The notes under the pieces were generated by a model that saw only the letters and a list, made by a program, of their open reading frames with translations, had not been told where the DNA came from and ran no database searches. From Bradyrhizobium barranii subsp. barranii (GTDB lineage Bacteria > Pseudomonadota > Alphaproteobacteria > Rhizobiales > Xanthobacteraceae), in contig NZ_CP086136.1 in the NCBI RefSeq assembly GCF_017565645.3, positions 7,857,501 to 7,921,500 of the forward strand: DNA of 64,000 nt, in the 5' to 3' direction. Of this stretch, positions 1 to 64,000 are shown piece by piece; positions within the stretch are counted from its first letter, which is position 1; every line of letters starts with the position of its first letter. The translations under genes were made by a program, and so were the position numbers.

Positions 1-145
1 AAGGTGGCGCGAAGCGCCGGATGAGGGGTATCTATCCGCGAGCTCCATCGCGAGAGGTGGTACGCGGAGAGAGACCCCTCACCCGTCTCGCCGCTACGCG
101 GCGAGCCACCCTCTCCCACCACCCTCTCCCACAAGGGGAGAGGGA
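1..145. repeat. Intergenic palindromic repeat, partial at window edge
   Basis: No gene is visible here. The stretch holds inverted sequence: GATGAGGGGT near 20-30 pairs with ACCCCTCACC near 73-83, a strong hairpin CTCGCCGC-TAC-GCGGCGAG lies at 87-105, and a CCCTCTCCC run is followed by GGGGAGAGGG at 136-145. It sits just past the stop of the minus-strand binding-protein gene, so it could end that transcript. Stretches of this kind are common between genes in Bradyrhizobium (family knowledge). Confidence 0.5.
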
Positions 146-154
146 AAGCGCGCA

Positions 155-1092
155 CTACAGCCCCGCCTTCGCAATCGCGTCCGCAAACGAGCGATCCACG
201 ATCTCGGCCGCATCGAGCTTCTGCTTGATCAGGCCCCAGCGGAAATAGAGGTCGATCGTGCTCTGCTCGTCCGCGATCACGCCGTCGTTGATCGGCGCGA
301 TGCGGATCTTTGCGCGCGACAGCCAGTTCTGCGGCACGGCCGTCGGGATGTTCATCAGCTTGCCCCAGGTCGCGGCATAGCTGTCGACGTTGCTCAGCGA
401 CCACGCCCGCGCCGCCGTGAGGCGCCGGATGAAGTCCGTCAGCTCCGCGCGCTTGTCGCGGATCGCGTCGGGCCGTGCGACCTGGAAGCTCAGCCCCGGC
501 GTCAGGCCCTCAGAGGTGATGACGCGGCGCGATTTGAACAGCACCTCTTCCTGGCTGACATAGGGCTCCCACGTCGACCACGCATCGACCGAGCCTTGCG
601 TGTAGGCGATCTTGGCATCGGACGGCGCCAGGAACGCGATCTGCACGTCGGACGCAGCCCAGCCGTTCTTCTCGAGCGCAGCGAGGATCAATTGATGGCC
701 GATCGAGCCGCGCCCCGTCGCGATCTTCTTGCCGCGCAGATCGGCAAAACTCCTGATCGGCGAATTCTCGGGCACGAGGATCGCGAGTCCCTCGCGGGTC
801 TGACGGATCGCGGCGATCGCCTTCACCGGCGCGCCGGAGGCGGCGGCGAAGGTGAAGGGTGCATCGCCCACGATACCGGTCTCGATCGCGCCGGCGCTGA
901 GCGCTTCCAGCAGCGGTGCCGCCGCCGGAAACTCCTTCCACTCGATCTTGTAAGCACGTCCTTGAGCACGCCCGCCGCTTCCATCACGGCCTGCGAATTG
1001 CCCTTCTGGTCGCCAACGCGCAAGGTGGTTTGCGCCGCCGCGAGCTCCAACGAGCCGAACAGCAGCGCACCGGCCAGCATGAGGCGGATCAT
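155..1092 (-). pseudogene. Sulfonate-type ABC transporter substrate-binding protein, frameshifted
   Basis: This would be an SsuA/TauA-type periplasmic binding protein. The reading frame opens at ATG 1092 with a signal peptide and the mature start TTLRVGDQKG, which matches the intact paralogue at 6758-7738 (VVLRVGDQKGG). After LKDV the frame is lost near 953-956. A one-base shift restores YKIEWKEFPAAAPLLEAL, and the frame then runs to the stop at 155 through typical family segments (SPIRSFADLRGKKIA, GSVDAWSTWEPYV). The start codon overlaps the SsuD-like stop codon as ATGA, so the gene was once translationally coupled to it. The cause is either a true inactivating deletion or a sequencing error. 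The absence of other damage suggests a recent event or an error. Confidence 0.8.
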
Positions 1093-2189
1093 TCCGCCGC
1101 CTCGCCGCGAACAGCCTGGCGCTTGGCGACCAGCTCGCGCGTCAGCGGGATCAGCTCGCGGCCATATTCGATGGCGTCGATCAGGGGATCGAAGCCGCGG
1201 ATCAGGAAGTGGCTGATACCGAGATCGTAATAGTCGCCGAACACTTCGGCGACTTGCTCGGGCGTACCGACCAGCGCGGTGGTGTTGCTGTTGGCGCCGG
1301 TGAGCTTTGCGATCTCGGTCCAGAGCCGCTTGTCAATGCGGCTGCCCTGGTCGGCGAGCGCGAGCAGGCGCCGCGCGCCGGCCGTGGCATGGCCGTCGGC
1401 GGGCTTGCGGTAGCCGGTCTTGTCCTGGAGCGCGGTGGCGCGTGCCAGAATCTCTTCCGCCTTCTCCCAAGCCTGCTTCTCGGTCGGGGCAATGATCGGC
1501 CGCACCGAGAGGCTGAAACGCGGCGTCGGCCGTCCCTGACGAACCGCCGCGTTGTGGACGCGGGAGGTGACGTCGCGCACCTGGGCATAGGATTCACCCC
1601 ACAGCGCAAAGGTGTCGGCATGCTTGCCGGCGACCTCGATCGCCGCATCCGAAGCGCCGCCGAAATAAGTCCGGATGCCCTCGGGGCGATACGGCTTCAC
1701 CTGCGAGAACGCATTCTCGACCTGGTAGTACCTGCCTTTGTAGGTGAACGGCTTGTCGCTGGTCCATTCCAGCTTGAGGACGTCGAGGAACTCGGAGGTG
1801 CGGGCGTAGCGCTCGTCCTTGTCGTCGAGCGTGTTGCCATCCTGCCGAAGCTCGGTCGCATTGCCGCCGGTGATGACATGCAGCGCGACGCGGCCGCGGG
1901 AAAACTGGTCGAGCACGGCGAACTGGCGCGCCAGCAGCGTCGGCGCAGTGAAGCCCGGCCGCTGCGCGATCAGCACATTGAGGCGGTCGGTGACGCCCAG
2001 CACGTGCTGGGCGATCTGGAGCGCATCCGGCGTCGTCGAATGAAACGCCAGCAGGGCGCGGTCGAAGCCGGCATTTTCGTGCGCCTTGGCCACCGTCTCG
2101 ATATGGGTGGGGTTGAGGACCGGCCCCTCGCGGACGACGGTCTCGGACGAATTGTTGTTGCTGATGAAGCCGATGAACTCGATCGACAT
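1089..2189 (-). CDS. LLM-class FMN-dependent alkanesulfonate monooxygenase (SsuD-like)
   Basis: A 366-residue bacterial luciferase-like monooxygenase of the SsuD family. Such enzymes use FMNH2 and oxygen to cleave the C-S bond of sulfonates, releasing sulfite and an aldehyde. Family segments seen are TPDALQIAQHV, IAQRPGFTAPTLLARQ, FSRGRVALHVITGG, YFGGASDAAIEVA and GTPEQVAEVFGDYYDLGI. The start is the ATG at 2187-2189 (MSIEFIGF), preceded by GGGAGA; the longer upstream frame has no family similarity. It lies in an organosulfur operon between a flavoprotein gene and a binding-protein gene, with an ATGA overlap to the latter. No NADPH:FMN reductase partner is visible in the window. The exact substrate is unknown. 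Confidence 0.88.
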   Translation of the reverse strand: MSIEFIGFISNNNSSETVVREGPVLNPTHIETVAKAHENAGFDRALLAFHSTTPDALQIAQHVLGVTDRLNVLIAQRPGFTAPTLLARQFAVLDQFSRGRVALHVITGGNATELRQDGNTLDDKDERYARTSEFLDVLKLEWTSDKPFTYKGRYYQVENAFSQVKPYRPEGIRTYFGGASDAAIEVAGKHADTFALWGESYAQVRDVTSRVHNAAVRQGRPTPRFSLSVRPIIAPTEKQAWEKAEEILARATALQDKTGYRKPADGHATAGARRLLALADQGSRIDKRLWTEIAKLTGANSNTTALVGTPEQVAEVFGDYYDLGISHFLIRGFDPLIDAIEYGRELIPLTRELVAKRQAVRGEAAE

Positions 2190-2218
2190 GATCGTCTCCC
2201 TGTTTGTTTTCCTGAAAG

Positions 2219-3391
2219 CTAGAGGCCCAATGCGGCGCGGCCGAGGCCGGTGCGGGTGGCATCGTCCTGCGGCGTGTGCACACGGCCGCACAGCACGTCG
2301 CGATAGTGCCGCTCCAGCGGATTGGCGCGGGACAGGCCGTGATTGCCAGTCAGAGACAAGGCATCCTCGACCACGGCGACGGCGTTGTTGGTCACCGTCA
2401 GCTTGATGACGTTGGATTCACCGGTGGAGAGATCGACCCCGTCATCGAAGTCGCGGGCGAACGTCTCGATCAGCCGCGCATTGACCGCGAGCCTGGCCTC
2501 GATGGCACCGAGGATCTCCTGCGCGCGCGGCAAGGTGGCAAGCGGCGCGCCGAGGCTGGCGGGCACGCGCTGCTTCAGGAACTGGACGAACCAGTCGCGC
2601 GCGGCGCGGGCAATGCCGTCATAGATCGCCGCGACGAACACCGTGTGGACGGTCGCCTGCGCAATGTCGGGCACACGCCACTCCTGGGGATTGCGGACAT
2701 CGACCTCGGCATCGAGCGGGATCACGACGTCGTCGAAGATGACATCATGGCTGCCGCTGGCGCGCAGGCCGTGATGATCCCAGGTCTCGACGATGCGGGT
2801 GCCCGGCAGTCCCGCCGGCACCAGGAACTGGCCGACGCGCGGCTCGGCTTCGTCGGTCCGCGCCCAGACCAGATACCATTTCAGGATCGGCGACCCCGTC
2901 GAATAGATCTTGTGACCGGTCAGGCGCCAGCCGGCCTCGGTGCGCCGCGCGATCGTCGCCGGCAGGCCGCCGCGCGCGGGCGAGCCGAGCTCGGGCTCGA
3001 CGCGGAGCGCGTTGACGAGCGCGAGGCCCTCGACGCTCTCACGCGCAAGCTTGCGCGAGAGCTTCGCCGGCCAGGTCGGGCTGCGCCCCATCACCAGATG
3101 GTTGATGTAGTGCATCGACAGCACCAGCGCGGTCGAGGAATCGGCCTTGCCGATGATACCGATGACCTGCGCGGCATATCGTGCGCCCGCTCCGGCCCCG
3201 CCATGAACGGTCGGCACCGTCAGCGAAAGCAGGCCCGCCTCGGAGAGCTCGCGAAAATTCGCGAACGGAAAGCTGCCGGCGCGATCATGCTCGGCGGCGC
3301 GCGCAGCAAAGCCTTCGGCCAGCGCCTCGGCGCGCGCGATGTAGTCGGGCTCGCTATGGGCCGCCCGGCCCTTGGCTACGGACGTTACCAT
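2219..3391 (-). CDS. Acyl-CoA dehydrogenase-fold flavoprotein (SfnB/DszC-like monooxygenase)
   Basis: A 390-residue protein with acyl-CoA dehydrogenase architecture: an N-terminal helical domain (to about 115), a middle beta domain with GWRLTGHKIYSTGSP and WDHHGLRASGSHDVIFDDV, and a C-terminal helical domain ending in GLSRANPLERHYRDVLCGRVHTPQDD. In sulfur-scavenging operons such proteins usually act as FMNH2-dependent monooxygenases (SfnB, DszC types) rather than as true dehydrogenases, and the context favours that here. The start codon overlaps the stop of the upstream ABC ATPase by 7 nt. The substrate, possibly a sulfone or sulfoxide, is an inference. Confidence 0.82.
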   Translation of the reverse strand: MVTSVAKGRAAHSEPDYIARAEALAEGFAARAAEHDRAGSFPFANFRELSEAGLLSLTVPTVHGGAGAGARYAAQVIGIIGKADSSTALVLSMHYINHLVMGRSPTWPAKLSRKLARESVEGLALVNALRVEPELGSPARGGLPATIARRTEAGWRLTGHKIYSTGSPILKWYLVWARTDEAEPRVGQFLVPAGLPGTRIVETWDHHGLRASGSHDVIFDDVVIPLDAEVDVRNPQEWRVPDIAQATVHTVFVAAIYDGIARAARDWFVQFLKQRVPASLGAPLATLPRAQEILGAIEARLAVNARLIETFARDFDDGVDLSTGESNVIKLTVTNNAVAVVEDALSLTGNHGLSRANPLERHYRDVLCGRVHTPQDDATRTGLGRAALGL

Positions 3392-4185
3392 GTGGCATCT
3401 AATCCCAAGAGACCTAAGATCTGGCGGCGCAGATCCGCCAGATATGGATCGCCGCGATGGCGCGGATAGGGCCGGTCGACACGGATGTCGGCCTTCACCC
3501 GCGCCGGGCGGTCGCTGAACACGATGACGCGGTTGGCGAGCACCAGCGCCTCCTCGGCGTCGTGCGTCACCAGCAGCGTGGTAAAGCCCTTGCGCTGCCA
3601 GAGCGAGACGAGCTCGGCCTGCATGGTGATGCGGGTCAGCGAGTCGAGCTTGCCGAGCGGCTCGTCGAGGATCAGGATTTTTGGATCATTCACGAGCGCG
3701 CGGGCGAGCGCGACGCGCTGCGCCATGCCGCCGGAGAGCTGATGCGGATAGGCATTGCGGAACGACGACAGCCCAACGAGATCGAGCGCGTCATCCACGC
3801 GCTGCCGCTGGCTCTTCAAAATGCCCTGGGCCTCGAGGCCCAGGGCGACGTTGTCCCAGACCGACCGCCAGGGAAACAGGGTCGGATCCTGGAACACGAC
3901 CACGCGCGAGGGATGCGGGCGGGTGATGCGCACCTCGTCCTCGCGGAGCGTTCCGGCCTTGGGCTTGTCGAGGCCGGCGACGAGCCGGAGCAAGGTCGAC
4001 TTGCCGCAGCCGGAGGGGCCGAGCAGCGCGACGAACTCGCCCGGCTCCACGGAGATGCTGACGTCGCTGAGAACAGGCAGCTCAGTGCCGTCGATGTCGA
4101 AGGCGTGGCTGACCTGCTCGATGTCGAGCGCGGCGCCGGCGGCCGGCGGAGGCGCGATTTCGGCCAGTGCGGTTGCGGCTACCAT
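3385..4185 (-). CDS. Sulfonate/nitrate-type ABC transporter ATP-binding protein (SsuB-like)
   Basis: A 266-residue ATPase subunit. Visible motifs in order are Walker A GPSGCGKST, Q-loop VVFQDPTLFPW, signature LSGGMAQRVALARAL, Walker B ILILDEP with GKLD, and the H-loop LLVTHDAEEAL. It would power the permease encoded just upstream (7-nt overlap). The start is ATG 4185 (MVAATALAEI); upstream in-frame sequence runs antisense-like through the permease gene and is not part of the protein. The family (SsuB/TauB/NrtD) takes up aliphatic sulfonates, taurine, nitrate or similar. Sulfonate uptake is inferred from the neighbouring monooxygenases. Confidence 0.9.
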   Translation of the reverse strand: MVAATALAEIAPPPAAGAALDIEQVSHAFDIDGTELPVLSDVSISVEPGEFVALLGPSGCGKSTLLRLVAGLDKPKAGTLREDEVRITRPHPSRVVVFQDPTLFPWRSVWDNVALGLEAQGILKSQRQRVDDALDLVGLSSFRNAYPHQLSGGMAQRVALARALVNDPKILILDEPLGKLDSLTRITMQAELVSLWQRKGFTTLLVTHDAEEALVLANRVIVFSDRPARVKADIRVDRPYPRHRGDPYLADLRRQILGLLGLDATW

Positions 4186-5201
4186 TTCACGGTCCCCTTC
4201 TGCCAGACCAGCAGGCGATCGCGGATGGCGAACAGCAGCGTGATGGCGCCGGAGCAGAGCAGCGACATCACGATCAGCGCCGCATACATGTTGGCGTAGG
4301 CGGCCCAGCCCTGCGCCCATTGCAGGTACCAGCCGAGCCCGGCCTTCACGCCGATCATCTCGGCCACGACCAGCACGGCGAAGGACGAGCCGAGGCCCAT
4401 GAACAGGCCGACGAAGACGTGCGGGAGCGCCGCAGGGATCGCGACCTTCAGCACCAGGAAGGACGGCTTTGCGCCGAGCGTGCGTGCGACGTCGTAATAG
4501 GCGTTGCTGACGCTCGCGACGCCAGACCAGGTCAAGACGGTGACCGGGAAGCCGGTCGCCAGAGCGATCAGGAAGGTCGAGGCGCTCCAGCTCGACGGGA
4601 ACGTGAAGAATGCGATCGGCAGCCAGGCGGTCGCCGGCAGCGGGCCGATGAAGCGTAGCACCGGATGCACCCAATAGCCGACCGCGCGCGACCAGCCGAT
4701 CGAGACGCCGGTCAGGAAGCCGACCGTGGCGCCGATCAGATAGCCGCCAAGCTGGAGCTTGACCGAGGCGAAGACGCTGTCGAGCAGCTTTGGCAGATCG
4801 TCGGTATAGACCTCGATGATCGACTGCGGCGGCGGGAAGAACGGCAGCGGCAGCCAGGCGAATTTTGCGGTGGCAACTTCCCACAGCGTCAGGAATGCGC
4901 CGAGCGCCACGAGCCAGGGCGCGCGCTGGCGCAAGGCCTTACCGGCGGAGCCGAGGTAGTCGGCGCCGACGGTGCCGAACAAAGCGATTGCGGCAACGAT
5001 GAAGGCGGCGATGCCGAGCGAGTGCGTCCGCGACCAGTCGCCGACATCCTCCCACCACAGGCAGGACAGGCCGAACGCGATCCACGCGACGCTGGCGAGA
5101 ATGCCGACGCCGGATTCCCGAACCCAGCTCGCAAGAACCGGCGCGCGCGAGAGGCGCGGCGCGCCGGAGGCGAGGCCGTCAGACAGCGAATACGTCGACA
5201 T
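4179..5201 (-). CDS. Sulfonate/nitrate-type ABC transporter permease (SsuC-like)
   Basis: A 340-residue inner-membrane permease of the BPD_transp_1 family. The EAA-loop region (VARTLGAKPSFLVLKVAIPAALPHVFVG) is the contact site for the ATPase. Hydrophobic helices fill the C-terminal two thirds. The N-terminal 90 residues add an extra pair of hydrophobic segments not found in short SsuC proteins. The start ATG 5201 is preceded by GGAGCG and overlaps the stop of the upstream binding-protein gene by 23 nt, showing tight coupling in one operon. Confidence 0.9.
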   Translation of the reverse strand: MSTYSLSDGLASGAPRLSRAPVLASWVRESGVGILASVAWIAFGLSCLWWEDVGDWSRTHSLGIAAFIVAAIALFGTVGADYLGSAGKALRQRAPWLVALGAFLTLWEVATAKFAWLPLPFFPPPQSIIEVYTDDLPKLLDSVFASVKLQLGGYLIGATVGFLTGVSIGWSRAVGYWVHPVLRFIGPLPATAWLPIAFFTFPSSWSASTFLIALATGFPVTVLTWSGVASVSNAYYDVARTLGAKPSFLVLKVAIPAALPHVFVGLFMGLGSSFAVLVVAEMIGVKAGLGWYLQWAQGWAAYANMYAALIVMSLLCSGAITLLFAIRDRLLVWQKGTVKW

Positions 5202-6282
5202 AGATGCGCTCCGCGAATTTGGCGGTATCGGTGCTCTGCTTGAAGACCTGGACGCTCTTCAAATCGTCGGCATAGGACTTCAGCTCGCGCTTCAACACCT
5301 CACCCACGGGATGATGATGGTGGGTGTGGTAGCGCACCATGCCCTCGATATCGGCGAGCGACGCCGTCTTCGGCGCATAAGGCTGGAACGACTTCGCCGT
5401 TACGGTCGGGTTCTGCACGGTGAACATCGCGGCATCGAGCAGCGCCTGCGTCAGGGCGCGCGCGACCTGCGGCTCCTCGCGCACCAGGCTGCCGCGCAGG
5501 CCGAGGATGCAGCAGCTCTTGTCGCGATATTCGCCGTCGAGATTGGAGGCGACTTCCTTGTACTGAGTGTCCTTGAGCCAGAGATAGCCCAGCGGATCGG
5601 AGGACAGGAAGGCCTGCACCTCGCCCTTCTCGACGGCGACGTTGAGCAGGTTGCCGGGATAGGCGCGCCAGTCGACATCCTTGACCGGGTCGATACCGAG
5701 CTTGGCGAGCTGAATGGAGAAGAAGTTCTTGTCGGGGCCACCGAGGTCGCCGACCGCGACGATCTTGCCCTTGAGGTCGGCGAGCTTGCTCACGTTGGAG
5801 TCGGCGCGGGTCAGGACGCGCATGCAGCCGCCATGGGTGCCGGCGGCGATCTTGACGTCAAAGCCCTGCTCCAGCGGCTTCAGCCAGCGCAGCGCCATGC
5901 CGAGCCCCGCATCGCTCTTTCCCGTCGCGATCGCCTCGAGCAGCTGATCGGTCGAGCCGGAATAGTTGATGAGCTCGATGTCGAGATTGTGCTTCTGGAA
6001 GAAGCCGTGCTCGATGGCGACGGGCACCGGGGCGAGACAGACCGCGCCGGCGTTCCAGGAGAGTTTCAGCTTGCGCGGCGCGCCGGTGAGGACGGGGCCA
6101 TCCGCGGCCGTCCGGCACAGCGGAAACTCAGAGAGATCGACACCGGGCGCGATCGCCTGCGGCGCAAAGGCCTGGGCTGCACCAAAGGCACCAAGCGGCG
6201 CGGCGAATGCCGCCGCAAGCCCCGCCTGCAGCAAATGGCGCCGGTCGAGGCCAGATCCGCTGCGCTTGTTGTCGTCGCCCAT
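5179..6282 (-). CDS. ABC transporter substrate-binding protein, Tat-exported (SsuA/NrtA-like)
   Basis: A 367-residue periplasmic binding protein and the first gene of the sulfur operon. The N-terminus carries DRRHLLQ followed by an alanine-rich hydrophobic stretch, a twin-arginine signal. Mature features include LKLSWNAGAVCLAPVPVAIEHGFF and KSDAGLGMALRWLKPL, typical of NMT1/SsuA-like receptors. The start is ATG 6282 (MGDDNKRSG), chosen for the AGGAG 12-16 nt upstream and because the Tat motif follows. It probably delivers the ligand to the permease encoded next. Export by Tat suggests folding before export, perhaps with a bound cofactor or ligand (inference). Confidence 0.85.
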   Translation of the reverse strand: MGDDNKRSGSGLDRRHLLQAGLAAAFAAPLGAFGAAQAFAPQAIAPGVDLSEFPLCRTAADGPVLTGAPRKLKLSWNAGAVCLAPVPVAIEHGFFQKHNLDIELINYSGSTDQLLEAIATGKSDAGLGMALRWLKPLEQGFDVKIAAGTHGGCMRVLTRADSNVSKLADLKGKIVAVGDLGGPDKNFFSIQLAKLGIDPVKDVDWRAYPGNLLNVAVEKGEVQAFLSSDPLGYLWLKDTQYKEVASNLDGEYRDKSCCILGLRGSLVREEPQVARALTQALLDAAMFTVQNPTVTAKSFQPYAPKTASLADIEGMVRYHTHHHHPVGEVLKRELKSYADDLKSVQVFKQSTDTAKFAERIYVDVFAV

Positions 6283-6757
6283 CAGTCCCCGCTCCTGCGC
6301 TGGCACAGCTCCGCCATTCACGCAACGCCTCGCGTTGCGCATGTTCCATGTGGAGCCGCGTTGAGAGAATAATTTCGCCGGCGCTTCCCGCGCCGCTTTG
6401 ATGCGATGCGCAAATCATGCGGCGCGCCCGCCGCATCGTCAATGAAATGGAATTTCGAATGTGACGCGAAGCGAGGTCATTCTCTCCATCAGCGCATGGG
6501 ACAGCGATGAAACGATTTTCGTTGCTGCATCATCCTGCAAGGATGCGCCGCGACTCCGCAGCCTGCATCATTCTTGCGCATCACCCGCCGCGCACGCGGT
6601 GCGTCCTCGAAAGCGGCGTTACGCTGAAACGTCATTGCCCGACGCATCTGCAATACGGATAGCCATTTCATTGACTGCGCATTGCGCCGTCATAGACTTG
6701 ATCGTCTCGCTGCATCGCTCGCTCACGCGTCGTGGGCAAAGCAACAAGACAGGCCAC
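6283..6757. other. Divergent intergenic region between two binding-protein genes
   Basis: This 475-base region separates the minus-strand sulfur operon from the plus-strand binding protein and must hold both promoters. It contains a 9-nt direct repeat CTGCATCAT at 6525-6533 and 6563-6571. No convincing gene was found in it. A CysB/Cbl- or SsuR-type activator site would be expected here on functional grounds, but I could not identify one by eye. Confidence 0.5.
6671..6698 (+). promoter_or_regulatory. Putative housekeeping promoter for the third binding-protein gene
   Basis: TTGACT at 6671-6676 is followed after 16 bases by TAGACT at 6693-6698, and the ATG lies about 60 bases further on. This fits a sigma-70 type promoter, but the -10 match is only moderate. 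Confidence 0.35.
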
Positions 6758-7738
6758 ATGAGCATCAACTTCGACGACCATTCCATCACACGCCGGCTCG
6801 CAGCATCGCTGTTCGCCGCAGCCATCACCTTGTCGACGGCTGCTGCCTCGTTCGCGGCCGACACCGTCGTGCTGCGCGTCGGCGACCAGAAGGGCGGCAA
6901 CCGCTCGCTGCTCGAAATCTCCGGCTATGCGAAGGACCTGCCCTACAAGATCGAATGGTCGGAATTCCCTGCCGCCGCTCCGATCCTGGAGGCGCTGAAC
7001 GCCGGCGCGCTCGACGTCGGCTACACCGGCGATCTCTCCTTCCTCTCGGTCTATGCGGCCGGCGCGCCGATCAAGGCGATCGGCGGCACCAGGTCGGATG
7101 CGAAGACGCAAGCGATCCTCATGCGCCAGGATTCGCCGATCAAGTCGGCCGCCGACCTCAAGGGCAAACGCCTCGCCGGCACGCGCGGCGGCTGGGGCCA
7201 GTTCCTGATCGACGCGACGCTGGAGAAAGCGCAGATCAAGCTGGAGGACGCGACCTTCGCGCCGCTCGGCCCGGTCGACGCCAAGATCGCACTCGTCGCC
7301 GGCTCGATCGATGCCTGGGCGGTGTGGGAGCCCTACGTCTCGTTCGCGACGCTGAAGGACAAGGCCCGCGTAATTGCCGACGGCGAAGGCCTAACACCCA
7401 CCATCACCTTCATCGTGGCCTCCGACAACGCCATCGCCACCAAGCGCGCGGCGGTGCAGGACCTCGTGCAGCGGCTGAACAAGGCGCGGCTATGGTCGCT
7501 GGATCACATCAGTGAATACGCAAAGAGCACGGCCGAGCTGACCAAACTGCCGGAGGACGTGCTGCTGTCGGCCTACACCGCGCAGCGCACCAGCCCGATC
7601 GTGATCGACCAGAACGTGGTGAGGGAGGTGCAGGAAGCCTCCGACCGCTCGACGCGCTACGGCATCCTGCCGAAGACGCTCGATGTGAGCAAAGCCGTCG
7701 ACCGCAGCTTTACAGCCGCGGCCGCGGGGTCAAACTAG
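6758..7738 (+). CDS. Sulfonate-type ABC transporter substrate-binding protein
   Basis: A 326-residue periplasmic receptor of the SsuA family. The start ATG 6758 gives MSINFDDHSITRR followed by a hydrophobic signal peptide ending near SFAADT. The mature domain shows VLRVGDQKGG, SALDVGYTGDL-type ligand-binding segments, SPIKSAADLKGKRLAGTRGG and GSIDAWAVWEPYV. It is the intact paralogue of the frameshifted gene at 155-1092 and is transcribed away from the operon. With no permease of its own nearby it probably shares the one at 4179-5201. The upstream Shine-Dalgarno is weak (GACAGG). Confidence 0.88.
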   Translation: MSINFDDHSITRRLAASLFAAAITLSTAAASFAADTVVLRVGDQKGGNRSLLEISGYAKDLPYKIEWSEFPAAAPILEALNAGALDVGYTGDLSFLSVYAAGAPIKAIGGTRSDAKTQAILMRQDSPIKSAADLKGKRLAGTRGGWGQFLIDATLEKAQIKLEDATFAPLGPVDAKIALVAGSIDAWAVWEPYVSFATLKDKARVIADGEGLTPTITFIVASDNAIATKRAAVQDLVQRLNKARLWSLDHISEYAKSTAELTKLPEDVLLSAYTAQRTSPIVIDQNVVREVQEASDRSTRYGILPKTLDVSKAVDRSFTAAAAGSN

Positions 7739-7754
7739 CGCGGGGCGCGGCGGG

Positions 7755-7853
7755 ATGCGCAAGTCCAGTCTCAAGGCCGGCCCGTTGCATCTCGCCGCGA
7801 TCGTGCTCGCGCATTTCGCCTGCATGAGCCTGATCGTGTGGCTCTCGCTCTAA
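7755..7853 (+). CDS. Small hydrophobic peptide, 32 residues
   Basis: A short frame begins 16 nt after the binding-protein stop: ATG 7755, MRKSSLKAGP then a single hydrophobic helix (HLAAIVLAHFACMSLIVWL), stop TAA 7851-7853. The basic N-terminus and single helix fit a small inner-membrane protein. A purine-rich GGGGCGCGGCGGG precedes the start. I do not recognise a family. Position suggests co-transcription with the receptor gene. Comparative conservation would be needed to call it with confidence. Confidence 0.45.
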   Translation: MRKSSLKAGPLHLAAIVLAHFACMSLIVWLSL

Positions 7854-7866
7854 CCGCGCAGGGTCC

Positions 7867-8361
7867 TTACCAATATCCGCGATCATAGGCCCGGTACGGC
7901 CGGTAGTAGCCGTAGCGAGGGCCGTAGTATGGACGATAGGCTCGATAGCCGTAGTAGCTGGGACGCGCGTAGTAGCCGCCATACCCATAGCTCGGCCCGT
8001 AGCCGCCGTAATAGGCCGGCGCATAGCCATAGGACGGAGCGTAGCCATAGCCGTAGCCCGAGCCATAACCATAACCACCATAACCGCCGTAATACGGGCC
8101 GCCGCCATAGTAACCATAGGGCGCGCTGCTCGCGATGGCACCGCCGATGATGGCTCCGGCGAGGAGGCCTCCTGCGCCCCATCCCCAGCCTCCTCCGCCC
8201 CAGCCACGGCCGCGCCAATACACCGGGGTGACATCGTCACCGACGGCGGCCTTCATGGTCGCGACGTTGGTCGGCAGCGGAGCCGCTGCCGCCTGCTCGA
8301 TTTGGCCGGCCATCACCGCGCCCGCCAACGAACAGGCAATTGCCGTTTTCCAGATACTCAT
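7867..8361 (-). CDS. Secreted glycine/tyrosine-rich protein
   Basis: A 164-residue protein starting at ATG 8361 (MSIWKTAIA), with GGGAG upstream. It has a signal peptide to about residue 27 (ending EQAAAA), a short region with VATMKAAVGDDVTPVYWRGRG, a glycine-zipper-like hydrophobic segment (GAGGLLAGAIIGGAIA), then about 85 residues made almost entirely of Gly, Tyr, Pro, Ser and Arg. Such proteins are common in rhizobia as outer-surface or periplasmic proteins of unknown role. The low-complexity tail probably makes it disordered or adhesive (inference). Confidence 0.75.
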   Translation of the reverse strand: MSIWKTAIACSLAGAVMAGQIEQAAAAPLPTNVATMKAAVGDDVTPVYWRGRGWGGGGWGWGAGGLLAGAIIGGAIASSAPYGYYGGGPYYGGYGGYGYGSGYGYGYAPSYGYAPAYYGGYGPSYGYGGYYARPSYYGYRAYRPYYGPRYGYYRPYRAYDRGYW

Positions 8362-8699
8362 CGTCTTGCTCCCTGTCTGACGTTTTGCTTGGAAAAGGAT
8401 CGCAAGGCCATGATCGGGCATCCTTGCCCCAAGTCAAAGCCTCCGAAAGTCACAGCCTGCACTGCGTGCACCGCACAAGAATACAAGCGCATGCCTCGAT
8501 TGTGGTCCGGCCAACGCCAGCGCCCGCACGAACATGACACCGGTGCGACGGAGCCACAGGCCACAGCAAAGCATTAAGCTTCCCGGGCGTTCGCAACCAA
8601 CAAGCACCTTCCCGATTTACTATTCGTACCGTTACTATCGGTTCCAATGTGCGCGGCCGGGAGGCTTCTCGCAAAGCGCCAGAGTTGTGGGAGGATGAC
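8362..8699. other. Divergent intergenic region upstream of glgC
   Basis: This 338-base gap separates the glycine/tyrosine-rich gene and glgC, which diverge. It holds a 7-nt direct repeat TTACTAT at 8617-8623 and 8632-8638, about 65-80 bases before the glgC start, which may be a promoter or regulator site. No gene was found. Confidence 0.4.
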
Positions 8700-9962
8700 A
8701 TGAGTGCCGCGAGACCCGAGCCGCTTGCCCGTCAGGCGCTGGCGTTCGTCCTGGCCGGCGGACGCGGCAGCCGGCTTCTGGAACTGACCGACCGGCGCGC
8801 CAAGCCCGCGGTCTATTTCGGCGGCAAGTCCCGCATCATCGATTTCGCGCTGTCCAATGCGGTCAATTCCGGCATCCGCCGGATCGCGGTCGCGACCCAG
8901 TACAAGGCGCACAGCCTGATCCGGCACCTTCAGATGGGCTGGAACTTCTTCCGCCCCGAACGCAACGAGAGCTTTGACATCCTCCCGGCCAGTCAGCGCG
9001 TCTCGGAGAACATGTGGTATGTCGGCACGGCGGATGCGATCTATCAGAACATCGACATCATCGAGTCGCACAACGCACGCTTCATCGTCGTGCTCGCCGG
9101 CGATCACATCTACAAGATGGACTACGAGGTGATGCTGCGCCAGCATGTCGACAGCGGCGCCGACGTCACCGTCGGCTGCCTCGAGATGCCGCGCGCGGAA
9201 TCTTCCGGCTTCGGCATCATGCATGTCGACGAGAACGGCTGGATCCAGCAGTTCCTGGAGAAGCCGGCCGATCCGCCGCCGATGCCGGGCAAGCCAGACG
9301 TCTCGCTCGCCAGCATGGGCATCTACGTGTTCGATACGAAATTCCTGTTCGACCAGCTCAAGCGCGACGCCGAGGATACGAACTCCAGTCACGATTTCGG
9401 CAAGGACATCATCCCCTATATCGTCAAGAACGGCCGCGCCATCGCGCATCAATTCTCGACCTCGTGCGTACGCTCGGGCAGCGATCCCCGCGCCTACTGG
9501 CGCGATGCCGGCACGGTCGATGCCTATTGGGCGGCCAATATCGACCTCACCGACGTCGTGCCGGAGCTCGACCTGTTCGACCGCGCCTGGCCGATCTGGT
9601 CCTATGCGGAGATCACGCCGCCCGCCAAGTTCGTCCATGACGAGGAGAGCCGGCGCGGCCAGGCCGTGAGCTCGCTGGTCTCGGGCGGCTGCATCATCTC
9701 CGGCGCCTCGCTGCGCCGCTCGCTGCTGTTCACCGGCGTGCGCGTCAACTCCTACGCCACTGTCGAGAACGCCGTGATCATGCCCTACGTAAACGTCGCT
9801 CGCGGCGCTCGCTTGAAGAACGTCGTGATCGACCGCGGCGTCGAAATCCCCGAGGGGCTCGTCGTCGGCGAGGACCCGGAGCTCGACGCCAAGCGCTTCC
9901 GCACCACCGAGCAGGGCATCTCGCTCATCACCCAGACAATGCTCGACAGGCTCAATACATGA
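8700..9962 (+). CDS. glgC: Glucose-1-phosphate adenylyltransferase (ADP-glucose pyrophosphorylase)
   Basis: A 420-residue enzyme making ADP-glucose from glucose-1-phosphate and ATP, the committed step of bacterial glycogen synthesis. Motifs seen: nucleotide-binding [24 protein letters not shown] near the N-terminus, [58 protein letters not shown], and a C-terminal left-handed beta-helix region ([18 protein letters not shown]). Length equals the usual family size. The start is ATG 8700, with GGGAGGA about 10 bases before it; an in-frame earlier start lacks such a site. It overlaps glgA by 4 nt (ATGA), so the two are translationally coupled. Confidence 0.97.
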
Positions 9963-11419
9963 CGCCTGTTCGCGTCCTCGCGGTCGCCTCCGAAGTCTAC
10001 CCGATCGTCAAGACCGGCGGCCTCGCGGATGTCGCCGGCGCACTGCCGCTTGCTCTGAAGGCGCACGGCGTCGAGATGCGCACGCTGATGCCGGGCTATC
10101 CCGACGTGATGCGGATGCTGGGGGGAGCCGGCGAAATCCGGCGCTGGCCGGATTATTTCGGCGGCCCCGGACGCCTGCTCGCGGGCTCGCATAACGGGCT
10201 CGATCTGTTCGTGCTCGACGTGCCGCATCTCTATGCGCGGCCGGGCGATCCCTACGTCACTCCCGAGGGCGTCGACTGGCCCGACAATGGCCTGCGCTTC
10301 GCCGCGCTGTCACGTATCGCCGCCGACATCGGCCACGGCCTCGTCCCCGCGTTCGTGCCCGATGTGGTGCACGCCCACGACTGGCAGGCGGGGCTTGCGC
10401 CCGCGTATCTGCACTATGACAACCGTCCGCGCCCCGGCACCGTGATGACCATCCACAACATGGCCTATCAGGGCAAGTTCGATCGCACGCTGACAAGCGC
10501 GATCGGCCTGCCCGCGGCGGCGGCGTTCGACGTTCACGGCCTCGAATATTTCGGCGGCATCAGCTTCCTCAAGGCGGGGCTTCAACTCGCCGATCGCATC
10601 ACCACGGTATCGCCGACCTATGCGCAGGAGATCCAGAGCGATGAAGGCGGCATGGGGCTCGGCGGCCTGCTGCGCGAACGCGCCGATGTGCTGAGCGGCA
10701 TCCTCAACGGCATCGACACCGACGTGTGGAATCCGCAAACCGATCCGCACATCGCCTACCGCTTCGGCGCGGAGGATCTCACGTTCCGCGCCGCGAACAA
10801 GGCGGTGCTTCAGCAACAGTTCAGTCTCGATTCCTCGGACGAGGCACCGTTGCTCGGCGTCATCAGCCGCCTGTCCTGGCAGAAAGGGCTCGATCTCCTG
10901 CTCGAGGCCATTCCGACCATTTTGGGCGACGGCATGCAGCTCGCGCTGCTCGGCAGCGGCGATCGCGATCTCCAGGATCGCTATCAGGCCGTCGCCCGCG
11001 CGAACCCCGGGCGGATCGGCGTCGTGATCGGCTATGACGAGATTCTGGCGCACCTGATCCAGGCCGGATCGGACGCGCTCATCGTACCCTCGCGGTTCGA
11101 GCCGTGCGGCCTGACCCAACTCTACGCGCTGCGCTACGGCGCTGTCCCGATCGTGTCGCGCGTCGGCGGCCTCGAAGACACCATCGTCGATATCGGCGAG
11201 GCCAACACATCGGACCGCGACCCGACCGGCTTCAAATTCGCGCCCGTCACCGTGGAGGCCCTCACCGGCACGCTGCGCAAGGCCAACACCGCCTTCCACA
11301 ACAAGGCGACCTGGCGCCGGCTGCAATTGAGCGGCCTTGCGACCGACGTCTCCTGGCGCAACCGCGCCGGCGACTATGCCGTGCTCTATCGCGATCTCAT
11401 GGCGGCGCGCCGGACGTAG
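9959..11419 (+). CDS. glgA: Glycogen synthase (ADP-glucose dependent)
   Basis: A 486-residue GT5 glycosyltransferase extending alpha-1,4-glucan chains from ADP-glucose. The N-terminus has [22 protein letters not shown], the ADP-glucose binding KTGGL motif. The middle shows [14 protein letters not shown] and TIHNMAYQG; the C-terminal Rossmann domain has [13 protein letters not shown] and [23 protein letters not shown] with the catalytic glutamate (E in RFEPCG). The length is normal. It follows glgC with a 4-nt overlap. No glgB, glgX or glgP lies in the window, so the branching and breakdown genes are elsewhere. Confidence 0.97.
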
Positions 11420-11519
11420 CGTTTTCGAGCGGAGTAGATACCGGTTCGCGTAAAGAAAACGCGTCAAAACAAGAATCCAGAGCCCCGTTCCGATTTCATC
11501 GGAACGGAAAAGGCTCTAG
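11418..11519. repeat. Bradyrhizobium-type intergenic repeat with hairpin
   Basis: Directly after the glgA stop is a stretch beginning GCGTTTTCGAGCGGAGTAGA and ending in a strong hairpin: AGAGCC and GGCTCT as outer arms and GTTCCGAT-TTC-ATCGGAAC as inner arms (about 11479-11519). Copies of this sequence recur in Bradyrhizobium genomes (family knowledge). Here it could act as the transcript end for glgCA. Confidence 0.6.
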
Positions 11520-11555
11520 CCATGATGACCACCGAATCCATGCTATAGAGCCGGC

Positions 11556-11816
11556 ATGGACCCTTTCGCGATCAAGCTGATCGGCTTTGCCGCCGCAACC
11601 TGCACCACCGTCGCGTACGCGCCGCAGTTCATCAAGGTCTGGAAGACCCGCTCGGCGCGCGACATTTCGCTCGGCATGTTCCTGGTCATGGTGCTGGGCC
11701 TGGCGCTCTGGCTCATCTACGGCCTGCTCTCTGGCGACGCCCCGCTGGTCGCGGCCAACGCCATCACCATGGTGCTCGCCGGCGGTATCCTGTTCATGAA
11801 GCTGAAGTATGGGTGA
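11556..11816 (+). CDS. SemiSWEET sugar transporter
   Basis: An 86-residue three-helix membrane protein of the MtN3/saliva/SWEET family. The conserved PQ motif is in YAPQFIKVWKTRSARDIS, followed by two more helices (MFLVMVLGLALWLIYGLL and ANAITMVLAGGILFMKL). Such proteins dimerise to carry sucrose or glucose by facilitated diffusion. The sequence is very like the SemiSWEET characterised from Bradyrhizobium japonicum. Its position after the glycogen genes suggests a link between sugar flux and storage, although the repeat between them probably separates the transcripts. Confidence 0.92.
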   Translation: MDPFAIKLIGFAAATCTTVAYAPQFIKVWKTRSARDISLGMFLVMVLGLALWLIYGLLSGDAPLVAANAITMVLAGGILFMKLKYG

Positions 11817-12129
11817 GGTTGAAGCTGCGTAGGACGGATTGGCGCGTGTACCCATAAAATCCGGGATGTCCATTTTTGAGGGACCCCGGAGCCGACACCG
11901 ACAATCGATCATCGTGTGGTCCGTGCGGTACCTGAAAGGTAACGGTCCTTGATCCAGATCAAGTCAGACTGTTTGTAGCCCGCTGCTTAATTGCCAATAT
12001 GCCAGGCCGCAGGAGCCGCCTCCGTTAGCGGCGCCGGAAACATTCTTCGTCGCTACGACGCCGCCGTAATATGAAGGGGCAGCGACAGACGTATCTCAAC
12101 ACCGATCTCGCGTTCCCAAGGGGGCGCCT
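11817..12129. other. Intergenic region with FixK box upstream of the deaminase gene
   Basis: This 313-base region has no gene. Its main content is the FixK/FNR-type palindrome listed separately. A short imperfect palindrome GTGCGGTACCTGAAAGGTAACGG lies around 11926-11945. The DNA from here to about 14.0 kb looks less GC-rich than its neighbours by eye. Confidence 0.45.
11949..11962 (+). promoter_or_regulatory. FixK/FNR-type binding site
   Basis: The perfect palindrome TTGATCCAGATCAA matches the consensus TTGAT-N4-ATCAA of Crp/Fnr-family regulators (FixK2 in Bradyrhizobium). It points to low-oxygen control of a transcript starting about 40 bases downstream. The nearest plus-strand gene is the deaminase whose ATG is at 12130, 168 bases away. 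Confidence 0.7.
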
Positions 12130-12813
12130 ATGAGTAGATCAGAAGCTGACGTCCAAGATCTGCGAATGATGGAAAGATGCCTCGAACTCGCTCGGCAAGG
12201 GGTGAAGCAAGGAGAGCTGCCATTCGGCGCCGTAATCGCGTTTCGAGGACAGGTCATCGCAGAAGCGACCAACCACGTTTCATCGGAATGCGACGTGACC
12301 CGACACGCGGAACTCGTGGCTCTTTCAGAGGCGCAGAAGATTCTAAGACAAAAGCGTTTGCCGGATTGCACCTTGTATTCAATCGTCGAACCTTGCCCAA
12401 TGTGTTCTTTCCCGGCACGGGAGGCGCGGATTGGTCGCGTGGTGTTCGCCATTTCATCTCCGATCATGGGCGGATTTTCGAGATGGGACGTTCTGTCGGA
12501 CAACAATCTGTCGAGCAAATTGCCGGAGGTCTTCGGACCTGCGCCGGAAATCGTCTCTGGCTTGCTATCCCAAAGGGCCGAGCAGGTTTGGCGCGACTGG
12601 AACCCGCTCGCCTGGCGATTTATGAGACGACGAGGCTGCTTCGGACGAGCGGCCGAGCAGACTTCGTGCCACGCGGGCGCGCCTCGGCCAACGTTTTCCT
12701 GGAACGCGCTGGCGGATATTTTGGCCGCGCCGGCTCTTTCGGTGAGTAACGTCTTCCTGCGCCGGCGTGCAGATTCAAACACCATCTCGGACCTGGACAA
12801 GCCTGGAGTCTGA
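12130..12813 (+). CDS. Nucleoside/cytidine deaminase-family zinc enzyme
   Basis: A 227-residue protein of the CMP/dCMP deaminase superfamily. Zinc ligands and catalytic glutamate are visible as RHAE and PCPMC, and the core GELPFGAVIAFRGQVIAEATN is typical. The family converts cytosine, guanine, adenosine or tRNA adenosine by hydrolytic deamination; the substrate here cannot be told. A typical member ends about residue 168 (after NPLAWRFMRRRGCFG); the remaining 60 residues look unrelated and may be readthrough past a lost stop. AAGGGG precedes the start. It is convergent with the nucleosidase gene, and a FixK-type box lies 168 bases upstream. Confidence 0.75.
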   Translation: MSRSEADVQDLRMMERCLELARQGVKQGELPFGAVIAFRGQVIAEATNHVSSECDVTRHAELVALSEAQKILRQKRLPDCTLYSIVEPCPMCSFPAREARIGRVVFAISSPIMGGFSRWDVLSDNNLSSKLPEVFGPAPEIVSGLLSQRAEQVWRDWNPLAWRFMRRRGCFGRAAEQTSCHAGAPRPTFSWNALADILAAPALSVSNVFLRRRADSNTISDLDKPGV

Positions 12814-12837
12814 GATCGGGAGCGCGCTGCTGCAGGA

Positions 12838-13608
12838 TCAGGCGCGTGTGGCTATCGTTTCAAGTGCACGCGTCGGAATGGGGACTCGGTCTCGTGAACA
12901 CAGGTGCGGGAAACCAAAGTGAGCTCCGAGCCGTCGCTTGGCGCTGCGCAAAGCCATCACCGCCATGACAGAGTCAACGGCGAGCCGGCCAAGACCAGGG
13001 AGTTGCCCCGGGTCTTGAACAAGCGAACGTCCAATCTTGCGCAGTTCAGGCTTACCTGCTGGCCCGATATCTATGAGCGCTGCCCTCGGAAGTTTTCGAT
13101 GAGCGGGGTTTAGAACAACACGACAGACGGCAAAGGGAATTCTGAGTTCGGAAGCAATTCGAGCGACGATCTGCGACTCCATATCGGCGGCAACCGCCCC
13201 GGTGATGCCATGGAAATCCCGTCTCTCTTCAAGACTTGTCATCGGGGAAGCGACACCAGCTATCGCAGAGTAGCTGGCACCCGGGATCATCCGAATGAGT
13301 TCCTCGGCCCAGGGGAGGTCAGCTGGATAAGCTTCATCTTTCGCGGCAAATACCGACGAGGCGATGACGATGTGACCTGGTCGGAGCTTCGGATCTAGCC
13401 CGCCGCACACCCCGAAACTTATAATGCCGCGCGCGCCATGTCTGATGGCGTCACGCAAGTAAAAGGCGGTCCGGTCACCTTCAGCGATCATCGCTGGCAC
13501 GCCGGCTATTCTGGCCTCGATCGCAAGTCCAACTACGGCGACGACCGCCTTCACGTCACAGCGGGGGGCGCCAGTCTGAGCGTCGTTGACCGTGACATGC
13601 AGCGTCAT
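12838..13608 (-). CDS. Phosphorylase/nucleosidase of the HpnG-like (PNP_UDP) superfamily
   Basis: A 256-residue protein resembling hopanoid-associated phosphorylase HpnG, which removes adenine from adenosylhopane. Motifs: VVAVVGLAIEARIAG at the start of the fold, SFGVCGGLDPKLRPGHIVIAS, and AVAADMESQIVARIA, where MES-type residues bind ribose. The DMESH of typical HpnG reads DMESQ here. No other hopanoid gene is nearby, so this is an orphan paralogue with an uncertain substrate. The start is chosen at ATG 13608 but has no clear Shine-Dalgarno; TTG 13656 or a GTG near the fold start are alternatives. The C-terminal 35 residues look extended. Confidence 0.65.
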   Translation of the reverse strand: MTLHVTVNDAQTGAPRCDVKAVVAVVGLAIEARIAGVPAMIAEGDRTAFYLRDAIRHGARGIISFGVCGGLDPKLRPGHIVIASSVFAAKDEAYPADLPWAEELIRMIPGASYSAIAGVASPMTSLEERRDFHGITGAVAADMESQIVARIASELRIPFAVCRVVLNPAHRKLPRAALIDIGPAGKPELRKIGRSLVQDPGQLPGLGRLAVDSVMAVMALRSAKRRLGAHFGFPHLCSRDRVPIPTRALETIATRA

Positions 13609-14124
13609 CAGAGGCGTCGATAATCCCAAAACCGAAGTATTTCCAGACTCGGACAATCAAGAGTAAGCCGGCACTAGCACTGTCCGTCTAGACAAAATCG
13701 ACAGGCCTCCCGATTGGAAGCCAGTTGTTGGAGAACTGTGCCTCGGACACCACAGCTGCCGCCTGATCGCGGCGGAGACTCGCACCTTCAATGGCGCAAC
13801 GAACCCAAAGCGGACTCCTCGCAAATACCGTGAATCGCTGTGCTTCAGCGAGAGCGATGCCATGATCGAATTTTGCCGCTGTTTTGCCCGACGTGTCAAA
13901 CCCGTCGAAATACCGCTCGCGTATCCTGCCCGGCAAAAGTACTCTGCTAAGCCATTCTATTTGCTGGGCCGTTCTACTGTGCATGGGGTTGTTTTCGACA
14001 TTTTTAGTCGGAACCCCGTAGGGTGGATTAGCCCGCGGCTGCGCGAAGCGCAGTCCGCCAGCGTAATCCACCACCTTCATTGCGGCTCGATGGTGGATTA
14101 CGCTGCGCTAATCCACCCTAAGAT
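13609..14124. other. Intergenic region with a possible degraded frame and a repeat
   Basis: This 516-base gap holds a minus-strand frame from ATG 13984 to 13688 (98 residues, MHSRTAQQIEW...) with no Shine-Dalgarno and no family I recognise; it may be a gene remnant. Its upstream extension runs into the TAGGGTGGATTAG palindrome listed separately, so the extended form is not credible. Confidence 0.35.
14019..14120. repeat. TAGGGTGGATTAG nested palindrome
   Basis: Outer arms TAGGGTGGATTAGC (14019-14032) and GCTAATCCACCCTA (14107-14120) are perfect inverted copies. Inside are a second inverted pair GCGTAATCCACCA and TGGTGGATTACGC and a small hairpin GCTGCGCGAAGCGCAG. The whole can fold into a long cruciform or RNA hairpin. 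It lies between the dioxygenase 3' end and the upstream region. Confidence 0.8.
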
Positions 14125-14919
14125 TCATCCAAACACATACGACGCCATCGCGACGTTCGCGACCTCGTCGACGAAGACGCGCTTGCCAACGTCGCTGCCG
14201 GCGGCACCTGCCGCCACCATCAGCGGCAACAGATGGTCCTCGCGGGGATGCGCGAGGCGCGCGCTCGGCGCGTTCTCCCAGTCGACCAGCATCGCGTTGC
14301 GGCGCGCCGCATCCGGGTTGCTGATCGCCTCGTTCAGATAGGCCTCGAAATCATACGAGACCGGCTTCGACTCCGGCCGGTTGAAGCCGCGCATGTTGTG
14401 ATAGGTGAGCCCGCTGCCGACGATCAGGATGCCTTCGTCGCGGAGTGATGCGATCGCCTGTCCGACCTTGATGTGCTCGGCCGCATCGTAGCTCGACTTC
14501 AGCGACAGCAGCACGATCGGCATGTCCGCGTTCGGATACATCAGGCCGAGCGGCACGAAGGTGCCGTGATCGAAACCCTGATTGGGATCCTCCCGGCAAT
14601 CGAGGCCCGCGTGCTCGAGCAGCGCCCTCACCTCCGCGGCGAGCTCGGGCTTGCCCGGCGCCGGATATTTGAGGTGATAGGTATGCTCGGGGAAACCGGA
14701 ATAGTCGTACACCATCGGCGGATGCGCCGAGGTCGACACGGTGAAAGCGTCGGCCTCCCAATGACCGCTGATGACGAGCACGGCCTTGGGCCTCTCGGGA
14801 AGAAGCTGCGGCAGCCGGCCGAACTCCGCGGCCGTCTTGGCATATTGCACCCGCCGGTCCTCCATGAAGGGCCAGGGGCCGCCGCCATGCGACAGGAAGA
14901 GGGTTGGAAATCGCGTCAT
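14125..14919 (-). CDS. Class III extradiol ring-cleavage dioxygenase (DODA/YgiD-type)
   Basis: A 264-residue LigB-superfamily protein. Metal-binding histidines occur in LFLSHGGGP near residue 10, VISGHWEAD near 50, and FDHGTFVPL near 117, with GLTYHN near 170, the normal family pattern. Relatives cleave catechol-type rings such as DOPA using a non-haem metal (Zn or Fe). Length and start (MTRFPTLFLSHGG, ATG 14919) are as usual. It is a single gene; the natural substrate is not indicated by its neighbours. Confidence 0.9.
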   Translation of the reverse strand: MTRFPTLFLSHGGGPWPFMEDRRVQYAKTAAEFGRLPQLLPERPKAVLVISGHWEADAFTVSTSAHPPMVYDYSGFPEHTYHLKYPAPGKPELAAEVRALLEHAGLDCREDPNQGFDHGTFVPLGLMYPNADMPIVLLSLKSSYDAAEHIKVGQAIASLRDEGILIVGSGLTYHNMRGFNRPESKPVSYDFEAYLNEAISNPDAARRNAMLVDWENAPSARLAHPREDHLLPLMVAAGAAGSDVGKRVFVDEVANVAMASYVFG

Positions 14920-15080
14920 GGATGCCGGCTCGTCTCGTTTACAACATGCGCGTGCGAGCTGCCCGCGCGAACGGCGGCGAGCATAGGCAAACCGGTATGG
15001 TTAGCAAGTCGTTAACGATTTGCCGCCCACAATCCGGCCGTGGCCGAAGGGAGTCGGCCTGAAGACAAGCGGGACGTGAG

Positions 15081-15260
15081 ATGAAGAAGTTTGCGCTGGG
15101 GGACGTCGTCAACAGTGACAAGGGCCGCCGCGGCGTCGTTCGCGCCGCCTACAGGTCCAAGGACGGCCAGCAGTTCTACGCCGTCGAGAAGGACGGCGCG
15201 ATGGACCACCTGGAAGAACACCGGCTGAGCCCGGCGCCGCGCGTCGAACTCGCGGCCTAA
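15081..15260 (+). CDS. Small conserved-type hypothetical protein, 59 residues
   Basis: ATG 15081 opens MKKFALGDVVNSDKGRRG and the frame ends at TAA 15258-15260. The product is 59 residues, charged, without membrane segment, and looks like a small beta-rich domain (GDVV...GVVRAAYRSKDGQQFYAVEKDG), reminiscent of compact SH3-like folds. The upstream GGGACGTGAG could serve for ribosome binding. Codon use is typical of the host. I do not recognise a named family. It is convergent with the esterase-fold gene, with 7 nt between the two stops. Confidence 0.65.
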   Translation: MKKFALGDVVNSDKGRRGVVRAAYRSKDGQQFYAVEKDGAMDHLEEHRLSPAPRVELAA

Positions 15261-15267
15261 GCCCAAC

Positions 15268-16740
15268 TCATTTTCTGCTCTCACTTGCAAGCCGGTCCAG
15301 GCGATCCGACCAGGGGTCGTCTCCGCTCGCGATGCGATCGTTCGTGATCAGCAGCAGGCGATCGCGGCCTGCGGCCGCGTCCCAATGCGGCAGATCCGGG
15401 CCGTTGGGATTGCCAGTCTTCGCAAAGTTGATCCAGTAACCGCGCATGCGGTTCGCGACCTCGCGATCCCCCCATGTGAGCGGTCCCGCGCCGGGCACGC
15501 CTTCCGCGCCGAAGATGAATTGCAACTCGCGCCCGTGCCCTTCGTCGGGATTTGTGCGCCGGGCCTCGGTCACGTAGGCGAAGCGATAGCGAAACGTAGG
15601 CGCACCGGTTGCCGCATGGAGGCGGGCAAGCAGCCTTACCGGCTCGGAGAAAACCTTGTCGGTGTAGAATCTGGCTGCGCGCTCCGATGGTCTGGCGATA
15701 TCAGGGTAGAGCTGGCGCAACTCATCGCTGCTCTCGCCCGAGGACGCCAGCGTCTCCTTGATCTCCCGCTCGCCGTCGAAACGCGTCTCGTCGTCATTCG
15801 AGCCGATCATAAGTGGAATGCGGCTTTCATGTCCTGCTGCAAATCCCGCGGCCACGTCTTCGCGCACCAGGATTCCATCCATCGCGGGCGCGAAGCTGCG
15901 CTCGGATTTGGCGAGCAGTCTTTGTTCGGCCGCAAGCAGCCGCGCCGGCGCGGCGACGCGCAAATCCGCCTGCTGCCCCAGCGCCGCCACGAATTGCCGG
16001 CCCATGGTCTCCGCCTCCTGCACCGGGCGCAGGCGCGCGCGGCCGGGCAGCGATTGCAGAATGGCTTTCTGGAACAGGTCGCGCGATTGCGCACACAGCA
16101 TCAGCAGCGCGATCGACGTCGCGCCTGCGCCGCCGCCGAACAGGGTGACGTTGTTCGGATCGCCGCCGAAGGCGGCGATGTTGTCGTGCACCCAATGCAG
16201 CGCCGCGATCTGGTCCATCAGGCCGTAATTTCCGGAGCCGCCTTCCGACAGCGCGGGATGAGTGAGCCAGCCGAGCGCGCCGAGACGATAATTCACGGTG
16301 ACCACGATGAGGCCGGCTTGCGCGAGCTTTGCACCGTCGAACAGCGGATCGTTCGCGGTACCGCTGACGAAGCCGCCGTCATGGATGAAGACCATCACCG
16401 GCAGCGGGCCGTCGACGCCGAAGGGACGGAATACGTTGAGCGTGAGGCAGTCCTCGCTCGTATCAGGCTGCGAGGGCTGAAGGCACGGCGCGCCGTACTC
16501 ATAGGCGGTGCGCATCTCGGGGTTCTCGGCCGTTGCCTGCGGTGGGCGCCAGCGCAGTGCGCCGACCGGAGCCGCCGCGTAGACCAGCCCCTTGAACGAC
16601 GCCACCTCGCCCTCGACCGCACCGAGCATCTGTCCTTCACGCGTCAGCGCGAACGGAAACTGCCCGACCGCCTGAGCGACGGCCGCACCGTCCCAGCAAA
16701 GGAGTGAAGACGCCACAACGAGCGCAAACTGGAGTCGCAT
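15268..16740 (-). CDS. Type-B carboxylesterase-fold protein lacking the catalytic serine
   Basis: A 490-residue secreted protein with signal peptide (to about residue 22) and a full carboxylesterase type B fold. Family landmarks: SEDCLTLNVF, oxyanion region FIHDGGFVSG, VTVNYRLGALGWL, QIAALHWVHDNIAAFGGDPNNVTLFG, GSNDDET and a catalytic-His region EGHGRELQFIFG. At the nucleophile elbow the usual GESAG reads GGGAG: residue 204 is glycine (codon GGC), not serine. Ordinary serine esterase chemistry should therefore be absent, although the frame is intact. It may bind rather than cleave its ligand, or use another residue. See finding. Confidence 0.88.
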   Translation of the reverse strand: MRLQFALVVASSLLCWDGAAVAQAVGQFPFALTREGQMLGAVEGEVASFKGLVYAAAPVGALRWRPPQATAENPEMRTAYEYGAPCLQPSQPDTSEDCLTLNVFRPFGVDGPLPVMVFIHDGGFVSGTANDPLFDGAKLAQAGLIVVTVNYRLGALGWLTHPALSEGGSGNYGLMDQIAALHWVHDNIAAFGGDPNNVTLFGGGAGATSIALLMLCAQSRDLFQKAILQSLPGRARLRPVQEAETMGRQFVAALGQQADLRVAAPARLLAAEQRLLAKSERSFAPAMDGILVREDVAAGFAAGHESRIPLMIGSNDDETRFDGEREIKETLASSGESSDELRQLYPDIARPSERAARFYTDKVFSEPVRLLARLHAATGAPTFRYRFAYVTEARRTNPDEGHGRELQFIFGAEGVPGAGPLTWGDREVANRMRGYWINFAKTGNPNGPDLPHWDAAAGRDRLLLITNDRIASGDDPWSDRLDRLASESRK

Positions 16741-16821
16741 CCTGGGGGATCTCGATGCGCCAAAAGGTTCCTCGACAGGTTACGTCTGCGGCCCGCGGTG
16801 AGGCAAGCTCGGCGGCGCCGG

Positions 16822-17031
16822 CTAGCCGCCCTTGGCGACGATCTCCGCCAGCGCGCGGCGTGCGACGATGCCGAGCTCACCAAGCGTGGAATGGCCTGAT
16901 TGCGCCGCCTCGATCAGGCGCTCGGCGATGAACCTGCGGCTGTCGTGATCGCCGCCGTGCGGCAATTGGCGGCACGTCTGCTCCAGGACGACGTCCATGT
17001 TGGCTTTCGTCCGCTCGCTCAACTCTGTCAT
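16822..17031 (-). CDS. Small hypothetical protein, 69 residues
   Basis: Starts at ATG 17031 (MTELSERTKANMDVVLE). The product is soluble, mostly helical by composition, with charged residues and GGDHDSRRFIAERLIEAA. It resembles short proteins of unknown function found in Bradyrhizobium, but I cannot name a domain. It diverges from the BVMO-esterase fusion gene. A large antisense frame covering it is a shadow of the neighbouring gene. Confidence 0.65.
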   Translation of the reverse strand: MTELSERTKANMDVVLEQTCRQLPHGGDHDSRRFIAERLIEAAQSGHSTLGELGIVARRALAEIVAKGG

Positions 17032-17260
17032 GACGTCCGGTTGGTACGCGTGGCTTGTAACCGCAAGCATACACAGAAGGATGTGGTCTGATTAGCCCGG
17101 ACAATCCCGGCGGTTGTGCATCGCGGTGCGTGTATCGCGGCAACCTTCGCGCGGTCACGATGGTGCCGCAAACGACTACCGAAGATTGTACCTGTCCTGA
17201 TGACAAGCCAAGCCTGCGGCGATAGCCTGCCGGCAAAACAAAAGACACGGGAGGAATACC

Positions 17261-19951
17261 ATGCCAGACGCAATGGTCGCCGCACGTGAGTCCAAAGCGG
17301 CGAGTGGAACAGCCCAACAAGTCGACGTTGCCGTGGTCGGCGCCGGATTTGCCGGCCTTTATCTTCTCCATCGCCTGCGCAAGTCCGGCCTCACGGCGGT
17401 CGCCCTCGAGGAAGCCGGCGATGTCGGCGGCACCTGGTACTGGAACCGCTATCCCGGCGCCCGCTGCGATATCCAGACCATCGACTACAGCTACACTTTC
17501 GATCCCGAGCTCGATAACGCGTGGACCTGGTCGGAGAAATACGCGACCCAGCCCGAGATCCTGCGCTATCTCGGCTTCGTTGCCGACCGCTACGATCTGC
17601 GCCGCGACATCCGCTTCAAGACCAAGGTCACCGAAGCCAAGTGGGATGAAGCGACTGAGCGCTGGCAGCTCACCACGAGCAGCGGCACGCCGGTCTCCTG
17701 CCGCCACTACATCATGGCTACAGGCTGCCTCTCCGCGCCGAAGCCGCCGGAGATCGACGGCGTCAAGGATTTCGAGGGCAAAGTCTATTTCACCGGGCGC
17801 TGGCCGCATGACGGCGTCGATCTCGCCGGCAAGCGCGTCGCCGTGATCGGCACAGGCTCGTCGGCCATCCAGTCGATCCCGCTGATCGCCGAGCAGGCCG
17901 CGCATCTGACCGTGTTCCAGCGCACGCCAAACTTCGCGCTGCCGGCGCATAACGGCCCCTCGCCATCCGATCGCATGGATATTTTCCAGAGCGACCGCGC
18001 GGCCTATCGCGAGCAGGCGCGACAGTCGATGACCGGCGTGCCCTATCCGCAGCAGACCGTCGTGAGCTGGCAATTGAGCGATGCCGAGCGTCGTGAGCGG
18101 TTCGAACGTGCCTGGGCCGCCGGCGACCTCGTCCACATCCTGACGCAGCTCTGGGCCGACCAGGGCGTCGACTTCAACGGCAATGCGCTGATCGGCGAGC
18201 TGATCCGCGAGAAGATCGGCGCTGCCGTGAAGGATCCGGAGACGGCGGCGGCGCTGATGCCGCACGACCATCCCTTCGGCGCAAAGCGCCCCTGCCTCGA
18301 TACCAATTACTACGCGACCTACAATCGGCCGAACGTCACGCTGGTCAATCTGCGCCAGGAGCCGATCAAGGCGATCACCGCGAACAGCATCACGACGGCC
18401 AGGCGCAGCGTCGATGTCGACGTCATCGTGTTCGCGACCGGCTTCGACGCCATGACCGGCGCGATCCGCGCCGTGCATCCGATCACCGGACGCGGCGGCA
18501 AGTCGCTGACCGATGTCTGGGCGCAGGGGCCGCAGACCTATCTCGGGGTCACGGTCGAAGGGTTCCCCAACTTCTTCATGATCACCGGGCCCGGCAGCCC
18601 GTCGGTGCTGTCGAACATGGCGGTGTCGATCGAGCAGCATGTCGACTGGGTCGTCGACCGCATCGCTGCGCTGCGCTACGCCGGCTTCACCACGATCGAG
18701 CCGACCGAGACCGCGCAGGCCGGCTGGGGCCGGCACATGACGGACTGTTCGATGGTGACCCTGCACCGGCTCGCCAACACCTGGTACACGGGCGCCAACG
18801 TCCCCGGCAAGGTGCAGGGCCTGATGCCTTACACCGGCGGCGTCGGCCCCTATCGCAGCATTTGCGACGAGGTCACGGCCCGCGGCATGCTCGGCTTCAA
18901 GCTGACCGGCCCCAACGGCGCCGCGCAATGCAACGACGGCGAGGTGGTATGCCTGCAGCCGGATGTGCGGCTGGTGCTGAACCTGCTGGCATCGCTGAAC
19001 CTGCCGCCGATCGAGTCGATGGGCGCGCTCGGCGCACGCGCCTTCGTCAACGAGTTCAACAAGGGCCGGCCCGCGGGACGGCTGATCGGCGATATCGTCG
19101 ACGGCACGCTGCCCGGCACGGACGGCCCGCTGCCTTACCGGATCTACAAGCCGGCAACGCCGGGGCCGCATCCGGTCGTGGTCTATTTCCACGGCGGCGG
19201 CTGGGTGCTCGGCGACGAGCAATCGGACGAGCCGCTCTGCCGCGATCTGGTGCGGCGGACCGGCATGATGTTCGTCAGCGTCGGCTATCGCCACGCGCCC
19301 GAGCATCGTTTCCCGACCGCGGCCGAGGACGGCTATGCGGCAACACGCTGGATCGCCGAGCACGCGACAGAGCTTGGCGGCAGGCCGGGCCCGGTGCTGG
19401 TCGCGGGCTGGAGCGCCGGCGGCAACATCGCCGCCGTCACCTGCCAGCTTGCGCGCGATCGCGGCGGGCCTGAGATCGCCGGCCAGCTCCTGGTCTGCCC
19501 GGTCACCGACTGCACCTTCGACCGGCCCTCCTACAACGACAACGCGACCGGCTATTTCCTGACGCGCTCGCTGATGTACTGGTTCTGGGACCTCTACTGC
19601 TCACCGGCCGACCGCACCGATCCGCGCGTCTCGCCGCTGCGCGGCAACGTCGCCGGTCTGCCGCCGGCCTTGGTCGTCACCTGTGAATTCGACCCGTTGC
19701 GCGACGAGGGCATCGCCTATGCCGAGGCAATGGCGGCCGCCGGCGTCCCGGTCGAGCAACTCAGGGCGCGCGGCCATTTCCACTCGTCCTTTGCGATGGT
19801 CGACGTGGTGATCACCGGTGTAGCAGGCCGGGTGCAGATGGCCGAAGCCCTGCGGCGCTTCGCCGGGCTTCCGCCGGAAGTCGGCCGCGGCGATGAGGAT
19901 AGCCACGCTCATGCCAGCCCGGGCCACAGAATCGCGGCGGCCGCGAGCTGA
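17261..19951 (+). CDS. Baeyer-Villiger monooxygenase fused to an alpha/beta-hydrolase esterase
   Basis: An 896-residue two-domain enzyme. Residues about 20-560 form a class B flavin monooxygenase: FAD site [34 protein letters not shown] site [13 protein letters not shown], and the BVMO fingerprint region near 170-181 ([12 protein letters not shown]). Residues about 600-880 form an HSL-type hydrolase with HGGGW, nucleophile GWSAGG near 716, CEFDPLRDE and [12 protein letters not shown] turns a ketone into an ester or lactone and the esterase hydrolyses it, so one polypeptide could carry out two consecutive steps of ketone breakdown. The start ATG 17261 has GGGAGGA before it. The fingerprint His is replaced by Phe (finding). 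Confidence 0.92.
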
Positions 19952-19965
19952 TTTGCGACAAGGCG

Positions 19966-19985
19966 GCCGGGAACCTTTTCCCGGC
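19966..19985. other. Hairpin overlapping EcfG promoter
   Basis: GCCGGGAA-CCTT-TTCCCGGC forms a perfect 8-bp stem 15 bases after the fusion gene stop. No T-run follows. It overlaps the -35 of the EcfG-type promoter, so it may both end one transcript and shape the next promoter. Confidence 0.45.
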
Positions 19986-19994
19986 TGCTGCGTT
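19970..19994 (+). promoter_or_regulatory. EcfG-type (general stress) promoter
   Basis: GGAAC at 19970-19974, 16 bases, then CGTT at 19991-19994. This is an exact match to the alphaproteobacterial EcfG consensus GGAAC-N16/17-CGTT. The 90-residue protein gene starts 91 bases downstream. Confidence 0.75.
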
Positions 19995-20084
19995 AAGCGC
20001 TTGGCATTAAGATGCAGTGATAGGTGTGGGCCCCGGCACGCAGATCCGCGTGTTGGGGCAATTTTTGTTGCGTGAGGCGGGACG

Positions 20085-20357
20085 ATGGGAGACGTGGTTG
20101 CGGATTCAAAGGTCGATTTCGGAGCGCCTGCAACCCTGCATAAATGGCCGTCGCTTGCGAACCAGCGCCGACCGGACAGGGATTCTTATCCGATAAGCGA
20201 AGGTACACTCGACCAGTGCATATCGGCCTTCATGGAGAAGCCGGCCACGACCAGGCATCTCTATGAGATTCACACGATTGCGCAGCCGCCGCTGGTCACC
20301 GATATCCTCTCGCCCGAGCACGTCATCGAGCTATCGCGGTTGAGAGAATTTCTCTGA
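20085..20357 (+). CDS. Hypothetical protein, 90 residues, stress-promoter associated
   Basis: Starts at ATG 20085 (MGDVVADSKVDFGAP) after GAGGCGGG. The product is soluble and has no recognised motif; the C-terminal half (TRHLYEIHTIAQPPLVTDILSPEHVIELSRLREFL) looks like a compact alpha/beta segment. An EcfG-type promoter lies directly upstream, which suggests induction in the general stress response. A second small gene with its own EcfG-type promoter follows. The function is unknown. Confidence 0.7.
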   Translation: MGDVVADSKVDFGAPATLHKWPSLANQRRPDRDSYPISEGTLDQCISAFMEKPATTRHLYEIHTIAQPPLVTDILSPEHVIELSRLREFL

Positions 20358-20408
20358 TTGCGTGCAGACGCGGAAGCTGCACGCGCGCGACAAGCTTTTC
20401 ATTAGGCA

Positions 20409-20434
20409 GGAACCTTCTACCGGATTTTCCCGTT
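20409..20434 (+). promoter_or_regulatory. EcfG-type (general stress) promoter
   Basis: GGAAC at 20409-20413, 17 bases, then CGTT at 20431-20434, 35 bases before the ATG of the 101-residue protein. It matches the EcfG consensus in sequence and in distance to the start. Confidence 0.7.
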
Positions 20435-20468
20435 AACCGGGATCGAAAGTCGAGACGAGAGCCCCAAG

Positions 20469-20774
20469 ATGCTTGAAGCCGGCGTACCATCCGCGGTCGT
20501 GCCCTATGGCGCAGACCAGACCCTGTTCGTGGTGATTGATCGCCGCGACAAGGCGACTGAAATCCACATCGAACGAAGCGATCTTGAAGCCACCATCGGC
20601 GAGCTCGTCGCCGGCTGCTTCAACGATCCGATCAAGGTGATCTCGTTCAACACGCTCGAGCACTGGATGAAGGACATCTCGACCGAAATCGCCGGCGAGA
20701 TCAAGGCGCGCTGCGACATCGATGGCGTCCGGCTTCCCGACTATCTCAGCGACTTCGTCGAGAGTCATACCTGA
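20469..20774 (+). CDS. Hypothetical protein, 101 residues, stress-promoter associated
   Basis: Starts at ATG 20469 (MLEAGVPSAVVPYGADQ). It is an acidic soluble protein with alternating hydrophobic segments (TLFVVIDRR, TIGELVAGCFNDPIKVISFNTLEHWMKDIS), plausible as a small alpha/beta domain. No family is recognised. It has its own EcfG-type promoter and is followed after 45 bases by a strong intrinsic terminator, so it forms a single-gene unit. Confidence 0.7.
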   Translation: MLEAGVPSAVVPYGADQTLFVVIDRRDKATEIHIERSDLEATIGELVAGCFNDPIKVISFNTLEHWMKDISTEIAGEIKARCDIDGVRLPDYLSDFVESHT

Positions 20775-20819
20775 CCGCGCCCCGTCCTCGTCGATACGCT
20801 CCAAATCGCAAGCAAAATA

Positions 20820-20844
20820 AAGCGCCGCGGAAGCGGCGCTTTTC
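20820..20844. terminator. Intrinsic terminator
   Basis: AAGCGCCGC-GGAA-GCGGCGCTT followed by TTT forms a 9-bp GC-rich stem with a tetraloop and U-run. It lies between two convergent genes and can serve the plus-strand gene; the A-rich left flank may also let it act on the minus strand. Confidence 0.85.
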
Positions 20845-20905
20845 GTGTGGCAGCATTATTGTGTGAGCATGATCTTATCGGAAAACCACTCCACGCTTTG
20901 CCGGA

Positions 20906-20992
20906 TCAGTGGTGCCAGAACAACGCCAGCAGCAGAACGATCGGCAGCGGCACGCCAAGCAGCCAAAGCAAAGCACCTCGTCCAAAACCCAT
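20906..20992 (-). CDS. Small single-helix membrane protein, 28 residues
   Basis: ATG 20990-20992 opens MGFGRGALLWLLGVPLPI followed by a leucine-rich helix and the ending FWHH; TGA stop at 20906-20908. A strong Shine-Dalgarno GGAGGAGGAAG lies 4-14 bases before the start. Short proteins of this type (MGFGRGALLWLLG...LALFWHH) recur in proteobacteria as conserved membrane micro-proteins of unknown function. A near-consensus EcfG promoter lies 32 bases upstream. It is too short for most gene callers. Confidence 0.8.
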   Translation of the reverse strand: MGFGRGALLWLLGVPLPIVLLLALFWHH

Positions 20993-21023
20993 GACTTCCT
21001 CCTCCACATTCATCATTGACATG

Positions 21024-21048
21024 ACGCCAGAGACGAACAGAAGTTCCG
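21024..21048 (-). promoter_or_regulatory. Near-consensus EcfG-type promoter
   Basis: On the minus strand GGAAC (21048-21044) is followed by 16 bases and CGTC (21027-21024), one base off CGTT. Its distance of 32 bases to the start of the 28-residue gene matches the neighbouring EcfG site upstream of 20469. Confidence 0.45.
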
Positions 21049-21088
21049 CGCCTCGCAGCAAGGGGCGAATGCGTTCAGTGCATGGTTA

Positions 21089-21244
21089 TCAGGCGCGCCG
21101 GTACCTGCCGGCGATGACCTCGATTTCGCGGCGACGTTCGCCGGCGAAGGTCAGGAGCTTTTCGATCGTCAGCGTATCCGTGATCCGTTTGGCGAGCCGC
21201 TCGGCGCGCGCGGCCTGATCTTCGAGATACTGGATCGTGTTCAA
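21089..21244 (-). CDS. Small helical protein, 51 residues, TTG start
   Basis: The frame begins with TTG at 21244-21242 after the strong site GGGGGAGG and reads MNTIQYLEDQAARAERLAKR and on to TGA at 21089-21091. The product is highly charged and helical, with heptad-like spacing (EDQAARAERLAKRI, EKLLTFAGERRREIEVIAGRY). Similar short proteins of unknown role occur in Bradyrhizobium. It lies just upstream of the 28-residue membrane protein and shares its direction. Confidence 0.7.
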   Translation of the reverse strand: MNTIQYLEDQAARAERLAKRITDTLTIEKLLTFAGERRREIEVIAGRYRRA

Positions 21245-21359
21245 ACGCCGCCTCCCCCGAGGACCCCAAATTGGAGCCCCGACTTGTTTGGGCAGCCATG
21301 GTGCGTCAGGGCGACTAACACTCGGTTAAGCGGGGCGGCTCAAGTCAATGAATCGCGTT

Positions 21360-21875
21360 CTATCGCACCACGTCGAGCCGGACATTGGTGATGCCCTTGT
21401 CGACCATGCCGAGCGCCTCGGCCGCGGACGGCGAGATATCGACCACGCGTCCGCGAACATAAGGCCCGCGGTCGTTGACCCGGACGGTCACGAAGCGGCC
21501 TGAGGAGACGTCGGTGACGCGCAGCTTCGTGCCGAACGGCAGGCTGGGATGCGCCGCGGTCAATTCGTTCTTGTCGAACCTCTCGCCGCTCGCGGTCTCC
21601 GTGTCCGAATAGAAGCTGGCAACGCCGTGCGAAGCGGTTTGCTTTGCGTCACGGTCGGGGACGCGTACCCGGCTGATCGGACGCGGATGCAAGGCCGCTA
21701 CCCTATGGGGCCGCTGGACCGCAGCCTGCCGATTGGTGCCAAGATCGGCCTTCTGGCGGCCGACCGGCGATTGTGCGCAGGCGGCGAGCGATGCGGCACC
21801 GACGATGGCGAGCAGCAACCGGCATGAGCTTGCGAGGGAAATTCGGGCACTTTCGGCACGTGCAATGCGAGACAT
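21360..21875 (-). CDS. rlpA: RlpA-like septal ring lipoprotein (double-psi beta-barrel)
   Basis: A 171-residue lipoprotein: the lipobox LAAC is near residue 33 after a hydrophobic signal. The C-terminal 90 residues form the RlpA/DPBB domain: ASFYSDTETASGERFD, LTAAHPSLPFGTKLRVTD, FVTVRVNDRGPYVRGRVVDISPSAAEALGM. RlpA proteins are lytic transglycosylases acting on naked glycan at the septum; the catalytic acid region (D in DRGPY) is present. There is no SPOR domain, so it is a short form. The start is ATG 21875 with GGAGGG upstream; the longer frame adds sequence before the signal peptide and is not likely. Confidence 0.88.
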   Translation of the reverse strand: MSRIARAESARISLASSCRLLLAIVGAASLAACAQSPVGRQKADLGTNRQAAVQRPHRVAALHPRPISRVRVPDRDAKQTASHGVASFYSDTETASGERFDKNELTAAHPSLPFGTKLRVTDVSSGRFVTVRVNDRGPYVRGRVVDISPSAAEALGMVDKGITNVRLDVVR

Positions 21876-21972
21876 GGTACGCCCTCCGAACTGCCCGGAG
21901 TTTCGGCGGGCAATGAGGGCAGAACCTTGGCTGAAGGAAAGCAGGCTTAGGGCCACGACCGTTTCGCGCCGG

Positions 21973-21992
21973 CTGTGGCGATTCCACCACAG
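21973..21992. promoter_or_regulatory. Inverted repeat upstream of rlpA
   Basis: CTGTGG-CGATTCCA-CCACAG is a perfect 6-bp inverted repeat about 100 bases upstream of the rlpA start. It may be a regulator site; no family is assigned. Confidence 0.25.
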
Positions 21993-22027
21993 TGGCGTGT
22001 CCTAAGTCGAGCCAGACTCGCGAAAAA

Positions 22028-22195
22028 CTAACCCGATACAACGCGCCAGACGATCGAGCGCGTCTCCGGCTGCGCGTCGCTCGCCTCGGTGTCACCCTGC
22101 AGGAGCCGCATCGGCTCGCGCCGATAGAGCCGCCGCCAGCCGGTTTTCAGGCTGGCGAGAAAGTCGAGTTCCCGTTGCGTCAGTGTGCACATCAT
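22028..22195 (-). CDS. Small hypothetical protein, 55 residues
   Basis: ATG 22195 (MMCTLTQRELDFLASLK) to TAG 22028-22030. It is a charged helical peptide with KTGWRRLYRREPMRLLQGD. It begins 30 bases after the DUF1501 stop on the same strand and so may be the last gene of that operon. The ribosome-binding sequence is weak (GGATCGGG). I do not recognise a family. Confidence 0.5.
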   Translation of the reverse strand: MMCTLTQRELDFLASLKTGWRRLYRREPMRLLQGDTEASDAQPETRSIVWRVVSG

Positions 22196-22225
22196 GGACC
22201 CGATCCGGTTGCGAAGGCCGCGCCG

Positions 22226-23476
22226 TCAGCCGACGAGGCCTCCCATCGGCTTGACGTCAGCACTGCCGGGGAAGACCGCATCCGCCAGCACCTTCTCCTC
22301 GACGCGCAGATGATCCCTGAGCAGACCCTTCAGCACGGCGCGGAGATCGGTGGTCGGCTTGAGGTCGCGATCCTCGAACAGTTGCGCGGACTTCAGTCCC
22401 GGCCAGTCCGCGATCACGCGGCCGCCGGTGAGCGCGCCGCCAATGAGGAAGGCGACCGTGCCCGTGCCGTGATCCGTGCCCTGCGTGCCATTGATGCGCG
22501 CGGTGCGCCCGAACTCGGTGACGACGGCGACGACCGTCTCGCCCCACACCTCGCCCATGTTGCTCTCGATCGCGGCAAACGCACCGTCGAGCGCGCCGAG
22601 CAGATTGTAGAGCTGGCCTGACGCTGCGCCTTCCGCGATGTGCGTATCCCAGCCGACGAAGCCCATCGCGCCGACGCGCGGGCCGTCGGGCTTGGCGAGA
22701 TAGCGCGCGGCGGTGCCGGCGGCTTCGGCGAAATAGGCGCGCACGCGCGCGATGCCGGGCGGCATCAATGTCGGATCGTCCGACATCGGATCGCCCGTGC
22801 CGGGCGCGCCGCCGAGCGAGGCGAGCTTCATGCGTGCCTGGAGCACGGTCGCAAGCTTTGGATCGGTGTGCTGGTAGAGATCGAGCAGGCGGTTCTGCGT
22901 GTCCTCGCTCGCCGGCAACAGTTTTTGCGGCACCCATGTCATGACGGGCGCCGAGCCGCGCACCACCAGCGGCGTCACCGAGCCGATGCCGAGCGCACGG
23001 CTGCCGCGCGGATCGACGCGCCCACCCGACTCCGTCGCGAGCAGCGCGCGGTTGAGCCATCCCGATGCGGTGGCACCGGGCTTGGTGAACCCGCTCTCCA
23101 GCACGTCCTGGCCGTCGAAATGCGAGCGTTCGCGGTAGGGCGTCGCGGCGGCATGGACGATTGCGGCCTTGCCGGTCTTGTAGAGCCGGTGCAGGTTCGG
23201 CATCGCCGGGTTGAGCGCGAAGAAGGAATCGAGCGGCAATGCCGGCGGCTTGCCGTCCAGCACCAGCGCGCGATCGCCGCGCAGGCCGACCCAGTCGGGA
23301 TCGCCCACCGGCGCGACCGCACCGAGACCATCGAGCGCGCCACGCAGGACGACGACGAGAAGGCGCGGATCGCGCCCTTCGGCGCGTGCGATCCGCGGCA
23401 TCTGGCTCCACGCGAACAGCGCACCGGAGCCGACCAGAAGTTCGCGCCGCGTGGGCAAATGATTGTCGAAGCCCAT
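22226..23476 (-). CDS. DUF1501 domain protein, Tat-exported
   Basis: A 416-residue protein of the DUF1501 family, related to the alkaline phosphatase/sulfatase fold. The N-terminus has PTRRELLVGSG, a twin-arginine signal. The C-terminal region carries VVTEFGRTARINGTQGTDHGTG, a likely metal site. DUF1501 and DUF1800 genes almost always occur as pairs; their biochemical role is not settled. The start is placed at ATG 23476, which has AGGAGGTGAGC ahead of it; a GTG at 23482 overlaps the previous stop but is too close to that site. See finding on shared regulation with the BlaI operon. Confidence 0.85.
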   Translation of the reverse strand: MGFDNHLPTRRELLVGSGALFAWSQMPRIARAEGRDPRLLVVVLRGALDGLGAVAPVGDPDWVGLRGDRALVLDGKPPALPLDSFFALNPAMPNLHRLYKTGKAAIVHAAATPYRERSHFDGQDVLESGFTKPGATASGWLNRALLATESGGRVDPRGSRALGIGSVTPLVVRGSAPVMTWVPQKLLPASEDTQNRLLDLYQHTDPKLATVLQARMKLASLGGAPGTGDPMSDDPTLMPPGIARVRAYFAEAAGTAARYLAKPDGPRVGAMGFVGWDTHIAEGAASGQLYNLLGALDGAFAAIESNMGEVWGETVVAVVTEFGRTARINGTQGTDHGTGTVAFLIGGALTGGRVIADWPGLKSAQLFEDRDLKPTTDLRAVLKGLLRDHLRVEEKVLADAVFPGSADVKPMGGLVG

Positions 23477-23478
23477 GC

Positions 23479-24960
23479 TCACCTCCTCTGAAAATCTGCC
23501 GACATGAACAGCAGCGCCAGCGCCTGCTGGCGGCTCTCGGCGCGGCCGACCGCCTGCTTCACTTCGGGCGCGATCTGCGATGCGAAGACGTCCTCGATGA
23601 TCCCCTGCGGATCAGCAGTGGCCGCCACGCGCTCGGCAAAATTGTTGGCGATGTCGAGCCGCCGACCGATGCCATCGATCCAGCTTGCCTCGTCATCCGG
23701 ATAGCCCTTGGGCGCCGACGGCCGCCACAGCCCTTCGCCGAGCAGCTCCTGGCCCGCCGTGAAACGCGTGGGGTCGACGACCGTAATCCCCGTCGCGCGC
23801 ACCATGCCAACGCCCCATTCGCTCGGACGCTTCAGTTTTGACGGCGACCCGCGCCACGCGTCGTCCGACGAGACCATCGTAATCGCGACCTGCTTGAGAT
23901 CGCCCTCGGTGTCGCGGAACGTCTTCGCCATTTGTTCGACGAGTGGCGGAGGCGGCTCGTCGGCCACGAAATGCCGTGCGAGCTTGGTTGCGACATGGGT
24001 CGCGGTCGCCGGATGCGCAGCGAGGTCGCGCAGCACGGCGCGGCCCTGCTCGGCGTCCTCCTGCTCGTAACGCTTGCCGAGCACCGTCTGCCCGCCGGGC
24101 TCGTGGAGCCGCGGGTTGAAGGTGAATTCGCCGCCGTGCTCCGGATTGTCTCCAGGAGGAACAAGCGTCCATCCCGTCAACACATTGGCGAAGCTGATCA
24201 CGTCGTCCTGAGTGTAGCCGGTCCGCACACCCAGCGTGTGCAATTCTATGATCTCACGCGCAATGTTTTCGTTGAGGCCGCGGCTGCGGTTGATGCCGGC
24301 GATCGAGTTCGCGCCCATCGAGCCCAGATTGTCGAGATAGAACAGCATCGCCGGGTGGCCTTCGACCGCCAGCAGAAGATCGACGAAGTGGCCGAGCGCA
24401 TTTGCGCGAATGGCCTCGCGTTCGTAAGCACCCGACATGCTCTGGATCTTGTAGGCCGAGATGCAGAAATGGTTGGACCAGAACCACACCAGCCGCTCGG
24501 CGAAGCCGATGTCGGCGGCGAGCGCGGCTTCGGTGCGCAGCTTGGCTTCCTGCAAGTAGATCGGACGGCCGGGATCGGGAACGGCGTCGGCTGCCTGCTT
24601 GGCCGCCATCTCGGCAGCATCCTTCTCCTGGCCCTGTGCTGGCGCTTGCCCCTCGGTCTGCGCCTGAGCCTGAGCCTGGTCACCCGGAGCAGTTGGCACC
24701 GCAGCCACCTGCTGCTTCTTGGCCTGTTGCTGCGCCTGCTTGGCGCGCGCGGCTCGCCGTGCATTGGCATCGGCCACTGTGCGATAGGCCTTCGCACTGG
24801 TGGGAAGGCTGGCGGCGGCGCTCAATGCGAGCGGCCGATCGAGCTCTGCGATCAACGCGCCGCGCGGGTCGGTCCCGACAGCCGCGAGTGATCCCGGTCG
24901 CGGCCCCATCCCGAACCGATGAAGCGCCAGCACCGCTTCAGCCTTTGCAGAATTGCTCAT
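23479..24960 (-). CDS. DUF1800 domain protein
   Basis: A 493-residue member of the DUF1800 family (PF08811). Core features are ALHRFGMGPRPGSL at the N-terminus, ERLVWFWSNHFCIS, YLDNLGSMGANSIAGINRSRGLNENIAREIIELHTLGV, FANVLTGW and LARHFVADEPP. Residues about 60-125 are a low-complexity insert rich in Gln, Ala and Lys. No signal peptide is apparent, although the partner DUF1501 protein has a Tat signal. It precedes the DUF1501 gene by 2 nt. A 20-bp sequence shared with the blaI promoter region lies 68-87 bases upstream of its start. Confidence 0.88.
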   Translation of the reverse strand: MSNSAKAEAVLALHRFGMGPRPGSLAAVGTDPRGALIAELDRPLALSAAASLPTSAKAYRTVADANARRAARAKQAQQQAKKQQVAAVPTAPGDQAQAQAQTEGQAPAQGQEKDAAEMAAKQAADAVPDPGRPIYLQEAKLRTEAALAADIGFAERLVWFWSNHFCISAYKIQSMSGAYEREAIRANALGHFVDLLLAVEGHPAMLFYLDNLGSMGANSIAGINRSRGLNENIAREIIELHTLGVRTGYTQDDVISFANVLTGWTLVPPGDNPEHGGEFTFNPRLHEPGGQTVLGKRYEQEDAEQGRAVLRDLAAHPATATHVATKLARHFVADEPPPPLVEQMAKTFRDTEGDLKQVAITMVSSDDAWRGSPSKLKRPSEWGVGMVRATGITVVDPTRFTAGQELLGEGLWRPSAPKGYPDDEASWIDGIGRRLDIANNFAERVAATADPQGIIEDVFASQIAPEVKQAVGRAESRQQALALLFMSADFQRR

Positions 24961-25027
24961 GGCGAACGCCCAATTCTCCGAGCCACCCGACGGCAGCGCG
25001 ATGTTGCCGCGTGCGGACTACGAACCG

Positions 25028-25047
25028 TAATGCTACAGACCGTAGCA
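25028..25047. promoter_or_regulatory. Putative BlaI operator upstream of the DUF1800-DUF1501 genes
   Basis: The sequence contains the perfect inverted repeat TGCTAC-AGACC-GTAGCA. Across 20 bases it agrees at 17 positions with the site upstream of blaI (30161-30180). It lies 68-87 bases before the DUF1800 start. BlaI-family repressors bind palindromes with TACA/TGTA-type half-sites, so control by the neighbouring BlaI is plausible but inferred. Confidence 0.6.
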
Positions 25048-25145
25048 CTAGAGATCGGCTTGCGCAAGCCGGGATTGAAAACGCCGCTGCACTATCTCGG
25101 TAGAACAAGCGCGCATCCGCTGCCCGGCGGACGCGCGTGAGAGGC

Positions 25146-27158
25146 CTAGAAATTCGGCCCGAGCGCGATCTTCGCCGCGTGCTGCTCCCAAGGCCCAGGA
25201 TTCAAGATGAGCCCAGAGACTTTGCCCGCGGCGTCCCTGACGAAAGCGATCCGGGTACGATCTTCGTCGGCTGCGGTGAATTCGTTGCTTGATGTCGCCA
25301 CGAACGAGGTCGCCTTGCCCTTCTCGAATTCGAGGACCGGCCAGACCCCCGTCGCTCCCGCGACGAGCTTGCCTTCCGCGACGCGAACCTGAAGCCGGAC
25401 CGAATTGACACGGCGGTCGGCTCTCACGACACTGAGGTCGTTCACGCCGTCTTGCCCCTTGTGGACGAGCCTCATCTTGATCGTCGAGTTGGCTGGCCCT
25501 CGCAGCTTGGCCAGGACATCGGCGAGCGCGAGGCCTCTCAGCGGCGCGCCGTCAATTTCAGTGATGAGGTCACCCGCCGTCACACCGGCCTTGGTTGCGG
25601 GGCCGCCGCCAGGGTTCGGCTTGTTGATCCTCAGCCCCTCCTGTTCCATGGCGACGAAATTCCCGATTCCAAGCCATCCGGTCTTGCCATCGGCCAGGCC
25701 CTGCCTGTCACGCGAGCTCACCGTGGCGCCGAAGTCATAGGTCCCGGCATAATCGGCGAGCGCTTCCGGGCTCAGGGTCACCGGCGCAGCCGGCGGGACG
25801 GCGGTCGACTCGGGAATCGTCAATGCGCCATAGACGAGGTGATTGATCCCCGAATACAGCACCGCCTGGCGCGCTTTGCTGCCGGGCGTCGCCTGGACCA
25901 TCTGTACGCCGATCAATTGCTCGGCCGGATCGATCCAGAAATACGTGCTCCAATGTCCAGCCCAGGAAAAGCTTCCAACCGCTCCCGGTATCCAGCTTTG
26001 GACCGGATCGGCGCGGATGGCGAAGCCAAGCCCGAAGGTTGTTCCCGCGCGGGCGCCAACCTCGTCACCTCCGAAGATGGTGACACCCGATGGCAGTGCG
26101 TTCGTCGTCATCTGCTTCACCGCATGCGGGCTGAGCACGCGCACGCCATCGAGCTCGCCGCCATTGAGCAGCATCTGGCAAAAGCGGAGATAGTCGGGCG
26201 CGGTCGATACGAGTCCGCCGTCGCCGGAAAACAACTTTGGCGGCGTCGTGACATCCCAGATCGGCGGCCGTTCCGGCATGGGAAAATCGACCAGCCGATC
26301 GAGCTTCTCCTTCGGTACAAAGAAGCCGGTGTCGACCATATGCAGCGGCCCAAAGATGCGGCTCTCCAGGAACTGATCGAAGGGCTGACCGGACGCCACT
26401 TCAACGACCCGGCTCAGCACTTCGGCGCTCCAGCCATATTCATGGACCTCGCCGGGCTCGTGCGCGAGCGGCAGGCGGGCCAGGCTCGACACGAATTCCG
26501 CCAACGTCGTGTCGCGTCTCCGCACGGCCCTCAAGGCGTAGAGCCCATGGATCGTCCGGATCCCGAAGTCGGCGCTTGCGTCGGCAAGGCCCCGTTCCGG
26601 GTAGGCAAAATCGAGCTCCGGATAGATCAGGCCAGACGTATGGCGCAACAGATCGCGAACCGTCATCGCACGTTTTGCTGGTTTTGGCAGACCGAGCCCG
26701 TACTCCATTTCGCCTGTCGCCGGGTCCGCCTTCTGGAAAGCGACCCGCATGTTCGCAAGCTCCGGCAGATATTGCGAGACGGGCGCGTCGAGGTCGAGCT
26801 TGCCCTCATCCACCAGAATCATGGCGGCGACACTGGCCACCGGCTTGGACATCGAGGCGATCCAGAAGATGGAATTCGTCTTCATCGGGACGGTCTTGGC
26901 GCGGTCCTGAAATCCGATGGCCTGCAAATAGGCGAGCTTGCCGCCCTTCGCGATTGCGACGACCGCGCCGGGCAAAAGGCCGTCCGACGGCGAGAAAGAA
27001 TCGAAGCGCGCCTGATACCACGGCGCGATCCGCGCCAGACGCGCGGCCGAGAATCCCAGGCTTTTTGCATCGCCCGGCGTCGCGAGGTCATCGGCGAACG
27101 CGGTCCCCAACAGGCACAGTCCAACGGGAATCGCCCACATCGATGCGACGAGTCTCAT
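25146..27158 (-). CDS. Secreted beta-lactamase-fold serine hydrolase with PDZ and DUF3471-like C-terminus
   Basis: A 670-residue protein. It has a signal peptide (1-22), then a class C beta-lactamase/DD-peptidase domain (about 35-445) with the SxxK motif SMSK at 102-105, a YGW tyrosine motif at 241, LLRHTSGL and SGDGGLVSTAPDY. Next is a linker, a PDZ-like domain (about 495-575: GGGPATKAGVTAGDLITEIDG) and a DUF3471-like segment (about 585-670) that ends in KIALGPNF. The same eight final residues end the BlaR1-like protein encoded upstream. The start is ATG 27158. It lies 62 nt after the BlaR1-like gene and is probably in one operon. The substrate may be peptidoglycan or an ester; undetermined. 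Confidence 0.86.
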   Translation of the reverse strand: MRLVASMWAIPVGLCLLGTAFADDLATPGDAKSLGFSAARLARIAPWYQARFDSFSPSDGLLPGAVVAIAKGGKLAYLQAIGFQDRAKTVPMKTNSIFWIASMSKPVASVAAMILVDEGKLDLDAPVSQYLPELANMRVAFQKADPATGEMEYGLGLPKPAKRAMTVRDLLRHTSGLIYPELDFAYPERGLADASADFGIRTIHGLYALRAVRRRDTTLAEFVSSLARLPLAHEPGEVHEYGWSAEVLSRVVEVASGQPFDQFLESRIFGPLHMVDTGFFVPKEKLDRLVDFPMPERPPIWDVTTPPKLFSGDGGLVSTAPDYLRFCQMLLNGGELDGVRVLSPHAVKQMTTNALPSGVTIFGGDEVGARAGTTFGLGFAIRADPVQSWIPGAVGSFSWAGHWSTYFWIDPAEQLIGVQMVQATPGSKARQAVLYSGINHLVYGALTIPESTAVPPAAPVTLSPEALADYAGTYDFGATVSSRDRQGLADGKTGWLGIGNFVAMEQEGLRINKPNPGGGPATKAGVTAGDLITEIDGAPLRGLALADVLAKLRGPANSTIKMRLVHKGQDGVNDLSVVRADRRVNSVRLQVRVAEGKLVAGATGVWPVLEFEKGKATSFVATSSNEFTAADEDRTRIAFVRDAAGKVSGLILNPGPWEQHAAKIALGPNF

Positions 27159-27220
27159 TCCGCAGTCTCCGCAGAAGCACAATAAGTCTGAGCAGGCACT
27201 CCTGCGGCAGATGTGAACCG

Positions 27221-29740
27221 CTAGAAATTGGGTCCGAGCGCGATCTTCGTGATCGTGCCGTTCCTGACGCCGATGCGCCATTCCGCCGAGCCGTTGGCGA
27301 ACTGGGCGACATAGATGTCGCTGTCGAGCGCGGTGACGCCACGGAACGAAACCGCGCGCAATGCGCCGAGCCGCGCCAGGATCGCCTGGTCGAACGGAAG
27401 CTGCTGACGCGTGATGTCGGCCACCTCCGACGTCATGCGCTCGTAGTCCGGCTGGCCCTTGCCGACGCCATCGATGTAGCGGCGCAGCATCTCCTCGCCA
27501 TTGGCGATCGGAACGGCGCGGCGCGCCGCGCGCCCCGGCCGCGCGCCGATGTTCGACGCTTCGACATTGTGGAAGCGGGTCTGCCGCCCCGGCAGCAGGA
27601 CCTCGAGGCACCGCCCAGACTTGTCTGCAATCACCCAGGGATTGTTCACGGTGGTCGTGGACGCCCAGGACACGTTGGGCCTGACGGTGCTCTGCATCCT
27701 GCGATTGCCATCGGCGTCGAGATTGAAGACCTGGATGTCGTCGCCCATCTCGTTATAGACCATGATCCTGATCGGCGAAGTGCCGGCGTGGCCACGCACG
27801 CGCGCTTCCTCCGAGCAAGGCACGATACCGCCGAGCTCGTCATTGCCGTCGGGCCGGAAGATCACGTCGCCGGCCTTGCCGTCGGGCTCGATCATCAGGC
27901 GGAATTCGGCCGTGCCGTTCTCGAACTTCGCGCCATAGATGTCATAGCCGCCAGGGCCGACGCCGCGGAAGAAGATCGATTCCACCACGCCGAGCGCCTG
28001 GAAGGCCTCGCGCATTTCATTGAGCTGCCGGTGGACCTTGGCCGCGAGCGGCGCGCTCATGCGATCGTAGTTCGGCGTTCCGGCGCGCAGGTCTTCGATC
28101 CCGCGCAAGATCATCTCCTTGCCGCCCGCGACCGGGACTTGCTCCCTGAACCTGTCAGGAACTTCCGCAAGGCGGCGCGTGAAGTCCGCCTCGACCGCCT
28201 GCGCCACCGCCGCATCGACGCGAGGCGCGAGGCGAGCGCCGAACATCGCGCTCTGCACCAGCACGCGTGCAACCTTCGACTGCTCGTCGCGCAGGAAGAT
28301 CAAGAGATGGTCGCCGCGGAAGGAGAAGGCGTCAGCGCCCTCGGCGAGGACCTGCGTTGCGCCCTGTCCCGTCTCACGCAACCAGAGATCATCGCCGTCA
28401 CGCCGCAGCGTGAGCACGCGGTTCGGCGCGATCCTGTACCAGCCGACATATTGATCGAGCGATGCGGGATCGACGGCCGCGGTCGGCATCTCGGCGACGC
28501 GAACCGCGCGGATATCGCGGCCGTTCATGCGCAGCGTCAGCTCGGAGGAGCGGCGCTCCGCATCGAGCGGGAACGTGATCTCGCCGGACGAGGCCGCGTA
28601 GGCCGCGGTGCCGTCACTGCCAACCGTCAGGCGCAGCCTGCGCTGTCCGGTGAGCTGGCCGTAGAGGTCGTCGCCCTCGCGGAAGATGGCGAACACCGAG
28701 GCAGGACCCATGGCGTAGAAATTGACGAAGGGGCGGTAATGCTGGGCCGGCACCTCGCCGGTATCCGCGGCGACGGGCACGGGATCCGGGGTGCGATAGG
28801 CGATCATGCCGGCGGACACGATCACAGCCGGAATGATCGCGGCTGCGATCCACAGCCGCTTGCGCCAGCCGACCGCGACGGGCATGGCGGCGGCCGCGAT
28901 GATGCGCTCGACGCGTGCGCGCACGGTCGATACCCGCGCCATTGCGAGCTCCACCGGCCGCGGATTTACGCTGGTTGCAACATCGAGCAGGATTTCGGCA
29001 TAGGACCAGCGGTCGTCGATGACTTCGATCGCCTCGGCGTCGCTGATGATCTCGGCGAGCTCGGCAAGGCGCACGAGCTGCCACCACGAGAACGGACTGA
29101 ACCAGAACATTGCACGGTTGAGCGAGGCGAGCAGCAGGACATAGAAATCGCGATTGGCGACGTGCGCGCCCTCATGCGCAAGCACCGCGAGGCGCCTCTT
29201 CGCATCCCAGCCGGAGAACTGCGGCGGCACCAGAATGGTCGAGCCGAACGTGACGGGACCGCCGACCTCGCGGCTGACGCGCACGTCGGCGTCGATCAGC
29301 TGCGGGCCGCTCATCGGCCTTGCCGCGCGTGCCAGACGCCAGGTCAGGCAGAGACCGATGGCCAGCCGCAGCAGCAACGCGCCGGCGACGCCGGCATAGA
29401 CGATGGTGGCGACCAGCCACCAATTGATCGATACAGCAGCTTTTGCCGGCGCCACGACAGCCGCGCCCGGCGGAATCGGCAGCGCCGGTTGCGGGGCCTC
29501 CAGCATCGAGATGTCGGCCGGCAGGAAATCATCCGGCACGGATACCGGCAGAGGCATCCGGGTGATCGTCAGCGTCGGCCAATGCATCACGAAGGGCATC
29601 GCCAGCGATGCCAGCAGCACGACGACCCACGCCGTCATGTGAACGTGCGGATTGCGCACGCGAAACAGGTTGAGACCGAACCAGACGACGCCTCCCAGCA
29701 CGAAGGAGCGTAGCGCCGCCTCAGCCAGAGTTGCGATCAT
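27221..29740 (-). CDS. BlaR1-like M56 metallopeptidase with DUF3471-like repeats and a VHL-like beta domain
   Basis: An 839-residue membrane protein. Residues 1-315 form the BlaR1/MecR1-type part with about four hydrophobic helices and the zinc motif HEGAH at 189-193. The rest lies outside the membrane: two DUF3471-like segments (about 335-415 and 430-500), a repeat at about 541-630 (GGKEMILRGIEDLRAGTPNYDRM then FFRGVGPGGYDIYGAKFENG), a VHL-like beta domain at about 655-722, and a second repeat copy at about 748-839. The usual penicillin-binding sensor domain is absent. The start overlaps the blaI stop (ATGA). By analogy it senses an envelope signal and cleaves BlaI; the signal is unknown. 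Confidence 0.88.
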   Translation of the reverse strand: MIATLAEAALRSFVLGGVVWFGLNLFRVRNPHVHMTAWVVVLLASLAMPFVMHWPTLTITRMPLPVSVPDDFLPADISMLEAPQPALPIPPGAAVVAPAKAAVSINWWLVATIVYAGVAGALLLRLAIGLCLTWRLARAARPMSGPQLIDADVRVSREVGGPVTFGSTILVPPQFSGWDAKRRLAVLAHEGAHVANRDFYVLLLASLNRAMFWFSPFSWWQLVRLAELAEIISDAEAIEVIDDRWSYAEILLDVATSVNPRPVELAMARVSTVRARVERIIAAAAMPVAVGWRKRLWIAAAIIPAVIVSAGMIAYRTPDPVPVAADTGEVPAQHYRPFVNFYAMGPASVFAIFREGDDLYGQLTGQRRLRLTVGSDGTAAYAASSGEITFPLDAERRSSELTLRMNGRDIRAVRVAEMPTAAVDPASLDQYVGWYRIAPNRVLTLRRDGDDLWLRETGQGATQVLAEGADAFSFRGDHLLIFLRDEQSKVARVLVQSAMFGARLAPRVDAAVAQAVEADFTRRLAEVPDRFREQVPVAGGKEMILRGIEDLRAGTPNYDRMSAPLAAKVHRQLNEMREAFQALGVVESIFFRGVGPGGYDIYGAKFENGTAEFRLMIEPDGKAGDVIFRPDGNDELGGIVPCSEEARVRGHAGTSPIRIMVYNEMGDDIQVFNLDADGNRRMQSTVRPNVSWASTTTVNNPWVIADKSGRCLEVLLPGRQTRFHNVEASNIGARPGRAARRAVPIANGEEMLRRYIDGVGKGQPDYERMTSEVADITRQQLPFDQAILARLGALRAVSFRGVTALDSDIYVAQFANGSAEWRIGVRNGTITKIALGPNF

Positions 29741-30129
29741 TCTTTCTTCACTCCCCTCGCCTTCTTCGCCTTGGCCACCTGGTCGGCCAGTGTACGCAGC
29801 TGCTGCTGGTCGAGCATCGCATTGTCCACCATGCCGACGAGGACTTCCTCCATCGAGCCGTTGCAGAACCAGTCGACGATACGCTGCACCGCCTTGGCCG
29901 CGACCCGCGCGCGCTCTTCTGCAGCGTGGTAGACATAGGTGCGTCCGTCCACGGTGTGCCGAGCATAGCCCTTTTCTTCCAGCCGGCGCAGCACCGTGCG
30001 GACGGTCGATTCCTTCAGACGCCGCGACAGCCGCTCGCGCACGACCTCGGCCGTAACGGGACCATGGGCCCAAACCAATTGCATGACCTCGTGCTCGAGG
30101 TCGCCCAGTTCGGGCAAACGATCGTCCAT
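29737..30129 (-). CDS. BlaI/MecI/CopY-family transcriptional repressor
   Basis: A 130-residue winged-helix repressor. ELGDLEHEVMQLVWAHGPVTAEVVRERLSRRLKESTVRTVLRRLEEKGYARH is the typical DNA-binding half; the C-terminal helices give dimerisation and contain the region cleaved in this family. It opens an operon with the BlaR1-like gene (4-nt overlap) and the serine hydrolase. A candidate operator lies 32-51 bases upstream, fitting autoregulation. Confidence 0.93.
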   Translation of the reverse strand: MDDRLPELGDLEHEVMQLVWAHGPVTAEVVRERLSRRLKESTVRTVLRRLEEKGYARHTVDGRTYVYHAAEERARVAAKAVQRIVDWFCNGSMEEVLVGMVDNAMLDQQQLRTLADQVAKAKKARGVKKE

Positions 30130-30158
30130 GGCATTTGACCTTGCGGATTGAGATTTCT

Positions 30159-30180
30159 TGTAACGCTACAGATCGTCGCA
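30159..30180. promoter_or_regulatory. Putative BlaI operator upstream of blaI
   Basis: TGTA-ACGC-TACA at 30159-30170 is a palindrome with the half-sites expected for a BlaI-type repressor. The stretch 30161-30180 matches 17 of 20 bases of the site before the DUF1800 gene. Confidence 0.6.
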
Positions 30181-30231
30181 TATGCGGCCGCGCCGCGCAA
30201 CGGCGATTCCACCTGAAATGGTGTTGCTATG

Positions 30232-30318
30232 CCGTCATGCCCGGGCTTGTCCCGGGCATCCACGTTCTTCGTCCCGCGCGGCAAAGCGTGGATGGCCGGG
30301 ACAAGCCCGGCCATGACG
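30232..30318. repeat. CGTCATGCCCGGGCTTGTCC palindromic repeat
   Basis: Left arm CCGTCATGCCCGGGCTTGTC and right arm GACAAGCCCGGCCATGACG are near-perfect inverted copies, with an inner pair ATCCACG and CGTGGAT. It fills the gap between the malic enzyme stop and the blaI promoter and may act as a terminator or RNA-stability element. The motif is abundant in Bradyrhizobium (family knowledge). Confidence 0.75.
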
Positions 30319-30330
30319 ATGTGGAGGCAG

Positions 30331-31983
30331 TCAGTACTTCGGCTCGTACATCTGGGACTGGATCAGGCCCTTCACGTCGTTGGGTGCGGGTCCGTCGGCG
30401 AGACCGCGCTGGTAGGCGACGTCTGCCACCGCAACGGCGATGCGGGCCGAGACCTCGCGAATGCGAGGGAGCGCCGGATAGAGGCTGCCCTGCGCGAGGT
30501 CCTCCTTGCCGACGCAATCAGCGAGCGTATGGGCGGCCGCCATGAACATCTCGTCCGTCACCAGGCGCGAGCGGCTGGCGATGACGCCGAGGCCGACGCC
30601 GGGGAAGATGTAAGAGTTGTTGCCCTGGCGCGGCACGAAGGTGCGGCCGTTGAGCGTCACCGGATCATAGGGACTGCCGCAGGCGAACAGTGCGCGGCCC
30701 TCGGTATAGCGGTAGGCATCCTCGGCCGAGCATTCCGCCTTCGAGGTCGGGTTGGAGAGCGCGAACACGATCGGCTGCTCGTTGAGCGCGGCCATCGCCT
30801 TGAGCACCTCGGGCGTGAAGGCGCCGCCGACCGCGGCGACACCGATGATCGCCGTCGGCTTCAGCGTCTTGATCGCGGAGAGGAACTCGGCGATCGGCGC
30901 CTGGCCGGCATGGGCATAGCGCAGCTTATGGCCCGAGAGGCCGTCACGGCCGCCGACGACGAGGCCGCGGGAATCCACCAGCCAGTTGCGCCGGAGAGCT
31001 TCCGCCTCGGAAATCCCCTCCGCCATCATGGCGGAGACGACGAGATCGGCGATGCCGGTTGCCGCCTCGCCCGCACCGAGGAACAGGATGCGCTGATCCC
31101 TGAGCTTGCCGCCATTGACGCGCAGCGCCGAGAACAGGCCGGCGAGTGCCACGGCCGCGGTGCCCTGGATGTCGTCGTTGAAGACGCAGGCCTCGTCCCG
31201 ATATTTGTGCAGCAGCTTGAACGCCGAGTGATTGGCGAAATCCTCGAACTGGATCAGCACGCCCGGAAACGTCTTTCGCGCGGCCTGCATGAACTCGTCA
31301 ACGAAGCTATCATAGGCCTCGCCGGTGAGCCGCCGCTCGCGCAAACCGAGATAATAGGGATCGTTCAAGAGCTCTTCGTTGTTGGTGCCGACGTCGAGCA
31401 CGATCGGCAGGCAATGCTCGGGATGCACGCCGGCGCAGGCGGAATAGAGCGAGAGCTTTCCGACCGGGATGCCCATGCCATTGGCGCCGAGATCGCCCAG
31501 CCCGAGGATGCGTTCGCCATCGGTCACGACGATCAGCTTGGCCGGATAGGGCCAGTTCTTCAGGATCTCGGCGATCTGGCCGCGATCGCGCGATGAGATG
31601 AACATACCGCGCGGCCGCTGGAAGATCAGGCCGTATTTCTGGCAGGCGAGCCCGACCGTCGGCGTGTAGATGATCGGCTGGATCTCGTCGATATTGTCGA
31701 CGACGACGCGGAAGAACAGCGCCTCGTTGCGGTCATGCAGCGCATTCAGCGCGACGTATTTTTCAAGGTCCGTCGGCAGCGTGCGCAGATTGGTCAGCAC
31801 GCGCTCGACCTGGGTCTCCATCGTCAGCACGCAAGGCGGCAGCAGGCCGCGCAGGCCGAGCGCGTCGCGCTCCGCTTCCGTGAAGGCGGTGCCCTTGTTG
31901 AGCAAGGGATCGCGCAGCAGCGTCATGCCGTGAGCGGGGTCGGATGATGTCGAATGGGCGCTGACCCGAGCAGGTCTATTCAC
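30331..31983 (-). CDS. NAD-dependent malic enzyme
   Basis: A 550-residue enzyme converting malate to pyruvate and CO2 with NAD reduction. Motifs: IIYTPTVGLACQKYG, the catalytic Tyr region; ILGLGDLGANGMGIPVGKLSLY; FEDFANHSAF and FNDDIQGTA for metal and substrate binding; and the dinucleotide fold FLGAGEAATGIA. Length fits the large (about 560 residues) NAD type, not the phosphotransacetylase fusion type. The GTG 31983 start has GGGGGAA before it; an internal ATG at 31926 lacks such a site. It stands alone. In rhizobia this activity feeds dicarboxylates to pyruvate during symbiosis (general knowledge). Confidence 0.94.
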   Translation of the reverse strand: MNRPARVSAHSTSSDPAHGMTLLRDPLLNKGTAFTEAERDALGLRGLLPPCVLTMETQVERVLTNLRTLPTDLEKYVALNALHDRNEALFFRVVVDNIDEIQPIIYTPTVGLACQKYGLIFQRPRGMFISSRDRGQIAEILKNWPYPAKLIVVTDGERILGLGDLGANGMGIPVGKLSLYSACAGVHPEHCLPIVLDVGTNNEELLNDPYYLGLRERRLTGEAYDSFVDEFMQAARKTFPGVLIQFEDFANHSAFKLLHKYRDEACVFNDDIQGTAAVALAGLFSALRVNGGKLRDQRILFLGAGEAATGIADLVVSAMMAEGISEAEALRRNWLVDSRGLVVGGRDGLSGHKLRYAHAGQAPIAEFLSAIKTLKPTAIIGVAAVGGAFTPEVLKAMAALNEQPIVFALSNPTSKAECSAEDAYRYTEGRALFACGSPYDPVTLNGRTFVPRQGNNSYIFPGVGLGVIASRSRLVTDEMFMAAAHTLADCVGKEDLAQGSLYPALPRIREVSARIAVAVADVAYQRGLADGPAPNDVKGLIQSQMYEPKY

Positions 31984-32145
31984 GAATTCCCCCAGGGAGT
32001 TTCTTATTGAAGGGCAAGCATTGTCGGCCAGTGCTCACCTGAGATCAAGGACGTAGAGACTCAAGGCTCGATTGTGATCTCGCACCGCAGCGAGATTTCG
32101 CGAAAAGCCGGCATTTGCGCGCGAGAAGAGGTCAACGCAGCAGGA

Positions 32146-33144
32146 CTACTCGGGCTTGATGTCGGCGGCCTTCACGATCGGCCACCATTTCTCGGTCTCC
32201 GCCTTCTGGAATGCGCCGAGCGCCGAAGGCGATTGCTGGTCGGCAGGCGGAATCTCCTGCCCCAATTCGGCGAAACGCTGCTTGACAACGGGATCGGCAA
32301 GCACCGCGACGATGGCCGCGTTGAGCTTTGTGACGATCTCCTTCGGCGTGTTCTTCGGTGCCCAGATGCCGTGCCAGTAGGAGATGTAGAGACCGGGCAG
32401 GCCCGCCTCGTCGACGGTCGGGATATCAGGCGCGGACGCGAGCCGCGTCGGCGACGTCACTGCGAACGCCTTGATCGCGCCGTTCTTGTATTGCGGCAGC
32501 GAGTTCGAGGCCTGATCGAACATGATGTCGATCTGGCCTGCGACGAGATCGATCATGGCGGGTCCGGCGCCGCGATAAGGCACGAACTGGAAATCGGTGC
32601 CGGTCTTCTCCTTGAAGAAGACGCCTGCGACGTGCGCGCCCGTGCCGGCACCAGCCGTGCCAGCAGTCGCCTTGCCGGGGCTGGCCTTCAGCCACGCAAT
32701 CATCTCTTTCAGATTGTTGGCCTCGAGCGACTTCCGGCCGACGATCAGCTGCGTTCCCATCGCGATCGTCGCGACCGGCTCGAAATCGGCGATCACATCA
32801 TAGGGCAGCTTGAAGATCGCGCCGTTCAGCACATGCGTGCCCCAATGGCCGATCGTGATCATCGTGCCGTCAGGCGTCGCGCGCGCGACGCGGGCGCCCG
32901 CAATGCTGCCGGAGGCACCGGCCACGTTCTCGACCACGACGGTTGTGTGCAGCTGAGCGGCGATCCGCTCGGACAGGATCCGCGCCAGCGTGTCGGTCGG
33001 GCCGCCCGCCGCGAACGGCACCACGAGGGTGATCGGGCGCGACGGGAACGGCTGGGCGCCCGCCGGTACGGCCCACGCCGCGGATCTGATCAACGCGCAA
33101 ATGACGATCACATGACCGCGTAGTCCGGCCCACAGCCCCTGCAT
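32146..33144 (-). CDS. Tripartite tricarboxylate transporter receptor (Bug family), orphan
   Basis: A 332-residue periplasmic binding protein of the TctC/Bug family: signal peptide to about residue 30, then PSRPITLVVPFAAGGPTDTLARIL, VVVENVAGASGSIAGARVARATPDGTMI, FVPYRGAGPAMIDLVAGQIDIMFD and LPGLYISYWHGIWAPKNTP. No TctA or TctB membrane genes are nearby, as is common for these orphan receptors. The start is ATG 33144 (MQGLWAG), with AAGGGTGG at suitable distance; the GTG 33153 lies too close to it. Its ligand is probably a carboxylate, unspecified. Confidence 0.88.
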   Translation of the reverse strand: MQGLWAGLRGHVIVICALIRSAAWAVPAGAQPFPSRPITLVVPFAAGGPTDTLARILSERIAAQLHTTVVVENVAGASGSIAGARVARATPDGTMITIGHWGTHVLNGAIFKLPYDVIADFEPVATIAMGTQLIVGRKSLEANNLKEMIAWLKASPGKATAGTAGAGTGAHVAGVFFKEKTGTDFQFVPYRGAGPAMIDLVAGQIDIMFDQASNSLPQYKNGAIKAFAVTSPTRLASAPDIPTVDEAGLPGLYISYWHGIWAPKNTPKEIVTKLNAAIVAVLADPVVKQRFAELGQEIPPADQQSPSALGAFQKAETEKWWPIVKAADIKPE

Positions 33145-33243
33145 TCCATCCACCCTTTTTCATCGCCCGCATGTTGTCAGCGGGCTGGGGCCGGAGTGAA
33201 CGCTGCCGGGCGGGCAGAGGCAAGCTGGAAATTATGCCGAGCG

Positions 33244-35577
33244 CTAACCAGCCGCCCGCCGCGGGGCCAGATTGGCGGCGCCATCAGCCGGCGGCGCGAT
33301 CTGCATCAGGATGGTCTGGACCGGGGACGCGACCTCGATGCCGTTCTGCTGGAAACGCAGCTTCATGCGGCGGTTGAATTCGCGCTGGACCGGCCAGCGG
33401 CCGGCCTCCGTGCAGCGGATCTGGCCGACGATCGACACCATGGCACCATCGACCTTGTCGATGCCCCACAGTTCGAGGTCGCCGCGAATTGCCGCGCGAA
33501 ACTCCGGCTCGCGGCGCATCTCCTCGACGATGTCCTTGAGGATCTGGCCGGCGCGGTCGGTGTCTTCCTTGTAGGCGACATTGACGCTGACGGATGCATT
33601 GCCGGCGCCGCGGCTGGCATTGGTGATGGTCGTGACCGCGCTGAACGGCACGATGTGCACGGCGCCGTCGCCGGCGCGCAGACGAATGGTGCGGATCGAG
33701 ACGTTCTCGACCACGCCGGTCAGCCCCGAGACGCTGACGCTATCGCCGACCTGGACCGTGTTCTCCAGCAGCAGGAACAGGCCGGTGATGAGATCCTGCA
33801 CCAGCTTCTGCGAGCCGAAGCCGATGGCGATGCCGACGATGCCGGCGCCGGCCAGCAGCGGCGCGACATTGACGCCGATCTCGCTCAGCGCGGTAAGGCC
33901 GACGACGGTGGCGATCAGGCAGAGCAGCGCCGTTCGCAGCATCGGCTGGAAGGTGCGCAGGCGCGCCGCGCGGGCGTAGTGCCCGTCGCGTGACAGCGTA
34001 TTGATCTGGCGGTCCAGCAGCGCGTTGCTGGCTTCCCAGATGGCGGCAGCAATGAGCACGGCGATGCCGATGGTCGCCACCGCCGAAATCAGCCGGCCGC
34101 CGATCTGGCCTCCATAGAACCAGACGATGGCGTCGACGCCCCAGACTTCGAGCACGGCCACGAAGCCGATGAACGCGATCATGCTGGATACGATCTTGCG
34201 CAGCAGCGGCAGATAGCGGTTGGCGCGGATCTCGAGGCCCGGAAAGCGCTGGAGGATCTCCGGCTTGATGCGGAAGCCGCGGTCGATCAGGCTCAGCGTC
34301 ACCATGATGGCGACGCGCGTGATCAGCGCGACCACGACGGTGCCGACGAAATATTGCAGCAGCAGCGAATAGCCATTGCGGATGTTGAGCGCCCAGACCG
34401 CCCACAGCGCGAGGTCGAGCGCGATGGCGAGATAGTGCCAGCCGCCGGCAATGCGGTTGCGCAGTCGCGCCGCGATCCCCTGCCGCTCCGCCGGCGCGCG
34501 GATGGCTTCGGCGACCTGGCGGCGGCATTGCAGGATGATGACGACGACGAAGAGATGCACGACCAGCAACACCATGCGCAGCAGCGCGGCATAGCCGGCA
34601 CGATGCAGGCCGAGCAGCAGCGCCACATTGGCGAAGGCGATGCCGGAGACGCCGACGCCGACGATGCGCCGCGCCCAGATCTCGATATAGGCCGCAGTTT
34701 CTGCCCGAACCGGAACCAGGCCAAACGGCCCCGCCAGCGCGCGGACGACGCAGATGAGCCCGCGCGAGAACGCGTAGGCATTGACGACGGCGAGGATCAC
34801 GAGGCGAACGGTTGCGGGATCGCCGATCTCCGTGCCGAGCAGTGCGGTTGCGACGCCGATGAAGACGAACACGGGGAGCAGCTCGAGCAGGAGACGCCCG
34901 AGCACGAAGGGCAGCCGCAGCAGCAATTGCCAGACACGTGCGAGACTGTGGCGGCGCTTGTGCAGTTCGGGCGCAGGCGTGACATCGGCGACCGATGACG
35001 GCGGATCGGCGAAGGGCAGCACCTGCGCCGGCAGGCGCGCGGTTTGCGGGACGCGTCCTTCCAGGAAGGCAACGGGCCGCCGGATCGCGCGGAAGATCAC
35101 CCACTCCGCTGCAATGGCGCAGCCGAGCACCAGCGCGAGCTTCCACGCGATCTCGATCAGGAGGTTGTAGGCGACGGGATCGTTGGCGGTCCGTACGATC
35201 CAGTAATAGAAGGCGGGGAAATGCGTCAGCGTCCGCGCCACGTCGGCGATCTCGCGCGAGATCTCGCCGATCTCTTCCGACACCGTGAGCAGGAGCTGTG
35301 CGCCAAGGCCGTCGGCCGAGAGCGGGATCGGCGATTTCTGCTCGGGCGCGGCGGGCACGGGCTGCTGCTGACCGGGCACATTCGCGATCACGCGCAGCGT
35401 ATCGATCATCTGCGCACGTTTTTTGTCGTCCTGGAGCGTCTCCAGCGCCCGCTTGGCTTCCTCCGGCGACAGTGCGGCGGCCCTATTGGCGGCCGGCGGC
35501 TCGGCGCGAACGGTGGAAAGAGATGAGATCGCGATGAAGAGAGCGGCGAGGAACGCCGGGGCAAGCTTGTGCGACAC
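33244..35577 (-). CDS. Large mechanosensitive channel protein (MscS family)
   Basis: A 777-residue inner-membrane protein with a signal peptide, a periplasmic N-terminal part (about 25-130), eight or more hydrophobic helices and a C-terminal MscS channel core. The pore helix is LLAGAGIVGIAIGFGSQKLVQDLITGLFLLLENTVQVGD, typical of MscS with its Ala/Gly packing pattern, followed by the beta domain (GVVENVSIRTIRLRAGDGAVHIVPFSAVTTITN). It would open under hypo-osmotic shock. The GTG start has AGGGAA ahead. It is single-gene and resembles the enlarged MscK/YbiO-type proteins without the full length of MscK. Confidence 0.9.
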   Translation of the reverse strand: MSHKLAPAFLAALFIAISSLSTVRAEPPAANRAAALSPEEAKRALETLQDDKKRAQMIDTLRVIANVPGQQQPVPAAPEQKSPIPLSADGLGAQLLLTVSEEIGEISREIADVARTLTHFPAFYYWIVRTANDPVAYNLLIEIAWKLALVLGCAIAAEWVIFRAIRRPVAFLEGRVPQTARLPAQVLPFADPPSSVADVTPAPELHKRRHSLARVWQLLLRLPFVLGRLLLELLPVFVFIGVATALLGTEIGDPATVRLVILAVVNAYAFSRGLICVVRALAGPFGLVPVRAETAAYIEIWARRIVGVGVSGIAFANVALLLGLHRAGYAALLRMVLLVVHLFVVVIILQCRRQVAEAIRAPAERQGIAARLRNRIAGGWHYLAIALDLALWAVWALNIRNGYSLLLQYFVGTVVVALITRVAIMVTLSLIDRGFRIKPEILQRFPGLEIRANRYLPLLRKIVSSMIAFIGFVAVLEVWGVDAIVWFYGGQIGGRLISAVATIGIAVLIAAAIWEASNALLDRQINTLSRDGHYARAARLRTFQPMLRTALLCLIATVVGLTALSEIGVNVAPLLAGAGIVGIAIGFGSQKLVQDLITGLFLLLENTVQVGDSVSVSGLTGVVENVSIRTIRLRAGDGAVHIVPFSAVTTITNASRGAGNASVSVNVAYKEDTDRAGQILKDIVEEMRREPEFRAAIRGDLELWGIDKVDGAMVSIVGQIRCTEAGRWPVQREFNRRMKLRFQQNGIEVASPVQTILMQIAPPADGAANLAPRRAAG

Positions 35578-36299
35578 GAGGATTCCCTGGAAAAGCGCAT
35601 GCGCCGGCGGAGTCGGGACTGTCGCCGCCGAAGCAGTGCGTCATGTCGTATCGACGCTATTCGCCCCGGCGCTGTGTCGGAAGTTGGCCAACGAGGCGAC
35701 ATTCTCTTGGCATTTGCCGCAATGCAGGAACGGGAACCGTCGGCTCCGCGCGGCCGGACATCAACCGAGTGCGATACGCACAACAAAATCCTCCCGTCAT
35801 TCCGGGAGTCGGCCCGGAATGACGGCGAGGAGGAGGAGAAAGCAGGATGTCAAAGCGCCTGTCATAGCGGCCGCATCACGGCCATCCGACACGATCGGTG
35901 TGATGCAAAATACAGCGCCGGGTAGGTAGGGGCTTTGCCTCACTGATGCAGCCCGCTAAACCTTTACCCGGCGTGCCGTTCGCGGTTTCTGCCGCTATGC
36001 GATAGTCCGAACGAGCTCCATCGCACTTAACGCGGCTGGATCTGCGGAGGTGGTGTCATAGACCTCCCCTTGCTCTTGAGGTGGACGACGCGTCGCTTGT
36101 TTGCGACCAACAGCATGCTCCTCCCGTGACATAAAACTGTCAAGCAGGATCAATGGTGCCGGTATCACATTTGAGGACGTGTTCCCTCCCACCGCGACAG
36201 ATTGATCGCAGTGGATCAGGGAATAAATTCCCTCCCGCCGCGTTTGTGTCAGAGAGTCCATTCGCCTTCCGCATTCCATCCATTTCCAGAAAGCCAGAC
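35578..36299. other. Intergenic region upstream of the metallo-hydrolase gene
   Basis: This 722-base stretch separates two divergent genes. It contains the hairpin repeat at 35794-35825. A minus-strand frame of 45 codons (ATG 36132 to 35995) exists but lacks a ribosome-binding site and similarity, so I do not call it. I see no RNA gene or further palindrome of note. Confidence 0.4.
35794..35825. repeat. CGTCATTCCGGG hairpin repeat
   Basis: CCGTCATTCCGGG-AGTCGG-CCCGGAATGACGG is a 13-bp perfect inverted repeat. The same arms occur at 59086-59128. It is a REP-like element. Confidence 0.8.
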
Positions 36300-37184
36300 A
36301 TGAAAGCATTACTTTGCATCCCCGCTGTTGCGGCCCTCCTGACTGGATCAGCCTTCGCGCAGACCCCGCCGCAGACCTCGACCAAGAAGGTCGACGGCAC
36401 CGAGAACGTCTACGTCTTCCGCTATGGCGGTCATCAGTCGATGTTCATCGTGACGCCGCAGGGCGTGATCGCGACCGACCCGATCTCGTATTTGCGTCCG
36501 GCAAAGCCCTATATCGACGCCATCAAGGCCGTCACCGACAAGCCGATCAAATACGTCGTCTACAGCCACCACCATTACGATCACATCGCCGGCGGCCAGC
36601 CCTTCAAGGATCTCGGTGCCACCTTCATCGCGCACCGGCGGACCAAGGAGCGCCTGCTCGAGCTGAAGAAGCAGAATTCGCTGCTCGCCGATGTCGTGAT
36701 GCCGGACCAGGTGATCGGCGACAAGAAGAGCATCACGCTCGGCGGCACCACGCTGGAGCTGAACTATGTCGGCCGCAACCATTCCGACAATTCGCTGGTG
36801 ATGCGGCTGCCGAAGGAGAAGATCGTCTTCGTCGTCGACTTCGCGCCGATCGAGTCCGTGCAGTTCCGCAACATTCCCGACAACGCCTCGCCGGTCGAGT
36901 ATATCGCCTCGCTGAAGAAGCTGGCGTCGCTCGACTGGGAGCGGATGATCCCCGGCCATCCCTATGCCGGCGGGCGCTTCGGCACCAAGAAGGACGTCGA
37001 GGACGACATCGCCTACATGGAGGACCTCTCCGCCGAGGTGAAGAAGGCCGCCGATGCCGGCAAATGCTTCGACACCGCGATGAAGGAAGTGAAGCTGCCG
37101 AAATACGAGAAATGGGCGAATTACGAGACCGCCCTTCCCGCCAATGTCGAGCGCTTCTGCTACTGGTGGGGCCGCGGGTATTGA
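36300..37184 (+). CDS. Secreted metallo-beta-lactamase-fold hydrolase
   Basis: A 294-residue exported protein: signal peptide (1-20, ending SAFAQT) and an MBL fold with the metal motif SHHHYDHIAGG (HxHxDH) near residue 97-106, further ligand histidines in VGRNHSDN and MIPGHPY, and an aspartate in VVDFAPIE. True beta-lactamase activity is not implied; the superfamily hydrolyses many esters and thioesters. The start is ATG 36300. It is a single-gene unit followed by a palindromic repeat. Confidence 0.85.
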   Translation: MKALLCIPAVAALLTGSAFAQTPPQTSTKKVDGTENVYVFRYGGHQSMFIVTPQGVIATDPISYLRPAKPYIDAIKAVTDKPIKYVVYSHHHYDHIAGGQPFKDLGATFIAHRRTKERLLELKKQNSLLADVVMPDQVIGDKKSITLGGTTLELNYVGRNHSDNSLVMRLPKEKIVFVVDFAPIESVQFRNIPDNASPVEYIASLKKLASLDWERMIPGHPYAGGRFGTKKDVEDDIAYMEDLSAEVKKAADAGKCFDTAMKEVKLPKYEKWANYETALPANVERFCYWWGRGY

Positions 37185-37230
37185 GGGTCGGCTTGCTCAG
37201 ACGCGACGAGCTTCGCTCGCGCTGAGATCG

Positions 37231-37316
37231 TAGGGTGGGCAAAGGCGCTCTTGCGCCGTGCTCACCACCTCTCGCCGGATGAAGATTGGTGGGCACGCTT
37301 TGCTTTGCCCACCCTA
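37231..37316. repeat. TAGGGTGGGCAAAG palindromic repeat
   Basis: Arms TAGGGTGGGCAAAG (37231-37244) and CTTTGCCCACCCTA (37303-37316) are perfect inverted copies, with inner segments GGCGC/GCGCC and GTGCTCACC/GGTGGGCAC. The same family appears at 54278-54365, and a related WGGATTAG form at 14019-14120. Confidence 0.8.
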
Positions 37317-37327
37317 CGGGATCGCCG

Positions 37328-37582
37328 CTAGCGAACGCGCCGCCCTGTCCTCGCCGACGGCGCCTGCGCGAAATACGGATTCGTCAGACATGTCGCCGGA
37401 CGCCCCTGCGCGCTTGCCTGGCACTGGGCGAACGAGGAGAAAATGCAGTCCATCCGCTCGCCCTCCAACTCGCCGAAGACGTGCAGGCAGACCGGCGCAT
37501 CGCCCCCATAGGTCTGGGCGCGCGCGGAACCGGCGATCAAGAGCGCGGCGAACAGGGAAACGACGACAGCAGGCTTGTACAC
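37328..37582 (-). CDS. DUF3551-type small secreted protein
   Basis: An 84-residue protein starting at GTG 37582: a signal peptide (to about residue 22, SARAQT) followed by YGGDAPVCLHVFGELEGERMDCIFSSFAQCQASAQGRPATCLTNPYF. The spaced cysteines and PVCL...CQAS...C...NPYF pattern is the DUF3551 signature, a family expanded in Bradyrhizobium and with unknown function. It follows the patatin gene by 13 nt on the same strand. Confidence 0.8.
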   Translation of the reverse strand: MYKPAVVVSLFAALLIAGSARAQTYGGDAPVCLHVFGELEGERMDCIFSSFAQCQASAQGRPATCLTNPYFAQAPSARTGRRVR

Positions 37583-37595
37583 GACAACCTCGAAA

Positions 37596-38633
37596 TCAGA
37601 GAAACATTTCAGTCAAATCAACCGTCGACGCGCTGCCGATCCAGTCAAAGTTTTGCGTCAGCCAGATTCGCGCGGCCTCGCGCCCCTCGTCACGCAGGCG
37701 GCACAAGAGGCTCCATTCGGGATGGAACTGCGTGGCCGTTCCGAGCTGCGACATCAATTGGTCGTTTCCAATCCAGTGCATGAACATGCGACTGTGCGTG
37801 TTGCGATCGAGCTCGCCATTATCGATCAGCCGGGTCGCGAAGGCAATCGCGCGCATCTCACGCATCAGTGACGAATTGAAGCTGATCTCGTTGATGCGAT
37901 GGAGAACGTCGGCGGCGCTCGCCGGCAGTTCGTCACGCCGGATCGCGGTCACCTGCACGATGATGACGTCTTGGCTACCTTTTCGATAGATCAGCGGAAA
38001 GATCGCGGGATTTCCGAGATAGCCGCCATCCCAATAATGCTCGCCGTCGATCTCGACCGCCTGGAAATATGGCGGCAGACAGGCCGAGGCGAGCACGGTC
38101 TCCGCGCTGAGCAGCGGCGTCTGGAACACCTTGATCTTGCCGGTACGGACATTGGTGGCGTTGAGAAATAGCTGTGGTGCGTCCGGCGATGAATTGAGCC
38201 GATCGAAATCGACCACGCGTAGCAGCAACGACCGGAGCGGATTGAAGTGGAGGGGGTTGAGCAGGTTCGGCGGCACCGTGTGCGTCAGCGTGTGGATGAA
38301 AGCATGGACAGGGTGATATTCCGGCGGCAGCTTGAGGGCCTGGATCAACTGGTTGAGTGGCGAGAACAGGTCATAGACCTGATCCATCCGCGAGACCTCG
38401 TACCAGAACGCATGCAGGTTCTGCCGCGCCCCCTCGGCTCCGCCGATGGCCATGCCTGAGGCCAGCACCACCGCATTCATCGCGCCCGCGCTTGTAGCGC
38501 TGATCGCCTCGATGGCGAGCCTGCCGTCCTCGAGCACGTGGTCCAGCACGCCCCAGACGAAGGCGCCGTGCGCGCCGCCGCCCTGAAGCGCGAAGTTGAC
38601 GTTCTTCTGGTTGCTGGTCTCACGGGCGGTCAC
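37596..38633 (-). CDS. Patatin-like phospholipase
   Basis: A 345-residue patatin-fold lipid acyl hydrolase. The oxyanion-hole motif is ALQGGGAHGAFVWGVLD at residues about 15-31; the nucleophile motif reads SATSAGAMNA (AxSAG in place of the usual GxSxG), and the catalytic Asp is in WDGGY. There is no signal peptide, so it acts in the cytoplasm. The GTG start overlaps the ppk2 stop as GTGA, indicating coupled expression with polyphosphate kinase 2. The substrate may be phospholipid or a polymer such as PHB; not decidable here. Confidence 0.88.
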   Translation of the reverse strand: MTARETSNQKNVNFALQGGGAHGAFVWGVLDHVLEDGRLAIEAISATSAGAMNAVVLASGMAIGGAEGARQNLHAFWYEVSRMDQVYDLFSPLNQLIQALKLPPEYHPVHAFIHTLTHTVPPNLLNPLHFNPLRSLLLRVVDFDRLNSSPDAPQLFLNATNVRTGKIKVFQTPLLSAETVLASACLPPYFQAVEIDGEHYWDGGYLGNPAIFPLIYRKGSQDVIIVQVTAIRRDELPASAADVLHRINEISFNSSLMREMRAIAFATRLIDNGELDRNTHSRMFMHWIGNDQLMSQLGTATQFHPEWSLLCRLRDEGREAARIWLTQNFDWIGSASTVDLTEMFL

Positions 38634-39559
38634 TTTGCGGGCTTCCTGCCTCCCTTCCCCTCGCTCTCCAGCGCTTTGCGCACTTCGGCGAACTCACGCA
38701 GCGAGGCCTTGTCGGCGCGGGGGAAGCGCAGGTCCAGCTTTTCGAGCGCCGCGACGATCGCCGAGCCGATCACGACGCGCGCGAACCATTTGTGGTCGGC
38801 CGGCACGACATACCAGGGCGCGTGCGACGTTGCCGTTTGCCGGACGATATCCTGATAGACCGCCTGGTAGCGCGGCCACAGCGCGCGCTCCTTGATGTCG
38901 TCCATCGAGAACTTCCACTGCTTGGCCGGTTCCTCGAGCCGCTCAAGGAAGCGCTCGCGCTGCTCCTCCTTGGATAGATTGAGGAAGAATTTCAGAACCA
39001 CCGTGCCGTTGCGGCTGAGATGGCGCTCGAAAGCGGAGATGTCCTCGAATCGCTCCTTCCAGATGTTCTTGGTGACGAGCCCTTGCGGCAGCTTCTGCCT
39101 GGCAAGAATCTCCGGATGCACCCGCGTGACCAGGCACTCCTCGTAATGGGAGCGGTTGAAGATGCCGATATGGCCGCGCTCGGGCAGCGCGATCGCGTGG
39201 CGCCAGAGGAAATCGTGATCGAGCTCCTTGGTGCTCGGCGCCTTGAAAGCATGGACCTCGCAGCCCTGCGGGTTGATGCCCTCGAAGATCGCCTTGATCG
39301 CAGAATCCTTGCCGGCGGCGTCCATGGCCTGGAGCACGATCAGCACCGACCAGCGGTCCTGGGCGTAGAGCTTCTCCTGAAACTCGATCATCCGCTTCTT
39401 GTTGGCGTCGAGAATCTCCTGCGCCTTCTCCTTGTCGAGATCGCCCTTCTCGTTGGTCTTGTAATCCTTGAGGTGAAACTTGCCCGATCCGTCGTAACGG
39501 AACGGCGTGATGTAGCTGTCAAGTTCCTGGGCGAGCGATTTGGACGGCTTCTTGCTCAT
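38630..39559 (-). CDS. ppk2: Polyphosphate kinase 2
   Basis: A 309-residue PPK2-family enzyme. Walker A-like AMDAAGKDSAIKAIFEG at about 77-93, a lid with TKELDHDFLWRHAIALPERG, and Walker B GHIGIFNRSHYEECLVTRVHPE are all present. It transfers phosphate between polyphosphate and nucleoside mono- or diphosphates. The start ATG 39559 lies 41 bases inside the 3' end of the permease gene upstream, so ppk2 appears attached to the Liv-type operon. The downstream patatin gene overlaps it. Confidence 0.93.
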   Translation of the reverse strand: MSKKPSKSLAQELDSYITPFRYDGSGKFHLKDYKTNEKGDLDKEKAQEILDANKKRMIEFQEKLYAQDRWSVLIVLQAMDAAGKDSAIKAIFEGINPQGCEVHAFKAPSTKELDHDFLWRHAIALPERGHIGIFNRSHYEECLVTRVHPEILARQKLPQGLVTKNIWKERFEDISAFERHLSRNGTVVLKFFLNLSKEEQRERFLERLEEPAKQWKFSMDDIKERALWPRYQAVYQDIVRQTATSHAPWYVVPADHKWFARVVIGSAIVAALEKLDLRFPRADKASLREFAEVRKALESEGKGGRKPAK

Positions 39560-40538
39560 GAGCGCGGGGCACCTTGCGTTGCGGCTTCAATCGGTCGAGC
39601 AGGCTACCAAGGATGCCCTTGGGAAGGAATATGATGAAAAGGACCAGCAGCACGCCATAGACGAGGTTGTCCCAGCCGACCGCCTTGGTGCCGAAGCCGA
39701 TCCGTAAGGTCTCTGCGAGCAGGATGGTGATGACCGCGCCGACGGTCGGCCCGAGCGAGACGAACAGGCCACCGACGATGGCCGCGAACACCATCTGGAG
39801 CGACACCGCGATGCCGCTGACCGTGTCGGGCGTGATGAACATCTGGTACTGGACGTAGATCGAGCCCGCCAGCGCCGTCATCAATGCGCTGATCAGCGTA
39901 ATCTTCAGCTTCTCCGCGGTGACGTTGACGCCGGCGGCGGCCGCGGCATCCTCGTCCTCCGAGATCGTCTCCAGCGCGTAGCGGCTCATGCTGCGGTCGA
40001 TCAAGTGCCAGACGACAATGCCCGCCAGCCACACGCCAAGCGCGATCAGGTACCAGGTCGTCTTGTCGTCGAATTGCAGCGCAAGCAGCTTGTTGCCCGA
40101 CGCGCGGTTCGGCGTATAGCCAAGCGAGCCGCCGGTATAGTCGCGCGTGGCCGTGATGACCTGGAGCACGATGCCGGAGAGCGCCAGCGTCACCAGCACG
40201 AAATAGTGCCCGGTGATGCGGAAGCGGAAGCAGGGATAGCCGACGATCAGCGCCAGCACCCCGGCCGCGGCCATGCCGACGGGAATGCCGATCCAGGGCG
40301 ACACGCCGAGATGATTCCAGAGCAGCGCCGTGACATAGGCGCCGATCCCCATGAAGCCGCCATGGCCGAGCGAGACCAGACCGAACCGTCCCATCATCGA
40401 CCAGGACGTGTAGGCGAACGACCAGATCAGGATCAGCACCAGGATGTGCAGATGATAGGGATCGCGATAGACGAAGGGCAGCGCGACCAGCGCCGCCAGC
40501 CCCACCGCCCATGCCGCAAGCCGCCCCTGCCCCATCAT
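39519..40538 (-). CDS. Branched-chain amino acid-type ABC permease (LivM-like)
   Basis: A 339-residue inner-membrane permease with about nine helices and the family segment GRFGLVSLGHGGFMGIGAYVTALL. The end of the protein (LPKGILGSLLDRLKPQRK) is typical of LivM. It starts at ATG 40538 (MMGQGRL), overlapping the LivH-like stop by 4 nt; the longer frame upstream is antisense-like. It forms the channel with the LivH-like subunit. Confidence 0.92.
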   Translation of the reverse strand: MMGQGRLAAWAVGLAALVALPFVYRDPYHLHILVLILIWSFAYTSWSMMGRFGLVSLGHGGFMGIGAYVTALLWNHLGVSPWIGIPVGMAAAGVLALIVGYPCFRFRITGHYFVLVTLALSGIVLQVITATRDYTGGSLGYTPNRASGNKLLALQFDDKTTWYLIALGVWLAGIVVWHLIDRSMSRYALETISEDEDAAAAAGVNVTAEKLKITLISALMTALAGSIYVQYQMFITPDTVSGIAVSLQMVFAAIVGGLFVSLGPTVGAVITILLAETLRIGFGTKAVGWDNLVYGVLLVLFIIFLPKGILGSLLDRLKPQRKVPRAHEQEAVQIARPGT

Positions 40539-41416
40539 CGGCGCCTCGCAAGCAGGCCCGCGGGCCGGATGAACATCATGACGATGAAGAAGGCGAAGGC
40601 GAGCACGTAACCCCATTCGAGGTCGGAGAACAGGCCGCCGAGCGATATGATCTCGGCGAACACAAAGGCGGCGATGAAGCCGCCGATGAAATTGCCGAGC
40701 CCCCCGAGCACGCAGATCAGGAAGGTGATCGGTCCGAAGGAGAGGCCGACGAAGGGATGCACGTCATATTGCAGCACCAGCAGGCAAGCGGCGAGCCCAG
40801 CCAGCGCGCCGCCGAGCGCGGAGGTAATGAGATACATTCTCTTCGTGTCGACGCCCATCAGCGCCATGATCTGCCGATCCTGGGAGATGGCGCGGATCGC
40901 GGTGCCGGTGAAGGTGCGGGTCATGAACAGGTACACTGCGACCATGCCGACCAGCGCGGCCAGAAAGGATAGCAGCCGCGCGTAGCTGAAATTCATGTCG
41001 CCGAAGGCGAGCACCGGCAGGCGGATGCCGAGATTGCGGAAGTCGATGCCGAAGGCGACGGTGGCAAAGCTCTGGAGCACGAACAGCACCCCGCCTGTCG
41101 CAAGCAGCTGGTTGATCGGCGGCGCGGTGAGCAGCGGCGCGATCACGAGGTAGTGCAGCGCGGCGCCGAGGATCGCGACGAGCAAAATGGTGAACGGCGC
41201 TGCGATGAAGTAGCTGAGGCCGTAATACTGCACGATGAAATACATGGCGTACATGCCGATCATCACCAGCTCTGCGTAGCAGATCCAGGTCACGTCGATG
41301 ACGCCAAAGATCAAATTGAGCCCGAGCGCGAGCAGTGCCAGCACGCCGCCGAGCAGGATGCCGTTGATCACGGCCTCCAGCAGATAGATGTCGAAAATGC
41401 CCAAAAAAGCTTGCAT
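40535..41416 (-). CDS. Branched-chain amino acid-type ABC permease (LivH-like)
   Basis: A 293-residue permease: NGILLGGVLALLALGLNLIFGVIDVTWICYAELVMIGMY at the N-terminus, then six or more helices, and RAISQDRQIMALMGVDTKRMYLITSALGGALAG, the EAA-like ATPase contact. The start is ATG 41416 (MQAFLGIFD), with GAGG upstream. The gene lies between the LivF-like ATPase and the LivM-like permease. Confidence 0.92.
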   Translation of the reverse strand: MQAFLGIFDIYLLEAVINGILLGGVLALLALGLNLIFGVIDVTWICYAELVMIGMYAMYFIVQYYGLSYFIAAPFTILLVAILGAALHYLVIAPLLTAPPINQLLATGGVLFVLQSFATVAFGIDFRNLGIRLPVLAFGDMNFSYARLLSFLAALVGMVAVYLFMTRTFTGTAIRAISQDRQIMALMGVDTKRMYLITSALGGALAGLAACLLVLQYDVHPFVGLSFGPITFLICVLGGLGNFIGGFIAAFVFAEIISLGGLFSDLEWGYVLAFAFFIVMMFIRPAGLLARRR

Positions 41417-41429
41417 GCCTGCATGAACC

Positions 41430-42134
41430 TCATACCCCGAGATACGCTTCCTTGACCGTGTCACTCGCCAGCATCTCGGCCGAGGTGCCGGACGCCCGGA
41501 TCGTGCCCGCCTCGATCAGATAAGCGCGATCAACCACTTTCAGCACCTGCTGCACGTTCTGCTCGACGATCAGCACCGTCAGGCCACGGGCGCGGATCCG
41601 CTTCACCAGCTCGAACACCTGCTGCACCACGACTGGCGCCAGCCCCGCCGACGGCTCGTCGAGCAGCAGGAGTTTTGGATTCGACATCAGCGCGCGGCCG
41701 ATCGCGCACATCTGCTGCTCGCCGCCGGACATGGTGCCGGCCATCTGGTGGCGGCGTTCCCTCAGGCGCGGAAACAGGTCGAACACGACATCCAGCCGCT
41801 CGGCATAGTGGCCGCGCGCCTCCTTCATGAAGGCGCCCATCTTGAGATTGTCGTCGACCGTGAGCTGCGGAAACAGCCGCCGGTTCTCCGGCACATGGGC
41901 GATCCCGAGGCTGACGATCTTGTGCGGCGGCGTCGCCACGACGTCGACGCCCTCCATCCTGATCGACCCGCGCGTGGGACGGATCAGGCCGGAGATGACG
42001 CGCATCAGGGTGGTCTTGCCGGCGCCGTTCGGACCGATGACGCCGACGGCCTCGCCGGCCTTCACGTCGAGATTGACGTCGAACAGCGCCTGGAATGTGC
42101 CGTAACCCGCGCTGACCGAACGAAGCTCCAGCAT
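41430..42134 (-). CDS. Branched-chain amino acid-type ABC ATPase (LivF-like)
   Basis: A 234-residue ATPase with GPNGAGKTT (Walker A), SGGEQQMCAIGRALMSNPKLLLLDEPSAGLAP (signature and Walker B), IVEQN and a short C-terminus. PHKIVSLGIAHVPENRRLFPQLTV is the LivF hallmark. It is three nt from the LivG-like stop, in the same operon. Confidence 0.94.
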   Translation of the reverse strand: MLELRSVSAGYGTFQALFDVNLDVKAGEAVGVIGPNGAGKTTLMRVISGLIRPTRGSIRMEGVDVVATPPHKIVSLGIAHVPENRRLFPQLTVDDNLKMGAFMKEARGHYAERLDVVFDLFPRLRERRHQMAGTMSGGEQQMCAIGRALMSNPKLLLLDEPSAGLAPVVVQQVFELVKRIRARGLTVLIVEQNVQQVLKVVDRAYLIEAGTIRASGTSAEMLASDTVKEAYLGV

Positions 42135-42137
42135 CGT

Positions 42138-42905
42138 CTAGCCTCCCGAGCGGCGGCGCGCTTCCGCCGCCGCGGCCTGCGTGGTCTCGGCATCGGTGCC
42201 GAGATAGACCTCGATGACGCGCGGGTCGCCGGCAACCGCGCTCGGCAACCCTTCCGAGATCTTCTCGCCATGGTCGAGCACCATCACGCGGTCGACGACG
42301 CGCATCAGCACGCCCATGATGTGCTCGACCCAGATGATGGTGATGCCGAGCTCGTCACGGATGTTGCGCAGCATGTCCGCCGCCTGGTCCATCTCGGTCT
42401 CGTCGAGACCGCCGAGGCTCTCGTCGGCGAGCAGCAGTTTTGGCGCGGTGGCAAGCGCTTTCGCCAATTCGAGCTTCTTCAGGCCGGCCGCCCCGAGTCC
42501 ATCGACGCTGGCATGGCGATCGGTCGGCAAGCCCACCATCGCAAGTGACCGCTCGGCCGCCTCCTCCGCCCTGGCACGACTGTGGCGGCCCTGGCCGTAG
42601 AACCCGGCCAGCGCGACATTCTCGAAGATTGTCAGGCGTCGGAACGGCCGCGGAATCTGGAAGGTGCGGCCGATGCCGCTGTTGATGATCCGGTGCGGCG
42701 CAAGGCCCGCGATCTCGGCGCCGCCGAACAGGATCGAGCCGGATGTCGGCGCCAGCGTGCCGGAGAGCATATTGAAGATCGTGCTCTTGCCCGAGCCGTT
42801 GGGGCCGATCAGGCCGAGGATCTCGCCCTGATCAACCCGAAACGACACGTTGTTGACGGCGGTGAAGCCACCAAACCGCTTCACCAGCCCGCTGACTTCC
42901 AACAC
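42138..42905 (-). CDS. Branched-chain amino acid-type ABC ATPase (LivG-like)
   Basis: A 255-residue ATPase with GPNGSGKST, RTFQIPRPFRRLTIFENV as Q-loop region, GLKKLELAKALATAPKLLLADESLGGLDETE (a degenerate signature with Walker B) and WVEHIMGVLMRVVDRVMVLDHGEKI. The GTG start (MLEVSGLVKRFGG) has GGAGCAGGG ahead of it. Together with LivF-like it energises the transporter. Confidence 0.93.
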   Translation of the reverse strand: MLEVSGLVKRFGGFTAVNNVSFRVDQGEILGLIGPNGSGKSTIFNMLSGTLAPTSGSILFGGAEIAGLAPHRIINSGIGRTFQIPRPFRRLTIFENVALAGFYGQGRHSRARAEEAAERSLAMVGLPTDRHASVDGLGAAGLKKLELAKALATAPKLLLADESLGGLDETEMDQAADMLRNIRDELGITIIWVEHIMGVLMRVVDRVMVLDHGEKISEGLPSAVAGDPRVIEVYLGTDAETTQAAAAEARRRSGG

Positions 42906-42920
42906 CGCCCTGCTCCGCCG

Positions 42921-44234
42921 CTACTGGTTGCTGTAGGTGGTGCCCTTCGGCAGCGGCAGCACGGCCTCGCGCTGCGCCTGACTCTTGGGCCACACCACAG
43001 AGGATTTGTCGTCGATGTACTGGATCACGACCGGGAATGAGCGCTCGTTCTGCCCGGCCATCGGCGTGCCCTCGCCGTAGAACTTGACGCCGAAGCCCAG
43101 CATGGTCCCGCCTTCGGGGATGTCGGTGTCGAGCGCGGCCTTGCGCAGCGCGTCGGGATCGACGCCGCCATACTTCTTGATCGCGCGCGGCAGCACATCA
43201 CTCATGAACACGTAAGTGTTGGACGCGCCGATGCCGACATGCGCCGAGCGGATGGCAACGCCGGGCCTGATCTTGTCGAACTCCTCGCCGACCATCTTGA
43301 TCACGGGCGGGAGCTTGGGATCCATGGTCTTCTGGTTGGCGAGCCAGATCGAGATTGGGTCGGTGTTGAAGATGTAGGTGGCGTCAGCCCCCATCCCCTC
43401 TTTCAGCTTCTCGTAGACGCCGTAGCCGGCACCATGGCCCATCAGCGCGCCGAACTTCAGCCCCTGCTCGCGAGCCTGGCGCAGCAGCAGCGTGATGTCA
43501 GGGTTGTAGCCGGTGTGGAAAATGACATCGGGCTTGGCACGCTTCAGCTTGGTCACCAGCGCGGAGAGATCGGGCGCAGTCGCCGAATAGCCTTCCTTCA
43601 TCACGACGTTGAAGCCCGCCTTCTTCGCGCCGGCCTCATTGCCCCTGGAGACGTCGACGCCATAGGCGCCATCCTCGTGGATGATGGCGACGCGCAGGTC
43701 CTTCGGCTCCTTGTCGAACTTCGCCTTGGCATTCTGCGCGATGAAATCCATCGTCATCATGCCGAACTGGTCGCCGCTCGCCTGCGGGCGGAACACGTAT
43801 TTGTAGCCCTTGTCGTTGAACACGGCCGACGAGATGCAGGTCGTCATCCACATGAACTTCTTGAGCTGCTCGACGCGGGCGGCGACCGGCACGCATTGTG
43901 CCGAGGAGAAGAAGCCGAGCACCATGTCCACCTTCTCCTGCTCGAGCAGGCGGACGGATTCGTTGATGGCGATGTCGGGCTTGCTCTGCGCGTCGGCGGC
44001 GTAGACCGCCTCGATCTTGTAGCCTTCGACGCCGGTCTTGGCGAAATGGTCGAGAATAATTTTTGCGCCGATATAGCCGAGCTCAGATCCACCGCCCGCG
44101 AGAGGCCCGGTCAGGTCGAAAACAACGCCGATCTTGATCTTCTTCTCTTGAGCCTGGGCCGAAGCCATCAAGCCCGTCGCTGATATCGCGACCAACAGCC
44201 CACGTACCAAGCGGGCAGCCATGCGCAGGCGCAT
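42921..44234 (-). CDS. ABC transporter substrate-binding protein (type I, LivK-like)
   Basis: A 437-residue periplasmic receptor with signal peptide (to about 28, SAQAQE), then KIKIGVVFDLTGPLAGGGSELGYIGAKI, VRLLEQEKVDMVLGFFSSAQCVPVAARVE and VVIQYIDDKSSVVWP. Relatives in this ABC class bind branched-chain amino acids, aromatic acids, amides or urea; the size over 400 residues fits the larger receptors for aromatic or dicarboxylate ligands. The start is ATG 44234 with GGGAGG upstream; TTG 44237 is too close to it. It is the first gene of a seven-gene run down to 37.6 kb. Confidence 0.9.
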   Translation of the reverse strand: MRLRMAARLVRGLLVAISATGLMASAQAQEKKIKIGVVFDLTGPLAGGGSELGYIGAKIILDHFAKTGVEGYKIEAVYAADAQSKPDIAINESVRLLEQEKVDMVLGFFSSAQCVPVAARVEQLKKFMWMTTCISSAVFNDKGYKYVFRPQASGDQFGMMTMDFIAQNAKAKFDKEPKDLRVAIIHEDGAYGVDVSRGNEAGAKKAGFNVVMKEGYSATAPDLSALVTKLKRAKPDVIFHTGYNPDITLLLRQAREQGLKFGALMGHGAGYGVYEKLKEGMGADATYIFNTDPISIWLANQKTMDPKLPPVIKMVGEEFDKIRPGVAIRSAHVGIGASNTYVFMSDVLPRAIKKYGGVDPDALRKAALDTDIPEGGTMLGFGVKFYGEGTPMAGQNERSFPVVIQYIDDKSSVVWPKSQAQREAVLPLPKGTTYSNQ

Positions 44235-44290
44235 CAAAACCTCCCTGGACGATTGTGCATTGCAGTCTTGTTGCTTTTGCTTTTTGGCCC

Positions 44291-44319
44291 ATCACATGGG
44301 CTGGGGGCAGCGATGTCAA
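44291..44319 (-). promoter_or_regulatory. Putative sigma-70 type promoter of the Liv-type operon
   Basis: On the minus strand TTGACA (44319-44314) is followed by 17 bases and TGTGAT (44296-44291). The start codon lies 57 bases downstream. The -35 is a perfect match and the -10 matches in four of six positions. Confidence 0.55.
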
Positions 44320-44329
44320 GCCTCGCGCT

Positions 44330-45034
44330 TCAGCGCGACGCGAACTGCTGCTCGATAAAGGCCGTGACAAATCGCGGCATGGTCGGCGTGAGATCACTCA
44401 TCCCGCGCACGAGATGAATGGCCGACAACTCCGGATCGGCTTCGCGGGCGAGATTGGCCTCGATCCGGGCCCGGGCCACGTCACCCGGCATGTCCAGGTT
44501 GATAATCTGAATCATTGCAATCGACGGACCGGTGACGACGCAGTGCCAGTCCGGCTGGGCCCGGTAGTCGGCCGCGGTCAAGCCGGTCTCTTCCCCGAGT
44601 TCGCGGATGACACTGCCGGGAATGTCGAGCGCGCCATCACTGACGTCGTCGAGATCGGGCGTGCCCGAGGGGAAATAGATGCGGCCCGCATTGGCGGTGT
44701 GCTGCGCCATCTCGCCCATAATGAAGGCGCCGTCGGAGGCGCGCAGCGCGCCCATGCCAAAACCGTTGAACACCGCCTTGTCGGGAAAGCCCCAGTCGCG
44801 CCAGGCGAGGAAGCTCGCGAAATCCGTCTCGAAATAGGTGGCGGCGAGATGGCCGTCCGTGAACACGGCATCGCGCCCGAGCAGGACGCGGCCGTTCCAC
44901 ATCTTCGGCCGCTCGCGCTGCTTCTCGGCGAAATGCGCAGCAATTTCGGCGCGGCGCTCTTCGGCGAACGGCCAGGCGATCGGCCGCACGGCAAGATCAA
45001 GCGTCGTGACGCGATGAATGACCAATGACGTCAT
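44330..45034 (-). CDS. NUDIX hydrolase
   Basis: A 234-residue protein whose Nudix box is seen as GALDIPGSVIRELGEETGL (REx2EE core) near residues 133-151. The family cleaves nucleoside diphosphates linked to other groups, removing toxic or signal nucleotides. The N-terminal 90 residues (WPFAEERRAEIAAHF, WNGRVLLGRDAVF) form a domain found in longer Nudix proteins. It starts at ATG 45034 and ends 96 bases before the Liv-type receptor gene, which has its own promoter. Confidence 0.85.
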   Translation of the reverse strand: MTSLVIHRVTTLDLAVRPIAWPFAEERRAEIAAHFAEKQRERPKMWNGRVLLGRDAVFTDGHLAATYFETDFASFLAWRDWGFPDKAVFNGFGMGALRASDGAFIMGEMAQHTANAGRIYFPSGTPDLDDVSDGALDIPGSVIRELGEETGLTAADYRAQPDWHCVVTGPSIAMIQIINLDMPGDVARARIEANLAREADPELSAIHLVRGMSDLTPTMPRFVTAFIEQQFASR

Positions 45035-45063
45035 GACAGCTGATTACAATGCCTTCGCGTCAG

Positions 45064-46089
45064 TTATTTGGCGTTCCCTGTGGTCTTCTTGGCCTGATCG
45101 ACGTACTTGTTGGTAAAGGTCTTGCTGACGTCGATCTTGGCGGCGGCCACCTCGGGCGAGCCGACGCTGAACACCGCGAGCACGGCGTCTGCGCCCTTCG
45201 GGTCCATCTTGCCGGTTTCGGAGAACATCGGGATCGTGTTCTTCAGCGCGGCGAGATAAAGCTCCTTGTTCTTGCCGACCATCTCGTCCGGCATCTTCGC
45301 CATGATCTCCTCCGGCGAATGCGAATGGATCCAGCCGATCGTGGCCAGCATTGCGTTGGTGAGCGCCTGCGTTTCCTTCTCGTGGCCGTTGATCCAGGCC
45401 ACGGTCGAGTACAGCGCGCCGCCCGGATATTCGCCGCCGAACGTCTCGAGCGTGTCCTTCTGGGTCCGGGTGTCGCTGAGGATGCGCAGATCCTTGTGGC
45501 TGCCCTGGAGCACGGTGACGGAGGGATCGAGCATCACGGCGGCGTCAATCTGCCCCTGCTCCATCGCGGCCACGGCGGTGGCGCCGAGGCCGACGCCGAT
45601 CACGGCGGTGCCGGCGGGATCGAGCCCGTTCTTCTTGAGCAAATATTTGAGGAAGAAGTCGGTCGAGGAGCCCGGTGCGCTGACGCCGACCTTCTTGCCG
45701 GCGAGATCCTTGATCGACTTGATTTCGTTCGTGTGCGACGGCGAGACCACCAGCACGAGGCCGGGATAACGGTCATAGACCACGAAGGCTTGAAGCTCTT
45801 GCTTCTTGGCGGCGAGGTTGACGCAATGGTCGAAATAGCCGGAGACCACGTCGGCGCTGCCGCCGAGCACGGCCTTCAGCGCGTCCGAGCCGCCCTTGAG
45901 GTCCACGAGCTCGACATTGAGGCCCGCCTTCTCGTATTCGCCGAGTTGCTTGGCCAGCACCGTCGGCAGATAGCACAGGCAGGCGCCGCCTCCGATCGCG
46001 ATGGTCACCTTGCTTTGCGCCGCGGCAAGACCGGTGGTGAGCGTCAGCGCGAGCAGCGCGCCGGCGAGCCTGGCAATCGTGTTCTTCAT
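45064..46089 (-). CDS. NMT1/SsuA-type ABC substrate-binding protein
   Basis: A 341-residue periplasmic receptor: signal peptide (to about 24, GLAAAQ), then KVTIAIGGGACLCYLPTVLAKQLGEYEKAGLNVELVDLKGGSDALKAVLGGSADVV, a classical NMT1/SsuA pattern. A pair of cysteines precedes the ligand pocket (GACLCYLP). The start is ATG 46089 with GGAGGAAACC. No permease lies next to it; the receptor-less permease/ATPase pair at 50183-51786 is the likely partner (inference). It diverges from the cupin gene. Confidence 0.86.
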   Translation of the reverse strand: MKNTIARLAGALLALTLTTGLAAAQSKVTIAIGGGACLCYLPTVLAKQLGEYEKAGLNVELVDLKGGSDALKAVLGGSADVVSGYFDHCVNLAAKKQELQAFVVYDRYPGLVLVVSPSHTNEIKSIKDLAGKKVGVSAPGSSTDFFLKYLLKKNGLDPAGTAVIGVGLGATAVAAMEQGQIDAAVMLDPSVTVLQGSHKDLRILSDTRTQKDTLETFGGEYPGGALYSTVAWINGHEKETQALTNAMLATIGWIHSHSPEEIMAKMPDEMVGKNKELYLAALKNTIPMFSETGKMDPKGADAVLAVFSVGSPEVAAAKIDVSKTFTNKYVDQAKKTTGNAK

Positions 46090-46143
46090 TGGTTTCCTCC
46101 ATTCGGCCGGCGGCACCATAGAGCAGCGGGACTGGCTTGAGAA

Positions 46144-46158
46144 GCACTGCCAAAGTGC
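46144..46158. promoter_or_regulatory. Inverted repeat between divergent receptor and cupin genes
   Basis: GCACT-GCCAA-AGTGC is a perfect 5-bp inverted repeat within the 139-base divergent spacer. It is a possible operator, unassigned. Confidence 0.3.
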
Positions 46159-46228
46159 GACTCGCCATCAGCCTTTCGGCACAATAGCATGGGTCCACAA
46201 GAACAATTCTTGATGGGGAGGATCATCC

Positions 46229-46678
46229 ATGAATCGCCTTGCAATCGGCCTGTCGATCGCCGCCGCTTTTGCCGCCGGATGCGGCGCAAACCAACTGCTC
46301 CGGCCGGCGCTGGCCGCGGAGAACGTCACCGCGCAGATCATCCATACCGGCGAGATGGAAGGCGACGCGCTCGGGCCCGCCAACAATGTCGGCTACCGTT
46401 CCAAGATGTTTGCCAGCGCCGACGGCGCCACCATCTCGATCCAGGTCGGCAATGTGCCCAAGCACATGCATCCCAACACCAACGAGATCCAGTACATCCT
46501 GGACGGGACCGGGACGATCTGGCTCGGCGACAAGGAGGTGACGGTGAAACCTGGCGACCTCGTCATCATCCCCAAGGGCACGCCGCATGGCGGCACCAAG
46601 CCGATCAGCGGTCAGGTCAAGGCCATCGCGATCAAGACGCCGCCGCAGGCGCCCGATGACACCAAGCTGCTGGATTAA
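46229..46678 (+). CDS. Secreted cupin-domain protein
   Basis: A 149-residue protein with an N-terminal hydrophobic segment ending AAGC, a probable lipobox. The cupin core has the two motifs: VPKHMHPNTNEIQYILDGTG (HxHx4E) and KPGDLVIIPKGTPHGG. Single-domain cupins bind a metal and may act as isomerases, dioxygenases or sensors; here the location suggests an envelope role. GGGGAGGAT precedes ATG 46229. It diverges from the NMT1-type receptor gene. Confidence 0.85.
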   Translation: MNRLAIGLSIAAAFAAGCGANQLLRPALAAENVTAQIIHTGEMEGDALGPANNVGYRSKMFASADGATISIQVGNVPKHMHPNTNEIQYILDGTGTIWLGDKEVTVKPGDLVIIPKGTPHGGTKPISGQVKAIAIKTPPQAPDDTKLLD

Positions 46679-46735
46679 GCTTTCGCAATATTGGGGCTCG
46701 CGCCAACGCGCGGGCCCGTTCCGTGAATCCCGGCG

Positions 46736-47509
46736 CTAGATCGGGCGCGTCTGCTTCCGGATCTCGTTCGCGATCGGCTTGAGGGTGTCTCCCGGAAGCT
46801 GGCCGACGAGCGTGTAACCCATGCCGCCATCCGCCCACACGAAGCCCGCGACATCGCCGGTCGATTGCGGCATCATCGGCGTATCCAGATTGCGGTTGCT
46901 CATCGGACGCGTCAGCACGACAAGCCGGTCGCCGCGATCGTCATCGTACATGAACATCGCGGCCGGGCCGTGCGACGTCGCAACCAAGCGACCGCCCATC
47001 AGCCGATAGCCTGAGACAGAGAGGTCCGGCACCTTGACCGGCTGTTTCAGCCGATTCGATACCCATCGCGTGAGCTCGGCACTGTCGGACGCGCGTATCT
47101 CGACCGGCCGCACGCCGTCCGGTGCGTAAACGCCATACGAATAGGCCGCCTCCTGTGCCAGCGCAGACAGTCCGTTCGAGCCCTCCTGCAAGACGCCGCG
47201 CATGGTCCATCCGCCGAGACCGCCGATGCCGAGAAGCAACATCGCAGCGATCGCCCACCACGCCCGCATGGGAGACCGCCTCCGGCTTTCGATGATGTGC
47301 GACAGATTCAGCTCGGCCGGCAACAGCTCGTCGGCGATCGACGCAAATGCCCCGCGCAGCTGCTCGCGCTGGGTGGCGAAGGCCGCAACGCGCGCGGCGA
47401 CATCCTGATGATCGTCCAGATAGGATGCGACCTCCGCGCGCCGCTCAGGCTCGAGCGCCTGGTCGACATAGGCGTGGAGATCATCCTCGGTGATCGGCCG
47501 GCGGTTCAT
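46736..47509 (-). CDS. Transmembrane anti-sigma factor
   Basis: A 257-residue protein with a cytoplasmic N-terminal helical part (ITEDDLHAYVDQALEPERRAEVASYLDDHQDVAARV, the usual anti-sigma start), one transmembrane helix near residues 83-100 (AWWAIAAMLLLGIGGLGGW) and a periplasmic C-terminal domain. No zinc-binding cysteines (HxxxCxxC) are seen, so it is not a ZAS-type anti-sigma. It overlaps the sigma gene by 4 nt (ATGA) and would hold that sigma inactive until an envelope signal arrives. Confidence 0.85.
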   Translation of the reverse strand: MNRRPITEDDLHAYVDQALEPERRAEVASYLDDHQDVAARVAAFATQREQLRGAFASIADELLPAELNLSHIIESRRRSPMRAWWAIAAMLLLGIGGLGGWTMRGVLQEGSNGLSALAQEAAYSYGVYAPDGVRPVEIRASDSAELTRWVSNRLKQPVKVPDLSVSGYRLMGGRLVATSHGPAAMFMYDDDRGDRLVVLTRPMSNRNLDTPMMPQSTGDVAGFVWADGGMGYTLVGQLPGDTLKPIANEIRKQTRPI

Positions 47510-48024
47510 TTCACGCCCCGCAATGCCACGACGTTCCCTGGAGCCACGCCCTCCATCTCCTGCAATAGCCTCTCCCGCGCGCGCGACAGGCGTGACATCA
47601 CGGTCCCGACCGGGATCTTCAGCACTCCCGCGGCGTCCGCGTAGGATAGATCCTCAACCGCAACAAGCAACAACACGGCACGCTGCTCTTCCGGCAGTCT
47701 CGCAAGCTTTTTCAGGACATCCTGATAGATCAGCCTGTGCTCCTGCGCGGCGGCACTGACGAGCTCACGCTCGCCTGCATCGTCGATCGGCATATGCCTG
47801 CCCCGCGCCGTCGCCTGACGGAATTGCGTGACCGCCAGATTGTGGAGGATGCTGAACAGCCAGGCGCGCACGCTGCCGTCGCGCCGCTGATGCCAATGGC
47901 TGACGGCACGCTCCAGGCAATCCTGAACCAGATCATCGGCAGCCACGCGATCGCGCAAAAGCGCGCGCGCGTAGCGGCGGAGCGCGGGGATAAGCGGCTC
48001 GACCTGAACCAGCATGTCCTTCAC
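47506..48024 (-). CDS. ECF-type RNA polymerase sigma factor
   Basis: A 172-residue sigma factor with region 2 (YARALLRDRVAADDLVQDCLERAVSHWHQRR, then VRAWLFSILHNLAVTQFRQ) and region 4 (LARLPEEQRAVLLLVAVEDLSYADAAGVLKIPVGTVMSRLSRARERL). The GTG start at 48024 is picked because GGTGGAG lies six bases upstream; a shorter ATG start at 48015 is possible. It follows the beta-propeller gene by 40 bases in a four-gene unit. Autoregulation of this unit is likely by general precedent. Confidence 0.9.
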   Translation of the reverse strand: MKDMLVQVEPLIPALRRYARALLRDRVAADDLVQDCLERAVSHWHQRRDGSVRAWLFSILHNLAVTQFRQATARGRHMPIDDAGERELVSAAAQEHRLIYQDVLKKLARLPEEQRAVLLLVAVEDLSYADAAGVLKIPVGTVMSRLSRARERLLQEMEGVAPGNVVALRGVK

Positions 48025-48064
48025 GAGCCGCTCCACCTGCCCTTTGCCGACGTCGGACGGCGCG

Positions 48065-49534
48065 TCATCGCGCCTCGATCTGGACCGCCTCACCAGGCAT
48101 GGCCGCGTCACCGGCCGCAATCACCAGGTACCGCCTTGCTTCAGCGGCGGACTGGTCGACGATCTGCCGGATCGGACCGGCCACATTGACGATGGCAGAT
48201 CCAGCCGGATTGGTCATGAACGCCGCCAACGGCTGCAACGGGCCACTGCCGTCGCCATGCTCCGCCAGGGCAAGCACATATTTCTGCTTGGGCTGAAGTC
48301 CCGTCACCGAAGCCTGCAAGATCTGAATCAGGCCCTGATCGAACAGCGACACGCTGGTCGGCGCCGTGCCGTCCTTCGCACCGTCCTTCGACGCAAGCGT
48401 GAGATGAGCGACTTGGCCGGCAACGCCGAGGGCCTGCAAATTCTGGCGGTCATCAGGGTTAGGCGCAGCATTTGGAACATACGCGATTGCCTGCGGCGCC
48501 TGGCCGATCGGAACGTTCCCGACCACCTTATTGGTCGCCGTGTCGATGGCCGCGAGTGCGTCCGCGTTCTCCAGCCCCACATAGATGCGCGTGCCATCGC
48601 CGGACGGCCAGACGCCGTGCGGCAGATTGCCGACCGGGATCGTCGCGACCTGCGAGAAATCGTCGGTGCGGAACACTTTTACTTCGTTCAGGCCACCGAT
48701 GGTGACGTAGGCGAACGTGCCCTTGGCGGTGTGCGCGAAATTGACGTGGTTGGTGATCGGCCCGGTATCGATCGTCTTGATCGCGTTGAACGGTGGCCTG
48801 GCGTTGAACACCTGTGTCCGGCCGACGTCCTTCAGCGTGAACCACACCTGGTTTCCATCCGGCGTCGCCGCGATGTTCGGGCAGAATGGGCTCTCCTGCT
48901 TCACCGTGGCGATGATCTTGTGCTCGGCCACCGAGACGACGTCGGTCTCGGGATTGAACGACGAGCAGATGTAGCCGTATTTGCCGTCGGGTGAGAAAAT
49001 CTGCATGCCCGGCCCGTTCGGGGTCGTGATGCGAGTCTTCTCCTTGAAGCTGATCGGATCGATGACGGAGACGTAGTTCTCGCCGCGAACGGTGACCCAC
49101 ACTTCCTTGCCGTCCGGCGTGAAGAACGCCTCGTGCGGCGATCGTCCGACGTAAGTGATATGCTTGACCGCGTTGGTCGCGGTGTCGATGAAGCTCACCG
49201 AATTGGAACCGATCGACACCACGGCGAGCGTCTTGTGATCGGGCGAAAAGCCCATACCGTGCACGAGCACCTGCCCCTTGTAGAGCGGGCTGAAATTGCC
49301 TGGCTGCGGGTCGCCCAGCCGGATCACGCCAAGCAGCTTGTTATCGACGGGATCGGTGACCGAGACCGTATTCGAGAACTGCTCTGCGGCGTACACACGG
49401 TCGTGGTGGCTGATCGGAATATCGGGGCCGGACAGCGCGCCCGGCGCCTGCCCCGCCCTCGCGACCGAACCCGTCGCAAGCATCGTGGCCGCCAGGAAAA
49501 TGCTCTTCATCATGGTGCTTCGTGACGTGGTCAT
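48065..49534 (-). CDS. Secreted YncE/YVTN-type beta-propeller protein
   Basis: A 489-residue exported protein. After the signal peptide (to about 28) are multiple propeller repeats: VYAAEQFSNTVSVTDPVDNKLLGVIRLG, SNSVSFIDTATNAVKHITYVG, ENYVSVIDPISFKEKTRI, ADALAAIDTATNKVVGNVPIG. The C-terminal 130 residues form a separate beta-rich segment. Such propellers occur in metal and quinoprotein systems, but no ligand can be read from the sequence. ATG 49534 with GGAGTCGCAG. The gene is second in the DUF305-propeller-sigma-anti-sigma unit. Confidence 0.85.
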   Translation of the reverse strand: MTTSRSTMMKSIFLAATMLATGSVARAGQAPGALSGPDIPISHHDRVYAAEQFSNTVSVTDPVDNKLLGVIRLGDPQPGNFSPLYKGQVLVHGMGFSPDHKTLAVVSIGSNSVSFIDTATNAVKHITYVGRSPHEAFFTPDGKEVWVTVRGENYVSVIDPISFKEKTRITTPNGPGMQIFSPDGKYGYICSSFNPETDVVSVAEHKIIATVKQESPFCPNIAATPDGNQVWFTLKDVGRTQVFNARPPFNAIKTIDTGPITNHVNFAHTAKGTFAYVTIGGLNEVKVFRTDDFSQVATIPVGNLPHGVWPSGDGTRIYVGLENADALAAIDTATNKVVGNVPIGQAPQAIAYVPNAAPNPDDRQNLQALGVAGQVAHLTLASKDGAKDGTAPTSVSLFDQGLIQILQASVTGLQPKQKYVLALAEHGDGSGPLQPLAAFMTNPAGSAIVNVAGPIRQIVDQSAAEARRYLVIAAGDAAMPGEAVQIEAR

Positions 49535-49543
49535 CTGCGACTC

Positions 49544-50080
49544 CTACTTCTTCATTCCCGTGGACATATCCATCTGCATGCCCGGATGATGATGGACGGT
49601 TGTGTTGGGAGCGGAGGGCGGTTGGGTCGGGGCGGGCGTGGTGTCTGTCGCCGGCTCGCCGATCGCGAGCTTCATGGCCGCGATCTCCTGCATCTGGTCG
49701 ACGATGATTTCCTGGGCGATGCGCCGCAGCTGCTCGTTCTTGCCATAGCGCAATTCGATGACCGCCATCTCGATCGCGCCCTGATGATGCGGACTCATCA
49801 TTGCGACGAAGTCGCGATCGATGTCGCCGGTCGGCTTGGCCGCCATGTCGTTCATCATCTTGGTCATCGCCGCTTCGTTTTCTTCCAAAAACGCACGCTC
49901 CTCCGTGCTCACCGCGGCCGGCGGGGCGGCCGGATGGGATTCATGCGCGAACACGAGCAGCGGGAGTGCGGACGCGACCAGAATTGGCGCGGCAAGGAAC
50001 GCCGTACCGAGGCCGGGCCTGGGCCATCGGCATCTGCCTGCGAACACCGCTACGGCGCGGCGGAACTGTGAGGGGGGCAT
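49544..50080 (-). CDS. DUF305 domain protein
   Basis: A 178-residue exported or membrane-anchored protein. A hydrophobic segment (FLAAPILVASALPLLVFA) is followed by a four-helix DUF305 domain with FVAMMSPHHQGAIEMA and IVDQMQEIAAMK. The C-terminal tail is rich in Pro, Thr, His and Met (VHHHPGMQMDM), suggesting metal binding, commonly copper in this family. The start is ATG 50080 with GGGAG upstream; the longer start at 50107 lacks a ribosome-binding site. First gene of the ECF sigma unit. Confidence 0.87.
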   Translation of the reverse strand: MPPSQFRRAVAVFAGRCRWPRPGLGTAFLAAPILVASALPLLVFAHESHPAAPPAAVSTEERAFLEENEAAMTKMMNDMAAKPTGDIDRDFVAMMSPHHQGAIEMAVIELRYGKNEQLRRIAQEIIVDQMQEIAAMKLAIGEPATDTTPAPTQPPSAPNTTVHHHPGMQMDMSTGMKK

Positions 50081-50107
50081 CCTGAACTCCCATGCAGGTG
50101 GTTGCAT

Positions 50108-50137
50108 GGGGGTATGACGTATGGCCGGGCGTTCTAT
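50108..50137 (-). promoter_or_regulatory. Possible ECF-type promoter of the DUF305-sigma unit
   Basis: On the minus strand GGAATA is followed by about 15 bases and CGTCAT, upstream of the DUF305 start. This is the form of many ECF promoters (GGAA ... CGTC) and may be the autoregulated site, but it has no second copy here to support it. Confidence 0.35.
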
Positions 50138-50182
50138 TCCGGGCGGTCAATCACATAAACGTCAGCAGCCAAACGAGGCGGA

Positions 50183-50968
50183 CTACCCCCGCCCGTCCAC
50201 GGTCGGGCGCCAGACCAGCAGCCTGCGCTCAACCAGCGTCACCCCGAAGTCGATCAGGATGACGAAGGCCGACAACACGAACATGCCGGCGAACACACCG
50301 GCAACGTCGAAGATGCCTTCGGCCTGCTGGATCAGATAGCCGAGCCCCGCCGCCGATCCCAGATATTCGCCGACGACTGCGCCGACCACGGCGAAGCCGA
50401 CCGAGGTGTGCAGCGAGGAGAACATCCACGACAGCGCCGACGGCCAATAGACATGCTGCATCAGCTGCCGCTCGCTCATGCCGAGCATGCGGCCATTGTC
50501 GAGCACGGTGCGGCTGACCTCCTTGACGCCCTGATAGACGTTGAAGAACACGATGAAGAACACCAGCGTCACGCCGAGCGCGACCTTGGACCAGATGCCG
50601 AGGCCCAGCCACAGCGCGAAGATCGGCGCAAGCACGACGCGGGGCAGCGCGTTGACCATCTTGACGTAAGGGTCGAACACCGCAGCAACCAGCGGCTGGC
50701 GCGCGAACCAGAAGCCGACCAGCACGCCGCCGAGCGATCCGATCACGAACGCCAGAATCGATTCCGTCAACGTGATGCCGAGATGCTTCCAGATCACGCC
50801 GGACGAGAACCATTTGACGATCTGGCTGAACACGTCGACCGGGTTGGAGAAGAAGAACGGCGGCAACAGGATTTTTCCGAACACCGGCACGGTCGCAAAG
50901 AGCTGCCACAGTACGAGGCAGACGACAGCGACCAGGACTTGCAGCGCAAGCAGCGTCACGCGCGACAT
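50183..50968 (-). CDS. SsuC-like ABC transporter permease
   Basis: A 261-residue permease with about six helices, and the EAA region GRMLGMSERQLMQHVYWPSALSWMFSSLH. The N-terminus (VLWQLFATVPVFGKILLPPFFFSNPVDVF) is typical of NMT1/nitrate/taurine-type transporters. It overlaps its ATPase gene by 1 nt (TGATG). A receptor gene is lacking in the pair. Confidence 0.9.
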   Translation of the reverse strand: MSRVTLLALQVLVAVVCLVLWQLFATVPVFGKILLPPFFFSNPVDVFSQIVKWFSSGVIWKHLGITLTESILAFVIGSLGGVLVGFWFARQPLVAAVFDPYVKMVNALPRVVLAPIFALWLGLGIWSKVALGVTLVFFIVFFNVYQGVKEVSRTVLDNGRMLGMSERQLMQHVYWPSALSWMFSSLHTSVGFAVVGAVVGEYLGSAAGLGYLIQQAEGIFDVAGVFAGMFVLSAFVILIDFGVTLVERRLLVWRPTVDGRG

Positions 50969-51786
50969 CAGATCGCCTCCGCCGCTTGGGTCGATTGCGC
51001 GTAGCCCTTCATCACCTCGTCCTTGAGCACGCTCCAGATCTCGCGGTGGAGCGCATGGAACTCCTTGTCCAGCCGCACCTCGAAAATATCGCGCGGGCGC
51101 GGCAAGCTCACGCGCCAGTCGCCGATGATGCGCGAGGACGGCCCCGCCGACATAATCACGACGCGATCGGCGAGTGCGATCGCCTCTTCGAGATCATGGG
51201 TGACAAACAGCACGGCCTTGCGGTCGGCATTCCAGAGGTCCAGCAGCAGATTGCCCATGACCTGGCGGGTCTGCGCATCGAGCGGCCCGAACGGCTCGTC
51301 CATCAGGAGTATCTTTGGGTCGCGGATCAGCACCTGCGCCAGTGCCACGCGCTTGCGCTGGCCGCCGGAGAGCATGTGCGGATAGCGGTTGGCAAAGGCG
51401 CCGAGGCCGACGGAAGTCAGCCATTTTTGCGCGCGTTGCAGTGCCTCGGCGCGGGGCGTGCCCGCGATCTCGAGCCCGATCGCGACATTGTCGAGCGCGG
51501 TCTTCCAGGGGAACAGCGCATCGGCCTGGAACAGGTAGCCGGCATCCCGGTTCAGCCCCGCGAGCGGCCGGTCGAATATCTTGATGCTGCCGGCGGCGGG
51601 CTTGAGCAGGCCGGCCGCGACGTTGAGCAGCGTCGATTTCCCGCAGCCGGTCGGCCCGACGATGGCGACGAACTCGCCCTGCGCGACCGAAAGATGGGCC
51701 TTCTCCACCGCCGTATAGACCCGGTCGTCCCCCAGCCGGAACGCGACCTTGGCGTCTTCCAGCGCCACTGCCGTGGGCGTCGTCAT
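50968..51786 (-). CDS. SsuB-like ABC transporter ATPase
   Basis: A 272-residue ATPase: Walker A GPTGCGKST, Q-loop LFQADALFPWKTALDN, signature LSGGQRKRVALAQVLIRDPKILLMDEP, and FVTHDLEEAIALADRV. Start ATG 51786 with GGAGGGAAC; the longer frame is not likely. It diverges from the OpuC-type operon. Confidence 0.92.
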   Translation of the reverse strand: MTTPTAVALEDAKVAFRLGDDRVYTAVEKAHLSVAQGEFVAIVGPTGCGKSTLLNVAAGLLKPAAGSIKIFDRPLAGLNRDAGYLFQADALFPWKTALDNVAIGLEIAGTPRAEALQRAQKWLTSVGLGAFANRYPHMLSGGQRKRVALAQVLIRDPKILLMDEPFGPLDAQTRQVMGNLLLDLWNADRKAVLFVTHDLEEAIALADRVVIMSAGPSSRIIGDWRVSLPRPRDIFEVRLDKEFHALHREIWSVLKDEVMKGYAQSTQAAEAI

Positions 51787-51878
51787 GTGTTCCCTCCGAA
51801 CTTGGCCCGATGCCTTAGCCGCTCGCGCGGCCAAGTTCAATCGAGCCGCCAAGCGTGCTACGCATGGGTCCTGCCGTG

Positions 51879-51911
51879 CTCTTACCCTCCCCTGGAGGGG
51901 GAGGGTAAGAG
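51879..51911. repeat. CTCTTACCCTCCCC inverted repeat
   Basis: CTCTTACCCTCCCC and GGGGAGGGTAAGAG are perfect inverted arms around a short loop (14-bp stem). It lies between the divergent ABC operons, 15 bases before the plus-strand start, where it could occlude the ribosome-binding site as an RNA hairpin. Confidence 0.7.
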
Positions 51912-51926
51912 AGTGAGCCCCGCCCA

Positions 51927-52709
51927 ATGTCTTCCAGGCCGATGATTGGCTATTCCCACGTCAGCAAGAACTTCGGCTCACTCAAGGCCGTCGACGACGT
52001 GTCGCTCGACATCGCCGAGGGCGAATTTCTGGCCATCGTCGGCGGCTCCGGCTCCGGCAAGACCACGCTGCTGCGGCTCGCCAACCGGCTGATCGAGGCC
52101 GATGCCGGCACGATCACGGTCGAGGGCGAGGATGTGCAAGCCGTCGATCCGGTCGCGCTGCGGCGCCGGATCGGCTACGTCTTCCAGAGCGGCGGGCTGT
52201 TTCCGCATCTGAGCGTCGCCGACAATATCGGAATCACGCCAAGGCTGCTGGGCGCACCGGCAGCGGACATCACCGCGCGGGTCGACGAGCTGCTCGAGCT
52301 CGTGCAACTCGACCGTCGCGCGCATCGCGATCGCCTGCCCGAGGCGCTCTCCGGCGGCCAGCGCCAGCGCGTCGGGGTGGCGCGAGCGCTCGCGGCACGG
52401 CCCCGCATCGTGCTGATGGACGAGCCGTTCGGCGCGCTCGATCCCCTCACCCGCGATGCGCTCGGCGAGGATTTTCGCGAACTGCATCGCAAGCTCGGCC
52501 TGACCACGGTCATGATCACCCATGACATGACGGAGGCGATCCTGCTCGCCGACCGCATCGCGGTGATGCGCAGCGGACAGCTGCTGGCGCAGGGCACGCC
52601 CGCGGAGCTCTCGAACAGCGGCGACGCCTATGTGCTGGAGCTGCTGCGCACGCCGCGACGCCAGGTCGAGCGGCTGAACGCGCTACTGCCACAGAGCGGT
52701 GCGGCATGA
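51927..52709 (+). CDS. OpuCA-type ABC ATPase (quaternary amine/osmolyte family)
   Basis: A 260-residue ATPase: Walker A GGSGSGKTT, YVFQSGGLFPHLSVADNIGITPRLLG, signature LSGGQRQRVGVARALAARPRIVLMDEPFGALDPLTRD, and MITHDMTEAILLADRI. The lack of C-terminal CBS domains sets it apart from many OpuCA proteins. It overlaps the fused permease gene by 4 nt (ATGA). Confidence 0.9.
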   Translation: MSSRPMIGYSHVSKNFGSLKAVDDVSLDIAEGEFLAIVGGSGSGKTTLLRLANRLIEADAGTITVEGEDVQAVDPVALRRRIGYVFQSGGLFPHLSVADNIGITPRLLGAPAADITARVDELLELVQLDRRAHRDRLPEALSGGQRQRVGVARALAARPRIVLMDEPFGALDPLTRDALGEDFRELHRKLGLTTVMITHDMTEAILLADRIAVMRSGQLLAQGTPAELSNSGDAYVLELLRTPRRQVERLNALLPQSGAA

Positions 52710-54265
52710 GCCTGTTCGCTGATCCGCGCTGGGGCGAGGCGCTGTCGCATCTGCCCGACTATCTCGGCAACCATGTGCGTGTCAGCCTCGCCGCGCTCGC
52801 GCTTGGCCTCGCCATCAGCCTGCCGCTGGCGATCCTGACGCGCAACCGACCGGCGCCGCGCGCCATCCTGCTCGCGCTCGCAAGCATCGTGCAGACGGTG
52901 CCCGGCTTGGCGCTGCTCGCGCTGTTCTATCCGCTGCTGCTGCTGGCCGCGTCCGTGACACTCGCCTGGTTCGGAATCTCCTTCTCCGCTTTCGGCTTCC
53001 TGCCGGCGATGCTGGCGCTCGCGCTCTATTCGATGCTGCCGGTGCTGCGCAACGGCATCACAGGCCTCAACGGCATCGATCCTGCGCTGATCGAAGCCGC
53101 CAAAGGCGTCGGCATGACCGCGCGGCAGTCGCTCATCATGGTCGAGTTGCCGCTGGCGCTGCCGGTGATGATGGCCGGCATCCGCACCGCGGCGGTGTGG
53201 GTGATCGGCACCGCGACCCTGTCGACGCCGATCGGGCAGACCAGCCTCGGCAATTACATTTTTGCCGGGCTTCAGACCCAGAACTGGGTGTTCGTTCTGT
53301 TCGGCTGCTTTGCCTCGGCCTTGCTCGCGCTCGCCGTCGATCAGCTGCTCGGCCTGATCGAGAGCGGCTTGCGCCACCGCAGCCGCCTGCCTGCCGCGCT
53401 CGGCGGCATCGGGATCGCGGCGCTGGTCCTCGCAACGCTGGTGCCGACGATGGGACGCTCGTCGCAGAGCTATGTCGTCGGCGCCAAGACGTTCGCCGAG
53501 CAATATGTGCTGTCGGCCCTGCTGAGGGATCGCCTCCAGGCCGCCGGTCTCCCCGCGACCGCGCGGTCGGGTCTCGGCTCCAGCGTGATCTTCGAGGCGC
53601 TCAAGGCCGGCGACATTGATCTCTATGTCGATTATTCCGGCACGCTGTGGGCCAACCAGCTGCACCGCACGGACATCAAGCCGCGCGCGGAGTTGTTGGC
53701 GGAGCTCAAGACAGCGCTCGCAAAGGACCATATCACCCTGCTCGGCGAGCTTGGCTTCGAGAACGCCTATGCGCTGGTGATGCCGAAGAAGCGCGCCGAA
53801 GCGCTCGGCATCCGCACCATCGCCGATCTCGCCGCGCATGCACCGGCGCTGTCCATCGCCGGCGACTACGAATTCTTCTCGCGCCCCGAATGGGCAGCGC
53901 TGCAAAAATCCTATGCCCTCTCGTTCCGCGCCCAGCGCCAGATGCAGCCGGATTTCATGTATGCGGCCGTCGGCAGCGGCGAGGTCGACGTGATCGCCGG
54001 CTACACCAGCGACGGACTGATCGCGAAATACGATCTGGTCGTGCTGGACGATCCCAGGCACGCGATCCCGCCCTACGACGCGATCCTGCTGCTGGCGCCG
54101 AAGCGGGCCGGCGATGAGCGACTACAGGCCGCGCTCAAGCCGCTGCTTGGCAAGATCGACATCGCCACAATGCGCGAGGCCAATTTGCGCGCCGGCGGCA
54201 ACGACGCGAATTCATCGCCGGATGCGGTGGCGAAGTGGCTTTGGGAGAAGGTGGGCAAGCGGTAG
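52706..54265 (+). CDS. Fused ABC permease and substrate-binding protein (OpuCB/OpuCC-like)
   Basis: A 519-residue fusion. The N-terminal half (about 1-215) is the permease, with the EAA region IEAAKGVGMTARQSLIMVELPLALPVMMAGIRTAAVWVIGTATL. A hydrophobic helix near 235-255 leads to the periplasmic receptor half (about 258-519): VVGAKTFAEQYVLSALLRDRL, GSSVIFEALKAGDIDLYVDYSGTLWANQL. Fusions of this type take up betaine, choline or related compounds; the ergothioneine transporter EgtU has the same layout. The ligand is not decidable without pocket modelling. It forms a two-gene operon with the ATPase. Confidence 0.9.
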   Translation: MSLFADPRWGEALSHLPDYLGNHVRVSLAALALGLAISLPLAILTRNRPAPRAILLALASIVQTVPGLALLALFYPLLLLAASVTLAWFGISFSAFGFLPAMLALALYSMLPVLRNGITGLNGIDPALIEAAKGVGMTARQSLIMVELPLALPVMMAGIRTAAVWVIGTATLSTPIGQTSLGNYIFAGLQTQNWVFVLFGCFASALLALAVDQLLGLIESGLRHRSRLPAALGGIGIAALVLATLVPTMGRSSQSYVVGAKTFAEQYVLSALLRDRLQAAGLPATARSGLGSSVIFEALKAGDIDLYVDYSGTLWANQLHRTDIKPRAELLAELKTALAKDHITLLGELGFENAYALVMPKKRAEALGIRTIADLAAHAPALSIAGDYEFFSRPEWAALQKSYALSFRAQRQMQPDFMYAAVGSGEVDVIAGYTSDGLIAKYDLVVLDDPRHAIPPYDAILLLAPKRAGDERLQAALKPLLGKIDIATMREANLRAGGNDANSSPDAVAKWLWEKVGKR

Positions 54266-54277
54266 GCCCGGATTTCG

Positions 54278-54365
54278 TAGGGTGGGCAAAGGCGCGTAAG
54301 CGCCGTGCCCACCGTCTCTCAACACGCGCAACAGGATGGTGGGCACGCTTCGCTTTGCCACCCTA
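54278..54365. repeat. TAGGGTGGGCAAAG palindromic repeat
   Basis: The same family as 37231-37316. Left arm TAGGGTGGGCAAAG; right arm CTTTGCCACCCTA lacks one C relative to the other copy. It lies after the fused transporter gene, before the convergent sulfatase gene. Confidence 0.8.
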
Positions 54366-54393
54366 CGATCTGGGTCTTGCGTAGCGATCAGCG

Positions 54394-56109
54394 CTACAGC
54401 CCCCGGATGATCCCGGCATTGATCAGCAGCCGGTTGAGCCGCCGCGCCTCCGCACCGTCCTTGCAGCCGTAGAAGATGCCTTTGCAGCGGAGCATGATCT
54501 GCTTCTGTTCGGCAAAGGAGGGATCGAGCGGAATGCCGGCGGCTTCCTGAATCACCAGCGGGAGATAAGGGCCGTCGACCGTGTCCATCACGGCCTCGCT
54601 CTTCACCGGCTCGAAATTGATGGCGTCGATCGCGTAATAGGTCGCGTAGAGACGCGGGTCGTAAGCGTCGAGCTTCTTGCCGAGGGCGCCCTCGTCGAGC
54701 CCGGGCTCGAGGAGGTTCGGCGCAAACTCGGGCTGGTGATCGCCGTAGCGCACGATCAGGAAGGGCTCGCCGGGAAAATTTTTCTTCAGCCCCGCCACAA
54801 ACGCTCTGTACTGCTCGGCGCTCATCGCCTGCCGGCGCAGATATTCGTCGATGGACGCCACATTATTGCCCGGCGCGCGCCAGTTCGGCAGCAGATCGGG
54901 GCGGAAGCGCGTCTCCCAGGGGAAATGATTGGCGCCGAGATAGATGAAGGTGAACAGCGGCTTGTTCGGCGGCTGCTGGCCCATCAGCTGGAGCGCCTTG
55001 TCGTAGAAAAAGGAGTCCGGCTCGACGTCCTTAGCGCCGAGATCCTTCGAGTCGAGGAAGCGTTCGACGCCCGTCGTCACCTGAAAGCTGCGCGCGCCCA
55101 TGAAGCCGCCATAGGCGGGATAGAGCGATAACGTGTCATAGCCGCAGCGGCGCAGCGCCAGCGGGAGGCCCCGCTCGACGCGGTTTGAGGCGATGCGCGT
55201 CACGAAATAGGCGAAGCGGCCGAACGAGCGCGAGGAGAGGCCAGCGAGCACGTTGTATTCGGTGAACCAGCTCGGCCCGCCATTGCTCTCGGCAAGGAAC
55301 GTGCGCTGCTTGCCGTCAAAGGATTTGAAATGATCGCCATAGCGCGGCGGCACCTTGATGCCCTGGGCGGCGCGGATGTCGAAGCTAGATTCATCATGGA
55401 CCATGATAATGTTCGGCCGGCGGCCCGCGGGGTGGCAGGCATCCACCAGCGGCATGTTGAGCCGTTCGTTGGTCGAGGCCGCCGACTCCATGAAGCCGTA
55501 TTGCGCGAAATCGGAGACCGCGCTGACGCCGGAGCGGAAGAATTTCGAGAGATAGCCGTCGTCGTAATAGCCGCGCCAGGCCTCGTCTGGATGATAGAGC
55601 GAATAGCCGACCAGTGCGGCAAGACAGGCGAGCGTGGACGCGAACGCCGGCAGGCGGCGGATGCGAAACGGATCGAGCCACCACAGCGCATACATCAGCG
55701 GCAGCGTGACGAGGCCGGCCCCGATCACCGACCAGCGCAAGTTCGGGAAGATCGTGAACAGGAACGCCACGGTGTCGCGGTCGATCATCATCAGGTCGAT
55801 GAAGTTGACCGTCATCTGCACGACGTCGTGCTTGAGACGCGACAGCAGCACCAGCACGACGACCATGGTCAGCGACAGCGCACCCGACAGTGCCGGCCGC
55901 CGCAAGAGCGTGATCCAGAAGAAATTGAGGATGCCCCAGGCGAGCACGAACGAAAGCCGCGAACCGAAATCGGTCTCGGTCTCGTACATGAGCGCGAGGG
56001 CGGCAAGATGCGGCGCGGCAACCGCAAGCAGGCGCCAGATGCCGAGCGCGGCAACGCTCGCCAGCACGGCGGTGGTGGCAGAAGGACCTGGATTCGGCGC
56101 GGACGCCAT
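54394..56109 (-). CDS. LtaS-type sulfatase-fold membrane protein
   Basis: A 571-residue inner-membrane protein. Five hydrophobic helices occupy residues about 12-185, and a periplasmic alkaline-phosphatase-fold domain follows: IIMVHDESSFD (metal ligands), GGPSWFTEYNVLAG, where the LtaS family places its nucleophile (Ser here for the usual Thr), and RYGDHQPEF. Such enzymes transfer phosphoglycerol or phosphoethanolamine groups to cell-surface glycans. The target is unknown; cyclic glucan or LPS modification is possible. The start is set at ATG 56109; a GTG nine bases upstream is the alternative. Confidence 0.85.
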   Translation of the reverse strand: MASAPNPGPSATTAVLASVAALGIWRLLAVAAPHLAALALMYETETDFGSRLSFVLAWGILNFFWITLLRRPALSGALSLTMVVVLVLLSRLKHDVVQMTVNFIDLMMIDRDTVAFLFTIFPNLRWSVIGAGLVTLPLMYALWWLDPFRIRRLPAFASTLACLAALVGYSLYHPDEAWRGYYDDGYLSKFFRSGVSAVSDFAQYGFMESAASTNERLNMPLVDACHPAGRRPNIIMVHDESSFDIRAAQGIKVPPRYGDHFKSFDGKQRTFLAESNGGPSWFTEYNVLAGLSSRSFGRFAYFVTRIASNRVERGLPLALRRCGYDTLSLYPAYGGFMGARSFQVTTGVERFLDSKDLGAKDVEPDSFFYDKALQLMGQQPPNKPLFTFIYLGANHFPWETRFRPDLLPNWRAPGNNVASIDEYLRRQAMSAEQYRAFVAGLKKNFPGEPFLIVRYGDHQPEFAPNLLEPGLDEGALGKKLDAYDPRLYATYYAIDAINFEPVKSEAVMDTVDGPYLPLVIQEAAGIPLDPSFAEQKQIMLRCKGIFYGCKDGAEARRLNRLLINAGIIRGL

Positions 56110-56301
56110 CGACGGCACGCAACTTCTGGTCCGGCGCGATGAATACCCAGCCGTCGGGCCGGCCTGCGGCGTTCGGCGCAGCCGGAAGCCTGCACCGTGT
56201 CATAAAACTGTAATTGAATGGTCACGGACAAGCAACGCGTGTCGCGGTCCGACCTTCGCTTAATGTTAGCAGGCGGCGAACAGCCGCACGGCCAACTCCA
56301 T

Positions 56302-56405
56302 CCCCTCACCCTGAGGAGCCTGCGAAGCAGGCGTCTCGAAGGGCGAGGCCCGAGTGGGCCTGCATGGTTCGAGACGGCGCTACGCGCCTCGTCGCCATGA
56401 GGGTC
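56302..56405. repeat. CCTCACCCTGAGGAG intergenic repeat
   Basis: A repeat-like stretch with CTCACCCTGAG, GCCTGC-GAA-GCAGGC, GTCTCGAA and GTTCGAGAC as inverted segments and GAGGCGCGTAGCGCC-like folding. The sequence type is common in Bradyrhizobium intergenic DNA (family knowledge). It lies beyond the stop of the TetR gene. Confidence 0.6.
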
Positions 56406-56412
56406 AGTCAGT

Positions 56413-57078
56413 TCAGGAGCCGCGGCCCGACTTCGCGATCCCCGCGATGAAGAGGTCGATCACCCCTTCCGCCATCCGCTCGGTCTCGCCCTCCTCCACC
56501 CCCCAGCGCGGAAAGTGGCCGTCGAGGTTCATCCGGGCAAAGCCGTAGACCAGGGCGCGGCCGGCGATCTGGATGCGCTTGAGGTCGGCCGACCGCAGCA
56601 GGCCCTGCTCCGCCGCGTCTGCCAGCATCCGTTCGGTTAGAGCGATCAGTTCGGCATTGTCGCGTGTCAGCTCCGCGGAGCTGCCGTGGGCGAAATAGCG
56701 CCCCGTGGAGATGATCTCGAAATGCGCGGGGTTGCGCATCGCCCAGCGCAGGTAGGCAAGCCCGAAGGCGCGGAAGCGGCCGAGCGGGTCGGTGGCCGGC
56801 GCCTGGCCCAGCGCCACCTCGATCTCGGCACGAAAGCGCCGCTGCGCCTCCCCGGCCACCGCCGCCATCAGCGCGTCGCGGTTGGGGAAGTGCCGGAACG
56901 GCGCCCCCGGCGAAACCGCGGCCCGGCGTGCGGCCTCGCGCACCGAGACTTCGGCATCCTCCGCCGCCAGTTGCAACGCAGCATCGATCAGCACGCGGCG
57001 GAGGTCACCGTGATGATAGGGCCGGGCTTCCGGCGTTTGGCGGCGGGCGCGCGGCTTGGACGGCTGTCGGGCAGGCAT
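56413..57078 (-). CDS. TetR/AcrR-family transcriptional regulator
   Basis: A 221-residue repressor: the helix-turn-helix is VSVREAARRAAVSPGAPFRHFPNRDALMAAVAGEA, followed by a C-terminal ligand domain of WHG/TetR_C_33 type (PAHFEIISTGRYF). The start is ATG 57078 with AGGA upstream. It diverges from the six-helix membrane protein, and two perfect copies of a TetR-type palindrome lie in the 106-base spacer. Confidence 0.92.
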   Translation of the reverse strand: MPARQPSKPRARRQTPEARPYHHGDLRRVLIDAALQLAAEDAEVSVREAARRAAVSPGAPFRHFPNRDALMAAVAGEAQRRFRAEIEVALGQAPATDPLGRFRAFGLAYLRWAMRNPAHFEIISTGRYFAHGSSAELTRDNAELIALTERMLADAAEQGLLRSADLKRIQIAGRALVYGFARMNLDGHFPRWGVEEGETERMAEGVIDLFIAGIAKSGRGS

Positions 57079-57105
57079 GGCGCTTCCTAGCATCACCTCA
57101 ACGTG

Positions 57106-57124
57106 AATGTAAGCATCGATTACA
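57106..57124. promoter_or_regulatory. TetR operator, copy 1
   Basis: AATGTAAGCATCGATTACA contains TGTAA-N7-TTACA, a typical TetR palindrome. It lies 28 bases before the TetR start and is an exact inverted copy of the second site. Confidence 0.8.
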
Positions 57125-57127
57125 CCG

Positions 57128-57156
57128 TTGACGACTTCGCCAGCCTGAAATGTAAT
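57128..57156 (+). promoter_or_regulatory. Promoter of the divergent membrane-protein gene
   Basis: TTGACG (57128-57133), 17 bases, TGTAAT (57151-57156). The -10 lies within operator copy 2, so repressor binding would block polymerase. Confidence 0.7.
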
Positions 57157-57169
57157 CGATGCTTACATT
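57151..57169. promoter_or_regulatory. TetR operator, copy 2
   Basis: TGTAATCGATGCTTACATT is the exact reverse complement of the site at 57106-57124, with 26 bases between the two. It overlaps the -10 and likely start of the membrane-protein transcript. Confidence 0.8.
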
Positions 57170-57184
57170 AGGGAGGAGACCGCC

Positions 57185-57805
57185 ATGTCACAACGTCAGA
57201 ACTGGTTCGAGGGCTGGCGGCTGCTCGCCGTTCTCACCCTGAGCCTCATCGCGCTCAGCCTGTGGATCGCGTCGATGCGGCAGTTCGAGGTCGAGGGCGT
57301 GCGGATGGTGATCCGTTTCACGGCGCGAAGCTCGCTGCTGCTGTTCTGCCTTGCCTTCAGTGCAGCGGCGCTCGCCCGGCTGTGGCCGAACGCCTGGACC
57401 CGCTGGCAGCGCCGCAACCGTCGCTATCTGGGCTTAAGCTTTGCGGCCTCCCACGCCATCCACGCGGTTGCGATCGTTGCGTTCGCCAGAATGGACCCGG
57501 CCGGCTTTGCGGTGGCGACTTCGGCCGCGTCCTACATCTTCGGCGGCATCGGCTATGCATTCATCATCGCCATGAGCGCGACCTCGTTCGACCGCACCGC
57601 CGCGCTGCTCGGACCGCAGGCCTGGCGCGTGCTGCACCTCGTGGGCGGCTATTACCTCTGGTTCCAGTTCATGGTGTCGTTCGGCAAGCGCGTGCAGGCG
57701 ATGCCGCTCTATGCCGCCTTCCTCATTCCGTTGTTCGCCGTGATGGCGCTGCGGCTGATCGCGATGGCCGCCCACCCCCGCCGACGGACGGCCGAAGCGA
57801 GCTGA
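57185..57805 (+). CDS. Six-helix membrane protein resembling ferric-reductase/MsrQ-type domains
   Basis: A 206-residue inner-membrane protein with about six helices. Histidines suited to haem ligation lie in ASHAIHAVAIVAF and LHLVGGYYLWFQF, the pattern of ferric-reductase-like (PF01794) domains. No FAD or NAD domain is attached. The N-terminus (MSQRQNWFEGWRLLAV) is cytoplasmic by charge. GGGAGGAG precedes the start. It is under the divergent TetR. The electron donor and target are unknown. Confidence 0.72.
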   Translation: MSQRQNWFEGWRLLAVLTLSLIALSLWIASMRQFEVEGVRMVIRFTARSSLLLFCLAFSAAALARLWPNAWTRWQRRNRRYLGLSFAASHAIHAVAIVAFARMDPAGFAVATSAASYIFGGIGYAFIIAMSATSFDRTAALLGPQAWRVLHLVGGYYLWFQFMVSFGKRVQAMPLYAAFLIPLFAVMALRLIAMAAHPRRRTAEAS

Positions 57806-57812
57806 ACGTCGA

Positions 57813-58664
57813 TCAGCCCTGCGGCAGGAACCCCAGGCGCTTTGCGATGATGCGATCAACCGTCCGTTTCGGCAGCAATGCGCCGACCAGATGGCGCAAC
57901 GGATCCGGCGTGATCTGGTAGCGCACCTTGGGGCTCGCGGCGGTCAGCGCCTCGAACACGATTTCGGCGATCCGCTCGGCCGGCAGGCCCTTCGCACCGA
58001 GGTCCATCATGAACGCCATGACCTTGTTCAGCGCCGGCAGATAGGGCGAGTTCTGGTAGACGGAGAGATCGATCTCTTCGGCCTTGCTCCAGATCGGCGT
58101 CTTCACTGCGCCCGGGGCGACGATGATGACGTCGATCCCGAACAGCATCAGCTCACGCCGCAGGCTCTCCGACAGGCCTTCGATGGCGTGCTTGGAGGTG
58201 CAGTAAGGCGCCGACAGCGGATTGCCGTTCTTGCCGGCGACCGAGCTGATCATCACGATCCGCCCCTTCGGCCCCTTCAGCGATGGGTCCGCGCCGAGCA
58301 GCGGCCCAAAGGCTTGCGTCGCGATGACCGGGCCGATGACGTTGATGTCCATCTGGCGGCGGAAATCGTCGACCGACAATTCCAGGACCGGCCCCGCGAC
58401 CGCAATGCCGGCATTGTTGACGAGCCCCGCCAGCGTGTCGCCAGCCAGCGCCTCGCGAACCTGGCGCGCAGCGGCGAGCACGGCGGCCTCGTCGGTAACG
58501 TCGAACAGGAGCGGCGTGAAGTTCGCGCCGAACTCACCCCTGAGCCGGTCGGCGTCGGCCTGCTTGCGGACGCTGCCGAAGACGCGGTAGCCGCGCCCGA
58601 TCAGAAATTTCGCAATGGCCCAGCCGATGCCGGTGGACGCGCCGGTGACGACGACAGATCGCAT
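57813..58664 (-). CDS. Short-chain dehydrogenase/reductase
   Basis: A 283-residue classical SDR: cofactor motif TGASTGIG, NNAGIA, catalytic Ser in MISSVAGKNG and YCTSK (YxxxK). Residues suggest NADP preference (GSVRK at the end of beta 2). The C-terminal 60 residues extend the fold. The substrate is not indicated. It converges with the membrane-protein gene, with 7 nt between stops. Confidence 0.9.
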   Translation of the reverse strand: MRSVVVTGASTGIGWAIAKFLIGRGYRVFGSVRKQADADRLRGEFGANFTPLLFDVTDEAAVLAAARQVREALAGDTLAGLVNNAGIAVAGPVLELSVDDFRRQMDINVIGPVIATQAFGPLLGADPSLKGPKGRIVMISSVAGKNGNPLSAPYCTSKHAIEGLSESLRRELMLFGIDVIIVAPGAVKTPIWSKAEEIDLSVYQNSPYLPALNKVMAFMMDLGAKGLPAERIAEIVFEALTAASPKVRYQITPDPLRHLVGALLPKRTVDRIIAKRLGFLPQG

Positions 58665-58999
58665 AGACCCCTCCCCCTCAAGTTCCCGCGATCACGGAGA
58701 GAAGGATGTGTCAGCGCAATGCCACCCAACGCTCAAAGGGACGTCGCGGGTGTCGATTCTTAAGATGAAGCGGCGCGCGAGCTTCGCGCCATGAGATTGA
58801 TTGCGCCCTGAAGATGCAGATGAAGATCCGAATCCTCGATCTTGAAGACGCTGGGCTTTTGGCGATCGCGAGCTTCTGGAAAGGTTCTGAAACGACGCGA
58901 GACCAAGAATGTGGTTTAAGCGTCAGTTCTTCGCGCTCAGAGGGCATGTCAGCTCGCGAAGAATTTGAATGAAGCGGCAATGCTTCGCGCGAGATGAAA

Positions 59000-59030
59000 G
59001 GAGCGAGACCGCCGTTCGCGATCTCGCTCC
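59000..59030. repeat. Inverted repeat GGAGCGAGA / TCTCGCTCC
   Basis: A perfect 9-bp stem with a 13-base loop, 56 bases from the next hairpin. It may form part of a transcript end. Confidence 0.5.
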
Positions 59031-59085
59031 GATGTAGTCGAGAAGGTTTAAAATTTGGTTTGGCGAGCGAAGCTTGTGTTTCGCT

Positions 59086-59128
59086 CGTCATTCCGGGGCG
59101 CGACGAAGTCGCGAACCCGGAATGACGG
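59086..59128. repeat. CGTCATTCCGGG hairpin repeat, likely ilvC terminator
   Basis: CGTCATTCCGGG and CCCGGAATGACG arms enclose the small hairpin CGCGACGAAGTCGCG. It starts 9 bases after the ilvC stop and has the same arms as 35794-35825. Confidence 0.75.
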
Positions 59129-59136
59129 CGCACCCG

Positions 59137-60234
<1,098 letters not shown>

Positions 60235-60288
60235 CTAGAGCATTTTCAGCCCCTAGGGAAACCCGTTTCTGCATGGAAATCCGCGACA

Positions 60289-60891
60289 TCATGCATCCAT
60301 GAAAACGGGGTAGAGGGAGGCGAGCAGCAGGAGCGCCATCACGATATTGAAGGCGCGGACCAGCCGCTCCGAGGTCAGTACCGGTCGTAGTGCAGTGCCG
60401 AACAGGGCCCAGACCACCGTCGAGACCGTGCCAACGAGCAGGCTGATCAGGGTCTGGATCGCGATGTTCAGGGGGAATTGGGCGATGGCCGCATAGGCGG
60501 TGATGGTGCCGATCACGATCACCCAGCCCTTGGCGTTGATCCACTGGAACATCGCCGCGCCCCAGAAGGTCATCGGGCCACGGCCGTCCTCCTCGCCCGG
60601 CTTGGCCGGACCCGAGAAGGCGATCACCGCGGCGAGGTAAATCAAGTAGGCGGCGCCGGCATATTTCAGGATGGCCTGGAGGATCGGATAGGCCAGAAAC
60701 ACCGTGCCGAGCCCGAGGCCGACGGCGCCGACCATGAAGGCGAAGCCGATCGTGATGCCAGCGATATGCGGGATGGTGCGGCGGAAGCCGTAAGTCAGTC
60801 CCGACGACAGCAGCATGATGTTGTTCGGCCCCGGCGTGAAGAACATCACGAGGGCGAAGATGATGAAGGCATAGAGCAGCGACTGGGACAT
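60289..60891 (-). CDS. LysE-family amino acid exporter
   Basis: A 200-residue six-helix membrane protein: FTPGPNNIMLLSSGLTYGFRRTIPHIAGITIGF is the LysE/RhtB signature. The start is ATG 60891 with GAGGTGAGC ahead; GTG 60897 is too close to it. It follows the EamA gene by 7 nt. In this setting it may export branched-chain or other amino acids (inference). Confidence 0.9.
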   Translation of the reverse strand: MSQSLLYAFIIFALVMFFTPGPNNIMLLSSGLTYGFRRTIPHIAGITIGFAFMVGAVGLGLGTVFLAYPILQAILKYAGAAYLIYLAAVIAFSGPAKPGEEDGRGPMTFWGAAMFQWINAKGWVIVIGTITAYAAIAQFPLNIAIQTLISLLVGTVSTVVWALFGTALRPVLTSERLVRAFNIVMALLLLASLYPVFMDA

Positions 60892-60898
60892 GCTCACC

Positions 60899-61774
60899 TC
60901 ACGCGGTCTTCGGCAGCGGCTGCGGGCGTCTCGCCAGCACCATCACCGCGATGCCGCCGATGACCGTCAGCATCCCGGCCAGCCGCAACGGGCCGAACTT
61001 CTCGCCAAACACGATGCTGGAAGCAGCCGAGCCGACGAACGGCACCAGCAGCGCGAACGGCACCACTTGAGCGGCTGGATAATCCCGCAGCAGCCGGCCC
61101 CACAGCCAATAGGCGATGCTGGTCGAGATGGCGCCGATCGCCAGCAGGCAGACGAGGCCAGTCGGCGACATATGGATCAGCGACTGGAAGGTTGGCGCCG
61201 GCCCGTTGACGACCAGCGCCAGCGCGAACAGCGGCACGGCGGCGGTGAGGCAGAGCCAGGCGAACAGGTCGAACATCGGCGCGCCACGGGCGCCGCGCAG
61301 CAGGACATTGCCGACGGCAAAGCAAATCGGGGCGATCATCAGCACCGCGAAGGCACCAACGCTGAAATCGTAACCGACGGTACCGCAGATCAAGAGCAGG
61401 CCGACTGCGGCGACGACGATGCCAAGCGTCTGCACCGGCGTCGGCCGCTCGCCAAATGCGATCGCGGCAAAGCCGATGGTGAACAGCGCCTGGCTCTGCA
61501 CGACGACGCTGGTGAGCCCCACCGGCACACCGTGGGCGATGCCATAGGCCTGGCTCAGGAACTGGCCGAGGAACAGCGTGAAGCTGATCGCGATCAGCAG
61601 CGACCAGGCGATCTTCGGCTTGGGAATGAACAGGCACGGCACCGCGGCAATGGTGAAGCGCATCGCCGTCATCAGCTCCGGCGAAAATTCGTCGAGCGCG
61701 ATCCGGCTCGCCACGAAGGCAAGCCCCCAGATGACCGCCACCAGAATGGCGATGAGGATATCGGCCGGCTTCAT
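60899..61774 (-). CDS. EamA-family (DMT) transporter
   Basis: A 291-residue ten-helix protein with two EamA repeats (ILVAVIWGLAFVASRIALDEFSPELMTAMRF and LLAIGAISTSIAYWLWGRLLRDYPAAQVVPFALLVPF). The family exports metabolites, often amino acids. The start is ATG 61774 (MKPADILI); sequence upstream in frame lacks similarity. It is followed by the LysE gene. Confidence 0.9.
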   Translation of the reverse strand: MKPADILIAILVAVIWGLAFVASRIALDEFSPELMTAMRFTIAAVPCLFIPKPKIAWSLLIAISFTLFLGQFLSQAYGIAHGVPVGLTSVVVQSQALFTIGFAAIAFGERPTPVQTLGIVVAAVGLLLICGTVGYDFSVGAFAVLMIAPICFAVGNVLLRGARGAPMFDLFAWLCLTAAVPLFALALVVNGPAPTFQSLIHMSPTGLVCLLAIGAISTSIAYWLWGRLLRDYPAAQVVPFALLVPFVGSAASSIVFGEKFGPLRLAGMLTVIGGIAVMVLARRPQPLPKTA

Positions 61775-61823
61775 TGTTGTTCTCGGTTCTGCTTTGTCGT
61801 GCAGCCCTGTTTGTTGTTCTGTT

Positions 61824-62519
61824 CTAGCCTTGCTCGCCGGCTTTCGGTTTCCGCAGCAGATAAGTGCCGTGCATGGGCGCGTGGTAGTCGACCGAGACCA
61901 GCGTGAAGCCGACATCGGTCAGCATCCGCTCCATCACCCAGCCGAAGGTGGAATATTCGTCGCGCATGTGCGTGACGACGCTTTCGCGCGAAAAATCGTG
62001 GTTCTTGATATGGAAGTCGGCCCATTGCTCGACGTCGCGCTCGATGGCGTCGGGCATCGAGGCGTAGACGATGTCGCGCAGATAGAAGCTCGCGCCCGGC
62101 TTCAGTGCACGGTAGATCCGCGACATCGCCACCGCCTTCCAGAAATCCGGCAGATGGTGCAGCGTGAACTCGCTGACGATCAGATCGTAGGATTCCGGGC
62201 GGGAGGCGAAGCTGAGCAAGCCGGCCGACTGTGTGCGCACGGGCGCCTTGCGGTCGCGGGCGTAGATCTCGGCGAGCGCCAGCATCGCCGGCGAGATATC
62301 GATGGCGTCCACCTCGGCACCCATCAACGCCGCTTCGGTCGCGAGCACGCCGTTGCCACAGCCGATATCCGCGATGCGCCAGCCGCGCTGTACCCCGAGC
62401 ATTTTCAGCGCGGCGCGCGCCCGCAGATCGGCATCGTCATGGGCGTCGTAGATCGAAGCCACTGCGGGCTCGATCCCCATCCGGTTGCGCTCGTTATAGT
62501 ACCAGTCGCGCGCCAGCAT
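61824..62519 (-). CDS. Class I SAM-dependent methyltransferase
   Basis: A 231-residue methyltransferase: motif I IADIGCGNGVLATEAA, motif II VDAIDISPAML, DLIVSEFTLHHLPDFWKAVAM and the motif-III region GASFYLRDIVYASMP. Small-molecule methylation is likely; the acceptor is unknown. The start ATG 62519 is 4 bases after the ilvN stop, so they are probably in one transcript. Confidence 0.88.
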   Translation of the reverse strand: MLARDWYYNERNRMGIEPAVASIYDAHDDADLRARAALKMLGVQRGWRIADIGCGNGVLATEAALMGAEVDAIDISPAMLALAEIYARDRKAPVRTQSAGLLSFASRPESYDLIVSEFTLHHLPDFWKAVAMSRIYRALKPGASFYLRDIVYASMPDAIERDVEQWADFHIKNHDFSRESVVTHMRDEYSTFGWVMERMLTDVGFTLVSVDYHAPMHGTYLLRKPKAGEQG

Positions 62520-62522
62520 GGC

Positions 62523-63065
62523 TCACATCCCCTCAGGCCCGCGGCCAATCGCGGCAACGCCGGTGCGCGACACCTCGACAAGGCCGAGCGGGCGCATCAG
62601 GTCGATAAACTGGTTGATCTTGTCCGTATTGCCTGTGATCTCGAACACAAAGCTCTCGGTGGTGGCGTCGATCACGCGGGCGCGGAACGCATCCGCCAGC
62701 CGCAGCGCCTCGACGCGATGCTCGCCCTGCCCGCGCACCTTCACCATCGCAAGCTCGCGCTCGATCGAGCGCTTGGTCAGGGTCATGTCGACAACGCGAT
62801 AGACCGGGATCATGCGGTCAAGCTGGTGCTTGATCTGCTCGATCACCATCGGCGTGCCCGTGGTGACGATGGTGATGCGCGACAGGTGCTTCTGGCTCTC
62901 GGTCTCCGAGACGGTGAGACTTTCGATGTTGTAGCCGCGCCCGGAGAACAGCCCGATGACGCGCGCGAGCACGCCCGGCTCGTTCTGCACGAGCACCGAG
63001 AGCGTATGCGTCTCGTTGGGATCGTGGCGATCCTCGATGAAATAGGCGGATGCCGGCTGGTTCAT
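62523..63065 (-). CDS. ilvN: Acetolactate synthase small subunit
   Basis: A 180-residue regulatory subunit with the ACT domain (THTLSVLVQNEPGVLARVIGLFSGRGYNIESLTVSETE) and C-terminal regulatory domain (KRSIERELAMVKVRG, GLVEVSRTGVAAIGRGPEGM). It gives valine feedback control to the large subunit, which is not in the window. The start ATG 63065 has GAGGGGACG before it. Confidence 0.95.
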   Translation of the reverse strand: MNQPASAYFIEDRHDPNETHTLSVLVQNEPGVLARVIGLFSGRGYNIESLTVSETESQKHLSRITIVTTGTPMVIEQIKHQLDRMIPVYRVVDMTLTKRSIERELAMVKVRGQGEHRVEALRLADAFRARVIDATTESFVFEITGNTDKINQFIDLMRPLGLVEVSRTGVAAIGRGPEGM

Positions 63066-63088
63066 GGTCGTCCCCTCTTGTCTCTCCG

Positions 63089-64000
63089 TCACGCCATCGC
63101 TGGCGCCTCTGCCCCGACCCAACTGCGGAACAGATCGAAATCGATATTGCCGCCGGACAGCACGAGACCGACGCGCTTGCCTGACAGTTTAGCTTTCTCC
63201 TGAAGCGCCGCAGCGAGCGCGGCGGCGCCGGCGCCTTCAGCGAGATTGTGCGTGTCGGTCCAGTAGGCGCGGATCGCGTCGGCGACCTCGTCGTCGGAAA
63301 CCTGCACGATGCGCGCGGCACCCTTGCGGATCAGCGCGAACGCGTCTGCATCGGGAATGCGCGTTGCCATGCCGTCGGCCAGCGTGTTGCTGGTCTTCGT
63401 CGTCACGACCTTGCCGGCCGCGAACGACAGCGCGTAGGACGGCGCTTCGGTCGACTGCACGCCGACGATCTCGGTCTTCAGGCCGAGCAGGTCACGCGCC
63501 ATGATGCAGCCGGAGATGCCAGAGCCCTGCCCGATCGGCACATAGAGAACATCGAGATCCGGCGCCGTCCGGAACAGTTCGAGCGCATAAGTGGCGACGC
63601 CGAGCACGAGATCCGGATGAAACGACGGCACCATGTGCAGGCCGGTAAATTGGGCGCGCCGCTGCGCCTCTTCGGCGGCCGCCTGAAAGTCCTCGCCATG
63701 CTCGACGAGCTCGGCGCCAAACGCCTTCATCGCCCGGTTCTTCTCGACCGAGTTGCCGCGCGGCACGTAGATCACGGCCGGCACGCCGTGGCGGCTCGCG
63801 GCAAAGGCCAGGCTCTGGCCGTGATTGCCGCGCGTCGCCGAGATGATGCCGGGTGTGTTCGGCCGCTCGCGCTTCAGTCGTTCGAGATAGACGAGACCGC
63901 CGCGCACCTTGAAGGCGCCGATCGGCGTATGGTTCTCGTGCTTGACGATGACCTGCGTCCCGAGGCGCTCGGCGAGCAGCGGCCAGCCGCGTGCCGCCGT
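63089..64000 (-). CDS. Threonine dehydratase-like PLP enzyme, 5' end cut by the window edge
   Basis: 303 residues are visible of a fold-type II PLP enzyme. The PLP lysine lies in HTPIGAFKVRGG, followed by SATRGNHGQSLAFAASRHGVPAVIYVPRGNSVEKNRAMKAFGAELVEHG, a phosphate-binding loop GQGSGISGC and LVLSGGNIDFDLF. It removes ammonia from threonine or serine, with 2-oxobutanoate leading to isoleucine, in keeping with ilvN and ilvC downstream. No C-terminal ACT domain is present. The start codon lies beyond position 64000. Confidence 0.88.
   Translation of the reverse strand, partial: TAARGWPLLAERLGTQVIVKHENHTPIGAFKVRGGLVYLERLKRERPNTPGIISATRGNHGQSLAFAASRHGVPAVIYVPRGNSVEKNRAMKAFGAELVEHGEDFQAAAEEAQRRAQFTGLHMVPSFHPDLVLGVATYALELFRTAPDLDVLYVPIGQGSGISGCIMARDLLGLKTEIVGVQSTEAPSYALSFAAGKVVTTKTSNTLADGMATRIPDADAFALIRKGAARIVQVSDDEVADAIRAYWTDTHNLAEGAGAAALAAALQEKAKLSGKRVGLVLSGGNIDFDLFRSWVGAEAPAMA

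Follow-up and report, generated by a model that had tools for sequence, protein, structure and literature searches.

The closest described counterparts of the locus analysed here are the receptor–repressor pairs BlaR1/MecR1 and BlaI/MecI of Staphylococcus aureus and Bacillus licheniformis. According to the abstract of PMC9834060, BlaR1 detects beta-lactams when its outer sensor is acylated, and BlaI is cleaved directly by the BlaR1 protease. A second point of reference is the human VHL tumour suppressor, which, according to the available sections of PMC6650433 and PMC9528729, binds hydroxyproline through W88, Y98, S111, H115 and W117, among others, with H115 contacting the hydroxyl. Bacterial VHL domains are already matched by Pfam (PF01847). 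The available part of PMC9002001 treats one such protein, from Litorilituus, as a possible tumour suppressor; it has a VHL beta domain and is predicted to be secreted, and, unlike for the receptor described below, no protease or receptor layout is mentioned there. Among papers screened by title and the opening of the abstract, mostly non-subscription and including PMC4295552 and PMC5653532, we found none that deals with an M56 receptor carrying a VHL domain or with the pocket of bacterial VHL domains, and in the available part of PMC1654190 no mention of VHL was found. The third relevant protein is the Ochrobactrum D-aminopeptidase (1ei5), of which the C-terminal barrels matter here.

The M56 receptor gene lies at 27221..29740 on the minus strand of the window, the 64,000-nucleotide stretch of DNA that was analysed, and encodes 839 amino acids from the ATG. 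An initial annotation of this DNA had the coordinates right, and its residue numbers differ from the borders adopted here by no more than about 15. Its description of the product as a BlaR1-type M56 protein is borne out by PF05569, which scores 49.5 bits against a cut-off of 31, and by an HExxH motif. All parts of the receptor are given on the minus strand. The predicted membrane metalloprotease comprises residues 1-277 (28910..29740) and contains the zinc-protease motif HEGAH at residues 189-193 (29162..29176), in which H189, E190 and H193 are invariant across 61 aligned homologues. A hydropathy scan places the last hydrophobic segment at residues 294-317 (28790..28861), and the predicted structure of the full protein has a helix at 292-310; by analogy with BlaR1/MecR1, the part beyond this segment would lie outside the membrane. 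The M56 protease fold, the HExxH motif and the membrane helices are likewise shared with BlaR1/MecR1.

The part beyond the membrane differs. The absence of the penicillin-binding sensor, already remarked on in the initial annotation, was confirmed: the Pfam scan found no such domain and there is no SxxK after residue 312, while the NCBIfam BlaR1 profile reaches 26.7 bits, far below its cut-off of 400. Instead, the receptor carries two barrels of the DUF3471 or D-aminopeptidase type (residues 338-420 and 421-510; 28211..28729), a first repeat copy (residues 533-634; 27839..28144), a VHL-type beta domain (residues 641-732; 27545..27820) and a second repeat copy (residues 740-839; 27224..27523). 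The barrels resemble the C-terminal ones of the Ochrobactrum enzyme, lack its catalytic serine-hydrolase domain and, unlike in that enzyme, come after a membrane protease. Three homologues of about 1090-1130 amino acids (P0160, P0188 and P0230) seem, by eye, to have at least three barrels ahead of the repeats. A phmmer comparison of the whole receptor with PDB sequences (E up to 1) gave no match. Profile matches and structure prediction thus show a layout comprising a putative M56 zinc protease, an adjacent gene for a BlaI-type repressor and a predicted barrels–repeat–VHL–repeat C-terminal part; the initial annotation mentions neither the paired repressor nor the two barrels that separate the repeats from the membrane part.

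The repressor gene of the BlaI/MecI/CopY type (Penicillinase_R; 29737..30129, minus strand; PF03965, 101.3 bits) lies immediately upstream and overlaps the start of the M56 gene by 4 bases. As in the BlaR1/MecR1 systems, the two genes adjoin each other, which holds for 59 of 61 loci, the other two being contigs that end on that side. Upstream of the repressor gene, the dyad TGTARCGYTACA (30159..30170, no strand assigned) is a candidate operator. Its 10-base core occurs once in the window against 0.03 expected, and in 49 of 59 loci the pattern GTA.CG.TAC precedes the repressor gene, the other 10 lacking the strict dyad. The block near the gene is conserved, and farther upstream the DNA hardly aligns (15 of the 59 rows shown). 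Across the whole genome the 12-base dyad occurs at two places, compared with three for a backwards control pattern; we therefore propose no wider regulon, the genome dyad search having found no regulated genes beyond the operon, and limit the claim to self-control of the operon. The second genomic place lies just before the likely start of a reading frame that looks LacI-type by eye.

The full-length 308-residue part was found in 13 of 296 genomes of the family sample, covering four genera, in 3 of 249 genomes of the order sample and in 3 of 299 of the phylum sample, these all belonging to the same genus as the window; a fourth match in the phylum sample (G788) covers one repeat only. In a scan of named genomes we recovered 61 loci, of which 59 are titled Bradyrhizobium, a largely plant-associated genus, one comes from a Hyphomicrobiales assembly and one is titled Frankia. 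The last (L131, JAUEPE010000048.1, titled Frankia sp. RB7) is a Bradyrhizobium-type locus with 83% identity and is perhaps a mislabelled or mixed assembly. Some of the homologues listed bear other taxon labels, taken as the records give them, among them one from Pseudolabrys (P0135) and a partial one from Hyphomicrobiaceae (P0196), and these speak against confining the receptor strictly to the family. A VHL annotation is absent from all 240 homologues listed, which are the best 120 of 961 proteins in one search and the best 120 of 945 in the other. Downstream, on the minus strand, DUF1800 (23479-24960; 42 of 61 loci) and DUF1501 (22226-23482; 41 of 61) genes are frequent but inconstant neighbours. 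Between them and the receptor gene lies a serine hydrolase (PF00144) with a PDZ domain and a weak, sub-cut-off DUF3471-like tail (25146..27158, minus strand), which in 2 of 61 loci stands within a gene order that is common elsewhere and looks there like a recent insertion. Elsewhere in the window, an 896-aa open frame on the plus strand (17261-19951) resembles, by eye, a fusion of flavin monooxygenase and alpha/beta hydrolase.

The initial annotation had placed a VHL-like beta domain between two repeat copies of an M56 protein, an interpretation that both profiles and the predicted fold support. The refuting condition that it set, read to the letter as a comparison with Pfam VHL, turned out against it, since PF01847 itself gave no match; with broader VHL profiles the outcome was in its favour. 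With PF01847, neither the whole protein (E up to 1) nor pieces of it (E up to 10) were matched, the curated cut-off of 21 bits is not reached by the domain, and an NCBIfam scan of the receptor for VHL was negative. Two PF01847 matches elsewhere in the receptor's own genome fall below the cut-off and were read as noise. A wider VHL profile built without the receptor's own sequence gave 38.5 bits (E 1.3e-9; best of 5000 shuffles, 7.4) and a stricter one 36.9 bits (E 3.6e-9; best of 5000 shuffles, 8.1), and the same two independent profiles match human VHL. The first has 25 rows, which include one wrong-frame stray and four weak matches of the receptor's own search (L075, L085, L087 and L090; E 0.0047-0.0086), and its domain borders were cut using a profile built from the receptor's own matches; the stricter profile has 19 rows, the stray, these four and the second domain of L084 having been dropped, with borders from Pfam matches alone. 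On the stricter profile 12 of 13 orthologues are significant; the most diverged orthologue examined, L044, is non-significant there (E 0.52) and weak on the first (E 0.0065). Six relatives found via the VHL-type domain provide intermediates that match PF01847, five of them above the cut-off. A PDB sequence search with alignment A1 returned VHL in 24 of 24 matches, this alignment, like a further VHL-domain profile, not being independent of the receptor.

Structure prediction points the same way. The domain modelled alone (pLDDT 89.9, pTM 0.83) adopts the VHL beta-sandwich fold, and all 50 rows listed by Foldseek as well as all 50 listed by VIA-align are entries with VHL, spanning the whole beta domain; the fold check suggested in the initial annotation thus came out in its favour. 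The listed structural-alignment rows for human or mouse VHL show 16-19% identity. These alignments end at VHL residue 157 or earlier, where the folded piece itself stopped; in the full predicted model repeat 2 comes after the domain, and the Pfam matches of the receptor at E up to 1 include no VHL alpha family. Homology of the VHL-type domain, which falls short of the Pfam VHL cut-off, rests on the intermediates and on the modelled fold. Convergence of a plain beta sandwich, without common descent, would account for the missing direct Pfam match, the 16-19% identity and the behaviour of L044 on the stricter profile. We regard it as exceedingly improbable, because profiles lacking the receptor's sequence recover both the receptor and human VHL, and because the PDB sequence matches and the listed fold rows are VHL throughout.

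The two repeat copies predicted in the initial annotation were recovered by self-comparison: an 81-residue alignment of 533-634 with 740-839 has 40% identity (E 2e-19; profile probability 99.9%). A 43-row tree gives each copy, over the 14 receptors used, a clade of its own with full support, the two clades being sisters with support of only 88/74; most simply, one old duplication would have given rise to both. The repeat pieces have no Pfam match, and the module has none among the PDB fold rows listed, which is no evidence of a new fold. An M56 protein that has no VHL domain (L045, assigned by Pfam; L052 alike by eye) carries a single repeat after DUF3471, as do MerR-type regulators and one protein whose N-terminus is Glyoxalase_8. 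The members observed are L045, L052, L009-L012, L049, L046, L048, L051 and L013, of which L045, L009, L049 and L046 were run against Pfam and the remainder assigned by eye. A DUF3471 barrel with one repeat therefore looks like a cassette used behind M56, MerR or Glyoxalase_8 N-termini. In the simplest account, an M56–barrel–repeat receptor would have duplicated its repeat and taken up a VHL domain between the copies.

With human pVHL and bacterial VHL-domain proteins the fused domain shares its ancestry, the predicted beta sandwich and the residues N78, D90, G93, S/T111 and, mostly, W117; unlike human pVHL, it forms part of a membrane protease, its hydroxyproline pocket is mostly replaced at W88, Y98 and H115, and an alpha domain was not found among the Pfam matches at E up to 1. 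At the positions of W88, Y98, S111, H115 and W117 the alignments give N, Q, T, N and W in the receptor, which does not have the five-residue human pocket. The domain was matched in all 254 M56 rows examined, collected with domain-containing queries so that its absence could be missed; they comprise 241 proteins and 13 orthologues from loci, overlapping and related. Among them W88 occurs in none, Y98 in 11 and H115 in 15, W117 in 216 and S/T111 in 250 (T in 236), with N78 in all 254, G93 in 253, P116 in 240 and D90 in 231. The comparison was made with bacterial VHL-domain proteins without M56 (L014-L030, L032-L034, L057-L067, L071, L072, L074 and L075; L080-L082, L084-L088, L090, L091 and L093-L097), one of which, L034, has two tandem VHL domains. 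In 52 such domain rows, W88, H115 and W117 are each present in 51, S/T111 in 52 and Y98 in 40, and 39 rows have all five, counting either S or T at 111. Among rows sharing at most 70% identity, agreement with human VHL in the pocket columns is 0.77 against a column average of 0.29 for 41 non-M56 rows, a value reached by 11 of 20000 random five-column sets, and 0.23 against 0.21 for 38 M56 rows. This conservation is not query-driven, since among 26 rows recruited by the M56 receptor 25 have W88 and 25 have H115. Association of the pocket-intact genes with a 2OG oxygenase (PF13640) was considered and rejected: the family is present in 23 of 36 VHL-bearing genomes, none adjoining a VHL gene by eye, and the nearest place seen is about 40 kb away (G081).

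In a tree of VHL domains, built on few columns and weak at its deep forks, the 26 fused rows form one clade with support of 100/100. Because the pocket is found among the other bacterial rows as well as in human VHL, we infer that the fused branch lost it, rather than the other bacterial domains having gained it. With the hydroxyproline pocket replaced, the function of VHL cannot be transferred to the M56 receptor, and the rebuilt pocket suggests that the domain probably senses something other than a hydroxyproline signal. A cysteine pair, C642 and C711, is common to M56-fused (254 of 254 rows) and bacterial VHL domains (51 of 52 non-M56 rows). These are the only cysteines beyond the membrane part of the receptor, as would be consistent with an extracytoplasmic disulphide.

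The inner half of the protein and the kind of repressor partner are those of BlaR1, which makes the same output likely; the missing penicillin-binding sensor implies that the input must differ. We therefore consider it likely that the protein works as a BlaR1/BlaI-type receptor, through regulated repressor proteolysis, with a different signal-receiving part. A sensor of beta-lactams or peptidoglycan fragments, with the neighbouring PF00144 hydrolase as effector, would suit the BlaI–BlaR1 layout, the adjoining beta-lactamase-superfamily enzyme and barrels of D-aminopeptidase type; yet Pfam finds no penicillin-binding domain, SxxK does not occur after residue 312, and the hydrolase, present in 2 of 61 loci, was rejected as a conserved effector or partner, so that we judge this reading unlikely. 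Still less credible, to the point of being very improbable, is a domain that reads hydroxyproline peptides as human VHL does, the protease reporting on, for example, plant cell-wall proteins. The shared fold, the retention of S/T111 and W117 and the predominance of plant-associated Bradyrhizobium among the named loci speak for it, but W88, Y98 and H115, the residues almost entirely replaced, belong to the pocket itself, where H115 is the one that contacts the hydroxyl (PMC6650433 and PMC9528729).

The main rival is a purely structural role, in which the VHL-type domain is a spacer or dimer contact, leaving signal reception to the barrels and repeats. Since the DUF3471–repeat cassette also occurs without VHL behind M56, MerR and Glyoxalase_8 N-termini, and three of the five pocket positions have mostly changed in the M56 rows, such a role is conceivable. 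The domain's presence in every M56 row examined, subject to the domain-containing queries, the retention of N78, G93, P116, T111, D90 and W117 and the invariant cysteines argue against it, and we give it a minority share of our confidence. Our preferred reading is an outer part that acts jointly, its VHL domain having been adapted to some ligand that is not hydroxyproline. We propose the following hypothetical sequence for this joint receptor: (i) a ligand or partner would bind the C-terminal part outside the inner membrane; (ii) the resulting change would pass via the membrane helices; (iii) the protease would be released and cut the repressor; (iv) the repressor would leave the dyad before its own gene, and possibly other sites, turning the operon on. 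The VHL domain, held together by a disulphide, would be an old addition to an M56–barrel–repeat receptor, and may help, through a rebuilt pocket or surface, to bind something other than hydroxyproline.

Tentatively, and with more doubt than conviction, bacterial VHL beta domains may be secreted readers of hydroxyproline or proline peptides that use the human pocket, with the receptor of the Bradyrhizobium family as a derived branch in which such a reader became coupled to a membrane protease and had its pocket remodelled for another ligand; the animal oxygen-signal reader would then belong within an older family of bacterial extracellular readers. Binding comparisons between fused and other bacterial VHL domains could address both the role of VHL in bacteria and the residues that determine hydroxyproline specificity. 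The locus places a relative of the VHL domain, the animal oxygen-signal reader, in a bacterial transmembrane receptor, and indicates that M56 receptors have taken on sensor parts unrelated to antibiotics.
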